Positions 1 through 64,000 of a DNA stretch of 64,000 nucleotides are shown piece after piece (position 1 is the first letter of the stretch; the number at the start of each line of letters is the position of its first letter). The DNA is from Coprinus comatus (lineage: Eukaryota; Basidiomycota; Agaricomycetes; Agaricales; Agaricaceae). The stretch is from positions 39,619 through 103,618 of the forward strand of contig JAWPGT010000078.1 of the NCBI GenBank assembly GCA_034638255.1, given 5' to 3'. The position numbers and the translations under genes were made by a program. Below the pieces are notes generated by a model. It did no database searches and was not told the origin of the DNA. It saw only the letters and a program-made list of their open reading frames with translations.

Positions 1-2094
1 AGTATCACCATGTCTGAAGACAAACTGGCTGGAATTGCAGAATGGCCTATCCCAACATCACAACACGAAGTTAGAAAGTTCTTAGGATTTGCAAACTTCT
101 ACTGAAAATTCATCAAGGACTACGCCAATATCACCTGTCCTCTAAATGACCTTCTACGCAAGTCGGTAGCATTTAAATGGACCCCAGAAGCAGAAGAAGC
201 TTTCAATACTGTTAAAGACATGTTTGCGAATGGATCTATCCTTCCCACTCCCGATCCTCACAAACCTTTCCATGTCGAAACAGATGCTTCTGACTTTGCA
301 ACGGGCGGTGTTCTATGTCAAACTGATGAAAATGGAGTTACAAGACCTTGTGCATTCCATTCTAAATCCCTTGGACCTGCGGAATGCAACTATCCCACTC
401 TGGACAAAGAACTCCTTGTGATCAAACAAGCTTTTGATGACTGGCGCCACTACCTACTAGGATCACCACATATAGTAACTGTGCACAGTGATCATAACAA
501 TCTCCGTTTTTGGCAAGATTCCCAGAAGCTGTCACGTCGTCAAGCTCGCACTTGGGCTGAACTGCAGAAATACAACTTTGTGATAAAACACAAACCAGGA
601 AAAGAGATTCCTGCTGCAGATGCACTCTCTAGACGACCAGATCATAACTTTGACTCTGCTGAAGAAAATGTGGACATTGTGGTTTTACCAAACAAGCTAT
701 TCTTAAACGCCACTTCAACTGAACCTGCCTTAATTGCTCAAGAACCCACTCTGAAGGAGAAACAACGGCTTATAGCACAGCATCATGATCACCATTCCAC
801 AGGCCACCCTGGAATAGATGAAACATTAAGACGAATTCAGTTAATAGTGAAATGGCCTGGTATGCATGATTTCATTACCAACTATGTCAAAGCCTGTCCA
901 CAATGCCAACAATTCAAGATTGATCGGAATCCTGCAAAACCTCCATTCCAACCACTTCCCCCATCCGAATCTATGTGCATTTTTGGCGATATTGCTATGG
1001 ACCTGATCACTGATCTTCCTATTTGCGGAAAATTTGATTCTATATTATCCGTGATAGATCGCAGATTATCGAAGGGGATAATACTCTGTCCAACATCAAA
1101 AACCTGCACTTTTGCTGACATCTCTAAACTCCTGATCGACAATGTCTACAAACGGTTTGGTACCCCCAACACTATTGTCTCAGATCGCGACCCTCATTTT
1201 GCTTCTAAAGCTGCCCAAAGGTTCTTTAAGATGCTCCAGATCGACTGGAAACCCTCTACGGCATACCATCCCCAAACAGATGGTGCAACAGAACGAGCCA
1301 ATTAAGAGATTGAAACATATCTCTCGATCTACTGCAATAACCAACCAAACGACTGGGTCGACGCACTTCCACTTCTCGAATTCAGTTACAACTCCCGTCC
1401 CCATGCCGCCAACAAACGATCACCACTAGAAATTATGACTGGAACAAATCCACCATCCTTCCCCAACGTTATGGAAGAATCTGGTGCACCATCAGTCGAT
1501 GATCATATTCAAAAACTTGATCGTTTCAGACACGAAGCACTGCTAGCCTATCAATCCGCAGCTAAAGTGATATCTTCTCGTGTCAAACACCCTCATTATC
1601 CAACCTATAATGAAGGGGATGAAGTTTATCTAAATGCAAAGAATCTTCCAATCCAATATCAATCATCGAAGATCAAGCCAAAACGTCAAGGTCCCTTCAA
1701 GATCCTAAAACGTAAAGGACCTCTGACTTATCAACTTCTTCTACCACCTTCATGGAAGATCTACAACACGTTTCATGTGGCTCTGTTGAAACCCGCAGTT
1801 CAAAGCGAGATCAACCCAAATAAGCCCTCCTCTGAAACTATCCCTGACTTGATAGATGGAGAAGAACACTGGGAAGTCGAAGCAATCATCAATCACAAAA
1901 GGAGTAGAAACAAGATGAAGTATTTGATCAAATGGAAGGGATTTCCTGACTCAGAGAACACTTGGGAACCAGAAGAGAATGTTTCAGATTCAGCAAAAGA
2001 ACTGTTTGGAGAATACCAGAAGAACCATCGCCTTTCACTTAAAAGAGCCCCTCCAAAGAAGACACTCTCTACCCCCGCTCGCAGATATAAATGA
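1..2094 (+). pseudogene. Gypsy pol: RT end, RNase H, integrase, chromodomain (two stops)
   Basis: This is the C-terminal part of a Gypsy polyprotein that copies element RNA and inserts the cDNA. It reads in one frame from base 1. The thumb/connection motif [11 protein letters not shown] comes first, then an RNase H domain (HVETDASDFATGGVL, DALSRRPD) and an integrase zinc finger (HH...H with CPQC). The DDE core has DLITDLP, SDRDPHF and the TDGATERAN block. A chromodomain ends it (YLIKWKGFPDSENTWEPEENV), which would bind methylated histone and steer insertion. The frame is broken by TGA at 103-105, where FYRKF is expected, and by TAA at 1303-1305, where a Gln is expected. Apart from those stops it is collinear with the family. 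Confidence 0.9.
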
Positions 2095-3479
2095 CCCAAC
2101 AACAAGACTCCACCTCAGGCTCCTCTCCTCTTGAATACTCACCCTCCTCTCACTCATCTTCCACACCGAGCCTAAGCTCCGTCACCAACGATAGATCCCT
2201 CTCACCGTCAACCACACCCCCTCGAACTGCATCCTCAACAGGAACTATCAATACTCCTCTTGCTTTCAATCCAGCTTTTGATCCTAACCAACTTCGACTG
2301 GACGATCCAGAAATTCAAGTTCTTCTTGATACTGCTATCGAGGATATTCCTCCTCACATTCTCAATCGCTTGCACATTGACACTCTTATCAATCGTGGTA
2401 CTTACCCACCTGGAACAACTCTGATCGAAGAACCCCAACTTGCTGCTGCTATTGTCCTGGCCAGGTTCAATGCCATTCCACCTACCATGGATCAAACAGA
2501 GACACCCCTCGCTCACCCCGTACCCCATATTGCAACACCAGACGCAGTCTCTCCCCTCGTTGAATGACCGACCACTGCACCCTCTAGGTCAGATGGTAAC
2601 TCGCCTGAACCAGTATTTGCGACGGAAATTCACCCGAGAAGCGCACCTGCCACCCCCTCCGTTCATAATTCGAGTACATCGGAATGGGGAAATCACTATA
2701 ACTGGAGAAGGGGAGTTGGACATCCAAACATGCTCTCCTACCATGACGAGGGAGAGGCACCATGAGAATTACCAGCTGGATCCAATGCCAAGTTTCTCAC
2801 CCTTCCATATTTCGAGAAACTCTATGAACTCTGGAATGTCTTCACCCACATTGCGTCGACGGCACGAGCAGAACGATATGCTCCGACCTCTGCACCCAGT
2901 CGCCTGGCACAATTATACTTCGTTCAACAGCTCGGGGAGACCGTTACCGAGTACCTCGCCCATGCATCAGAGATCTCAGAAGCCTCTACCTCCACAACCA
3001 ACCCTCCACAACCAGATGACCCAACAGGATCAAATGTTCCTAGAAATGTTGGACGTGAGAACCCCAGCCTCCCAGCTAGCCAGGTTCCTCCTGCCAATCT
3101 CCTTACTGACATCCCCAATACCCATCCAATTTCCCTGGACCATCCATTCGCCAACCTTGGTTCCAGATATCCATATCAATACACCACCCCCGCTCTTTAC
3201 CATCCCCCAAACCGACGAGAGGCCCATGTCCTACGAAATATCTCCAACCCACCATTCGAGTCGTCAAGAGCAGTTCACTACGCATCATCATTAAGGGAAC
3301 TAGCTGACAAGATAATCGGCTCTGTGGATTTTGAACAACGGTTTGGAAGGTTCCCAGTTTACAAGCTGAAGGAGGATATCATGAAGAGAGACATTCCCCT
3401 CATTGTCTACAACCAGTTCACCGACGAAGAAAAGAAGTGTTACGATTATGGTTGTATTGTCTGTGGATTAGTCAGACAC

Positions 3480-3484
3480 ATTGG
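3480..3484. repeat. Target site duplication ATTGG (left)
   Basis: ATTGG directly precedes the left Copia LTR and is repeated at 10123-10127 after the right LTR. A 5-bp duplication is the normal integrase footprint. Confidence 0.95.
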
Positions 3485-3856
3485 TGTTGAAGCGAGCGCG
3501 AATACAAGACATTGGAAATATCAATAAGTATATGCACGAAGTGGTAGTGTATGTTGTAGTGTGCTTGTGAGAGCAAGTAGAAGAGATAGTTAGAGAACTA
3601 AAGAAAGTACAAAGGAGAATGTAGAGTATTTATACTATAATGCGATGGTCTGTGCTACAACTAAAAGGAGTCAGGTGCCTACTACGTGTCAGGTAATTAT
3701 ACATGAAACAAGGAGTCAAATAGGGGTTGAAACACATAGTTGAAACGCTAACTACAACCAATAAGAGCTGCCATATAATGCTGCGAATGATGAAGTGAAA
3801 CGAAAAACAAATGAAAAAGTCACATGACTATCTAATAATAGTCCACATTTTCAACA
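3485..3856 (-). repeat. Copia 3' LTR
   Basis: This 372-bp LTR has TG...CA ends. It matches 9751-10122 except for G versus A at the 14th base (GCGAGCGCG versus GCGAGCACG). Confidence 0.95.
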
Positions 3857-3901
3857 CTCCCCTTTTCGTAAGCATCGTCGACTAATAAGCGCCAATGTCT
3901 A

Positions 3902-6900
3902 CTAGTCCATTTTATTTTTTAAACTGTGCTTGGAAGTGGCAAAGGTTGGGTTGGAAAACACGAGCCCATAATATTCGTTCCTGAAGTTCTCAAATTTAAC
4001 ATGACCAAGGTTCTTTGTGAGAAGATCTGCAGGATTCAATGTGCCAGGAATAAAGTACAATAGAACCTTCTTTTCGGTTAAGCACTGCCGAATGAAGTGG
4101 AATTTGATGTCAATGTGTTTCGACCTTTTCTCAACAGTTGGATTTTGAGCGATGAAAACAGAACCCATATTGTCACCACAGATTTCCATTGGTTCATTAG
4201 ATAAACCAAGTTCCATCATTAACTGACGAATCCACACAGCCTGATGGCAGCTATCTGAAAGCGCCATATATTCGGCCTCAGTGGAAGACAAGGCTACAGT
4301 CTTCTGTGCTTGACTGACCCATGCTACTGGATAGGAGGCTAGAGAAGTAAAATAACCAGTCTGAGAACGACGAGAAGATGGATCACTATCCCAATCCAAA
4401 TCACTGTAAGTGATGAATGATTCACTTTTTCCTCCATCAAGCACCATATGATACTCTTTGGTAGCGAGAAGGTATCGGCAAATATAGAGAGCATGTTTGA
4501 GATGCTCTTTGGAAGGATTGTGTGCATGCTGACTCATTTTTGTCACTGCAAACCCAATGTCTGGGCGAGTTCCAATCATTATGTACAGCAGTGATCCTAT
4601 CACTTGTTGGTAATATGTTCTCCGTGTGGCATTGACCAGAGCAAGATTAGGGACCGGGTGATAGCCTTCTGGCAGTGGAGTTTGCACCGGTTTGTTATCA
4701 CGACCTTGACCATCGATCTTAAATCTTTCAAGGACCTTCTCAAGGTAAGAAGATTGATCCAAGAAAATCTTTTGATTTGCTCGATCACGGCGAATACGCA
4801 TGCCTAGAAACTCTTTGGCTTCACCGGCATCACGGCATTCCCAACGCTTCATAAACTTCCCTTTGAGCTTTTTAAGCAGGGCGGAGTCATTTCCCATAAA
4901 GAGTACGTCATCAACATAGACGACGGCAATGCAGATTTTGCCAGTCTTCTTGTCTCGGTAAATATATACACCGGCATCGGATTCGCATCGACTAAAGCCT
5001 AGGTCTTTCATGGAAGAAGCCATTTCTTTCCACCAGGCTAGTCCAGCTTGTTTAAGGCCGTACAATGCACGTTGTAACCTCCAGACCTTTGTTTCTTTCC
5101 CTTTTTGAATAAATCCCTCTGGTTGTTCCATGTAGATTTCTTCATCCAATTTTCCATACAAGTATGCTGTCTTTACATCGACAGACTCAATATCCCAATC
5201 GTTTAAGGCGGCAAGCCCAAGAAGGATACGAGAGTACTCATAACGTACAACTGGAGAAAATAATTCATCAAAGTCAATACCCTCAACCTGAGAGAAACCT
5301 TTCGCCATGAGATGAGCACGTTTCTGGCCATCTCCTTTGACATTAAACACCCATCGGTTTTTAATAGCTTTCCTCCCCTTAGGGAGATCCACATATTCAT
5401 ATACTTTGCGTTTTTTAAGTGCAACCAGCTCATCATTGCATGCTTCCATCCATTTCTCCTGTTCTTCTGGATCAAGTTTGGATAGATCACGGAATTGAAC
5501 AGGGATTTTTGCAGCATTTGACTGTGCAATTTTGGCCTTGGTCAGCAAAATGTTGATCCATTCTAACCCCCCTTCCCTGGAGAGCCGTTGCATCGTTTCT
5601 TCCTCATCCTCAGGAGGTGCAGCAGGATTGCGTTCCCCTTGAGATTCCATCCAACGACAATAATTTTCAGCATATTGCTCAAGCCGTTGGCGAGCTTCAT
5701 TGTCAGAAAGATTCTGAGGTCTACCACGAGGCATCTTGAACCGGTTTGATGGACCAGGTTCTTCCAAGGAGATCTTATCATAGTCTCTCAAGATCTCGGA
5801 AGGATGTTTCCTCCCGTACACGTTGTCTGGTTTCTCTGGAATTGTCCTTTCTCTGCCAGAATGGCAAGGTGGGTCAATTGAAGGAGTCTCCGGAACTTTG
5901 CGTTTTGGTAACGGACATGTGTTCCTTGGGCATGGAGGACTCGGACTTCTTTCCGGAGTTGGAGAAGGTGTGAGATCATAGTGATCATGATGATCATGGG
6001 AATCTCCATCGAAGCTACCATGATCACTGGTGTGATCACTCCAGTAACTCAACACGTCATCCTCACTTTCAGTTTCAACTTTTGGTTGTCTGGAAGGAGA
6101 TTTCACAGGGGGAGTAGGTGGAGATGGTTTGCTAGGAGGAGTAGGAGGGAGAGAGGGATCGCGAGCAGGTGGTGGAACTGAAGGTCGAGTCGGGTGACTT
6201 GGTGTCTTCAGAGGTACAGCTGGGGGATCTGCTGGGAAATCAACTGAATCTGTATCAGATCCTTTATCTGACATACTATCAAAAAGATCTGCAGGAGGAT
6301 TTGGAGGAGTTCATAGATCTCTACGTTGATCAGTGGCTGTTGATTCGCATTTAGGGAACCAATCTTCCTCGAAGATAGCTGTGTGGCCCGTATATACCAC
6401 ATTACTGCGTTGGTGCCTCATGAATTTTAGGTTTCGACTATCATAACCCAAAAATATCATCGTTTCTGACTTTGCAGCAAGTTTAGACTCGCGCACTGTA
6501 GGAGGCAGGTATATGTAGGCTCCACATCCAAACACATGTAAATGGTTCACATTAGGCATTTTCCCATTCATTACTTCAAATGGAGTTTTGAATTCGAGAC
6601 GTTTCATTGGTGTACGATTGTACAAGTGAACTGCGGTTTCCACTGCAAATTCCCACCAACTCTCTGGTAAACATGCATGAAGTCTCATGGCTTCAGACTT
6701 CTCGTGAATCGTATGATTCAAGCATTCTGCACATCCATTCTGCTCATGGATATGAGGAGCAGTAGTCTCGTGAACAATACCGGTGGACCAGAATAGATCT
6801 CGCAATCTGTCAGACATGTATTCCCCCCCATTATCCGTGCAGACTCGTTTAACGGCTTTACCATGTTGAGTCAGAGTCTGAGCCAAGAATTCTTCGAATA

Positions 6901-9448
6901 CTTTATAAGCATCCAATTTCTGTCTCAAGAATCTAATCCAGGTCATGCTGGAAAAGTCGTCTAAAAATGTTATGATCCATTTAGCACGATGGTAAGATAA
7001 TGTGGGAAATTCAAGAAGATCTGAGTGGATCAACTTGAATGTCTCGGTAGCCTGGGACAATGATGGCGGATGAGCCTTTTCTTGCAGCTTGCCACAAGTG
7101 CAACCATCACATGTCCTTGACTGGCTTGGAATTTTAAACTCGGGGAAATTTACCATGTGTTCCTTAAACTTCCAGAGCACTTGCTTCGACGGATGTCCAA
7201 GTCGATTATGCCAGAGATCATAAATTGACATAGCTCTGGGTAAGGTCAATGACTTCATCTCGTCATCTAACACGATTCTGGAATGAACCATGTGGATGCC
7301 ATTGCCTTTTACCCTCTGTAAAGCCTCTATGTAGAGGGAGCCATCGGGCCGTAGGATCCGTGTGCCTGATAGGGAACCCTCTGAAGTCATGCCGGCCATG
7401 TAAAAAGGTCCGGGTGACATGAGATGTCTGTTTAATCCCTGGATGTAGAATACTGGGTATAGTGAAGTGATAGTTTGCATACCATTCACCATATGCTGGA
7501 TGATTACTCGGCCTTTTCCTCGGATGGTTGTCTGACTGTTGGCAGTTTGGACAGCTCTGTAATCTCCCATCTCAATGTCGACGAAGTCGCTTAAAGTCCC
7601 AGAGAAGTGGTAACTAGCGCCAGAGTCGAGCATCCAGATTGCAATACCTGATTCGTACATTGGGTGATCCTTGCAATTGCTGCAATTACAATTCATTTCC
7701 TTATAATAGACATCATCTTCATATTCCTTGAGCGAAATGAGACCATTAAGGTACTTCAAGGGAATACTAATCGGAACATCATAATGTGAGGTGAGATTCA
7801 TGGCAGAAAATGTACAAACAGCGTCTACAGGAGGAGGATTACATAAGCGGGAACCAATAGTTCGACTCGACAGTCCTGATAGTTCATCAACAGCCCTCTG
7901 CCCTAAAAGCAAGATGCGGGAGAACCCAGAGCAGAGGAGTTTTCTGGATTGCTCCAGAAGACTTGGGCTTCTGCATCCAAGCTGAATGTTCTCAACATTA
8001 GAAGATGATGAATTAGAAACGATTGGTTCTACGTACTTGTACTCTCCATCATCAGTACCATAATCGGAAGGAGACGACATCATTTGATCATACTGTTCAT
8101 CAAGAACAGCAGCAGACTCCACTGCAGACACCTGGTCATGGGGAGGACGCATATGAATTTCATCATCATTGTTGATCGACACTACTGAATGCAGGGGACT
8201 GGGCTCACAGGCAACTGGTTGAGTAAAAATGATGCCATCGATAGCAGGCATGGCAGGGGGAGGTGTTGGCTCCATACCAAGACGCCGTTCATAGGCCTTC
8301 ATGACCTGGGCCTTAGTCCTTTGCAAATGAGTATGTCCCACGAGTTGGTTAGGAATAACCGTAGGAGCTTTATGCTCAACTACTTTCTCAGGAGTTGATT
8401 CGCAGATTTCCTCAATATAAGCACATGTTGATTTTGAATTGGTATTGACAGTAGCTGCAGTAGAAGCAAAGTTGTTGAGGAGGACCACATTCGAAGCCAA
8501 AGCTTGACCACTATTGTCTGAAACATCCGCAGCTTTAGCATTCTTATTTCCACCACGTTTTCCCCTAGACCACTTCTTCTTTTTGTCCTCACCGGTTCCA
8601 CCCTGCTGGGTGTTGCCAGAACCCGATCCAGATCCAGATTGTTGTTGTTGTTGCTGCTGCTGCTGCCCTTGTGGGCGCTGCTGTTGATTCTGGTTCTGAT
8701 TAGGTTGGTGTTGTTTAGGGCCTTTGAAACCCTTAACACCCTGGGAATGAAGAGTGTTGGCCTGACCACAAGAGTCAAGCCATGCGGACTGGATAGCTTC
8801 TGCGACAATTTGTACTGTGAGATTAGAAAACTCAGAACTTCCATATCTCACTAGGAGGGAAGCTCGAGTCGCATTCCATTAATTGGGAATACGAGTCAAC
8901 AGCATTAATGCGCGAAGGAGATTGGGTACTCGGATGGGAGGATTAGCATTCTCGAGACGAGTGAAGTATGATGTAAATTGTGTGATCTCGGTTGCAGGAT
9001 CTGCTGTGCCGGATAACCTAAAACCGTCCGCCTTCGCCCATATTTCGAATGCAGTTCCAGTGTTAAAGGTGCCATAAGTATTGCAAAGATGTTCCCATAG
9101 AGTGAAAGAATATGTGCATCCATGAGACAGCATTTCATCGCTAATCTTTGAATTAACCATGCCTAATGCGTAAGCTTCGGCATTATTAAATCTAGATTGC
9201 TCTTCATCAGTGGTAATCCACTGAGTGCCCGTAGACGCTGCTACTGCTGGAGTATTATCCATGGCAGCTCTACCAGGAATAGTATATTCCTGAGCAATCG
9301 TCTTTGGTCCTTGAGCTTGGATGATTATCTGACCCAAAGAATATCCTTCTTGAATGATCATGTTAGCGCAATTAAGCAGCTTCATAGACCACATCGGATA
9401 ATCTGCAGATCCTTTCAAGACAGGGAGTGATGGAATGAGGGTGGCCAT
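3902..9448 (-). pseudogene. Copia gag-pol polyprotein, two in-frame stops
   Basis: One frame runs from ATG at 9448 (MATLIPSLPVLKGSADYP) to the stop at 3902, about 1849 codons. In order there are: gag; a Gln/Gly-rich linker; protease (WMLDSGASYHF); the GAG-pre-integrase motif (YDLWHNRLGHPSKQVLW); integrase (HSDLLEFP, CTDNGGEY, HEQNGCAE); reverse transcriptase (PKGRKAIKNRWVF, VDVKTAYLYG, YVDD); and RNase H (SSTEAEYMALSD, KHIDIKFHFIR). A TAA at 8879-8881 lies in the gag part (NQWNA expected) and a TGA at 6311-6313 lies between integrase and RT. The frame continues past both, so they are single-base lesions or readthrough sites. All catalytic residues that I can check are present. Confidence 0.92.
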
Positions 9449-9735
9449 GATAAGTGTTGATTGGTAGTGATCTACAATATAACACGAATCAGCCTCATAT
9501 TGTAAGTCGCATTTACGTGTGCCAGCAACAGTTCTATGAGCTTTCCGCCTAACCGAGTATGGTAGGTTGGAGCAAGCGGAACACCACATAGGGAGAGACG
9601 AAATCTCTGAGGACCCATACAGGGACTCAGTCTCTCTAGGTAAGGTTTGCTTTTCCCTATGCCTTCGATGTGGAGCGGCATTAACCACCAATGTAGGTTG
9701 GTTGCTCTCAAACACAGGGAAGTCATACTGGCTAA

Positions 9736-9750
9736 GCGGGGCCCATAACC
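9736..9750 (-). other. Copia primer binding site (half-tRNA, initiator Met)
   Basis: On the minus strand the bases directly after the 5' LTR read GGTTATGGGCCC. This complements the anticodon arm of initiator tRNA-Met. Use of an internal tRNA fragment is the known priming mode of copia itself, so half-tRNA priming is inferred. Confidence 0.75.
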
Positions 9751-10122
9751 TGTTGAAGCGAGCACGAATACAAGACATTGGAAATATCAATAAGTATATG
9801 CACGAAGTGGTAGTGTATGTTGTAGTGTGCTTGTGAGAGCAAGTAGAAGAGATAGTTAGAGAACTAAAGAAAGTACAAAGGAGAATGTAGAGTATTTATA
9901 CTATAATGCGATGGTCTGTGCTACAACTAAAAGGAGTCAGGTGCCTACTACGTGTCAGGTAATTATACATGAAACAAGGAGTCAAATAGGGGTTGAAACA
10001 CATAGTTGAAACGCTAACTACAACCAATAAGAGCTGCCATATAATGCTGCGAATGATGAAGTGAAACGAAAAACAAATGAAAAAGTCACATGACTATCTA
10101 ATAATAGTCCACATTTTCAACA
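9751..10122 (-). repeat. Copia 5' LTR
   Basis: This is the 5' LTR in element orientation. It is 372 bp with TGTTGA/TCAACA ends and should hold the element promoter. Confidence 0.95.
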
Positions 10123-10885
10123 ATTGGATTGTCATGCCCTGACTACCAATGCCGATTCTGCAACACCATGGGACATTATTCCTGGACTTGCAAGAATCGA
10201 CCCACATCCCCAGTCATTGTCTCTCGACTCAACACTCCTGAGCCACTGGAACCAGCCACTCCCATCACACTCACCAGAGCACAAGATCAAATCACTCCGG
10301 AAATCTTTGGTACTCAGAAGGCTCATGGTTTGCAATTCCATTGTGTTGGGCATACATCATCCCTCCTCACTCCTCTTCCTCGATGTCTTGATGAGAACTG
10401 AAACCCCGAATTCACCACCACATATCTGTTGACCACTCATCCCACTTCGGATCGAATTCTGGCTCGCTGAACTCTCGCCCCTCTCACCAACGAATGTCCC
10501 TTTCCTGCCAACCTGGAGAATGATGGAAACTATCGAGGAGATACCACACCATGGGTCAACCCCAGAATGCCACCAAACAGAGTCACCTATCGAGATGAGC
10601 AAGATAACCGCTGAGTAGATGAAATCCGCCACCCCTCTTCCTTCTTACACCGCATCTCGCATACACCACCTCTTTGGGAAGTTCCTACCTCAGCAATACG
10701 TCACCCTCTCCCTGCCAGACCACCCACTCCATTGCCCGCTTACCAATCTCGACCCTCTCGCTATGACAGACATGTCTAAACATGGACTTATTTTTCTTAA
10801 GTACTTTTTCTTTTATTTTTTGTCTGGACTATTACCTTGAACTATTATTTATGAACTATGGACTAGTTCTCTAGAAAGGGGATAA

Positions 10886-11622
10886 TGTTACGGTTTCATA
10901 TTTATCACGACTAATCATTAGAACTAATGATGGACGATAGTGTACTTTCTCTTCATCTGTTTTACATAGCCTTGGACTTGTGTTTCATATAGCCTCAGAC
11001 TAGTACTTTCTACGGACTTCCACTTGTCGTTTCACTTACTGTTTCAGCGGAAGATAGTTTCACTCTCCTGTCTGTCAGGAATGCTCTAGACAGTCCCCAA
11101 GGTCAGTACTTATTGTTGGTTGAGGTTAGAAGAGTTGTGGTTGGATATTCTCTTTGGAGTTCTGGACTTGTAGATTGTTTCCGCTTTCTGTGACATCACA
11201 ATGTCACGTCACACGTTACTGAAGCGTCCTGCAGACACATGAAGACTCTCTAGTCTAATACAAGTGTCTGCAGGTGAGTAGTTAAGAAGTTATTGTATCT
11301 CTCTAGTCTAATACAAGTGTCTGCAGTGTTTGTGTTCTATCTCAGTCATTTCTTATCGGTTTCCTTCCATTCCTTCGTCATCGTGCTCGTCTCGTCGTCC
11401 TCTACGATCCTGCGTTTACACTGTCTCACATGTATCAAGCATAGCCTACAACCTGTACTCATAGTTGTATAAATACATGGACAGCGACAGAGATTAAGCT
11501 TAGCTTAGTACTCGTTGCCTATCTGTTCTACTTGCTATCATCGCTCTGCCTCTGCCTTGTTAGCCCTAGAACTCGGAGTTAGCTCTAACTCTTGCATGAA
11601 CGGCTCACTAGTAAGGAACACC
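10886..11622 (+). repeat. Gypsy 3' LTR (right end approximate)
   Basis: The LTR begins TGTTACGG after the purine tract. It contains a direct repeat (CTCTCTAGTCTAATACAAGT in both copies, near 11246 and 11299) and a TATA-like TATAAATAC near 11468. The right end is placed near AGTAAGGAACA and is uncertain. Confidence 0.6.
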
Positions 11623-11651
11623 TGTGATCTACAGTCTGAGTACTGTGGAGG

Positions 11652-12499
11652 TCATCCCCTGAAAGTAGTCTCAGTCTGAGTAGACATTCTCCTCCTATGA
11701 GCATCTTGAAGAGATCCATTGTAGCATCGTCTATACCGAAATGGAGGTATAGGCAAGATTATAACAGATTTTCCTCCAAGGAAGAGAAACTGGTAGGTGG
11801 GGAGGACTGTGGTACAGACAATAAATCCACCAGATAGAGCAACAAGGAACGTCACTGGAATAGAGGCAAGTGACTTTGATTCCCATTGCAAGACCATGAA
11901 CCCAACGAAGAAGAGACCAAGCACAATCAGTAGGAAGAGTGGTAGCATATTGAGGATGATTAAGACACCCCAGGTCTGGAGACTCTCATGGCATTGATGT
12001 TGCAACAGTAGGTCATCTTTGTTTGATACACCTGTGATGTTCCTACCAAACTCCTGTAGCCACTGTAGGCACAGAATCCCTCCCAGAACCGCAACAAGAC
12101 TGAGTGCAAGGCTGACAGAGTACAGCACATTGATATGCTGGTGATAAATGGAAGGTATTGTTGTTGGGTTGAGATTGATAGAGAGATTTGCTTGTGGGTT
12201 TGATTGATTGATTAGTTGTAGGACGATTGTTTGAAGTAAAAGCACTGTCATCTCTGAGGGATCTCCCTGTATCGTCTTGGCGGCTTCTATGGTAAAAGCT
12301 GTGACAATTGCGGAAAAGAGACCAGCCTTTAAAAGACTATCAGACATGTGTTTTACAATATAGGACTACATACAAAGATTAGAAGATTGTGTAACTCTTC
12401 CTTCCAAATGTCATACGTCTCCTTTGTTAGTTGTTTGGCTTTTTTGTTTAAATATTCCCATCGTTTTGCGTCTGCTTCTTCATCAATAACCTTCAAGTT
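11652..12499 (-). pseudogene. DUF6535 membrane protein, truncated (copy 1)
   Basis: This is a multi-pass membrane protein of the Agaricomycete DUF6535 family; its function is unknown. Exon 12499-12374 (NLKVIDEEADAKRW) is joined across a 47-nt intron to exon 12326-11652, which carries AGLFSAIVTAFTIEAAKTIQ. Membrane segments include VSLALSLVAVLGGILCLQWL, MLPLFLLIVLGLFFVGFMVL and IPVTFLVALSGGFIVCTTVL. It is collinear with the copy at 27117-28731 up to LFLGGKS, then diverges and stops, about 30 bp from the Gypsy LTR. The element probably removed its 3' half. Short upstream exons (FEGIDP near 12580, MPRHRR near 12700) match copy 2. Confidence 0.75.
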
Positions 12500-13115
12500 C
12501 TAAGTGCATGTACATCTTAGTATGCCATTATATTGTCCTATAGACTATAGAAATACATACTGGGTCTATTCCTTCAAACGCTGCAAATGCATTCCTTGTG
12601 TCAGCAATCCTTGATAGTAAGATTGTGAATATAAAAAAACTGATTTTGTCAGTATGTTGGCCTCAAATGGGATAAATCACTACACACCCTACGATGGCGA
12701 GGCATAATAGAGAGATTGGCAATGTGATCTTCAGGATTGAATGTTGTACGAGATTTAGAAGGTCATGGAATCGGTAAAAGTAGTAGTATTTGATGAGGAC
12801 AAAGCCAGTGTGCATCGCCCTTGTCTAAAAATACCCATTCAAATTTATAGAATTTATTTCAGTAATATTCGATTCTAAGGGAACATACATAATGAACACA
12901 TTGAGCACCCAAATTCAACATGTTAATCATCTAGTTTTTCTTCATACTATTACCCTCCACAAACCCACTTTTGCTAGACGAGAGAGGATTTTATCTCTTG
13001 AGAGTTGGGAAAAAATCACAACGGTAGTAAAGGGTGGGATATATAGAGGATATATAGTTGTAATTTGAATATTTGGTTGAGTACTGACTTTAAGTAGTTT
13101 GTGAGCCCCAGCATG
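12500..13115. other. Small 5' exons of the DUF6535 gene, otherwise no gene seen
   Basis: Two very short exon candidates on the minus strand (ending GTATGT near 12559, and an ATG at the CGATGGCGAGGCAT site near 12704) are shared with the second DUF6535 copy. Nothing else was recognised. Confidence 0.4.
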
Positions 13116-13310
13116 TTAAGGATTGGCGTACGATCCATTAAACATCCAACCCCAAACTTCCATAGTCATTCGTTTCCTTAAAGAATTTGCACATGAACAA
13201 AGACAATGTTTTTCAACATATGATGGATATTGTATACGTTTACGATAGGGAGAGAGAAGCTGAGAACCAAAATACTGAGTCTTTTCAGACCAGCGCTGCC
13301 ATCTGTTCAT
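13116..13310 (-). pseudogene. Relic of the zinc-cluster-like gene family (fifth copy)
   Basis: The reading PYRKRIQYPSYVEKHC followed by LCSCANSLRKRMTMEVW aligns with the cysteine-rich segment of the intact copy (DRKSIRCQLC ... SCSRTKAFRKRVVMEK). Several cysteines are lost, so it is a decayed paralogue. Confidence 0.5.
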
Positions 13311-13829
13311 TAGAACCCCAGAGAGATACTCAAGTCAAAGTCCAAAGAGTGCGCATATTCTTCTGAATGTCCTAAATACATGGCCATTCTTCCGTACGAT
13401 ACAACAAAGAAAACCGAACTCATGGAGATCGTGGTTGTGGAAAGAGTCAGAGAACAAGGCCACATGTATAGTATATACACCGCATTAAAGTCATCCACCA
13501 TCAAGGCCTGGACAGACTACAAGTCTTCATCGTACGTCAATCACCATTGTGGTACGACAGGATACAGGAAATGTAGTAGAGGTAGAGAGTGAAAGGGTAT
13601 TCTGGTATTGCGTTAAGAATGTGCGCTAGACCTTCTTCACCTCACTGTATTCATGCACGACCAGAGTGACTGCATATATGGCCGGTTTAAGTGAGAGACG
13701 CTCTGGTTTATAACAGATATGGGAATGAGGAAAAGAACGCCAAAACTGCTTTACACTTCTAGTTTTGCATACTATGCTTGGAAAGATATATCCTGAGCTT
13801 GGAGACCAAGCCCCAAGAATGTGTGGGAA

Positions 13830-14540
13830 CGTTCATACAACAATGGTGAACCTGTAGAGAGACGGACAGGCTGGTATCCAAGAATTAAGGGAAAGACTAG
13901 GAACAGATATCCAGAGCAAATTGAGGGAAGCAGAGAGACGGTCGTCGTTGGTCAACTTGTACAACGCGATTGGTTGATGAACATCTTTGAAGTTTTGTGT
14001 GTATCCTGATCTTGAAATTGTGAGTTGAACATGCTCTTCTACATCAGATATTATCGTGTTCAGAGTTTTGGAAGAAAGAGTGTATGAAGGTTGGGTGTTC
14101 TATGCCATGTCAACAGGCCAACAATTGGGATATGGTAGATGTAGTTGATAGAAAGCGCCAATGTGTAGGGGAGGGATTCTGGAATGTCATGGAGAGTGTC
14201 CAAGTTGATGAGAGAAAACTGATCGTAATCGAAGACATGCTCGAGCTGAAGCTCTAAAGCAGAAGCCTTCAGAGGACCATGCGTATAATCGATCGCCGAG
14301 TTAATCGTGCCATGAACAAAATATGCTGAATGAAACACTGTCACAATATTGGTGGCGAGAACCAAATGAAGACGAGTGATGTTATGTCCGAGTACACAGA
14401 AGTGACCTGAGATACTTGAGAGGGTATGACTCCCGAGTTTTCCGAAGATCATTTGAAGCTGAGTTGAAGGGACGGGGCTTGAGATTGGTAGAATGTACTG
14501 TGTGGGAAGAGTTGAGTTCGCTGTGATGATGATGATGTCA
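13830..14540 (-). pseudogene. Leucine-rich F-box-like fragment
   Basis: The minus strand is open from about 14540 to 14060 and reads as a leucine-rich protein (MIFGKLGSHTLSSIS, NLDTLHDIPESLPYTLALS, RTPNLHTLFLPKL). A second coding-like stretch in another frame follows to about 13830 (TISRSGYTQNFKDVHQPIAL, then LNLLWISVPSLSLNSW). The spacing of hydrophobic residues recalls the LRR tails of Agaricomycete F-box proteins, but no F-box was found. It could be a two-exon gene or a broken one. Confidence 0.35.
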
Positions 14541-14973
14541 CCATTTCATATATCTGTGTTCTCTAAAATTCGACCAAAAGTTGTAACTACCCGTTCATAC
14601 ATGGTGGCTATGGATCTCGAGAAAGATACGCCCATGCGCTAGATAATTCCAAATTGAAAGGCTGTTCTCCACGCTTGAATAAATGTTAACGTTCCTTATC
14701 TGATGGAATTATTACACTGCAGTCAAGATCACTCTTTTTTGCCTTAATGTGGAAACGTGCAGCCAACATCGATAGTGTGATTGGCAGTGGTCCAGTCGTT
14801 AGTCCTATCACCAAAATGCAAAGTAAACGATGACGAAAATATATTACATACATTAATATTACAATTAACCTTCTTTTTTTCCTTATCTGATGCAGAACAC
14901 ACTACCTTCGTTTGCCAAATACTCGTTATCATCCGAACCTCGGCGATTATTTATGAGCCACTTCCCCTGATAA

Positions 14974-16667
14974 TTAGTGCAATAAAGCCCAACTCTCCAG
15001 TCTCTCCTTCATCGTAGCCATTCCAATCAACTCGTTTGCTCCCATGTTGTGATTATTCTCCACAAATCCGTTACACGAACCTTGAGCGGACAAAGGTTCA
15101 GGTATGTCAGTAGTTGAAGTGTTCATGGGTACCTGGAGACTCTCGCGAATGTCATCCAAAGTTGATTCCATCGCTCGTAAAGTTTCCATAACTTGTTTCT
15201 CAAGTTCCTGGAGAGTATTAATACCAGGTCCAGAGGGACCAGATTGAACCTGCAGATCAACCTTTGACTCTGCGAATTGTAGTGCCTCCATGTCTCCCAA
15301 TAAATGTTGTGAAGCAGAATTTTCAAGTTTGCCATTGTCATGAGGTATTTCGGCGCTCTCATTGGTAGGTTGTGCAACATTTACATTCCCGAGACAGTCT
15401 TGAATCATCCTTGCTGAATGCAAGACAGGTGCTTTCCGAGTTCCTCGAGTAGTAGTAGGTCGAGGTCGATGACCTTGAGTAGTGTAAGTCGTGATAGTCG
15501 GAGTATTGTGTTGAAGGTTTCTACGAATACGTTTGGATGCTCTATGACGCCCGATGACTTCAATATCGGCTTCTGTGATTAAATCGTCACTCCTGACTAA
15601 GATTTTTGAATTTGATGGGTCGCCGGAATGGATGGGATTTTGAGGAGTAGGTTGTTGATTTTCTTTATGAGAGTCGGATTCACCATCATTGTCGTATTCT
15701 AATTCTAATTCATCTTCATCTTCAACTTCTTCGGATTTACCTTTTGAACGAGAATGAGAATTGTATCAAGAAGGAAATGTGAGTCTCACGGACTGAATAA
15801 TATTCGTGTTGCTTTCATTCTTCGTCTTCCACTTCCACTTCCATTCCCATATACATTTCTATCAATATCCTGTCCTTTCCTCCTAGGTCTCTTCTTCGTC
15901 AAAGGTAAATTTGAATCTTTAGAGATCGGGATTGCCACCGCCGTAGGAGACCGTAGTCGCAATCCAACTCGCTCCAGCTGAACCCTAAAATTCCAATGAA
16001 TCCCAGCACCAGCGTGACTAACATGGATCCCACTTCCTCTTGGAGGAACAAGTTTCACAAGATAATCATACTCCTTTTCCTCCAATCCCAATTTCTCCAT
16101 GACCACTCGCTTTCTGAAAGCTTTCGTACGTGAACAACTACGGTGTGTTACAACACATAATTGACATCGTATACTTTTACGATCACACGCAACTCTATAA
16201 CCTGGTTGGATTGTGCATGACTCGCAAATCTAGAAAAATACAAATAAAATAAAATTTAGTAGCAACGTCGCAAAAGAGTGTCGGGAAATCTCGCTTACAT
16301 ATTCCGGATCTCCTTTATTCAACCCCTTCAACCACGCCTTAGAACTCTTTTGAAACTTAGAATCCGTACGTCCAAAAGGATGTCTATACAGTTTAAAAAA
16401 CTCCATCCAAATATCCGACACTGAAACTTGATTTCGAGTCTCACTGTCGTCAATGTCAAGTTGATACAGTGACTGGTCACTACTTGCAGCTTTAGAGTCA
16501 TCAACCATGGCTTCATGAACACTCGAATCAGCTGCAACTGGTGGATGAATAAAATCAAGGACAGATGGAGGAGGAAGAATAAGTGGTAGTGACATCCTAT
16601 CCTCCCCATTGGTCGATTTATATTGATTCGTGGGAGTTGTAGTAGACAAGAGATAGGCCAGTTCCAT
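14974..16667 (-). CDS. Zinc-cluster-like protein, intact member of local family
   Basis: Three exons (16667-16299, 16229-15794, 15740-14974) splice in frame to 523 aa. Donors are GTAAGC and GTCCGT; introns are 69 and 53 nt. Residues 1-123 are acidic/Ser-rich and end KGLNKGDPEY. Residues 125-155 carry six cysteines spaced C-x2-C-x9-C-x6-C-x2-C-x6-C, then a basic stretch (SRTKAFRKRVVMEK). This resembles a fungal Zn2Cys6 DNA-binding cluster with a longer first loop. A Lys/Arg-rich segment follows, then an acidic region and a C-terminal coiled-coil-like helix (LQELEKQVMETLRAMEST). A nuclear, DNA-binding role is inferred only. GA-rich tracts at 16741-16772 upstream recur in the other copies. Three broken paralogues lie nearby on the same strand. 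Confidence 0.72.
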
Positions 16668-16740
16668 GAATGACGAAGGCGAAGGAGAGGTTGATAAAAT
16701 TGATTGAACGAGCCAGAGCTGAGGAACGTGATGGATACTG

Positions 16741-16772
16741 CAGAGAGAAAGAGAGAAAGAGAAAGAGAGGGA
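16741..16772 (-). promoter_or_regulatory. GA-rich tract upstream of the zinc-cluster-like gene
   Basis: A run of GAGA/GAAA lies about 75-105 bp upstream of the ATG. Similar tracts sit at the same place in the copies near 21560-21590, 32330-32352 and 36355-36375. Position conservation suggests a promoter element, but relatedness by duplication explains it equally well. Confidence 0.35.
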
Positions 16773-16939
16773 GAATGAGGTTGATTATATCAACTCATTT
16801 AGGACCGGGACTAGATCCTCAAGAGATCCTCAAACTCTCAAGGAGAAGAAAAGTAAACAAAGCAACCGTGACTGCGCAGCGGAGGAGTGTGCCACGTTTC
16901 AGTAGGATTAAACTTTCTTGGAATGATACCCGTTGAAAC

Positions 16940-18735
16940 ATTATTGACCACATGTTCTGAACAACCTAAATATCTGTTGACTCCTCTGTACATTGTGGCA
17001 AAGGAACAAGAGACTCACGGCCATGTTGTCTGCAGAAAAAGTCGTATGTATTAAGACTGAGAGATCAAGGATTTAGGACCACAATTCCTCGTTAAAGCCA
17101 GATAGGCGACAGTCTAAGGTCGTCATCGTAGTTAGGTGTTTGTGGAGAAGAACGATAATCTCTTCGACAGTGACCAATCGATCACTGATGATTATAGGCT
17201 GAGTAGAGGGTGAAAAGGTAAGCTGTTGTGTTGAGTAAACACGTTGACATGACATGACTCACACTCGTCCTTCCTAATCACAAGGTATCCATCCACAATC
17301 CACCAGAGATCTGAGTGACTCCATGACCAATCTAAGCCAAGCTCCGGTTGGAGACAGACACGGGAATGGTGAAGAGGGCGCCAAGGGTACATTTGAGCTT
17401 CTGACCTACGTCCTCTGAGCAGTATAAATCTGAAGACGCGTGTGGGAATTGTCCAAGGGAATGACTCCAAAAGTATGGTTCTGTAGGGAGACTGGCATGC
17501 TCATAACTAAGAGCTCAGGACGAAGATAGCAGCACAGGTCGACTGAAGTAGAGCGTAGCAGGGAGAGAGGACATCCTTGTATGACGTGATAGTGAACAGT
17601 GACGTAATGCCACCAATCACCTCTATGATGAACAACTTCAACGAGACACAAAACTCGAATGAAGGCTTCAAATAGACTGAAAGTGCAGAAACGCACAGAC
17701 CAGGTCCAATCACGTTGACCTATCTTGACTCCTTCAATGGCAAATTTCGCCACACTCAAGATCATTGCCCAAGCTCTCCTTCATTCATTAAAATTCATTT
17801 CCATGATTTTGGTCATACTATACTTTTACTCCATCTGATTGCTGAACAAAATCTACATGTTCAGGTGTGTATGCTTGTTTGTATGTTGTATTCCTTCGTC
17901 TCAGATGAATTAACATCGCAGAAACGTTAGACGGGACAACCAGAAGTGGATATATGTAGTTCAACGTTGAAATGAATATTGACAACATCATCACCCTTCC
18001 ACAACAACATACCTCTCGATCACAATCCCTTTCAACACCAGTTCTTTTTCCATGTGCTGTTCACATTATTGTCCCTTATCAGGAGGTTTAACTTGAGTCG
18101 AGTTATTACACACCATAAAACTGGGAAATAAGATGGAAGCTACAAGAATCGATGGAAATATGAACACATGTTATTATGGTGAGTTGTTTCTTGTCTCATT
18201 CAACTGTGTACCCCCAACCAACAATATTGCTTCGAATCCCTGGAGACCGTGCTTCTCATTGAACCTACGCTTTGCCAAGGTTATATTGGTTTCTATCTTG
18301 TGAGTTTTTTCTCACCTTGTTCTATACCATAGATCATCTTCACGTACACTAATAACACTTTGCATCTATAGGAACCGCTTAAACTCGTGCAAAGATTACG
18401 ACTAAGTACATTCTTGATTCTACAACGGAAAATGGATGATGAAGAGATTTGGGTTTATCTTTTGTATGTTCCATTTTGTGCCATTGTATCACACAGATCG
18501 TTGTCCGTCTTTTTCGATGTGATACTAGAATTGTAAAGACTGATAAATGATAATATTGCGTCAATAGAGAAGTCCGAAGCTGGTCTATATGTATGCTTGA
18601 AAACGAGGTGAGTTTACGTTTTTGTCATTTCTTGTTTCCTTTTTCCTCGTTTACATATTCCATTTCCTGAAACGCATATCCATTCTGACCTCATTTTAAA
18701 GTAATTCATTTCAATACCCCCAATCTTTCATCGAG
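16940..18735. other. Duplicated non-coding flank of the zinc-cluster block
   Basis: No convincing gene was seen. The text around 16965-17110 recurs near 32575-32715 and 36580-36735. The text around 18000-18700, ending in GTATGCTTGAAAACGAGGTG, recurs near 22230-22900. The stretch marks the extent of the duplicated block rather than a gene. Confidence 0.5.
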
Positions 18736-20460
18736 TGAATTAAGTATCACAAACTCGATAACCATAACGAGCTAGCCAGCTTCGCTCTGTCATGACTCTT
18801 GGAATCTGCTTCGATAGATTTTCTATGATTAAGTAGGGTTTAGAACTAATGGGTGTAGCGGAGTTATTTTTGACAGAATTAAGGTTCAAATGGAATCCTT
18901 GAGATGATGTCCAATTTCCTAACGAGTTTTGTTTCGGTTGGTTGACGCAGCTCGGACGGATATTTCTTTCCGTAGTTCTAATAGAATATGAGGTATGTGT
19001 CACTAGAGGTTATAATCTTGCGACGTACCACAGGTCCTGTATGATTCTCATTTTCCTCTATTTTTCCTAATCCTCCACCACATGTCACAACATCCATGTG
19101 CATTTACACGCCACTCTCTCTTTCTAGAGTCCTCAACCCATATAGCTCACACATGGACCACGAATAAATCAGACTTGAAGTGGTCAGAGGAAAGGTAGCA
19201 CAGAAATCTTGTGTTCGAACTATATGCACAAAATTCCAATCAACTACATTGTGTAAATGACAATGAGACTCACGAAGAAGGAAGAAAGTACTCTCACGAG
19301 TTGGACACAGTGAACGAGATGACATTGTCATCAATTCTCCACTGCTATACATGTGTCGCTATACAGCAAAGTGGTATTCGGAATAGCCTAATCCGACAAT
19401 GCTTGGACCTTCCATGAACACATTGTCAACGATCAAGATATAACATTCGCTGGAAGTGTGGTGGTGAGAAATTGTATTGTTAAGATTCCTAAAAGAAACA
19501 GGAATATTGAAAGCGAGACGAGTACAGAGCTATAAACAGACTCATGGGGATGAATTAGAGCTCGGCCGTGAGGTGTATACATTCCATAGCCACGTAATGT
19601 TCCATGAGATTGACACAGTTAGGTTCAAGCGCTTTGTTCCATGGTATGGTTGTGAATCTTAATATGTCCGAATAGGTATAACAGTCGAGGCGTGTGCTTT
19701 TTTTAGGGTCAACACCATCAGATGAAGATGTTTTGTTAAGCTGGCCAGATCCACTGCAGTATTGGATCTGGCGTTGCATTCAAATTTATCGCTGATGAAT
19801 TGAAATTTTCACTTCGATATAAGTAATAGCAGAGTTCGCATTAGGTGAATGAAGTTGGGAATCTTAGGAGGACAAGGGTAGAATGGACAAAATTGGGTTC
19901 CAGCATTGAGTACATTTCTTCTGTTAATTACTTTGAAACAACCTTTCCAGTGTATTTCTTATGCAGTTCTGTGAGATATATGTGGGAAACAATGAACTTG
20001 CGACATACCAGAAGTCCCTGGATGTTCCATGTTTTCCTCCATTTTTCCTGATCCTTGATCAGTTGTTGAGTATATACCCATACTGCATAGACGATATGAT
20101 TCACCATATCTCTGATCCACACCCCATGCCTGGATGTCTTAAAATTGGGATACGAAGACAGTGTGTGGGAATGTTCAAAGCTGAGTCAAATGTGAACCGG
20201 CAGAGAGAGGCATGACGGGCTGGTAACCCAGAGTTAGCAGGAAAGACGCGTGGATTCAGGAGCAAGATAGACGACGGTAGTGTAGGTTGAGGGTGTCATT
20301 ACGTCAATGACGTCATCCCATTCTCCAAAGTGTAATAAATGGCCTGGAGGAGCATGGTCAGCACATCGAGGAAGAAACGTAGGCTAACATTACTGAGGAT
20401 ATAAAGCACACTGGCCATCGTGAAATCATAAATATCATTTGGAACACAGTGTATAATGAG
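18736..20460. other. No supported gene; duplicated filler
   Basis: Only short shadow ORFs occur. Segments near 19015-19085 and 19990-20050 (CATACCAGAAGTCC...TTTTCCTCCATTTTTCCTGA-like) are related to each other and to the intron region of the gene at 23896-24814. They are probably decayed copies of that gene. Confidence 0.4.
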
Positions 20461-20469
20461 GATAAACCC

Positions 20470-21493
20470 GAGACGGCATTCAGTCGTCCTTGCTGAATAC
20501 CCAACCGATGACTTCGGTAACCTTGAGTAGTAGTTGACAACCTTGAACAAATGAAATTGTAGTAGTAGGAGTGCCACGCTGAAGGATATTATGAATTCGT
20601 TTGGATACTCTGCGAGACCCGATGACTTGCAACATCGGCTTCTGTGATTAAATCCCCACTCCTAATTTTGAGGCTGATACGTCATCCGCATGATGAGAGA
20701 AATATGAAGGCTGACGAACTTGATCACATAGGTGCTGGTCTCTTTTTTCTTCCTCCACAACCATTCCCACTTCCATTTCCATTCACCCTTTCCTTTCCGC
20801 TTGGATCTATTCCTCGTAAAACCTGAGGTCTGATAACCGGGCTTGCCATCGCCACGGTGGTGTTCCAACTTGACTAACACGAATACCACTTCCTCTTGGA
20901 GAAACAAGTTCCACAAGATAATCGTACTGTTCCCTTCAACCCCAATTTCTCCATAATCACTCGCGTTCTGAAGGCTTTCGTAGGTGAGCAAATGCGTCAT
21001 GTTGCGACACATAAGAGACACCGTATAGGTTTACAATCACATCGAACTCTGGATCGTACATGACTCGCAAATCTAGACATATAAATAAAACAAAATTCAG
21101 TGATAACGTCGGAAAGGAGCGTGCCAGGATGGATCACCTTTATTTAATCCCTTCAACCATATCCCAGTACTCTTTTGAAACCTAGAATCCATACATCCAA
21201 AAGGATGTCTATACAGTTTACAAATGCCGTCCAAACATCCGACACTAAAACTTGGTCTCGAGTCTCACCGCTGTCAATGTCAAGTTGATACACCGACTGA
21301 TCACTGCTTGCAGCTTCAGGCTCGTCATCGAAGACTTCCTGAATATTCGAGTCAGCTGTGAGTGGGTGGATGAGCAGGAACAAGGACAGGCGAAGGAGGA
21401 GGAAACGGGAGTGTGGAGATAGGTGGTAGTAACATCCTATTATTGTTTAGATTGATTTGGAGGTGTAATATGCGATAGGTAGGCCGGATCCAT
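20470..21493 (-). pseudogene. Zinc-cluster-like gene, broken copy 2
   Basis: This aligns with the intact gene from the start (ATG at 21493, MDPAYL) through the acidic region (SSDQSVYQLDIDSGETRDQV) and the basic zinc-cluster segment to the TTGCTGAAT region. Deletions remove the first exon/intron junction area and most of exon 2, and frames no longer connect. GA-rich tracts lie upstream. Confidence 0.65.
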
Positions 21494-21499
21494 GAGCAA

Positions 21500-23890
21500 C
21501 GAAGACAGAGAGAATAGCGCTGATCGAGCGAGCAAGATGCAAGGGAAGTGAAGGATGCTGCAGAGTAAAAGAGAGGGAGAGAAAGAGAGGGAGCAGCTGA
21601 GAACCAACACGACGGATTATACCAAGTCATTTCGGATCAGTACTAGAACCTCAGGGAGATCCTCAAAGTCTCAACCCAAACTAAGAAGAAAAACCAAAAA
21701 AAAAGCAATTGTAACTGCGCAGCGGAGACATGCACCACGTTCCAGGAGGAATAAACTTGCTTGAAGTGATATCCGATGTTGTTGGCCACATGTTCTGAAC
21801 GAGCCAGCGTAGATCGAGTGAAGCAGAGGGTACCAGTTGCTGGTTGAGGGGAAAGAAGTCGTTGACGTAATGTCACCAACTGCAAAGTACAGAAATGCAC
21901 TGACCAGGTCCAACCACGTTGACCGAACCAGGCTCCTTCATCACTGCTAAAGCTCTCTTTCACTGATTGGAAGCACATTAAATCATCCGTCGCCACTTAC
22001 ATCAACCTTTCGGGGTGAGTTCATGCTGTATTTACTCAATCTAATGGCTGAACAAAATCCATATGTTCAGTTGTGTGTCTTTGTACAGTGACTGACCATA
22101 TCTTAATGGCCCATGGAGTAGAGGTTATGCAAGAGCTTCACCTCATACAAATTAACTCCCAAGAACTACGGAACTTTGGCCACTGAGTGCATGATACAAG
22201 CCATCGCTGAAAACATCATCACCCCTCCTCAACAATACACATCCCCAATCACAATCACTTTCGACGAAATTTGCACCAGCTCACTGTCCATGCTGCTCAC
22301 AGTAATGTCGCTTATCGGAAGAAGGGGCTGGGATTGACTAGAGTCGAGGCGTTACAGACCTTAGAACTGGGGAAATGAGATAGAGGCTCCAGGAATCGAC
22401 ACATGTTATTATCCGGTGAGTTGTTTCTCGTTCGACTGTGTAGTACAGTACTCCCAAAGCTCACTCTCGCTCTCAGCCAACAACATCACTTCAAATTTCT
22501 GTTGCAATCACAGCTAGGATTGTGTTTCATGAACCTATGCTTCAAGCAAGTGAATTGCCAAGGTTATTATGGTGAACAAAAGGACCAGTAATATTTATCT
22601 TGTAAGTTCTTTCTTTCCTTATTCCACACCATCGATCATCTTCACGTTCTTTGATAAACTTTTTCATCTACAGGAACCTCCAGGAAACCTCCTAAACTCG
22701 TGAAAAAGATACGTACGTTCTCAATCCTACTACAGAAAATAGATGTATCTGTATCTTTTGTATATTCGGTTTTGTGGCATTGTCTATGATAAATCACAGA
22801 GATTATTGGCTGTCTCTTTTGACATTGTAGAGATCAATAATGTCATTTCGACAGAGGAGTAAAATTGGTCTATGTATGCTTGAAAACGAGGTGAGTTTTA
22901 CGTTTTTTCTTCTTTCATTTCTTTCCTTTTCCCTCTTTTTCATATTCCATTTCCTGAAACACATACCCATCGGACATCGTTTTAAAGTAACTCATTTCAA
23001 TACTTAATGCGTACCACGATCTTTGATCGAATTGAGTGTCACTGACATTGATTATATCCCGCCAACTTCTACGCCCATTAAAACCCTTCGACGACCCTCG
23101 TACCAAGAGTTCTGATACAGTACAAGACTATCTTCATCATCACGCTCTTCCTCAACTTTCGAATCAAACGGATTCAACTTCCTATTAGGAATCCAGTTTG
23201 GAGTGTTCCTTTTCATGTTCGTTGGCTTAATCCAAACCATGATCTCCCAGTTGTCTGCTTATATTCCTGACGCAATATCCTTTTCGCTGAGGGTTACAGG
23301 TACGACTCCTTTCATAACTTTAATTTCAATACTCTGACGTCCCATCGTACTCACAAGGATTCCCTCAATAGTGATCTATGGCAACAACAAACGAGAAACA
23401 GTGCAACTAGAGTACTGTGTATCTTTGATACAAATCATGCCGCTATTATAATTCATGGTGCAACCTTGTAGTAGAAAGATGTACTTTGTTACGTTAATGA
23501 ATATGGTTGCACAATAAGATGGACAAGAGGTTTCAAAGAGGGAAACAAGGACCATGTCGGTGTGTGAGATGAATATGATAAGTATGTAGCACATCTCCAT
23601 CAATTGAGTACAATATACTATATCTACCCTTTTCTACGACTCCTTTTTCAATCCTTGTTTCGTTAACTTTCCAATGATAAGTATATCATCTCAACTCCTT
23701 GAGAATCAAATATGTATTCATATACCGTTGGAGATAATTACATATATTGGCATCAACCTCTCCTCCAATCATTACTATAAGAGTCCAAAGAATAAATCAT
23801 GTCACCCCCTCATTCTGACAATTCGAATGTTTTCGGAGAACCACCAGATTGCAATATCATGTTTCGTTACACAGATTCTGTTCCAACACG
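21500..23890. other. Duplicated flank, no supported gene
   Basis: The block at 22000-23010 parallels 17760-18720. A minus-strand open stretch at 23052-23240 (MVWIKPTNMKRNTPNWIPNR) has a counterpart near 33860-33990 and could be a remnant exon. I found no complete gene. Confidence 0.4.
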
Positions 23891-23895
23891 AGTGG

Positions 23896-24814
23896 TTAAG
23901 CCTGAGGACCAGTCAACTCTTCGGGATGATAATGTGTAGACAGAGATGGAGTCGATGGAGTTCTTTGTAGATCTTGTACCGCAAAGGACAAGGCTTGGTT
24001 TACGGTCCCAAGTCGAGCGACGTCTGGTTGTGAGGAGGGAGTGATAACGTGTGAATCTTGACTGGTGGATGTCTCGTTGGGAAGAGGTGATGTGGGCCAA
24101 CTGGATGCGGAAGTTGAAATCACATTCGTGGCTGGTGGGATTGTTGGCCTAGCAGGCACAACTGAAATATTATTAGATGAATGTTGTTCAAAATCTTGCG
24201 ATGATGAAAGAACCGGTGAGACTGCATTTCGAGCACCAACGCCCGATGTCGTAGCTGTTTCGTGAAAATTGTAGGATTGCAAGGGAGCTGGCAAGGAGGG
24301 TGTAGTAGATGTAGGCAATGCTGCAGTAGAATATATTGCTGGAGTGACTTGGTCAGTTATTCCATCGTGTAAGTCTGTTTCATGAAATTTGTTAGATTGC
24401 AGGGCAGTTGACAGGGAAATGATGGGATCCGGTGTAGTGGCCATAGGTAGATCCTCAGTAGTGTGTGTTGCTGAAACGATTTGGCCAGTGTCTTCGACTT
24501 TGAGTAGACTATTAGATATATTACGAGAGGAGATAAACTTGGGACGTACCAGAAGTGGATATATGCTCAATTTTTCCTGATGCTTCACCATCAGACTCAA
24601 CAACCTCATGAATTCCCCATACCTCCTTCAATCTCACATTGAAGTTGTCTATCACAGCCCATACAGGCTCCAGGTTTTCTTTACGCTCAGGTCTAGGCAG
24701 TGTGTGTGGAATGGTGAATTGATTTGGGTGCAGGACAGAATACTCTGAGGGAGAGTGTTGAAGCGAAGCTAGAGGAGGGTTCTGTTTGCAGCAAACGTGC
24801 CCTTCCACCTGCAT
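23896..24814 (-). CDS. Ser/Thr/Pro-rich hypothetical protein, two exons
   Basis: Exon 24814-24550 and exon 24497-23896 splice in frame (GTACGT donor, AAAG acceptor, 52-nt intron) to 288 aa. The N-terminal 88 residues look globular (PVWAVIDNFNVRLKEVWGIH). The rest is low complexity and has a duplicated motif (LQSNKFHETDL and LQSYNFHETAT, about 50 residues apart), followed by Ser/Pro-rich sequence. I do not recognise the family. It lies in the duplicated region, and decayed relatives of its intron-exon junction appear near 19020 and 20000. Confidence is for the gene model, not for a function. Confidence 0.55.
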
Positions 24815-24829
24815 ACACTTCCCATCAGA

Positions 24830-25516
24830 TGGTTCCTGATGGAACTTTGTAGAATATCATAGAACGTTATAGAAAATTCGCGAATGATCTAAAAAAAGAC
24901 AGTTTAGACGGGTCGAGACCGGTTTAACCTCCTGGGTATTCCTTGTGTCACGTGAAGTGTCTTGTGCATACCCTAAATTTAACTAGAGGCTGCCTTTGGC
25001 CGCATGCACCTCGCGATTAGAAATTTTTTTATAATAACGCTTTTGTTGTTTGATTCTCTTAAAATTATAGTATGCTATCTAATCTGTTCTCCTTTTTTCG
25101 CTTCTGGTAGTTGATTGTTTTTGTTGTCTGCCACATTTCTTTTTTGTACACTTTTCTTCATTGCTTGTTTTCCTTTCTTATTGTTACTGTTTGACTCCAT
25201 CTTGCCTTTGCTATAGTTTTCGTTTTCTGTTTTTTTTTTTTTGTTAGTAATATATTTGTTATGATATTTGTAGAAATTACCTTTGACATTCATAATTTGA
25301 GGACCATGGATCAGATTGTTTGTGACATTTACATGGTATGCACTCTGTTCGACAGGTAAGTTGTGGTTGTAAATTATTATTTGCTGTATGTCACCAGTAA
25401 AGCTATCGAAATATTCATTATTTCTGGTTATTGTGAAATGTTGGATACCAAAGTGGCTTCTACAATTGCACCATTCAGTTTTTCATGCCAGAGTTTTGGA
25501 TCCAGTTGTTCATATT
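24830..25516. other. AT-rich intergenic stretch, no gene seen
   Basis: It includes a poly-T run near 25231 and Lys/Asn-rich shadow ORFs typical of AT-rich spacer DNA. Confidence 0.5.
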
Positions 25517-25881
25517 TGTAAGGGGACCTTCCTCACCGACCCTTACACCAACACACTGACTACCGACCAATCCTCTGATGTTCCAACTTCCATCAGAACA
25601 CCTCCCAACTTTGTGCTTTCATGACTTGCCCCCTCACATGACTCATCCCCCATTGTTCCCATTGTCCATGTTACAACATCCCTCTGGACAATAGCTGGCA
25701 TCTCTGTTCATATAGTAGTATATATTGTGTGTAGCCTATGCGAGTGAATCCCCAACTCTTTCTCTTTGGATTCCTCACTAGGTATGTTGTATCTGCTCTG
25801 TAATATGTTTCTGATCAAATATAACTTTGGATTCCTTGCTAGTTGTCAGGCCGCTTGTCACCAACCTGAGTCGCCCTTACA
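25517..25881 (+). repeat. Solo LTR of the second Gypsy family
   Basis: This 365-bp LTR has TGTAAGGG...CCCTTACA ends and is flanked by the 5-bp duplication ATATT (25512-25516 and 25882-25886). It is the same length as the LTR at 47640-48004. Nearly all differences between them are C/T or G/A at CpG sites. A solo LTR with intact target duplication indicates LTR-LTR recombination of a former full element. Confidence 0.93.
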
Positions 25882-25886
25882 ATATT

Positions 25887-26670
25887 GATCTTCTTCTGTG
25901 TTACTATTGTAGCTGTGTTTGAATATGTTCATGGGAATAATGTCATGTTTTTGAATTGTTGTTCAGAATGTTTCTTTGTATTTTTCCTCTACCAACCAGT
26001 TCTCATTTGTTACAGATTTTGTGCATTTTTCTTCTTCATTATTGGATGCATTCTACAATTTGGTTAATTATAATATTTTTTTTTCATTTAAGAATTGTAC
26101 TTTTAACTGAAATACTGGTGCAGATAGACATATTCCATAAGGGTCACTGTCTTTCTCCAGCAAGTAGCAATGGTCTTCAGTTTTTGTGATAGATGTGCAT
26201 ATAGTTTGGATATGTACTATCATTTGACTCCAGTGATTGTAGAAATGAGGAAATTGGACTCCTTGAACTTCCTTGGGACCACCCCCAAGGAGCTCCAAGG
26301 AGCCTGAATGAAATGCAATGAAACCTATGAACTTGATTAGTCATTTATGGCATTTACCAATCAATCACATTGTGGTTGTGTTAGCCATCATATTGGTGAT
26401 AATTGAGTGATGTTATTTGCTGTTATTTAATGGATGACATCCCATAGGATTTAGAAAATCAAATCTATCTTCAAACTTTGTTTTTTCGGATACTTCCGAA
26501 ATTTGGTTTAGATTTCTAAACCATAGACACAATGTTTGTTAATTTTTATAAATAATGTAACATCCATATTTGGTAGATCATCCATTGATGTGAACCATGA
26601 GAACAGCAGGAGCTGGAGAAATAATGCACTTGGGTCTAATACTACTATCATTTGTACACTTGAGTCTTGA
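25887..26670. other. AT-rich spacer, no gene seen
   Basis: No coherent reading frame or family motif was found after the solo LTR. Confidence 0.5.
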
Positions 26671-26681
26671 TTCTTCATCAT

Positions 26682-26880
26682 AGACAGGTATAATAATGAT
26701 TTTGAAGACCTTGAAGATCTTCTACAAATACAACAGCTTCAGCAGAACCAACTTATTGCCTTGGAAGGAGAAGTTGCAATGACGGGTTATACCCACTTGC
26801 CAAACTCAAGGGCCACAGCTTAATACAGAGCCTTTGGACTATATGCACTCTTGGAAGATGAGTTTTCATAGGTATGCATT
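26682..26880 (+). pseudogene. Coding-like relic of unknown family
   Basis: The plus strand reads DFEDLEDLLQIQQLQQNQLI, ALEGEVAMTGYTHLPNSRAT and, after a TAA, YRAFGLYALLEDEFS. The regular helix pattern looks coding. No start or continuation could be traced, so it is a fragment. Confidence 0.35.
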
Positions 26881-27116
26881 GGTACTAAGCAGGTACGAAG
26901 TGTCTGTACAGTCACATGACATCTCGGAGATTCAAATTTAAAGTTTGAGGATGGCTTTTGACACAAAAAACATTTAGAAATGGGGCGACGAGGCCTCCTC
27001 TAGATTAAAGTTTAGAAATGGGTATATTTTGTTATGTAAAATCCAAGTAACTATATATGGAATACGGAACAATCAGCATGTCATGGAATTAAAGTTTGAG
27101 GACAATATTTGCATTT

Positions 27117-28731
27117 CTAAATCCTACAGGATGTCATCCAATACTTGTATATATTTGCATGCATCAAAGTGAGTCGGGGACTGGCGCACAGCGCCGCTAC
27201 GATGGTTGGACGTTTGCACAGTTCTTGCAAAATGGGAATTGTCTCATGCCAATGCCAAGAGTCTTGATCGATCACATGACATACAACAGCGACTGCATTC
27301 TCTGGAGTAACCCACGTATTCTCAGAACTCCTTAAGCCAGTAGCAATGTCTTCTAAGAGAGCTAGACCAAATATTACTAAAGGAATATATATAACAGATA
27401 TTGACTTTACCTGTTCGAGAATCACGGTCCATATCACAAATGGATTTCTCCAATGCCCAAATCTCTAACAGAGGTGCAGGGCGTTCAAAAGAGACAGGTG
27501 ACCTATTCCATTCCAACATTGCGTCAATCACTGCCTTTACATGAATCTTCTGGATAATTTCAGTATCATTGAGGTTATTCTCTCTTTCAAATGATGTCAA
27601 CAACACTTGCTCCTCCCAATTCCACTTGAGATCGGCAGGTGCATCTTTTTCCTTCAACTTCATCCATGACCCATAGCAAGAAGTAAATATCATACAAGAG
27701 TACGCATCCAGGGCAACTGTAGTCGCCTGTCTGTACTCGCGTGATATCCACAACAATGATTGATGTATTGATTCCACAGCCCCTGCCTTCTCTTTCCACC
27801 TTTTCACACCATTTGTATCATATTCCAACCAACTGCTGATGCCCTTCAATGTGTTCCAGATGTCCGATTTCATCTTCAATAGTGGCAGATTGGTGATAAG
27901 GAAAAAAAGCTTTTGCAGGATTACATGAAAAAGCCATGATTGAGGTGATCGGTATGGACAAAGGACGGGTCGAGGGTTGTTTGCACCAGTTGATTTTCCT
28001 ACAAGGAAGAGGAACTGACAGGTGGGGAGGACTGTGGTACAGACAATAAATCCACCAGATAGAGCAACAAGGAACGTCACTGGAATAGAGGCAAGTGACT
28101 TTGATTCCCATTGCAAGACCATGAACCCAACGAAGAAGAGACCAAGCGCAATCAGTAGGAAAAGTGGTATCATATTGAGGATGATCAAAACACCCCACTT
28201 CCGGAGACTCTCATGACGTTGATGTTGTAGAAATAGGTCCTCTTTGTTTGATACACCTGTGATATTCCTACTAAACTCTTGCAGCCATTGGAGACACAGA
28301 ATCCCTCCCAAAACCGCAACAAGACTAAGCGCGAGGCTGACGGAGAACAACACGTTGATGCGCTGGGAGGAGATGGAAGGCGTCATTTCTGGGTTGAGGG
28401 GAATAGGAATATTTGCTTGTGGATTGGATTGATTATTTAGTTGCAGGATGATTGTTCGTAGTAAAAGTACTGTCGTCTCTGCTGGATCGCCCTGTATTGT
28501 CTTGGCGGCTTCGATGGTAAAAGCTGTCACAATTGCCGAAAAGAGACCAGCCTGTAAAAGATTATCATAAGTATATATTACAATCCCAGAGTCAAGGCTG
28601 CTTACAAAAATGAGAAGATTATTCAATCCTTTTGTCCAACTCTCGTATGTTTCCTTTGTCAAAGACTCTGCCTTCCTGTTCAGCCCTTCCCATCGTTTCG
28701 CGTCCGCATCCTCATCCACAACCTTCAAATT
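27117..28731 (-). CDS. DUF6535 multi-pass membrane protein (copy 2)
   Basis: Exons 28731-28606, 28551-27411 and 27376-27117 splice in frame to 508 aa. The first intron (54 nt, GTAAGC...TTACAG) is a multiple of three and would otherwise be read through. The protein starts NLKVVDEDADAKRWEGLNRK, then has the DUF6535 core (LLIF/AGLFSAIVTAFTIEAAKT), four hydrophobic segments in the first 250 residues, the NPRPVLCPYRSPQSW motif and a long cytosolic-looking tail (SSENTWVTPENAVAVVCHVI). The function of the family is unknown. One or two tiny upstream exons (GIDP near 28785; ATG near 28927, MPRHR) are likely, so the true N-terminus is a little longer. It is the fuller paralogue of the gene at 11652-12499. 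Confidence 0.8.
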
Positions 28732-28929
28732 CTAAGCATACATATATGAGTGTTTATAACATGATTCTCCAACGAACTTGACTTACAGGATCTATACCTT
28801 CTAACGCTATATTCCTACTGTCAGCAATCATATTTATCAAATAAAAGGAAACTAGACAGTGGTGTGGTCAGGACATTCATTCTAATTGAAGGCAATTACT
28901 ACAACGTACCATACGATGGCGAGGCATAA

Positions 28930-30680
28930 CAAAGACGTTCGCTGTTATTCAAGCAAGGTGGAATCAAAAGTTCAAGATGGGGGCGGTTAGAGAGCACTAG
29001 CAACATCAATATTCAGTCTTCTCTTATGTAGTGACTCACCAGTTTGAATATGCACAGATCTAGATGTTCAGTGTCTACCAGTAAATCTAGAATGCATTCT
29101 CTGGAAAGACATCTATGAATATAGATACATAGTAATGGTTCCAATATTGGGGGGCTCCACTGTGCGAGATTGCTGGAATGAGAGAGTGGATCAGATTTTC
29201 TTCAACCATTGTTGCTATTCAGGTCAAGCACCCATGCGTTGATTTAGAAACACTCAGCGTGCGCTTAGCACGACAAGGCTGATAGCCAATCATTGCTCGA
29301 GCATATGTTCAGAAGCATCATAGTACTTACCAGGAGACACCATTGGGGCCATAGTAGATACATATCAATCATTCAATGTTCAAACGTTCAACAGCAACTG
29401 TCACAAAAATTACACACACACACAACCTTATACATGCTGCAGGATACAGTAGTCTTCATTGGAATACCTGGTACACGTGCCTCGGACTACCATATAGTAG
29501 TCGGTGTTCCAAACCACTCTCCAATCAGTATGGGGGATATCGATCTTCGGCGTGTAGCTTCCTTAACCGGGTAACCCAGTGTGTGTCATTTGACATGGGA
29601 ATCATTTAAATTTACGCGATCCTTCTTACATTTCCAGGTTAAACGCAACTGGGATAATCTGGGATGAGTTTTCACATCATCATCGAACTCAAGCTAGATC
29701 CTTCTGTATGGAACTAAACCAACCAGCCTTGACTCTTACCAATGGGCTTTCTTACAGGTCCAAAAAGACAGTCAGCGCCAGGTCAGCGCCCATGGGGTGA
29801 AGCAGAAGAGTCGTCTTTGGTTATGACGTGATGAGTTGATGCATCAACAACAGGACTAAAATAGATCAACTTGAATGGTCACAACGTCGAGGAAGAAACT
29901 CGACATGTAGGCACTGAAAACCCAGAAGTGCACTGACTAGTTTACAAGGTTCCTCCATTGGCAATTTTATTACGATAAGACACTAGTACCAAGTAGTGAG
30001 GACCTGTGGCCACATTGTTCGCCAACATCAACAACATAGATCACGTTTTGGAACAAAATCTGGAACTGTTGCTACCTGAAGTTTCTGAGAGACGGAAACA
30101 CTGACAAGAGTATAAAGCACGTCCTTTTCATTTCTATTTTACGACTCTTTCAGTAGATTGGCCGTGTATGGTTTGGATAAGATTCCTCAGTGTGATCGGT
30201 GGATATATTTGAACTATAGTCTATTACTGTTTCAGTGCTCTCTATTCCCCCTTTCTCTTTTTGTTGCCACTCCATAGTGTAGTACGCTTACTATACTCGC
30301 GCTACTCAAGTGGCACCTCCATCACGCTATGCTCCTCCCAAATCCCAAATCCAACCCTTCAGGCCTCAGACATTTATCCAACAAGCCAATCACAATACAC
30401 ATAGTTCTCCTAGACTCGTTATGGCATTATACACTCGTGAGCGTAGTTGAGACAGGTCATATTGTCGGAGATAGAGCCAACCCGAAAATTACTCAAGGGT
30501 TATAATATTCCGAGACGAAGTCTGTGGATTTATTTGCAGTGGCCGAGGCAAGACAGAAACAGAGCGTACACCAACAACTTGAGGAACCATAGAATTTCAC
30601 GAATGTTGATGTTATAAAACGACGAAAGCGCACTGTGACATTATAATCGGCCTTCTTTCCTTGTCTTTCTTGTCCAAGTA
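28930..30680. other. No supported gene
   Basis: I see no coherent ORF. The 29800-29950 part resembles 20280-20400 (a GTCGAGGAAGAAAC motif), so it belongs to the duplicated blocks. Confidence 0.4.
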
Positions 30681-30734
30681 CACGTTACTTTTGCTCGACA
30701 ATCTCATCATCCACTACCATATACTCATCACCAT

Positions 30735-32252
30735 CCGAACCCCACTGATAACTGGCCTCCAACAATTCCAAGCTCTCCGTCGTAACCATTCCAATAAACT
30801 CGTTTTCTCCCATGTCACAACTATTCTCTGCAGAGCCACTAAAGGCACCTTGGCTAAGAAACGGAAATTCAAGCATATCAGTAGTAGTTGAAGTGTCCTT
30901 ATATACCTTGAGACCCCAGACTCTTGCGAATGTAATTCAGAGTGGATTCCATCGCTCGTAAAGTTTCCATAATCTGATGATTATGGTGCTGGATATCAAC
31001 CACAGACTCCGCACCTATTAATACTCCCTCGCTTTCCATTCCTCCCGACAATGAAGGTTGTGAATCAAAATCGTTGCTATCGCCATGGGATATTTCGGTG
31101 CTCCCACTGGTAGTTGGTTGAACATTTGGGAGGAGCTTGAATCGGCCTTGCCGAATACCAGACAGGTGCTTTCCGAGTTCCTCGAGTAGTAGTAGATCGA
31201 GTTCGACGACCTGTGGAAGTCGTAATAGTTTGAGTATTGTGTAGAAGGTTACTACGAATACGCTTGGATGCGGTGTGTGACCCGACGGCTTCAACATCGG
31301 TTTCTGTGACTAAATCTTCACTTGTGATTTTGAGGTTGATGCATCACCAGTACGGATAAAGTTTTGAGGTGCAGGTCTCTTCTGGCGTACACAAACGAGC
31401 CTAATATTTTGACTTGAGTCGCATTCACCATCACCCTTGTATTCTGATTCATCTTCATCGGGTTCAACTTTAACAAAAAAAAAAAATGAGAACCGCATCA
31501 GAATGTGAGAAATGTGAAAGATGACGAACGTGATAATATTGGTTTCAGTCTCTTTTTTCTTTCTCCGTGAGCATTCCCATATTCCATTCTATCAACACCC
31601 TTTCCTTTTGAGGTCACAGCAACCAGGATCGCCATCGCCATATTTGTAGTAATATGAGCCTGAGCAGACCACGGTGGCAATCCAACATGACTAACACGAA
31701 CACCACTTCCTCTAGGAGGAACGAGTTTCACAAAATAACCATACTCCTTTTCCTCCAATCCCAATTTCTCCATGATCACCCTCTTTCTGAAAGCTTTCGT
31801 ACGTGAACCTGGTTGGATAGTACATGACTCGCAAATCTAGAAAGATAAAAATAAAAACAAAATTCAATGACAGCATCGGAAAGAGCGTGTCAGAAATTTC
31901 ACTTACATATTCCGGATCTCCGTTATTCAACCCATTCAACCACACCTTAGAACTCTTTTGAAACTTGGAATCCATACGCCCAAAACGGTAACCTCTGTCC
32001 AAATATCCGACACTAAAACTTGATTTCGAATCTCACTGTTGTCAATGTCAAGTTGATACACTGACTGGTCACTACTTGCAGCTTCAGAGTCGTCAACCAT
32101 GGCCTCTCGAATCAGCTGCGAACTGGTGGATGAACAGGATCAAGGACAGATGGAGGAGGAAGAATAAGTGGTAGTGGCATCCTATCCTCCCCATTGGTCG
32201 ATTTATATTGATTCGTGGGAGTTGTAGTGGACAAGAGATGGGCCAGATCCAT
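30735..32252 (-). pseudogene. Zinc-cluster-like gene, broken copy 3
   Basis: It starts MDLAHLLSTTTPTNQYKSTN at 32252 and is very close to the intact gene. An extra base in CCAGTTCGCAGCTG, a loss of about nine bases just after it, and a 19-bp deletion before TDSKFQKSS break exon 1. The cysteine-rich exon keeps MEKLGLEEKEYGYFVKLVPP but has lost most of the cysteine segment. The C-terminal exon (acidic region, METLRAMESTLNYIRKSL) is still readable. Confidence 0.75.
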
Positions 32253-32259
32253 GAATGAC

Positions 32260-34790
32260 GAAGACAAAGGAGAGGACAAGAGGACTGAGCGAATGAGCAA
32301 GAGCTGAGGAACGTGATGGATGCTGCAGAGAGAAACAGAGAAAGAAAAAGAGAGGAGGAATGAGGTTTATTATATCAAGTCCTTTCGGACCGGCGCTAGA
32401 TCCTCAGAGAGATCCTCAAACTCTCAACCCAAATTGTGCGGCCCAAGAAGAAGAAAACCAAACAAAGCAATCGTGACTGTGCAGGGGAGACATATGCCAC
32501 GTTTCAGTAGGATTTAACTTTCTTGGAATGATATCCGTTGAAACGTTGTTGACCACATATTTTGAACAACCTAAATATCTGTTGACTCCTCTGTACATTG
32601 TGGCAAAGGAACAAAAAACTCACGGCCATGTTGTCTGCAGAAAGAGTCTTGTATGCGTTAGGGCTGCGAGATCAAGGATTCAGGACCACAATTTCTCGTT
32701 AAAGCCAGATAGGTGACAGTCAGGTCTTCATCGTAGTTAGGTGTTGAATGATCACTGATGGGTAGAAGGTGAAAAGGTAAGCTGTCACGTTGAGGATATA
32801 CATTGAGATGATATGACTCACCCTAGTCCTTCCAAGCCAAGCGACACAGGAATGAAGAAAAGGGCGCCGGGGGTACATTTGAGCTTCTGAGAGTATAAAC
32901 CCTGAACTTGGGGTGTGAAGACTAGCCAATATTCATGCGCGTGACTGGACAAGTGTGGGTATAGAGAAAGACTGGTAGACTGGTAATGAACATACCCAGT
33001 GCAGATCGAGTGAAGCAGAGTGCAACAGAGAGAGGAAGCGTGATGATAAACAGTGACGTAATGTCAATAACGTAATCTGGCTTCCACTTGGAGAGACTGG
33101 TGATAAGTATAGGTTATGCAAGAGCTTCGCCTCATACAAACCAATGCAGAACTTTGGTCACCGCCCAAGAATAGAGCGCATGATACTTGAATCCGCCACT
33201 GAAGTGACATCACCACCCGGACCCCTCAACAACGCATGCCTGATACTATCAGTACCGGGATCTCTGAAAGTGTTTTATACTTTTGAATATACATGCAGTG
33301 TCAAGCTGGTTTAAATGTTGAGATTGTAGGTTGGTGAAGAGTTTGATTGAAGGAAGGGCAAGCACCTTGTCGGTTTTTACTCGTTCGATTTATTTGTCGT
33401 GTTCTATTTGATATACAAAATCCTGACGTATCTTAATAGTATGCATGTACAGGAGTCTACCGTGACTGAGCTCATGAATAAACTGTGTATTTGAGTGTTT
33501 CCAGAGTTTCTCGATCCTGTTACTATAAATCATGTGTCGGATAATAAAGGGATTCAGGCGTGTCCTTTCTATCGTTTTATTCGGGTTTCTGCTTTTTGCT
33601 CTTAAATCACAGAGAGACGGTTGGTTGACATCTTTAACATATATACAGGAGTTGTATCGATCAAGCATGACATTTCGACTTATGTGCATTTTACATTTCA
33701 TGTTTCTTGCTTTCTTTTCCTTTCTTCTTCTTTTATGTCTTCCATTCCCTCAAAACCCATGCCCATCTATTGAGTCTTGATAGACTTAGAATACCACGAC
33801 CCTCAGGGACTATAACGATCTATGATACACACCTAACTTCTACACATTATTGAGCCTCAACGACCTTCATATCAACAAAGCCTTCCAAATACATCATCAT
33901 CACTATTACACTCTTCCTCGAACTAAACCCTCCTTACCTTCAGGCGAATTCAAGTTCCTAAGCCTAGTTTAAGGTGTGTTCCGGATCCTATTGATATAGA
34001 TTTGTTTAACCTGATTGTCTGGGTTGGGTATTGAATCTGAGGATGAATGTTCAATAATGGACCGTGATCTTCGCTTCAATCATGGAGTACGACAGGATAC
34101 AGGAAGGATAGTGGAAGTGGAAGGTGAAAGGGTACACAATGTTGGATGTCGTGACTCAGCATCTGCCACGTCCTGTGTACACGACCAGTCTTGGTGAGAA
34201 ACACTACAGTTGAAGACAGACACGGATGTGAGGAAAAGAGTGCCAAAGGTATTTCTCATCCTGTACTTGAAAAGATACATTCTGGACTTGAGATATACGG
34301 AGACAGAACCCGGAAGACGAGTAACCAGGATTGAAGAGACAAGGCATATGGAGGAAGATAATCAGCATAGTTTCAAGCAGAGCAATACCAGGAAGACAGG
34401 TGTTGTTCGTAACATGATGGGTTGATGTCAACAGAACACCACCACCTACATGTACAGCTCCAAAGAGCAGAAGCTCGTTATAGGCAACGCACTAATGGAC
34501 TCTAGAACAATGATCTGCATGGCGGCAAGGAATCTTCAACCTGTACGTTCCAATTTATAAATGAACTTGATAATTTTTGATAGAACGGAATTTTGTTTAG
34601 ACCATTCAAGTAGAGATACTAGAGATGAGAGTAATAATGTTACTACAATAACGAAAATATATAACATTAGTATTACAATTGGCCTTCTTTGTTTTTCTTA
34701 TCTGATTCAGAAAGCACTACTTTCAAGTTTCGCTCGGCAATCTCAGCCCTATACTCATCAACATCCAAACCTCAACGACATTTATGAGCC
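32260..34790. other. Duplicated flanks of the zinc-cluster blocks
   Basis: It contains GA tracts, the CTGTTGACTCCTCTGTACAT block near 32578, and a counterpart of 13540-13720 near 34085-34200 (TACGACAGGATACAGGAA). No gene is supported. Confidence 0.45.
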
Positions 34791-34829
34791 ACTGATTATT
34801 GGTGCAATAAATCCCAACACCCTAGCCCC

Positions 34830-36278
34830 CCCTTCATTACAACCATTCCAATCAACTCATTTGCTCCCGTGTTGTGATTAATCTCCGTAAAACCATTGCG
34901 GGAACCTTGGGCAAACGAAGATTCGAGTACATCAGTAGTCGAAGTGTTCATAGGTACCTGGAGACCCACAAATATCATTCAAAGTTGATTCCATCCCTCG
35001 TCAAGTTTCCATCACTTGTTTCTCAAGATCCTAGGACCAGAAGGGCCAGATCAAACTTTCCAATTGACCTTCAACTCTGCGAATTATAGTGCCACCGTTC
35101 CTTCCATGTGTCCCAATAAACGTCATGAAGTAGAATTTCAAGTTTGCTTTTGTCAGGTATTTTGTCGCTCCCATTGGTAGTCTGTGGAATATTTGCATTC
35201 CAGAGACGTTGAAGGTTGCTACAAACACATTTGGACTCTCTACAACACCCGATGACTTTGATATAGGTTCCTCTGATTAAAGCTCCGGAATGGATAATCT
35301 TTGGAGGAACAGGTTCTTCCCAATGCAAGGCAAGTTGACAATTTGATTTTCTTTATCGGTGTTGGATTTACCATCATCGTCGTATTCATCTTCTGAACAA
35401 GAATGAGAATTGTATCGTCATGAGAGAAATGTGAACCCGACGGACTTGATAACGTGGTGTGTTGCTTCTGTTCTTTCTCCCCTACGACCTTCCCACTTCC
35501 ATTTCCATTCTGATATTCCTTTCTATCAACACCCTCCCCTTTCCTCCTGGATCTCTTCTTCGTCAAAGGTAAATTTGAACCTTCAACAATTGAAATTTGC
35601 TACCTTCGTAGGAGAGCGTAGTCGCAATCAAACTCGCCCCAGCCAAACCTCCAAATTTCCATGAATCCCAGTACAAGAGTGAGTAGCATGGACGCCACTT
35701 CCTCTTGGAGGAACAAGCTTCACGAGATCATCATAGTCGTTATCCTTTGACTCCAATTTCTCCATAATCACTCACTATCTGAACTGTTTTGTGCGTGAAC
35801 AAGTACAACGCGATACAATACATGATTGTCGCTGCATACCTTTATGATTACACCCGGCTCTGGAACCTGTTTGGATCGTGTAGGACTCGCGAATCTAGAA
35901 ATAGAAGATAAAACAAAGTGTAGTGACAGCGTCGGAAGAGGGCTTGTCGAGAAAATTCACTTACATGTCCCACATACATCCCTTCAAATTTCAGCCATAC
36001 CGAGTCCAGTTTATAAAACGCCATGCAAACATCCGACACTAAAATTCAATCTCAAGTCTCACTTGCCGTCAATGTTGAGCTGACACACTGACTGATCGTG
36101 ATGATTTGCAGCTTCAGACTCATCAATGGCGTCCTGCATATGCGACTGGTGGATGAACAGGACCAAGGACAGGGACAGGTAACGGAGGAGAAAGAAGTGG
36201 TAGTGACATCCTATCCTCCCCATTGGTCGATCAAGATTGATCCGTAGGTGTACTGAGCGAGGGATAGGGTGGATCCAT
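34830..36278 (-). pseudogene. Zinc-cluster-like gene, broken copy 4
   Basis: It aligns from a start at 36278 to about 34830. The Lys/Arg-rich segment (MTKKRSRRKGEGVDRKEYQN) and the intron 2 donor context are preserved. The exon 1 acidic region and the cysteine segment are shortened and out of frame. The C-terminal part (VPMNTSTTDVLE) remains recognisable. Confidence 0.65.
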
Positions 36279-36849
36279 GAATAACGGAGACAAAAGAGAA
36301 GACAATATGACTGAGCGAACGAGTAAGAGGCAAGGAAAGTGGTGGACGGTGCAGGGAGAGAGAGAAAGAGAAATAGAGGAAGTTGAGAGCCAAAAAACGG
36401 TTGATTATACCAAGTCTTTTCAAACCGGTTCTAGAACCTCAAAAAGACCCTTGAATGCAGAATAAATAAAAACTAAACAAAGCAATTGTGACTGCGCAGC
36501 GGAGACACACACCACGTTAAGTAGGATTAAAGTTTCTTGGAATGATATCCGTTGAAACATTGTTGACCACATGTTCTGAACCTAAATATCTGATGACTCC
36601 TCTGTAAAATTTGGCAAAGGAGAAGAAACCCACAGCAATGTTGTCCGCAGAAAGAGTCTTGTGTGCGTTAGGACCTGCGAGATCAAGGATTTAGGACCAC
36701 AATTTCTTGTTAAAACCAGATAGGCGACAGCCTAAGATCTTCATCGCAGTTAGGTGTTTGTGGAGAGGAATGACAATCTCATTGACAGTGATCAATCAAT
36801 CACTGATAATTATAGACTGAGTCGGGGGTGAAAAGGTAAGTTGTCACGG

Positions 36850-37640
36850 TATACACTGCGCCGGTGATATGGTAAGCCGGCTGGTCTAACGAGTGCTTAC
36901 CTAAGCTTTATCAAGGGCCTGGGCTTTGATGTAGATACTGACCTTATCGTAAATCTGGCGCTTAGTAAGCTTCAGATAGATCAGTAAAATATATCATATG
37001 TTTTTTTTCAATTCATCGTTCCCCTTTGGTCTTCGATCTCCCTTTGTTATAGATTAGGTAATATTCTTAGTATTATCATGCACCAGCTATACGGTGATAT
37101 TTTAGTATCCCTATTTGTTTTATTAAATATTTATCAAATACATATTTTGAATACATCATAAACCAGGGTCTATAATAGGGTCTCAATAAGGCTCTCGTCT
37201 TTATTAAGACCTTCCCTAACAATACTGTGACATCATGTCACACGATATAATCACGGTATATATGTGATATTTTCCGAGAATACATCGAAGTACAGAGGGC
37301 ATGCCAGTGAGTCGTAGAAAATAGAGGCTCAAGACTCAAGCACAGACGTCATTAAAGAAGAGGTGCAATCTGTATGTATATTGCCGCACATAAGACTCGC
37401 GTGAGATTATGGATCTAATTAGGTGTGATAGGCGAGTGATGACGTAGTGATGCGATCAATACTCATATGCACTAAATATAGGACTAACACCTTGTTTAAA
37501 GTACCAACTTTGAAAATACTTGAAATGTTCAATGTGATCATTGCAAGAAATGGGTTGGAGGCTGGAGAACGACTTATGAGGTAAATATGTACGCGCGAGT
37601 CGAATAAACTTTAGTTTTCCATCAGCGCTTCTCTTTTCCT
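36850..37640. other. AT-rich spacer, no gene seen
   Basis: No family motif or long frame was found. It marks the end of the duplicated zinc-cluster blocks. Confidence 0.45.
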
Positions 37641-37647
37641 CATTATT

Positions 37648-38099
37648 ATGCACATCTCTCAGCCTCTATTCAACATCGCTAAAAACTCCTACTATATCTC
37701 TAAACAGCTTGTAAAAAGCCATCCACACATAGCATGTAAGAAAGAAATGATGGAAAGAGCTGTGGAAGTAGCAAAACCGCTGCTTAGGAAGATCTTCCCT
37801 CACTGCAAGGCAGTGGCCAAAAATCATGTGAGATGGGCTCTCCTGTACGTATTTTCGCATCTTTTGTTATCATACTAACCTTATAGCATAGTCGTGAGCT
37901 TCACAAAGCACATCCAGACGATTGGGAACACTACACCATCCGGGCATTCAGAAAAGACGAAGATCGCAGGAAGGGCACGGTGGCTCAATGGCAGTCCTTC
38001 TGTGCCGTTCATGTCAACGACAGCGGTAGACAGATGACGTTCGGAACTGCCGGGTCGAAATGGCATGGGGTAGACATGGATTCTCGATGCCAGCATTAG
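37648..38099 (+). CDS. Small hypothetical protein, two exons
   Basis: Exons 37648-37844 and 37892-38099 join in frame (GTACGT donor, CATAG acceptor, 47-nt intron) to 134 aa. The N-terminal half is basic and helical (AKNSYYISKQLVKSHPHIAC, AVEVAKPLLRKIFPHC). The second exon reads RELHKAHPDDWEHYTIRAFR and ends SKWHGVDMDSRCQH. Codon choice and a clean splice support a real gene or a recent fragment. I do not recognise the family. Confidence 0.5.
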
Positions 38100-38448
38100 T
38101 TTGGAAATAAACTTGAGTGAAGGTATGTTTCTTACCACTTCGTTCATTAGTTTCCTAACGCATTCGAACAAGCTTTCTAAACGACAATCTATGGCCTATA
38201 TATAAAACTACTATGTTATTACATTGCTATCTTTCCCTGTTGTTTCGATTGTTGTCTTGCTGTGTTGTTTTGAAATCTATGTATACAATATATATATGTT
38301 ACTATCCTGACCTAGTGGACAGAGTAGGTTTCGCGTTGCAGATGGCTTAACAGATATACTGTTCCATTAACCCTGACTGAGGCTTGAATATATTATTTTA
38401 CTTCATTGCATTTGTTTGCTTACTCGGGTTTGTTCACTGACTCTTGAG

Positions 38449-38630
38449 ATTATTTCATTTTTACGATTCTTTGACTTTATTGGATGGTTTAGATTACTTG
38501 TACTTGTTCGCTTACTCTAGATTATTTCACTTTCTACAATGTTTTGATTTCATGGATGATTTAGATTATTTGGATTTGTTCGTTTACTTTGGATTATTTC
38601 ATTTTCATTTTTTTTATGATTCTTTATATA
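38449..38630 (+). repeat. Tandem repeat, about 70 bp, three imperfect copies
   Basis: GATTATTTCA(T/C)TTT recurs near 38449, 38519 and 38591, each followed by a TTGA(T/C)TT...GATGGTTTAGATTA-like stretch. The frame on + reads as repeated LFHF...DYLDLF, which is low-complexity translation rather than a convincing gene. Confidence 0.6.
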
Positions 38631-38639
38631 CTATCAATA

Positions 38640-39568
38640 TCATATACTTCATTCATGATGCGTGGAGTTTCTAGGATTCTGAATAGTGGATCATTGAAAA
38701 CTCTAGCGTATCAGGCTCTAGTATAAGAATATCAAATAATGTAAATCTATAGGTACGTCATCAGCACAAGAAGTCTAGATTAAGTCAAGAGAGAATATCA
38801 TACCTCACACTCGAATAAGCGATAAGAGAGTGAGGTTTCCAGCAGAGCTGGTATAGTATATATATGAAAAGAGCAGCCTAGCAAAAGAGTCCGTGTAGCA
38901 AAAAAGGGAAAAGGTCAAAGAAAACGAAGAGAATAACCGTGTCTGAAGACACAAACACAATCCAGGTCCACCCTCAAAGAAATGACATACCCTTCACATA
39001 CTACATCAATCACCCAATGCGTCCAGTCCATCTGACTCGGCACGCATTTGCTATTCTTACATCTATACCATCAGACTCATATTTCCAATAATGGTACGGC
39101 TTAGACTCTAAGCTGACTCTGAGTCTAAATGACTGCACTCTTGCGACGTCCAACCTCACATACTATGGGCGCCTAAATCACCGATGTTGGTATGATGGCC
39201 GACTTTCCTTTTCTAGTAGTAGCACTTAATGCAGAAGCCCGGCAAGTTAATCCTTATCTCCTTCTCTTTGGATTTCCTTGCTAGGTATGGTTATTTATAA
39301 TATTACATTTCCGACTTAATAAATCTTTGGATTTCCTTACTAGATATCGTGCCACCGTTGCCGATCCTCAAGTCGCCCTTACAAGGGGGGTGATGTGTAT
39401 TACTACTTATCTGGAGCGGAAAGGAAAGCCACATGTTTGTGGGGAGAAGAAACACCTGTTCGGATATTCAATAATACATGCACAATTATTTTTATCCCAG
39501 ATCATGCCGTACCTACTGTGACTCCATGAAAAACACTTGGGTACTTCATCAACCCATTGATAGCTAGT
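38640..39568. other. No gene; decayed LTR piece near 39250-39384
   Basis: The stretch from about 39250 to 39384 (TCTTTGGATTTCCTTGCTAGG ... AGTCGCCCTTACA) matches the 3' half of the Gypsy LTR seen at 25517 and 47640, so it is a truncated LTR. The rest shows no gene. Confidence 0.5.
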
Positions 39569-42500
39569 CTACTGCTTCATAAGCGGAATGGCTTGTATGA
39601 GCGCCTGCCCAATGTCATCGACATAATTTGTTGTTGCTACTGCGACGTGCCCCACAACCTCGTCAAAAGGCAGAACCTCCGGCATAGAACCTCGCCTGCG
39701 GAATAACTTGCCGTGAACGGCGATGAACTCCTGATTATTTTGAAATGGCCAGGGAGTGAATGATTCATCTATCTTTGCAGGTTGGTTAGGGGAGATTTGG
39801 CAATACGTCTTGGTAACAGAGATGCCTTCCGTTATCCTATAAGAGTAGTCAAATATATGTGTCAGTGTGGTGATTCGCCATCCCTCTGGGCTTCCGTGTG
39901 GCCTGTACATGATCTGGCTGTCGTTCTCAGAGATGCAGTATGTTTTATAGATAGGGCCCTTTCGGATAGACTGTCGATGAGCTGCTACGACCGGGAGATT
40001 GACGACGGTGCGATGTTCGCGAGCTTGAATGCAGACTCGAAGAAGATCCAGAGTCTGCCTAGATAATGGGGATGTGATGCATTGGTCTTCCTCTTGATGT
40101 ATTCCAAGATCTTCGCTCATCAAAGTCCCTCTGATGTCAGACTCAAAGAAATGGTTATACACTGATATAAGCGGCTGTACATTGGTTGGAAGGATTGATC
40201 TATCGCAGAGGGCTCTCAGATTTTGCAACATGCAAAATTTCTTCGACATAGTTAGCTCCAGTTGTCCTTAGAGAAATGCTAGGTGAGTATGATTGAAATC
40301 TGTCATTGCTTATAAATCCATATCTCACCAAAAATCAAATTTGTGACAGACTTCTGGAGTAGGTAGTTATATCGCTCAAAAGCAAAACACCTCCAAGCAT
40401 GTGTTGGACCGAATCTCCAAAGGCATTCACCAAAATGAAGAGCGATGTGATGATTTGGCACCAGATGGACACCCGGGTATAGCTCCACTAGAGTCTGTAG
40501 GTACATAAGCATATTTTGCTCATAGGAAGTGATGTCTTCTTCACTTATGGCCCGCATTGTTCCAATTTTGACAGCCTTGACCAAGTAGAGAAAGTTCTGT
40601 AACATTCTGCATTTTCGGTTGTCCTCTGCACCTCCCCACAGTCGTGTGAGCGTGATGGGTAGATTTATCATGAAAAAGGATTGCCATTGGTCTGCATGGA
40701 GTTTACCTCCTCGAGCCTCCCCAGGGTGTGCCGTACCTTTAGAGACCCAAGTCGGCAATAATAATTGAGACATGTCCTTCTTGATGGCAGTAATTGTCTC
40801 AGCCCCCAACACTGCCGTTTTTTTAAGCTGACTCCACGTCTTTCCCTTCTCCTTTCCCTTCTGCTTTGTGCCAGTGCTCTTCCCCGCTGGAGGAGCAAGC
40901 AAGCCCAGGGGTTCATTGCCTGGTGAAGTCTGAGTATTGGGTGACACATCATCTGATGTGGCTGGGTAATGGGGCAGGTTCCTTAAAAGATTGGCTTCCG
41001 CCTCTTCTTGGCGGATGATTTGATTCAGAATGAACCTCCTCTTGGCTGTCGAACCAATGTCAAGGATTTGAATCTAACCGTGGCAGTTGCACCAAATAGT
41101 AAGTCGTGAATCCGTAAAAGTCACGAGAATTTACACACCATTTTGTCAACTTCCTTTGCAATGGTCTTGCTGCTCACACCTTCTGGCAACGTAACCCCTT
41201 GATTCTGTAAGAGCTCCAGAAGTATAGCCTTGTTTTTGCGTTTTAACTTTGACAGAGGGAGCTCAACCCATTGTTTGTCGAATTTAGGATCTAATGGTTG
41301 AATGTAAATGTGAGCCTCCGGCTCGGCTTCCTTCAATGAATCCTCGACAGCTACATTCTCTTCCCGTCCCTTGTGCAGTTCTGCGATCAAAGCAGCTTTT
41401 GTAGTTCCTCCATATCGAAGCCCCAGGTCACTGCAAAGGTGAGCCAGCATCTTGCGTTTGTATCCCTTGAGTGTTTCAAAATCACTGAGGTGATATAAGC
41501 TCCTTGCTTCTGCTAGCACTTGGGACGGCGGTAGCTCGATCAAGTGATTGAATGTTGCCCCGTCACCATCAGCGAGGCTGGCGTCCATTCCCCAGATATG
41601 GATGGCATGGCGGTGGAAAAGACCAAGGAGGAGGCAATGCATGGAATCGATGGCCACGTAAGACGTGGGATCCCAGTAAGGTAGGCGTAGGAGCTCAGAC
41701 CATCGTAGCCCATGTTCTTGAAAAATTGCTTCCTGCTCAGCTTCAGTTGTAGCATCTCTCCACTTCATTGCGGCACTTAGATGAACTCCCCACTCCCTCC
41801 GCTTCCAACTTGCAGTGTCAAGGTTGAGGATGTCGTGCAATTTTAAATGACACCAGGAGCAGAAATTGTGTGATTTTAATCCAGCGAAAGCTGACATTTT
41901 CTTCAACGCAAGTAAGTCACAAACGAGGGGTATAATGGCAGCTAGAATTTGCCTGCCTTCTGCGTGTCTTGGCGTACGGCATAGGTATATTCCCTTATAC
42001 CACATCTCCAGCAATACATCAACAAGTGGCGCTAGTATATGGTTGATTCGCGTCTTTGTTGGTTCCTTTGGGCTGGGGATGACTCCCACTAGATATATGT
42101 TTTCCATTCGATTTCTGATATCCGGGGGGAGATTGAGACAAGTCATATAAATGGCGCCAATTGAAGCCATCCATGTTGAGGCTGAAGAGGAGGCGACCTG
42201 GCTTGCTAGCAAAACGCTTTCCATCCGGTCCCAGGAAGTTTGTAAACACAGGTCCATCCCAAATATCTTCCATAACCTGTTTGGGCTCACCACCAGTTAC
42301 TACAGACTGATCTAGGAGTTCTTCAATTCCAGGTCGGGTATACAGTCTACAAAGCCAATCCTTGAAATCATTCATGATGTATAGCCTACCAGGGTTACAG
42401 TTTGGCTGGCGCAACTTCTCTCCACAGATAGCACCATGAGGTACCTCGACGTTCCCACAAGTCACTGGATAATCATTTGTGTTGCAGAGATGGAAACATC

Positions 42501-43138
42501 AAGGGCAGCAGACGAATGACTGGGACTTTGGTAATATATTGACACGTTCTATTATTGTCTCGATGGTGGTAGGTATTCTGGGATTGTTAGATGTTGATGC
42601 AGAATGGGCAGGGTTTGCGACATCATGAGCCAACTTCAGTGCCGAAAGAACGAAGCGACAGACGTTCCGTGATACACCTGAAAGCAAGTGCAAGGATAGC
42701 ACTAGGATGTACCACACAATGACGTAGCCTTCCATGTGAAGAAAAGGCGGGTCGAAGTATGGACCTGAGTACGCCAATGAATATTGTAAACAATAGTCCA
42801 GAATGGTACGCACTAGGATCAACCCGTTCTGTTTCCAAGTCCAACTGACATTGTCTCAGCCACTGTGCGTACTTGATCCTTTGGAGGGAATCATAATCCT
42901 TTTGGTATAGCAAGAGAATTATTCGGATGTGGGTAGATAGCCCCAGGTCATTCCCATCATATCTCAGGAAGTAGTTTTGGAGATCATGAATGCGGTTGGA
43001 AAGCCATTCTTCATGTTGGATTGCAAGAGAGTTTTCTGGAGCTGCGGGGTCAAGAGTAGGCGGCTGTTGAGGGAGGGTGCTTGTCTGGGGCGCTGGTTGT
43101 GAGAAATCGAAACGAGTGGGGTTCAAAATCAGGGCCAA
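39569..43138 (-). pseudogene. Plavaka-type DNA transposase, decayed
   Basis: Several frames and exons make up a Plavaka/Tnp2-like transposase on the minus strand. In order: an N-terminal region (EEWLSNRIHDLQNYFLRYD, then YFDPPFLHMEGYVIV), LYIMNDFKDWLCRLYTRPGI, a core with FSLNMDGFN, CLNLPPDIRNRMENIYLVGV, a CSWC pair and YVAIDSMHCLLLGLFHRHAI, then LPTWVSKGTAHPGE, KLHADQWQSFFMINLPITLT and PNHHIALHFGECLWRFGP, and a C-terminal exon to 39569. Lesions include a TGA at 42499-42501 (CC-P-stop-CF), and a small deletion plus frameshift near 42160 just after NMDGFN. Terminal inverted repeats were not located. Confidence 0.8.
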
Positions 43139-43414
43139 GGGTCTGAATGTTGCATTCTTTTATGACACTCTCCAAGTGATGTAGATACGCTGCAGTGGAG
43201 GGTCGAGCATCCATCTGTATGAAAACAACCCGCGAAAGGATCAGTGTACCACCGCATCAATCAAATTTCAAAAAAAAAAAAACACCTGATTGATCACCCA
43301 TCTTCGCAGATAACTTACTCCTGTGCCCTCTCAACTGTACTCAACCCTAAAACCCGTGCAGGCCAAATCACATCTTATGCTTTCTACCAAAACTGTACTC
43401 AAGTAGATCAACCT

Positions 43415-43850
43415 CAAAGAATCAAACGCGCTATCTGTCGAATGGTGTCCGGGACACGCAGACATACCAGGCAACAAAAGAGCAGACCAACTAGCCAAGA
43501 AAGCCACTCACCTCCATTGCTTAACTGAACCTACCACCACATTTGCCTACATCATTCCAAAGAAAAGCTCCTTAGATGCTGGAAAAACACCAATTCGAGG
43601 CCAACACAACATTGCCAATCGTTTCCCCCTATCCCTCAAACCAACCCCCCATTTCGAGTTGTTAACCGGATAGCGAGAAATATTTAGCAGACTTACACAA
43701 TGCTGGACAGGCCACCGCTACACTGGAGAATACTATGGAGTTCGTCCCGACAGAACCAACAACATGTCAATGTGACGGGGATACTCTCCAATCAAGGGAA
43801 CACTCTGGGATCGAGGAAAGGGATTGAAACCCTAATATCCTTCCTTCTCT
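43415..43850 (+). pseudogene. Non-LTR retrotransposon RNase H / C-terminal relic
   Basis: The frame reads VEWCPGHADIPGNKRADQLA and, after a stop, SRLTQCWTGHRYTGEYYG with a frameshifted DGDTLQSREH. These are the RNase H and tail motifs of fungal LINE-type polyproteins (PGHAGIPGNE..AD, LTQ.RTGH..TGEYY). It is 5' truncated, as LINE insertions usually are, and decayed. Confidence 0.65.
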
Positions 43851-43859
43851 ATGATTTAA

Positions 43860-44570
43860 TTTATTTTACTAATCCTCTATGCTCTACCACTCAAGTTTCC
43901 TCCTCTCCTTCTCCCCTCCTTTTTTGATATATTGTCTCCTTCAGCCGCCTACCACATATAATCCTCCTTACACCAGACATAGAAACTATACTCCTCCACA
44001 ATTTTCGTAGACTCACAAACGTAGATCAACCCCAGCTTACTGGTACCACTATTCCTGTTTTTATGATAGTAATTTAGGTCCACCGCATCTTAGCACTCAG
44101 TTGCTTGTAGTGGTATATAAGCATGAGTACATACTCACAAACGTGATCTAGGTTCTGTGCTCTGACTGGCCTCAATCAGAACATTTTATAATGTTCTTCT
44201 ACATCAAAATACTGTTATTGTGGGATTTGATATAATATTGCTACATTGATCAATGGATAGATCATCGGGTTCATTTAAATAAGGTAATTGTTCGGATCTG
44301 AGAGGTGATGGTCTGGTTCGTCTTTTGATTTTTAAAACACTGACATCCAACATACTCTATTTCTTGTTTGGTATTTCGAATCCAGGACCTTATGTACGCT
44401 GTTTTGCACATTTGTTTGCCAAAATTCAATAAACTGAAGGACTGGCTTTTTGGTATGGCGTCACTCTTGCCGATGCCGACATAGTGGATTATCCATTAAT
44501 TTGATCATACTGATCGTTTTGATATGATCTGTGCTTAAAATAATCGGTCAAAATCAGCCTGCTGAGTTTG
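43860..44570. other. No gene seen
   Basis: This is spacer between the LINE relic and the foldback element. Nothing was recognised. Confidence 0.45.
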
Positions 44571-44574
44571 ATGG

Positions 44575-44928
44575 TCATAATATATATAGGTCATAATCAA
44601 GTATGGTTGGTGGGAACTCCAAGGATGATTTTCACATGCGCGACAGCACATTTGATGACAAAGCAAATAAAACCAAGCGTTTTGATGTGGTTACCACAAT
44701 GAATTAATGCTCCGGTGTATATACACACATACTCATGGTATTTTGCATGTTGTATCATCCCCGCGAGTCCAGAAAACATGTTTAGACTATCCGGAGCACT
44801 AGTCCGTTGTGGCAACTGCCACATCAAAATGTTTGGTTTTATTTGCTTTACCATCAAATGTGCTGTCGCGCGCATGAAAATCATCCTTTGCACCAGATGC
44901 TCCATCCTAATTATATATATCAGTTGAA
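44575..44928. mobile_element. Foldback/MITE-like element with long inverted arms
   Basis: The left arm (AAGGATGATTTTCACATGCG onward, through GACAGCACATTTGATG and GCAAATAAAACCAA to GTGCTCCG-like text) is the reverse complement of the right arm ending near 44895. Arms are about 95-130 bp with few mismatches, separated by about 70-90 bp. Such a small non-coding element with long inverted ends is typical of a non-autonomous DNA transposon. The opposed ORFs it contains are the two arms read in both senses. Confidence 0.7.
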
Positions 44929-45173
44929 CTTTTGCTCTCCCGATTTGCTCCCATCAATGCATCAAAATCAGAGAAATAAATGACAGTACATGATCCATTA
45001 TATATGTATATAAAAGAAAGGAGGAAAACGGCAAGTCAATGACTAAGTTAAATGTTTGACTTGACTCCAACCCTATGTTTTGACTTCAAAAAAAATCCAA
45101 TGAAATGTGCTTAATTATAAGAGAAAACATAAACAAGTCTTTGAAGATATAGGAAGAAAGCAGGGCAAGCTGA

Positions 45174-45750
45174 TCAGTTATCATAACCTGTACTGACACT
45201 AGTGGTAATGGTAATGCTTCGTGTAACCTTGATGGCAATGGGATTGGGGAGGGCGTTTGGGTTGAATATAGACCCGCCTCCATAGTGTCTGTAGCCAAAA
45301 TAGGGCTCCAGAATCTCTGCAATACTCTTCCCAACCAATTCTTTCATGACCACCTCCACCTTGGGACAATTTGAGTTTGACAATTCACCCCAATGGGCGG
45401 AAATTGGCTGATATTCGGCGCCCCTCACGCCCAAGAGTTTGATGAGTTGAAGCCTAACGACCAGCTCTTTGACCTTCTTGTACAGCTGCAAACATTTTAC
45501 TAGTATTGGCTTCAGTAATGAGGGATGGTGCGGTCGATTGAAGCCTTTGCCTTTAATAATTTGCACAATTGCTACAATCCGCATCTCTTGAGCTGCCAAA
45601 AAAGATGCGTCCAAGAGTAAGAGATGGGAGACTTTGAGGGGTGGCATGGAGTGCATAGTGTCGCAGGATGACCAGGAGTAGGGCAGGAATGGGTTGAGAA
45701 GGGCTGCGTCCTGGAAGACCTATATTAATGGTCCATTTCATTTCTTTGTA
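45174..45750 (-). CDS. Hypothetical protein, possible two-exon gene
   Basis: The minus strand is open from about 45720 to 45174: VFQDAALLNPFLPYSWSSCD, then LKVSHLLLLDASFLAAQEMR, ending ITTSVSTGYDN. A candidate first exon (MKWTINI) precedes a TATAG acceptor. Family and function are unknown. It may be a fragment. Confidence 0.35.
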
Positions 45751-45799
45751 GTTCGTTCACATGTCACTGCAGCCCTGGTTTTACATCCTGCGAGAAAGG

Positions 45800-47635
45800 G
45801 AATTGGGTACATAATTACAAATCATTTGACCAAGTTAAAAAAATTAGCTGTCTTGTAGAAAACATCAACGAATGTCCAGACCAATACGCCGTCCTGCCAA
45901 ACAATCGCGGCATCCCACTTATAAGTTATGAATCTGAGGACCCTATATTTCGACCATACCCTACAAATGATCCGACTCCTCATGATATCCCAGTTAGTAA
46001 GGGATAGTGATGGCAAACATGCGAACGCAGTGCTTGACTTCAGATCTAGGTTCCATTTTTTTTGGCATTGGCAATGGAAGATGAAAGAGGAGACATTACA
46101 GACGCATATATCCAATGTCACGGATGACGCACCTAATATTATCAGTTCAAAAAGAATTCTGAAGCTATTAATAACAATTCCCAAATCCTTTAATGGTCTC
46201 AACGTCATTCTATTCAACTTTACCCTTTTTAATTCTTTTTGCCTCTACTTCTACTGCATCTCAGGGCAATAAGAACTCTCTGCTCTCTGTTTCAGGCTCC
46301 CCCTCATATGGATCAACGTCACGGTCTTACCATTATGCGACTCAAGGAACACAACCGTCATTATTCTTCATCGGGTTCACACAATTCTCAATGTCATTCT
46401 TGAGGTTCAGACTCGACCCATGCAATCGTACCTGATCACCAAGCAACTTCCATGTTACGTAGCCCTGACACATCACAACAACCTGTACCACTATAGTCGA
46501 ATTTGTCTTAAACCATACCACTCTGTTCCCTCCCAGAGCTATGGTATTGGACATGGTATAGCAGACAAACCGCCATAACTTCATTAAAATAATCGATTTA
46601 TGAGAATTTATTAAACTACTGCAAATATCAATTGTGATTCAATTAAGTTGTTCAATGATGTCGTTTAAGTGATGCTATTGTTTAAAGCACTTCTTCCCTT
46701 TGGCATTCAGGAGCTTGGAGACCTTTCTTAAGTATTGCAGCATGTGACCCAGGCAGGAGACATGGTGGAGTAGGTTCAAAACTAAGGAGTCCAATCCCTG
46801 CTGCAATAATCCATTTCTACTATATAATCCTCCACTATGCACATGGTATTAGAGTAATACTATCATTGACCAGATGTTCATTTTTCCCAGAAGTTCGTTT
46901 CGTAATGGTGCACTTGATTACGGTTGGCGGGAAGCACCTTGTGAGTAAGTCTCATGTGGCTTACCACTGAGATCCTCCATTGTAAAACATGCCGACACGC
47001 ATCAAAATATCGCATAAGCCTATTCTGGATGTTAAGTTGTCACACTGTATATAACAAGGTCAAAGTCAAATCAGTGTCAAATTACTGACTCCGCTCATCA
47101 CTGCTGAGGAGCCTGTTGAAATGCTGTGACTTTGTAGTTGGATCTTCGAGATCTATATCTAAATCAAGAAGAATAAAATATTATTCTGTGACGAAGCTGA
47201 GGAAAGAAGAAAAGAAATGTTCGAATGTACACCAACAGATTACATAAGCGAAACATAACAAAACTCTTGTGAAACATTATATTAACACGCAGTCGCCAAT
47301 GAAAGAAAAATGAGTATGATAAAAGTCCTTGGTCCCTTTTGGACCACAAGAATAGAAATCACAATGAACTCAATAGAAATAGGAGAAAATTGGATCAAAA
47401 TATATTGAAGGCGAGATTCCAGTACTAGGCACTGTCCATCTTAACCGGGTTTGAGAGAAAAGGACGAATATATCATCCATGACTTGCTAAAGGTCTGTCT
47501 TTACGAGTCTTGACATGCCGGTATTGATGGATTAATCTAGACATAGGCTCATCAGGGGTTACGTTCCAAGCTTGATGCAAGAAAATATCACAATAACCTT
47601 TGAAATTTCTCAGGGAAATCAAGCTGGACTTCGCT
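45800..47635. other. Short ORFs only, no supported gene
   Basis: Minus-strand frames at 45822-46217 and 46342-46584 are open but show no motif, start context or splice support that I trust. The remainder is AT-rich spacer. Confidence 0.4.
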
Positions 47636-47639
47636 TCGT

Positions 47640-48004
47640 TGTAAGGGGACCTTCCTCACCGACCCTTACACCGACACACTGACTACCGACTGATCCTCCG
47701 ATGTTCCGACTTCCATCGGAACACCTCCCGACTCCGCGCTTTCACGACTTGCCCCCTCACGTGACTCGTCCCCCATTGTTCCCATTGTCCATGTTACGAC
47801 ATCCCTCTGGACAATAGCTGGCGTCTCTGTTTGTATAGTAGTATATATTGTGTGTAGCCTGTGTGAGTGAATCCCCAACTCTTTCTCTTTGGATTCCTCG
47901 CTAGGTATGTTGTATCTGCTCTGTAATATGTTTCCGATCAAATATAACTTTGGATTCCTCGCTAGTTGTCAGGCCGTTCGTCGCCGACGTGAGTCGCCCT
48001 TACA
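47640..48004 (+). repeat. Gypsy 2 5' LTR
   Basis: It is 365 bp with TGTAAGGG/CCCTTACA ends. A TATATATT near 47842 lies about 30 bp upstream of AACTCTTTCT (47877-47886), the probable transcript start. Confidence 0.9.
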
Positions 48005-48006
48005 GA

Positions 48007-48016
48007 AGAAAGAGTT
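48007..48016 (+). other. Putative self-primer binding site
   Basis: AGAAAGAGTT, three bases after the LTR, is the exact reverse complement of AACTCTTTCT at 47877-47886 in the LTR. That site lies where transcription should begin, so the RNA 5' end could fold back and prime, as in the Tf1/sushi group of chromoviruses. Confidence 0.6.
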
Positions 48017-48111
48017 CTTCAAGAGGCCAGCATCGCTGGACAGAAGAGCCCTGTTCTCCACAACAGAAGACTTCCCACTGACGCACCCCTCTATCCCTCA
48101 CTCGCTAAACC

Positions 48112-49281
48112 ATGACCGATCCAGCACCGCCCCAGCCGACTTGGAATGAAATCGTCGAAGGCACCTTCCACGAGCTTCGGGCATCGCTTGATGCTCTACG
48201 GCAGCGAGTAGAAGCTACCAAATCCACTTCCGCCACCACTGCCAATGTACTTGCCACCATCACTGCCCAACTCTCCACACTTGTTTCGGCCTCTCAGACC
48301 ACCCCTTCACCTGCTACCCCTGCGACGCCAGCCCCTCCATCTCCCCCCGAACATCCACGGACATTCCGAGGGCGAGTCGCTACGCCACCCGATTATGATG
48401 GCGACCACAAGACAGGCCAGGCCTTCCTCAACGCCTGTAACCTGTACATCCGACTCTCAGGCGAATTCCAGTCGGACGAGGAAAAGATGCTCTGGGCCAT
48501 GTCCTACATGAGGAGCGGTCGGGCTGCTACATGGACGGAAGAGATATTTCGGCTGGAATCACAGGTCGGGAATTTGCCTTTTGAGGACTGGGAGGACTTC
48601 AAAACCCAGTTCAAGGCTCGCTTTTTGCCGATCGACGCCGAGTCAGAAGCGGTTATCACATTGGAAGGGGATACTTACTTCCAGAAAGATCGGACTTTGG
48701 AGGATTACCTGGACACCTTCAAAGCACTCATTTCAGCATCTGGGTACACCGACCGGAAGGTCACTGTCGTCAAGTTTCGTCGAGGTCTTCGCACCAACTT
48801 GGCCGACTCCATTGCCACTATGACCCTGGGCTGACCCTCCGACTCCAATCCCGATGGCTGGTATTGTGCAGCCACCCGCTTTGAAGCTTCCCGACTTGCC
48901 AATGTTGCATTCAAGGCAAATCATCGCCTGGTACCACCGCCAGCTCCCAGACCCGTTTTTCACTCCTTCCCAAAACCCCCACCCCATCCAACTCCCCTGA
49001 TTCCCCTACCGACATTCGCCCACGTAATGCCGACGCCTGGGAACCCGACTCCGATGGATATCGACGCGCCCAAACTTCGTAACCTGACTCCTTCCACCTG
49101 CTACCGATGTAAGCAGCCTGGACACATCAAGGCAGAGTGCCCCCGACGCTTTGATGTCCGGCTCATGACCCTGGAGGAGAAGGATGAGTTGCTGATGAAC
49201 CTGTTGGCAGAGAAAGACGTTGCCAACGTCGGAAGGCAGTCGGAAGGGTCGGTGGAAACAGATACACAGGATTTTCGGTAA
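48112..49281 (+). pseudogene. Gypsy 2 gag with CCHC knuckle
   Basis: Gag packages element RNA. The frame opens MTDPAPPQPTWNEIVEGTFH and carries the retrotransposon gag core (TWTEEIFRLESQ, FEDWEDFKTQFKARFLPID, DYLDTFKALISASGYTDRK). A TGA at 48832-48834 breaks it, where LGRPSD is expected. It continues in the same frame through NPTPMDIDA to the zinc knuckle CYRCKQPGHIKAECP and stops at 49281. Without the one TGA it would be a normal-length gag of about 389 codons. Confidence 0.88.
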
Positions 49282-50378
49282 CTCAATCGGTGGAGGCCAC
49301 GCCCCGATTGTCTAGTGTTAATAGGTTTGCTGTACTACCCGTAGAAGAAATAAACGAAACTACTATTTCCCCACCTACACCCAAACCTATAGCCGTGTCC
49401 AAACCCCGCCGACCTCACTGGGAACGTCGTTACCTCCCGACCCGGTATGTCATTTCATCCACCGCCCCCACCAACACTTTGAAACTGCCGATCGACCTTG
49501 AAACCACCGACACCGGAGTCCGATTTTCATCGGAAGCACTCGTGGACTCTGGTGCCACTGGTATCTTCATCGATCGGGACTTCGCTCGTCAACATAAGCT
49601 CACCACCCGACGCCTATCACACCCAATCCCTGTCTTCAATGTTGACGGCACCCCGAACGAAGCTGGAGAAATCGCCGAAGTGGTTGATATGGTTCTCTGA
49701 TACAAGAATCATTCCGAACGTGCAGTCTTTGCTGTCACTGGCCTCGGAAAAGAGTCCGTTATACTTGGCTATACTTGGCTCCGCACACACAACCCCGAAG
49801 TCGATTGGGTAACAAAGGAAGTCAAAATGTCGAGGTGTCCGAGGACTTGCGAAGGTTGCCGACAGGAATACAAGGAGGAGAAGAAGTTCCAGGAGAAGGT
49901 GCTAAGGGTCTGCACTTCAGGGCCCTTTCCAGTGCTTGTGGAAGAGGTGAATGAAGAAGAGGATGAAGAGTCGGAAGAAGGAGTTAGTTGGTCAGAATTG
50001 GAGGAAGGAGATCGGATTTTTGCTGCCATCCCTCGCTCATCGGTTCTTTCGGTTTCGGAACAGATTTCAGCCACTGGTACTCTATCGCAACAACTTGCCG
50101 AAGCGCATCGGAAGAATACTGCAACTGCCAACCTCGGTTTCAAGGCTCATATTCCCAACTACCTACATGACTTCGAAACCGTTTTCTCTGAGGCTGCCTT
50201 CCAAGAGCTCCCCGAAAATCGGCCTTGGGATCATGCTGTGGAACTCGTCCCTGGCGAAACTGCCAAAACCACCAAGGTCTACCCAATTTCGCCGAAAGAA
50301 CAGGCCGCACTTGACGAGTTCCTCCAAGAGAACCTTGCTTCAGGAAGGATTCGCCCCTCAAAGTCGCTGATGGCCATC
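49282..50378 (+). pseudogene. Gypsy 2 pol: protease and start of RT, truncated
   Basis: Pol lies in a different frame from gag, so a frameshift is needed, as in many Gypsy elements. The aspartic protease motif ALVDSGATGIFIDRDFA is clear. A TGA at 49698-49700 interrupts VVDMVL-(R)-YKNH, after which the frame resumes (GLGKESVILGYTWLRTHNPE). A Glu-rich linker and the RT lead-in follow (DFETVFSEAAFQELPENRPW, KVYPISPKEQAALDEFLQEN). The match ends after GRIRPSKSLMA, before the RT catalytic blocks. Confidence 0.85.
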
Positions 50379-50720
50379 AGCAAAATCTCCAGCAACTTAC
50401 AATACTTAGCACTTGTATAACTTGAACTTTGCTTAGAGGTACTTGGCCAAGTTCGTATCAAGTTGAAAGCAAGTTATGTAAGTTATATCAAGTAACAAGT
50501 GACATAAGTGCTGTATGTATTAAGCTAGTAAGTTTCCTCAAGCTGTAAGTCTCATAAGTATGGTAAGTTGTATGTTAGCGAAGTTTAAAGTTGCCAAGTG
50601 ACATAAGTTTTCATAAGCATGTAATAAGTAGCTCAAGTTCAATACATCAATTAAATTTGGCTCAAACTTTGCTTGTTTCAGTTTCAACATGAATATGATA
50701 TATATATTGATACTCTCGAA
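50379..50720. other. AAGT-rich non-coding insert truncating Gypsy 2
   Basis: It is dense in CAAGTT/TAAGT words on both strands, with AACTTGAACTTTGC near the left edge and CTCAAACTTTGCTTG near the right. It could be a small non-autonomous element. No protein is encoded. Confidence 0.4.
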
Positions 50721-51720
50721 TCGAGACTCAAGAGAAGAGATTAGTATTAGGTAATATTACTGTAGGTATCACAATTGTAATGAAATATATATATATATAT
50801 AGATAAATATACTGTGTGATATGAACAGAGATCAGGAGGCTACCAGGAGTAGACGTAAGGATAAAACTAGTAGAAAGCGAGAGAGTTGTATGTGAGAGTG
50901 AGAGTGAGAGTGAGAGAAGAGGGGCTAAGAGAATATCATTTGTTTTGGGTGAATTCGAAGCCAAGTTAATGAATGGCTTTTACTACAAATCAGGAGTGGA
51001 AGAGAGAAAGAGAGATAGAGAGAGAGAGGGAGAGAGTGTGTGGATGCGTGCGTGCATGCGTGAGTGAGTGAGTGACAGAGTAAATGAGAACGAGAAAGGG
51101 GACCTACAGTATATGTGAGTAACAATTGTCTTGAGTGAATTTCGAAGCCAGGACAAGTACTCTATTATGAATGGAATGGGGAGAGATACCAAGCAAGAGA
51201 AAGTGAGAGAGCGAGAGAGTGAGAGAGCAACAGCGAGAGTGAGGGAATGAGTGAGAACAGTGAAAGAGTGCATGAAGGTGTTGAAAGAGGCGTACCATAA
51301 AGATTCATATTGAAGTGAACAATTCATAACATTAACATCAGGTGATATCATAAGGTGTTGATTGGCGCTACCACATGGGGTTGGATGATGGGTAATTGGA
51401 CGTCCAGTCTCTTGCAAGCTACAGGATGAGAGAGAGAGAGTGGGCGAGCAAGCAAGTGAATGAGAACAAAAACAAGGACTTACAACTTGAATAATATGGT
51501 AGAATACCATTTGTCTTGCGTGAATTTCGAAGCCAAGGTGGTGGCTCTGGCCAACTGTATGAGGATGAGAGAGAGAGAGGGGAGAGAGATAGAAAGGGAG
51601 TGAGTAAGAGCAAGAGCAAGAGCAACGAGGAGAGAACTTACAGTATGATAGTATAATTTTGTTGGCACGACTACATGTGGTTGAATGACGGGTGATAAAA
51701 CTGGGGCAGGGGATTGATTA
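50721..51720. repeat. GA microsatellites in a dispersed tandem repeat
   Basis: GTGAATTTCGAAGCCA-like text recurs near 50950, 51133 and 51518 (the first as GTGAATTCGAAGCCA). Each is followed within about 100 bp by GAGAGA runs. Minus-strand Leu/Ser-rich ORFs are translations of the microsatellite and are not genes. Confidence 0.65.
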
Positions 51721-51945
51721 AAATGGTAACAGATAGGTACCACTAGTTGTAAAAAAAGGGTACCACTAGTTGTTTTAATTGGGTACATACGTATGTTCCT
51801 TTCATTATACATGTGTATGTGCCTTTTATTGTACATATATCTGTATGTATATACCCATTATTATTATATGACACATTTTTTCATGATTAATGATGATTTT
51901 CTACACTTTTAGTTTTGTCATATGCGAAAAAAAAAACATAAGTTG

Positions 51946-52120
51946 TAGTAGAATCCTACTAAAAACATATGGGTTCTTTAGTAGAAATCTACTAAAAGTA
52001 CGAGTTCTTTAGTAGAATCCTACTAAAGAACACATATCTTTAGTAGAAATCTACTAAAAGTACGAGTTCTTTAGTAGGATCCTGCTAAAAGTACAAGTTC
52101 TTTAGTAGACTTTTTCTCAG
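51946..52120. repeat. Tandem palindromic repeat array (about 31-bp unit)
   Basis: Four full units and two partial ones contain TTTAGTAG-(AAAT/AATC)-CTACTAAA, an 8-bp perfect inverted repeat with a 4-base centre. They are spaced 31-32 bp and separated by AAGTACGAGTTC-type linkers. The array begins with TAGTAGAATCCTACTA at 51946. It lies 65 bp beyond the 3' end of the gene at 52185-54123. Clustered short palindromes at an element edge are typical of transposase-binding subterminal repeats (inference). Confidence 0.8.
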
Positions 52121-52184
52121 TTTTTCATTTCTATTATTGTTATTACCACCATATCATATATTCAAAGGCTATAGATTACTACAA

Positions 52185-54123
52185 TTAGTTTATAACCATA
52201 TCTTCACCAAATAACTGCCTATATCTCTTTTGAAACCTCGTAACCATTTTCTTGAGAAACCACTTGTCCCATTCATCATCTTCAGGATAGACAGTATTGC
52301 GATAGAAGTCAGTCCACTTGACACCAAAATTCTCTTCAAGATTTTGGATCACGAATAACGTGTTTCTAGGATTTAAAGGAAGACTGTTAAATCCTTCAGT
52401 AATCTCCTCTCCATTTACAACTGCAGTAACCTTCCACAACTTCCAAAATATAGCTCCTGCAATAACAGAGTCACAAGGACAACCACAATGATAAAGCCCA
52501 TCCTCCTGAAAAGTAACGCTTTTTTTCCCTCTTCCAGCTCTACTTGCCCCAACACCATGAATAACAATATCACGAACTGTCTTGTCCCCATCAATATGGT
52601 TCGTACTCTTATCCTTTTTAGAATGATGAAGACAATAGATATTTCCCAAATTGTTGGTAAGAAGCTCCTCCGTAAGAGCTTCTGTTGCAAGATAGGCTTC
52701 AAATAAATAAGAACAATGCATGCGTATTCGGTTCTTGACCTCGGCTTCAATCCTAGGCTTCCTTGGGCCTTTAGTAGTTAGCCACATATGAAGTATAGCC
52801 AAGTCATTCTCTATAGTATATCAATATAGACAAAATTACGATTATAAATTTACATACCTTTGTATTCAGCCAGTTCCTCCTCAGTAAGGACCTTTAGTTC
52901 AGCCTCTCTTGGTTTTTTGACTTTTGTTTTGGAACTTTTATCACCACCTTCTACCTGAATAACCTTTTGTTTCTTAACAACCCTATCAGAACGAATATTA
53001 GTTGGTTGGAGCTCTATAGATATTTGTCAATGATACAATAATAGAATAATAGAATGAATAACAAACCAGGTAATTGTGTATCTTCATCATCACTTGAGCT
53101 ATCATCAACATCTAGAGGTCGCTTTTTGGAAAGAACTAAACTAGGATGAGATATAATTTTTAAACAATAAATAAATGACTTACCATAGCTCTCTTTATCT
53201 ATGCTACCAGAGAGAAGCTCTTGATTACTAGAAGTTGGTACAACATCACTAGTATCTTAATATTAATAGGTTATTAAAGCTGTTTTTATGAAATGATTAC
53301 AAAATAAAATACGATACTGATTTGTAATATTATCAGAGGTGACCTGATCTAATCCAGAATCTTCTATGATTATAGGTTAATTGTTGTGATAAAGAATGTA
53401 GAAATAGAAGATACCATTATTTGAAGATGATGATGATGATAATAGAGAAGTAAGAGGGGAAGACAGTTGTTTGTTAGGAGAATGTTGAGATTTCATAGGT
53501 GATGTAGTTATAACTACTTCAGCTCTATTCTTCTTAGGAGAACGATGGAGAATAGTTGACATAGATTGAGCAAGAGCGGAAGAAGGCTGAGAAAGAGCAG
53601 AAGCAGATTCAAGACCAGTTGAGGAAGATTGAGAAAGCGTAGAACCAGATTGAGCAACAGCTGAGGAAGTAGATTCAGATGTAACTATTGTAGTTTTGTT
53701 TTTCTTGTTATGAGAATGCGGGGAAATAGTTGAAGTAGATTGAGAAATAATTGGAAGAGGTTGAGGAAATTCTACCTCTAGTTCTATAACCAAAGTATAT
53801 AAGATGAATAACGAATATATGTAAAAAATAACATACCATTTCCTCTAGATACTCCAGTATCTGGTTGCTTCTTACTTTTGGTAATTTTACAACGTATAGT
53901 CTTTAGCTTTCCTTTTATTTGAATAATTTCATTCTTGAGAACTTTAATAGTAGCTAGAGACTGATTTAAATAAACAGAAAATAAAATAAAATAACATAAA
54001 CATACCAAGATCAGGTTGTCCTTTAGTCTTACTCTTTATCTTGTTAAGAGTAGCGAGATGTTTGGTGAGTTGACTACTGAGTTCTTTCTCCAAGGAATAA
54101 GGTGAAGTATTAGAAGAATCCAT
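52185..54123 (-). CDS. Unrecognised 521-aa protein, eight exons, next to TET/JBP gene
   Basis: Exons 54123-54006, 53953-53837, 53783-53415, 53363-53318, 53248-53184, 53135-53067, 53013-52858 and 52810-52185 all join in phase to 521 aa. The start is MDSSNTSPYSLEKELSSQLT. Residues 15-75 look coiled and basic (KVLKNEIIQIKGKLKTIRCK). A long Ser/Gln-rich stretch follows, then an acidic/basic part with KKRPLD and KKPREAELKVLTEEELAEYK. The last 210 residues look globular (LAILHMWLTTKGPRKP, YLATEALTEELLTNN, GLYHCGCPCDSVIAG, LNPRNTLFVIQNLEENFG). I do not recognise the domain. It runs head-to-tail 119 bp after the dioxygenase gene. A nuclear role is guessed from composition only. Confidence 0.8.
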
Positions 54124-54241
54124 AGTTGAGAGAATTGAAGTTTCGAAAAACAATAGTAGGAATGAGAAAGCAAGAAGAATGGTGACGTGGCAAGTTGGTT
54201 TATATAAGGGAATTGTTATGAAGTACAAACAAAATACCTAA

Positions 54242-55571
54242 TCAAACACGTGCCCAATTAGGAAAAGAAATATTCATCTTATCAAAGAGAACCTTCTTTA
54301 CGAAAAATGCATAACAAATCCTATCACCTTTGTCCCAATCACCAACAGAATGTTTCAAAAGATTTCCACAAAACTGAATAACAGTACCTGGAGGATAAGA
54401 AAAGGTAGCACCTAATTCAGGAAATGTAATTTCAGCTTGTTCATAACTTCCAACAGAAACTACTTGGTCAAACCAAGCATAGTTACCATTAAAGTCAAAA
54501 TGAGGGGGAGATATGCGATTAGAAATGATAGAAATAGCAGAAAAAGAAGACTTCCACTTATTTCCCCATTCCTTAGTCAATGGAGAAATATTAATCCCAT
54601 CCTGTTCATCTTGTTCTGAAGGTTTAGGATTCTCCAATCTCTTGATATATCCTATTCCAGAATTGTATTGAGTAGGATGAATATAGGCCAAGATATCATC
54701 CAAAACTCCAAAAACACTTTGTGTTTCTTGTAACCAGGTAGAAATTAGAGCTGAGTTCTTCAAAATTGACGTAGAAGGTTTCATAATTGCTTCTTTAGAA
54801 TACTAAAGTACATCATTAATCAAAATATTATAAGAGTAAAAAAGAAACATACTGCTTTTCCAACCTCATACCATCCAGGACAAAGTGTTAAGACACCAGG
54901 TTCAATTGTTTGATTGACTTTAGAAACAAAATTGGTAGATTCCATTCTCCAAGAACCATTATCTTTTATTTCAAATAAAGGCTCTACCAGTTTAGCAGCA
55001 TTAACCAGCTGATCCTAAAAAACATATGAGGAATAGAAAAAATATAAATGACAAATACCCACCTGATATTCCTTTACAAGAACTTGAGGTAGATAAAGGA
55101 TTAGAAGATAACCATTGGTATCGGTAATAACTGCAGGAGTATCAATATATCCCAAGTTCATATTATTGAAAAGGGTAGTGATTTTTGAAGGTTTGGTAAG
55201 CGTTTGGATATCAATATCAAGAGTTACTAGTATCTTATATTAATAAAGTAAATTAATGGAATTTAAAACCTACTTTGGTTCTTTAAGGCAGCTACAATAG
55301 CCCTTGCAGAATTTCTTCTTTGAAGTTCATCCAGTGGAACCAATCTTCGAGTACTTCCTGTAATAGGATCATATAAGGTACTATAGTATTATTAGTTATA
55401 TATTAGTTAGAAAAAAAGAATAGAAAAAACCAACCTATGAGTTGTTGTTTGATACAGAGTTCTTCGATGGATTGATATAGAAAGCTGCTCTAAGGAGGTA
55501 GGTTTTGGAGTGGTCTTCTTTCTTTCCCTGCCACGTTGACGTTTCCTTGCTTTTTTCTCCGGAACAGTCAT
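54242..55571 (-). CDS. TET/JBP-type 2OG-Fe(II) dioxygenase
   Basis: Exons 55571-55435, 55353-55274, 55226-55063, 55014-54853 and 54802-54242 splice in phase to 367 aa. The start is MTVPEKKARKRQRGRERKKT, a basic nuclear-type tail. Family landmarks follow: NLGYIDTPAVITDTNGYLLI, VNQTIEPGVLTLCPGWYEVG, then the oxygenase core with HFD (about 282-284), the distal His in GNLLKHSVGDW (about 332) and Arg in GDRICYAFF (about 342) for 2-oxoglutarate. TET/JBP enzymes oxidise 5-methylcytosine or thymine in DNA, and in mushrooms this family is strongly expanded and often linked to KDZ transposons. All iron-binding residues are present, so it could be active. The exon 2 acceptor (55353) is the phase-compatible choice. 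Confidence 0.85.
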
Positions 55572-55771
55572 TAGAGTAAGAAATAATAACTTAAAAAAAG
55601 AGTGTGTTGTCCAATAGTAGAAAGGAGGAATAAAGTAGTAGGATCTTACCATCCATTCTTATATGAATGCCGAGAAAGGGTAAGAAGAACTTATATTAAA
55701 AAGCTGAAACACCATGTGGTATACATGTGCAGCATTATTACATACCATAACAATAACAAATGTACCTGAAC

Positions 55772-56586
55772 TCATGTGATAGGCTCAAGTTCCATGATGC
55801 CAGGGTCAGATTCTGTCTTGAGAGCTGCCAGCATCCATCGAAAAACCGAAGTGAAAAAATAAAGCTGAAGGGCTGATGTACAAATGATGAGGATTAAAGT
55901 CAAGGTATGGATGCCGGAGTGCTGGGGGTCAATGATTATTGATTCTCCGAAAACACCAGCAGACGAAGGATGCTGATAATGCGTGGGTGACATAGGGAAC
56001 TCATAGCTGTTCTGAGCCCGGTCATTCATCTGTTTTCGTTCAAGGGTTGGCTGTCTTTCAGTGGAAGCCTGGTGTGAGTGTCGAATTGAGTCGAAACTAA
56101 GTCCCCTTCTGGGACCCATTACTCTGTCGAAACTTGTACGGACTATGCTCTTTGGGACAAAGTTGCCGCTACGATCACGGGTGAGGGACGGACAACTCCC
56201 TTGTGTGCTGGGATGATCGACCAATGGCAAGAGAGGCTCCCAACTTCGTTTTAGTTTTTTCGTGGCCAACGAATCTTGAATGTTGAGGTATGTTTGATCT
56301 GCTCCCTGTGCGTTTCCAATATGGTCGTCAGAGCTGTCCGAAGGACGGTGGTTTACATCAGATAGCTGAAAGAATTTGGGATCCTGAGAATTACGAGCAA
56401 CGTCTCCTGCTGAGGCAATCGAATTCAGTCTTGAGAATTCCAATTCTTGTTTATTGACGGTCGCAAGGGACAAAAAAAGACAAGGATGGCTGGATTCCTC
56501 GAGCATGGGTTGAGTGAAACTGGTGAGCAAAAGTGGATCAATCGTACAAAAGACTGATGTAGTTGAAAAGAAGCTGACCATCATGT
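55772..56586 (-). CDS. Hypothetical protein with signal-like N-terminus and C-terminal membrane segment
   Basis: A single open frame starts at ATG 56586 (MMVSFFSTTSVFCTIDPLLL) and ends at 55772, 271 aa. The N-terminus looks like a signal peptide. The middle is polar (MNDRAQNSYEFPMSPTHYQH). Near the end IHTLTLILIICTSALQLYFF is a likely membrane helix. Function is unknown. The first 90 bp or so, including the ATG, are duplicated at about 57380-57440 in front of a different frame. Confidence 0.5.
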
Positions 56587-57063
56587 ATATAAGCCTTCTT
56601 TCTAGGTTGTACAAAATTGAGATCAGTAACTATATGCGCATATATTGAGATACTCACCTCCAGAACGCTCCCTCTGAGCGACACATGGATCGGGTGTAGG
56701 GGTAGTTAAAGAAGAGTGTGGTGAAATCGACCGGGTACAGCTTTTTGAATTGGCCATCATTAAAATAAGAGAAAAGGCAGCAAAAAGAAGAAATCAAGTG
56801 CTGATAAAGTAGGAGAGCGATAACGATGCGAAAGTAGACGTTATAAACGTTGTAGGCAAAAGACGTTCAAAAATGCGGTGGCGCTTTGAATGCAAAGTGC
56901 AAGAAAGCGAAGTAGTGACACAGACTGAAAGCCTGATAGAATATAATAATAATAATAATGAAACGAGAGCTTGCAAGGAAAGCTAATGATGCGAGACACA
57001 GCATTGACAAAAAAAGCGTTCAAAGGGACGCCAAATGGTTTTTAGGGGAAAGAGGAAAAGTGA

Positions 57064-57429
57064 CTATATGCGCTCGAAAAGCGACGAGGACGACGGGGAG
57101 GACAAGCCTCGACGAGTAGCGGAGTAGAGGATAGCATAGAAGGGTAGAAGGAGTGCAGCTGCACGGAGAGAGTAAGAGATGCTAGTGGTTAAGAAGAAAG
57201 AGAGACGAGGAGGGTCTGGCGTAGTTGAAGGATCTGCGTTGTGATCTGTATGAACAACTGGTTGGCCGAGGATGGAGAAGCAGAGTCTGCGACAAGACAG
57301 CTGACGGCAGCGAAGACTCTCCTCTGGCACAACACGATGGGCAGTGCAGAAAAGCACCCGAGGAGCACAGGCAGGACCAGTTCCAATCGTGCAGAAGACT
57401 GATGTAGTTGACAAGAAGCTGATCGTCAT
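57064..57429 (-). CDS. Hypothetical ORF sharing a duplicated 5' end
   Basis: The minus-strand frame MTISFLSTTSVFCTIGTGPA continues to SSSLFERI. Its first 11 codons and upstream DNA match the gene at 55772-56586. The remainder is unrelated and Arg/Ser-rich. It may be a chimeric or spurious ORF. Confidence 0.3.
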   Translation of the reverse strand: MTISFLSTTSVFCTIGTGPACAPRVLFCTAHRVVPEESLRCRQLSCRRLCFSILGQPVVHTDHNADPSTTPDPPRLSFFLTTSISYSLRAAALLLPFYAILYSATRRGLSSPSSSSLFERI

Positions 57430-57890
57430 GTATATGAGCCTTCTTTCTAGGTTGTAGACCGGTGGAAACGCCTAATCAAGTCCTCGTTCACAAGAAATCT
57501 TTTTCGCAGCTGTTTCTACAGCCCAATAACGTCCCCTTTGAGCTTGGTTCATTTTTTCGGTTACATACGTATGCATTGCAACAACACAAATAGTGGGCCG
57601 ATCGAAATCCTTTGCGGTTCAGAGAATGGCGTGAATTTGGCTCCTGCCACATCACACAGGCATGATAGGAGCCCCATAATACAGTCCAGCAGCAAAGACA
57701 GACACCACTATGCGCGAGAGATGCCAGGACTTGAAAGCAGAGAGTGTAGTGGTATGTTCAGAAAGAACGCAGGACACCGGAAAATGCCGAACGAGTCTAG
57801 TTTCTTCTCGTCTCTCAAGCAAGCTTCCCCACGCTCGTTGTAGGCCCTTCCTCTCTTCTGCCCAGCAGCTACTTATACTCATTCCAGAAA
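57430..57890. other. No supported gene
   Basis: Short overlapping ORFs occur on both strands without motifs. Confidence 0.4.
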
Positions 57891-58290
57891 ATGGTTGCGT
57901 TCACTGCCCTTGCCTTTGCTGACTCCCTCGCTGGTTTCGCCTCCCCCAACCTCACAGTCACAAAGCCTACCTCAAGCGTTTGGTGGGGTGAGTTGGAACA
58001 GTTGTCGTTCACGACAACGAACTCTCCTGGTCCTGCCAGGATAGCACACACGACACCTTCACCATCTTGTATGTCGTTGAATTTCTATTACTCTTTTCTG
58101 AACTCAAATTTGTAGCGTTGCAAATGACGTTCTCACCTCCCCCATTGCTACCAAGTCCATCCAGAACAACTTTGATTGCTCCTTGTCCGCCAAACCATGC
58201 TCAACCAAGGCCCTGGTAATGGATATCGCGTTCTCTTGACCAATACCCTCAACTCCAGCGACGTATGTGATTCCAAAAACCTCTTCTAAC
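57891..58290 (+). pseudogene. Kre9/Knh1-like secreted protein fragment, frameshifted
   Basis: It starts MVAFTALAFADSLAGFASPN with a signal peptide and the family opening LTVTKPTSSVWW. Then, in shifted frames, come VVVHDNELSWSCQDSTHDTF, an intron (GTATGT...TTTGTAG), VANDVLTSPIATKSIQNNFD and NQGPGNGYRVLLTNTLNSSD. This is the N-terminal beta-sandwich domain common in basidiomycete Ser/Thr-rich, often GPI-anchored, wall proteins. At least two single-base frameshifts break it. Confidence 0.65.
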
Positions 58291-58315
58291 ATTGTTTGAC
58301 CCCTATTCCATGGAT

Positions 58316-58762
58316 GTTTACATGTCATCGACGATTCTCGATCCCCCCCCGTTTACGCATCGTCGACGATTCTCGATCCCTCGTTTACAAATCGTCGACG
58401 ATTCTCGACTTCCCCCGTTTACACGTCTTGGACAATTCTCAATCCCCCTGGTTTACACGTTGTCAACAATTCTCAATCCCCCACCCCGTTTACACATCGT
58501 CGACAATTTTCGATCCCTCGTTTACAAATCGTCGACGATTCTCGACTTCCCCCGTTTACACGTCTTGGACAATTCTCAATCCCCCTGGTTTACACGTTGT
58601 CAACAATTCTCAATCCCCCACCCCGTTTACACATCGTCGACAATTTTCGATCCCTCGTTTACAAATCGTCGACGATTCTCGACTTCCCCCGTTTACATGT
58701 CATCGACGATTCTCGATCCCCCCCCCCCGTTTACGCATCGTCGACAATTCTCGATCCCCCTT
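58316..58762 (+). repeat. Minisatellite, about 34-bp units in a 138-bp higher-order repeat
   Basis: There are about 13 units of CGTTTACA(A/C)(A/G)TCGTCGACGA-type sequence, each followed by TTCTCGA and a C run. Four-unit blocks repeat as a group: 58354-58491 closely resembles 58492-58629. Many units contain the palindrome ATCGTCGACGAT. It separates two unrelated gene fragments. Confidence 0.9.
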
Positions 58763-58764
58763 TT

Positions 58765-59290
58765 AAGACCGTTGAGTACTATCAATCCATCTTCCAGTCC
58801 GTTGGCAGTCGAGGATCAGCCCTCACTGTTGTTCCATTCAACCAAGCTTCCAAGCAAGACGTCGAGGCTCTCACTGATTATATCTACAAACACTTGAACA
58901 TGGATCTCGACTACATTATCCCTTGGATGTGTCAAGAACAAGAAGGCAAGCAGGCACATTATCCCCCCCCCCCCACTCAGGCTCCCCCTCTCCCCTCACT
59001 ACGGTCTGTTCAGAAACGATGGTCTCTACTCTGAGTCTGAGATTTCTCTCGAGACTTTGTTCCAGAGGTGGGCTTCCGAAAGTTGGGGTGTATATCTATG
59101 CTTGGCTGGTGCAGTCATTGGGTACGCTTTTTCTACATGTAAATCTGCTCAATAAACTGACTCAATCTCTTCAGATGAACTCGTGGCACTGGTCTTATGG
59201 GACCCACCAACATTTTCGCACACGAACTCATAGGTTTCAGTGTCACGACTTTCTCCACGAAGGAAATGGCATTGAATATCGTGTCATGAT
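58765..59290 (+). pseudogene. Fatty acid synthase alpha subunit fragment (ketoreductase region)
   Basis: The reading KTVEYYQSIFQSVGSRGSAL, TVVPFNQASKQDVEALTDYI and NMDLDYIIPW is the fungal type I FAS alpha chain ketoreductase region. After an internal deletion it continues in another frame with LFRNDGLYSESEISLETLFQ and RWASESWGVYLCLAGAVIG. After an intron-like break comes RGTGLMGPTNIFAHELIGFS, then VTTFSTKEMALNIVS. The order matches the enzyme, but frameshifts and the missing middle make it a non-functional fragment. Confidence 0.8.
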
Positions 59291-59609
59291 CAAAGCAGGG
59301 TTGGATGCCATTGATATACGAGTTGCCATGTTCGCCAGTGATACTATCAAGTTTCCTCTGAAGAGCAGCAGTGTTGATTGTAAGAATAGATTGTAGATAA
59401 ATGTGTTATTACGGACGCACATTGTTGTTTGTTGTATATTCTTTTTTCTCCTGAATATACATGTTTTAAATCATGGTTTCTCTCATGTATGAATGTCAAT
59501 GGCTCGACTGCCGAATCACGTTGTGAGCGCCCATCTAGTAATCGGCCCGGTTTCAGATGATCTGGCAAGACCTGGTGACGTGGCATCAGACCCAGGGTCC
59601 TCAGGATCA

Positions 59610-59630
59610 GGGGCCATATATACCAGCCCA
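59610..59630 (+). promoter_or_regulatory. TATA box and upstream CRE-like site for the hairpin-array transcript
   Basis: CATATATACC near 59615-59624 resembles a TATA box. TGACGTGG near 59576 is a bZIP/CRE-like site about 40 bp upstream. Both lie ahead of a splice-competent region that leads into the hairpin array. Confidence 0.4.
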
Positions 59631-59644
59631 AGCACGAAAATGTT

Positions 59645-60785
59645 CTTTCTTATTTCCCCCCACCATCCCCCACCTTTGTCGTCTCTGTATCCCCCTTGTT
59701 CAACATCTGCTTCATCGTTCTCGAGACTTGGCTTATGTATTGATCACTTGCTTGCTGCTTTACAATTCCGTCGTCATCATTAATCCTCTCGTCGTCATCA
59801 TCATCGTCTATGTACAGCCGGTTCTCTCGTCATCGTCATCGTCTATGATCAACGTATGTTATTGGCCTTGTCACCGTTCATCATGGTGATCATCGTTGTC
59901 ATCCATGATCACCAGTATCCTCGTCGTCGTTGTCTGTGTTGATCATTTTGTATTTATAGCATGTGCTATAATAAGGTGAGTACTATTTATAATGTAAAGT
60001 TACTTCTATTCTTGGTATTTTTATTTCAGTCTTCCCGTTTATTCTTCTACCTTGACGATGTCACACCAGAGGCAGCCCTGCGTCATAATCTTCATTCATG
60101 CTGAGGGCCCCAGCTATGAACATGATTGTGTGTGGTACTGGTGTTACCTTTCTTTGAAAGGTCTTCGTTACATAGGGACACATGTTGACTTGCCGCTCGT
60201 TTCGGAAACGTAGAGCTGGCGTTGATATCGTTGTTCTTATGCTGTTCCATCCTAATGTGCCTGGAGGTTTTGTACTTCCAGGGTTCCTCTTGTTCGCAGG
60301 AGGAGGGGTGGGTGTGGGTTGTCCCTTGCATTCAATGTGCTTCATGACTTCGTGTTGTGAAGGTTTCTCTTGTTCGCAGGAGAAGGATGGTCCTTGAGTT
60401 GTCCCTTTATTATTATCATCATCAATGTGCCTGGAGGTTTCGTACTTCCAGGGTTCTTCCTGTTTGCAGGAAGAGATGGTGTGTTCTCTTTTCAATAACC
60501 ATTTATGTGCTTGGAGGTTTCGTACTTCCAAGATACCCCTTCTTCGGAGGAGGTAGGTGGTTGTTCTGGGTCTGGGGGCTATCTATTGTCCACTCTAATG
60601 TGCCTTGAGACTTTGTGTTTCAAGGGTTCTCTTGTTCGCAAGGGAGGAGGGATGATTTCTTGTGTCTTCATCTTCAGTATGGTTCAACATCCGTTTTTGT
60701 AAGTACTTCTATTTCAATTCTACTTATCTAACTTTTGGCTTGTCTTATAGATTGTTGGGATAGGTGTTGGGTGTTGATAAACTTG
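59645..60785 (+). ncRNA. Candidate spliced non-coding transcript carrying the hairpin array
   Basis: Exon 1 (about 59645-59975) is rich in CGTCATCAT and has no convincing protein. A clean 54-nt intron follows (AAG|GTGAGT at 59976, TTATTTCAG ending 60029). Exon 2 (60030-60698) holds the five double hairpins. A 52-nt intron comes next (GTAAGT at 60699, TCTTATAG ending 60750), then a short exon ending before GTGAGT at 60786. The splice signals and the TATA box support a plus-strand RNA polymerase II transcript. The transcript itself is a prediction. Confidence 0.45.
60260..60646 (+). repeat. Array of five covarying double-hairpin units
   Basis: Each unit has ATGTG, a 9-bp stem with a 5-nt loop (UUCGU or UUUGU), 1-2 nt, then an 8-position stem with a UUCG/UUUG loop. 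First hairpins lie at 60260-60282, 60340-60362, 60430-60452, 60510-60532 and 60603-60625. Second hairpins lie at 60285-60304, 60365-60384, 60455-60474, 60535-60554 and 60627-60646. Outer stem bases change in pairs: CCTGGA/TCCAGG, CTTCAT/GTGAAG, CTTGGA/TCCAAG, CCTTGA/TCAAGG. The second hairpin of the fourth unit has one C-A mismatch. Units are spaced 80-93 bp. Confidence 0.85.
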
Positions 60786-60789
60786 GTGA

Positions 60790-61439
60790 GTGTCAGTCTG
60801 TTAATCTATTCTATTCTAATCAGTGTTTTCTATGTTTTTTTGGATGGGAGAGATTTAGAGTAGAAAAGTAAGTTCAACTTTTTATTTGTTAGACAACTGA
60901 TGTATTTGGGATTTCAGGTTGTTCACGAAATTGTGGTTTGTGATTTACAACATTTCAGGTGATGTTTCTTTTATTTGTTCTTTATTTCTAATACTGATTC
61001 ATCATTCCAAGGTCTTAGGTAAAGTAGTGTAGTTGTACATAGTATTTTTTTTCATAGTATACATTTCTTTTGGAACATGTATTCCTTGTGGCTTGAGCAC
61101 CCACAAGTAGTATATGTTTCATTTTCACTTTTAATATGAAGTTAGCTCAAACTTCTTATTGAAAGTGTTTTTAATCTTCTTTTTGACTTGTATTTGGTAT
61201 GTATATAATTTTTTGCTAAAATGTCGCCCTAACCCTAACCCTAAATGCCATATTTTCGCACTTGTAACTATTATATTATAATGAAATATATTTTAATATC
61301 ATATTTCTTCTTTAAGCATCTCTTCGTTAAATTTAATATAAGATTCCTTTTATAGCTACTGACTGATTGATTGATTGATTGATCTTTGATTCAAATACTT
61401 CAAGATTATATCTTTCATTCTCTAACTTGTACCTCCATC
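60790..61439. other. AT-rich stretch with splice-like signals, no protein
   Basis: Several GTAAGT and TTTCAG-type motifs (60868, 60917, 60957) suggest that the preceding transcript may have further short exons. GATTGATTGATTGATTGATC lies just before the next gene (61364-61383). Confidence 0.4.
61227..61244. repeat. Interstitial telomere-type repeat, three CCCTAA units
   Basis: CCCTAACCCTAACCCTAA matches the TTAGGG telomere repeat of fungi in reverse orientation. It is too short to be a telomere, so it is an interstitial trace. Confidence 0.8.
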
Positions 61440-63132
61440 ATGCCTCCTCGAAAACGTTCTAAACTCTCTCTCAACAGTATTGATCTCTTTGATGGTGATC
61501 TTTCTTCTCTCGAAGAAGATGATTCTATGGAAGTTGATGGTCCTACTACTTCAAGCCATCAGACCACAACTTCTACAAATGACCACATTGTATAATATGT
61601 TTCTTTATTGTTTTCATTTAACTTACATGTTTATCTAGTATTGTTCTCTTTGTATGAATGGTGGAGATCTTATCTTTTGTGATACTTGTGATGGTGCAAT
61701 CTGTAGAGATGTTTGTCTTCCCAACTTGGAAAGACAACACTTAAAGCAGAAGTTTACCTGCCCTCAATGTTGGATTAAGACTAATGGAGACTACGCTCCA
61801 TATAAGGTTCATATTTTTAATTATTGATATTCCAAACCTAATCAGATATTTTTTAGCCTTTCGAAAATCTCAATCAAACTTTTCCACTCCAGTCCAATAT
61901 CTTATTTCGGTCCAAGTTCTCAACTGTTAATATCGATAATACTGCCATTGTTGTTTTTCGACTTTCATCTCTTAACCCAAAATCATGTGTCTCTACTTTG
62001 GCCTATGGACATCTCCTATCCTATTTTCCAAGATCTAAAGGATCTCCTTATGGCTATTTGGAGTTAATTGAAATTAAAATCGATCTATCTGCAGATACTG
62101 CAGTTGAGAAACTCAAAAAGAGAATTGTGAAGCTTTGTACTGAACTAAAGAAGTAATTTTCTATTTTAATATTCAGAAATAAAATTATCTAACTATTTAT
62201 TTAGATTCAAACGTTATATTTTTTTCCTCCATACACATTCTACTCCTGATACTGGGCTTATTTGGGTTGATCCTCCTCCCAACATGGAGGCTGTTCCAAT
62301 TTCTGAGGTATAGATTTTACTCTTTTTCTTTTTTCATATACTAATAATGTTCTTAGTTATTTCCAATCATTTTCCCTCCATCTTTACTTAAAATAATTCA
62401 GAAAGATGAAACAGCCCTTTTGTTTTTTATTATGTGTGGTGGTCCTTTTCTCTCGGTAAAAGATAGGGCTGACGTTCATCAACTTGTATCTCCGTAAGCA
62501 TTATTTTTAATTATTATCTCCTATCTCATTATTTTACTAGATACTTTTGGCTTTCTATGGCATTTTTACAACTTGATTTTCACCCTGTCAACTGCAATCT
62601 CTTTATCCTCCAATTTCTCCAACAAACACTTATCTTGGGCAGCAAAAACCTTTTTCCCAATATTCTTTACTCTGAATTCGATCTTGGACTTGGTACAGAT
62701 TGTATAATGTTGATCAAGAAAGACTCAGATGAAATTTGTTTCCTTCATTGGGGTAATAAACAATTCCGACCACTTGGCCATTACCTTCCAAACTCCTGTT
62801 CTTCTTGTCATGTTTTTAAACCATGGGTTCTTAGGAAGAATAAAGATGACAAGCCTATTACAAAATTAAAGAATATCAGCTGGGGTAAGATCTTTGTTTT
62901 TATCTTTGATATCTACTTATTTTCTATCCTAGATTTATCGCCCATTACCATATCTTGTGGTAATGCTACTTGTAATAATACTATAACATTTCATCCTATG
63001 CCAGGTTCAACTGAACTGGGTCTTATGAAAGGAAACCAGGATACAGGGATGGGAAGGATTCTTGGATTTTGGTTTTATAGGTATGAGAATTTAAGAGGAG
63101 AAACCATTGATAAAATATTTTTTACATTGTAG
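61440..63132 (+). CDS. PHD-finger-like protein, seven exons
   Basis: Exons 61440-61589, 61639-61806, 61857-62152, 62205-62307, 62402-62493, 62541-62884 and 62933-63132 join in phase to 450 aa. The start is MPPRKRSKLSLNSIDLFDGD, basic then acidic. Residues 51-106 form a zinc finger: CSLC, CDTC, C...C and a final CPQC, with GGDLIFCDTCDGAICRDVC as in PHD fingers that read histone tails. The remaining 340 residues look globular (TVNIDNTAIVVFRLSSLNPK, YGYLELIEIKIDLSADTAVE) with extra CSSC and CGNATC pairs. The C-terminal domain is not recognised. AT-rich codons and dense introns match the genes at 52-56 kb. It converges on the minus-strand gene ending at 63268. Confidence 0.8.
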
Positions 63133-63267
63133 TTTTTTTGTTTGTTGAAAGTTGTTTTTTTAGTTTAAAAAAATGAAACAAATGTTGCTGTTTGGTTTAT
63201 TACTAAGATATCTAAGATGTCTGCTTTTCTATCTCTGCTAATTTAGCTCTTAATTCCTCCAAAAGCT

Positions 63268-64000
63268 CATCTTTTTTTAATTGCCAATCCTTTTGTATCC
63301 CCCCTCCTTGCAACTACCATAGTATTAACCATTTGCCGAAACTTCTCAATAAACTCAATTGTTTCTTCCTTTCCTTCTCTTCTTAATCTTGGTGAACTAT
63401 AATGTGCATCCATAAGTGCACCACTTGATGGTTGTGAAAGAATAATAGTATATGAATCAGTTTCTTGGGCAAACCGTTCTACCTAGAAAGAAAATTTTAT
63501 TATTAATAGTTTAATAAGATTATGGGATTACTTACTGATCCTATTAACTTGGGAAGTAAACGATTATATCTTTTACTTCGTTTTGTTGCATCTTGGATTA
63601 AAGGTCTTAATTCTCTTGGTCGTTTTATTTCTATCTTTTCTTAGTTTTATTATTATTCAATAATAACAAAAAAACATACCCCATTTTTGATTTCCTTTCA
63701 TTGCACCTTCTACATAGCCCAATCCATTACTATAACTTTTATTACCCCTTTTTTACCAAATAAATTTCCTGTTCCTCCAGGAGTTGGTGTATTCATAGTT
63801 GAGACTGTTGGAGTTGATGAGTCATCCGAATCATTATCAATATCATCATAGTCTGTTGAGCCTCTTGAATCTTCAGTTCCTGGTGTTTCAGACCAGTTTC
63901 TCATTTCTCTATTAGATAACGGAGTTCTTGGAACTGGAATATATGAGGATTGTAATCCAGTTTGAGGAGTAGGAGAATCACGATGAGAGATATTATCCTC
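63268..64000 (-). CDS. Unrecognised multi-exon gene, 5' end outside window
   Basis: Exons from the window edge to 63757, then 63709-63680, 63630-63536 and 63482-63268 keep phase. The N-terminal part seen is Ser/Thr/Asp-rich (RDSPTPQTGLQSSYIPVPRT, DYDDIDNDSDDSSTP). The C-terminal part looks globular and helical (RPRELRPLIQDATKRSKRYN, ETDSYTIILSQPSSGALMDA, EETIEFIEKFRQMVNTM). After a G6 run the frame used here ends at 63268. In the next frame a coiled coil (DWQLKKDELLEELRAKLAEI) runs to 63212, so a frameshift or a 31-nt intron may give the true C-terminus. The family is unknown. Confidence 0.6.

Follow-up and report, generated by a model that had tools for sequence, protein, structure and literature searches.

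The 64,000-nt window of the Coprinus comatus genome analysed here contains a tandem array of short double hairpins whose stems differ in sequence from unit to unit. The locus raises the question whether the folding of an RNA is what has been kept, and to which genetic element such an RNA would belong.

Five double hairpins with compensatory changes

An earlier reading, made from the sequence alone, had placed the array at 60260..60646; it does lie there, but its bounds are better drawn at 60255-60651 on the plus strand. All five units described by that reading are present in the sequence with the same layout: AUGUG, a first stem of 9 bp (P1), a 5-nt loop UUYGU, 1 nt, a second stem of 8-9 bp (P2) and a 4-nt loop UUYG. 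The double hairpin is predicted for every unit folded singly (z -2.7 to -5.4), the second loop being 3 nt long in the minimum-energy fold of unit 4, and the single C-A mismatch reported for this unit is real.

The compensatory changes that had been seen between the units proved well beyond chance. In the 5-row alignment of the units, which compares tandem units of one lineage, 98.9% of the cells pair and 10 of the 18 base pairs are changed on both sides; column shuffles give 4.1 (0/500 reach 10), and structures slid by 1-3 columns give at most three. One of five covariation measures, the count of further pair types, is weaker (40/500 shuffles reach it). The replacement of other pairs by G-U, also noted before, is strand-specific, with 15 G-U versus 1 A-C on the plus strand, and the folding energy of the array is -171.0 kcal/mol for the plus strand and -104.6 kcal/mol for the minus strand.

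When the fold of the whole exon 60031-60698 is predicted, P1 forms in all units, with mean pair probabilities of 0.91-1.0. P2 is strong in units 1 and 3 only (0.89 and 0.88); in units 2, 4 and 5 alternative pairing competes with it (0.14, 0.28 and 0.11). An outer stem P0 around each unit is suggestive only as a model; the matching flanks rank 5 among 120 permutations.

The array belongs to a KDZ/TET-type DNA transposon

In the 35.7-Mb assembly the array is found in 14 copies of 94-100% identity, four of which match part of the query only, and the flanking sequence is common to the array copies. A pattern scan of the assembly for the unit gave 65 places at 0-1 mismatch, 63 of them within the 14 array copies; the two single matches elsewhere lack the stem (by eye). 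At two mismatches there are 64 places, 35 of them listed; the total for the reversed control pattern is 46. The copies have three to five units each, the fifth unit of C24p being found by covariance model.

The surrounding element, whose features in the window are collected in Table 1, was overlooked by the sequence-only reading. Its left end starts with GGGGCAGG, its right end lies past the contig end, and a copy at C27 measures ~17.1 kb between ends (256262-273368). The terminal region has 41 matches in both orientations, and the inverted terminal regions span ~220 bp. In the C80 copy, one exon of the transposase matches PF18758 (E = 1.8e-5, 25 bits, cut-off 26.6), and the CxC4 domain, 'associated with KDZ transposases', is found with E = 4.5e-44. 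This transposase has 385 relatives; many of the 120 listed are marked PF18758, and the named ones among these 120 are from mushrooms, e.g. Collybia, Mycena, Pluteus and Collybiopsis, at ~60-68% identity. By sequence, the transposase domain, the terminal repeats and a target-site duplication, read at the related C33 element, place the host element among the KDZ-type DNA transposons. In IMG/VR, neither the pattern nor the transposase led to a relative.

Table 1. Positions of the host element and of the parts of the apparent RNA unit in the window
Feature	Position	Strand	Basis
Host element, window part of KDZ/TET-type DNA transposon	51703..64000	+	Shared termini in both orientations, aligned ends
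Subterminal 31-bp repeats, TAGTAGAATCCTACTAAA type	51946..52109		Repeats; also present near right end of other copies
Exon of the element's TET/JBP-type dioxygenase gene	54242..54802	-	Tet_JBP PF12851, E = 1e-14
TATA box of RNA unit, predicted	59617..59622	+	Sequence; TATA ahead of related 5' domain in 5/6 C33-group loci, not in C22
Predicted intron GTGAGT..TTTCAG	59976..60029	+	Sequence; one non-CpG change in 322 cells, seven copies
5' structured domain	60059..60250	+	Copy conservation; related sequence in C33, C84, C13, C108 and C7 loci
Hairpin HP0, changing stem, loop AGGGCCC	60095..60120	+	Loop shared with C33, C84, C13, stem letters differing (by eye)
Double-hairpin unit 1	60255..60308	+	Fold and alignment
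Double-hairpin unit 2	60335..60388	+	Fold and alignment
Double-hairpin unit 3	60425..60478	+	Fold and alignment
Double-hairpin unit 4, one C-A mismatch	60505..60558	+	Fold and alignment
Double-hairpin unit 5, second stem 8 bp	60598..60650	+	Fold and alignment
Predicted intron GTAAGT .. CTAAC .. TAG	60699..60750	+	Donor and branch motif similar to C33-group ones
Hairpin A, loop UUGAGC 61093-61098	61071..61121	+	Covariance model, alignment
Hairpin B, GCUCAA 61145-61150 complementary to loop A	61126..61167	+	Covariance model, alignment
TTTGCTA + 9 nt + CCTAACCCTAACCCTAA motif, telobox-like	61212..61244	+	22 loci, constant spacing
Element gene with PHD-like finger, exon 61639-61806	61441..63132	+	PF00628, E = 0.0012, below cut-off

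A larger putative RNA unit around the array

Judged by its sequence, the array sits in an apparent RNA transcription unit on the plus strand at ~59.6-61.25 kb. Six diverged loci came out of a DNA search with 59400-61440; the part that they share with it covers only ~61117-61244 at 70-72% identity. The order of parts is kept in five of the six loci of the C33 group: (i) a TATA box, (ii) the 5' domain, (iii) an intron donor with CTAAC, (iv) hairpins A and B, and (v) TTTGCTA followed after 9 nt by CCTAACCCTAACCCTAA. The C22 locus is without the 5' part. Further groups, C13/C65 and C108/C102/C3/C98, have hairpins A and B with other letters, and at C7 the 5' domain alone is seen in the stretch read.

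A search with the covariance model R1 of the array found no array in eight diverged sources (best 9.3 bits, E = 0.43) nor in 13 more (best 10.0 bits, E = 0.28). With all lineages coming from one genome, and the array seen in the window's lineage (W) only, the array is by sequence a young, lineage-specific part, the youngest of a larger conserved RNA unit in which hairpins A/B and the 5' domain are more widely spread.

Within the 5' domain, the minimum-energy fold of the C33 stretch prefers another pairing to HP0, and HP0 is unclear in C108 and C7. Its loop AGGGCCC (60104-60110) presents a 6-nt palindrome, GGGCCC, at the stem tip, which is the form of an RNA dimerisation loop. A 51-aa frame at 60059-60211 is open in 12 of the 14 copies (two were not matched); a 5'-domain peptide was rejected on the mostly non-synonymous changes between C33 and C84 and on a stop in the C13 stretch (by eye).

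Hairpins A and B in four lineages

A covariance model, R2, was built from six sequences of the C33 and C13 groups, with the window lineage excluded. Applied to the 64-kb window, it recovered 61071-61167 on the plus strand with 58.2 bits (E = 3.4e-10; all E-values of R2 are approximate, and rows inside a lineage are closely related). The two other matches listed for the window were a minus-strand mirror of hairpin B (23.8 bits, E = 0.005) and one at chance level (E = 1); parts of A/B thus match on the minus strand too, less well. R2 also found all four loci given from the C108 group, a fourth lineage, at 69-71 bits (E ~1e-12), and all 12 given from W, 11 at 58.2 bits and one at 48.2. The stretches examined at C7, C99, C127 and the host gene of C33 gave no match to hairpins A/B.

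The structural alignment A6, fitted to R2, has 14 rows from four lineages. W is represented in it by L001 and L016, although 13 of its copies have A/B; L038 and L071, which score the same as L036, were omitted. In A6, 93.9% of the cells pair, 20 of the 45 pairs are changed on both sides, and covariation is 0.416 versus 0.167 in shuffles (0/500) and at most 0.105 in slid structures. One of five measures, the number of pair types, is not beyond the shuffles (64/500 reach it); for the six training rows alone this holds for two of five. The stems of A and B, ~16-21 bp long, have 57 G-U versus 4 A-C.

The loops of the two hairpins are complementary to each other in every lineage, although with other letters. 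The putative kissing pairs comprise 6 bp in W (UUGAGC/GCUCAA), C33 (UGCACA/UGUGCA) and C108 (UUGCGC/GCGCAA) and 4 bp in C13 and C65 (UGUG/CACA), with letter-shuffle p values of 0.0024, 0.008, 0.012 and 0.046, respectively, for loop stretches picked by eye. The loop-loop register is constant in A6, in which pair 26-102 is C-G, A-U or U-A and pair 27-101 is G-C or A-U. The kissing pair is broken in C22 and weakened in C89, where it needs a G-U.

Substitutions among the element copies

Non-CpG changes, i.e. substitutions outside CpG-type sites (CG, TG, CA), were counted in all 14 copies, of which C83 and C27p are partial and several carry large indels, and again in the seven copies without large indels. 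In the 14 copies they amount to 1/820 in P1 stems, 4/926 in P2 stems, 0/296 in unit loops, 1/1512 in the 5' domain and 1/845 in hairpins A/B. The flanks have 72/2133 (59377-59649), 61/2819 (60750-61050) and 27/1940 (61245-61440), and the predicted exon 1 (59650-59975), with 38/2519, is not conserved. In the seven copies the 5' domain shows 0/756, and unit stems and loops, 5' domain and A/B together show 1/2323 versus 102/5003 in the flanks (Fisher p 6e-16, for copies that share ancestry and are therefore not independent). The divergence of the linkers, as it had been described, is seen between the units and is slight between the element copies, in which the linkers have 10/1042 changes (14 copies) or 3/581 (seven copies).

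The strand-specific wobble, the conservation of stems and loops among copies and the recovery of A/B in diverged lineages by a model that had not seen the window lineage bear out the proposal that selection acts on RNA folding. On this sequence evidence such selection is supported, and it would reach well beyond the five units.

At CpG-type sites of the unit loops (60269-60273 and equivalents), 36 of 280 cells are changed, mostly C-to-T (by eye). Since these sites change often, the difference between UUCG and UUUG loops is at least partly mutational decay. The pattern looks like methylation of the element, although a TET/JBP gene is carried. The predicted intron 1 (59976-60029) is nearly unchanged, with 1/658 non-CpG changes in the 14 copies and 1/322 in the seven.

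What follows the unit, and the CCCTAA motif

The C33 element is a short relative of the host element: its 4601 bp (212597-217197) include the RNA unit and ends of the host-element type, flanked by an 8-bp target-site duplication (TCCTAAAT), and it is inserted in a KDZ transposase gene. Compared in translation with 20 kb of the C80 copy, a stretch beyond which the TET side lies, the element showed no clear transposase match inside it, the transposase matches at C33 lying in its flanks, and no gene related to the C80 stretch after the RNA unit. Instead of the PHD-like gene, a convergent minus-strand gene comes after the unit at C13, and C7 shows a weaker match of this kind. The unit is thus not merely a leader of the PHD-like gene, and what comes after it in C13, C7 and C33 indicates that it is not tied to one downstream gene.

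The exact motif TTTGCTA + 9 nt + CCTAACCCTAACCCTAA occurs with equal spacing at 22 separate genome loci (23 rows, C13 appearing twice). It is altered in C13/C65 and not intact in the C108 group; within the seven W copies it has 3/189 non-CpG changes and is not more conserved than the flanks. The assembly contains CCCTAACCCTAACC at only five places, of which four belong to W copies and one to C13, and similarity between lineages ends at 61244-61257. Telomere-like repeats of the form (CCCCCTAA/CCCCCCTAA)n stand at two of the 20 contig starts read, C12 (1-50) and C20 (1-95); such TTAGGGGG-type repeats are unusual for a mushroom. The likely host telomere differs from the CCCTAA motif, which makes a telomere template or guide unlikely. 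A telomere-addition retroelement, to which the motif and the location of copies close to contig ends had first pointed, was rejected: in those copies that were read the motif has a single, internal position, transposon ends are present, and the likely host telomere differs. A role as promoter (telobox) of the next gene is weakened, because different things follow the motif in C13 and C33. A DNA-level site of a Tbf1-like factor, or a terminator, is possible, and the motif may be a binding site or an RNA motif. In Saccharomyces cerevisiae, Tbf1 is described as binding clustered TTAGGG motifs (PMC2834713).

A probable structured RNA gene of the transposon and alternative explanations

We consider it probable, if with some reserve, that the KDZ/TET transposon carries its own structured RNA gene on the plus strand at ~59.64-61.25 kb, which would be TATA-driven, probably spliced and probably non-coding. 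The unit has a predicted structure and covariation, is conserved among copies and lineages, and is present in the 4.6-kb C33 element; its sequence suggests transcription, splicing and a lack of coding. The RNA would be composed of a 5' structured domain with HP0 (loop AGGGCCC) and of 3' hairpins A and B with kissing loops, with the CCTAACCCTAACCCTAA motif adjoining its 3' end, and in the W lineage the exon between these parts would hold three to five tandem double hairpins. For its function we tentatively propose a ribonucleoprotein scaffold, since the number of units varies while the stems and the joint AUGUG stay. The array would offer multiplied, equal binding sites to one element or host protein, A/B (and HP0) would form the compact core fold, and the scaffold would help expression, anti-silencing or transposition of the element.

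Several other explanations were weighed against this proposal. It is conceivable, though unlikely, that the RNA, or small RNAs cut from A/B, acts on host silencing as a decoy or hairpin precursor and shields the element from RNA silencing or methylation. The length of hairpins A and B would suit such a role, the TET/JBP enzyme of the element and the changes at CpG-type sites of the unit loops make methylation pressure likely, and the units vary in number as expected for a sponge; however, unit stems of 9 bp are too short for Dicer-type processing, and the kissing loops suggest a fixed fold over a precursor. We see a small chance that the hairpins serve the PHD-like gene at 61441 as a long 5' leader or cis-regulator through which its translation or splicing is controlled, as its start codon lies 197 bp past the CCCTAA motif and the predicted introns run toward it. 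Against this stand the convergent gene after the unit in C13, with its weaker counterpart in C7, and the C33 element, in which no C80-related gene follows the unit.

The location in a DNA transposon and the zinc clusters of KDZ proteins (CxC4) would fit a role of the hairpins as DNA, i.e. as cruciforms, single-strand folds or transposase binding sites. We regard this as very improbable, given that G-U pairs prevail on one strand in both A/B and the units, the minus strand folds much worse, the units are central rather than terminal in the element, and next to them a TATA box and an intron donor have been retained. An RNA of telomerase-RNA-like or telomere-guided type, for which CCUAACCCUAACCCUAA would be the template or guide, could account for a 17-nt telomere-like repeat at constant spacing in 22 separate loci, but is scarcely credible for a multi-copy unit with a motif that mismatches the likely host telomere, read at 2/20 contig starts, and with nothing conserved after the motif in both lineages. 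Hardly any weight is given to a minus-strand repeated peptide, which the sequence-only reading had named among the findings that would overturn it. A 173-aa minus-strand frame does cross most of the window array, and of the 13 other copies eight have a long open frame of 143-173 codons in the examined 520 nt; however, the units lie in different frames within it (by eye), the longest frame shrinks to 86-104 aa in C24p, C68, C27m and C6 and to 93 aa in C27p, where the contig end cuts it, and the diverged loci scanned are without the array.

Comparison with known RNAs and elements

Rfam gave no match at gathering score in the window, and at E up to 1 the stretch 59377-61440 matched IBV_D-RNA alone (19.4 bits versus 35). 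The omega RNAs of TnpB/Fanzor elements are structured non-coding RNAs carried by transposons. The unit differs from them in having no variable guide, its last 17 nt being constant, and the TnpB-type domain PF07282 had no match in the assembly, a search in which the positive control genomes, six of 14, are prokaryotes, so that a diverged Fanzor could be missed; on both grounds an omega RNA was rejected. Mitochondrial double-hairpin elements (DHEs) consist of two adjacent hairpins. The units here stand in tandem at one site of a nuclear-type transposon, in a transcript-like unit, and the pattern scan at 0-1 mismatch found no dispersed singles with the stem (63 of 65 places in the 14 array copies), which sets them apart from DHEs. 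Scaffold RNAs such as roX contain short stem-loops in several copies, to each of which one and the same protein could bind; the likeness to these is an analogy confined to repeated hairpins.

Eukaryotic cut-and-paste DNA transposons are thought of as DNA ends plus proteins. Fanzor guide RNAs apart, we know of no structured RNA gene belonging to such a transposon, and a search of the open-access literature found no RNA of this kind. The TET+ KDZ transposons of mushrooms (Kyakuja, Zisupton; PMC12730594) are described as likewise combining a KDZ transposase with CxC4 and a TET/JBP gene in one element. The main text of that account (Kojima 2025, PMC12730594) uses the word 'RNA' twice and 'hairpin' or 'non-coding' not at all, and mentions no RNA unit. 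Two TET+ Kyakuja families are given there a 7-bp duplication and CA..TG ends without TIRs (Kojima 2025, PMC12730594); the C33 element, with an 8-bp duplication, termini GGGGCAGG..CCTG and an inverted region of ~220 bp, departs from this description of Kyakuja. With basidiomycete telomerase RNA, as described for Malassezia (PMC12506658), the unit shares a telomere-like C-rich motif in a structured RNA; it differs in a motif that deviates from the likely host telomere, in having nothing conserved downstream between lineages, and in its many copies. A telomerase RNA was rejected because the motif does not provide a template for the CCCCCTAA/CCCCCCTAA repeats at the C12 and C20 starts (2/20 read).

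On present evidence, which comes from one genome, the RNA appears to be of a new kind, falling outside Rfam, telomerase RNA, Fanzor RNA and DHEs. A wider reading, which we offer as a speculation with a modest chance of being right, is that mushroom KDZ transposons are RNA-assisted: a dedicated structured RNA would act in a ribonucleoprotein needed for mobility or escape from silencing, and short elements made of the RNA unit plus ends would live off it. If true, it would be the first case known to us of a eukaryotic cut-and-paste transposon with a structured RNA component other than a guide. Across four lineages of one genome, and also where the element has no recognised transposase, covarying helices and a covarying loop-loop contact persist, so the question whether a DNA transposon needs its own RNA becomes testable. 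With a TET/JBP gene in the same element, the RNA may also bear on how fungal transposons escape methylation.

Other features of the window and of related loci

The stretch 55760-59377 of the element differs between copies and in the window resembles fragments of a host glucanase gene (by eye); a Pfam scan of one frame in it gave no match. Within it, 58316-58765 is a ~34-bp tandem repeat with a 137-bp higher order (GTTTACACATCGTCGACAATTCTCGA units), of which other copies have diverged versions. Closely spaced inverted element ends at C5:12126-12934, C97:26562-27178, C89:30194-31047 and C107:19722-20750 are likely short MITE-like derivatives. Elsewhere in the window, 48109-48834 encodes a retrotransposon Gag domain (PF03732, E = 1.1e-8), and 11767-36844 contains several diverged internal duplications of 65-85% identity.
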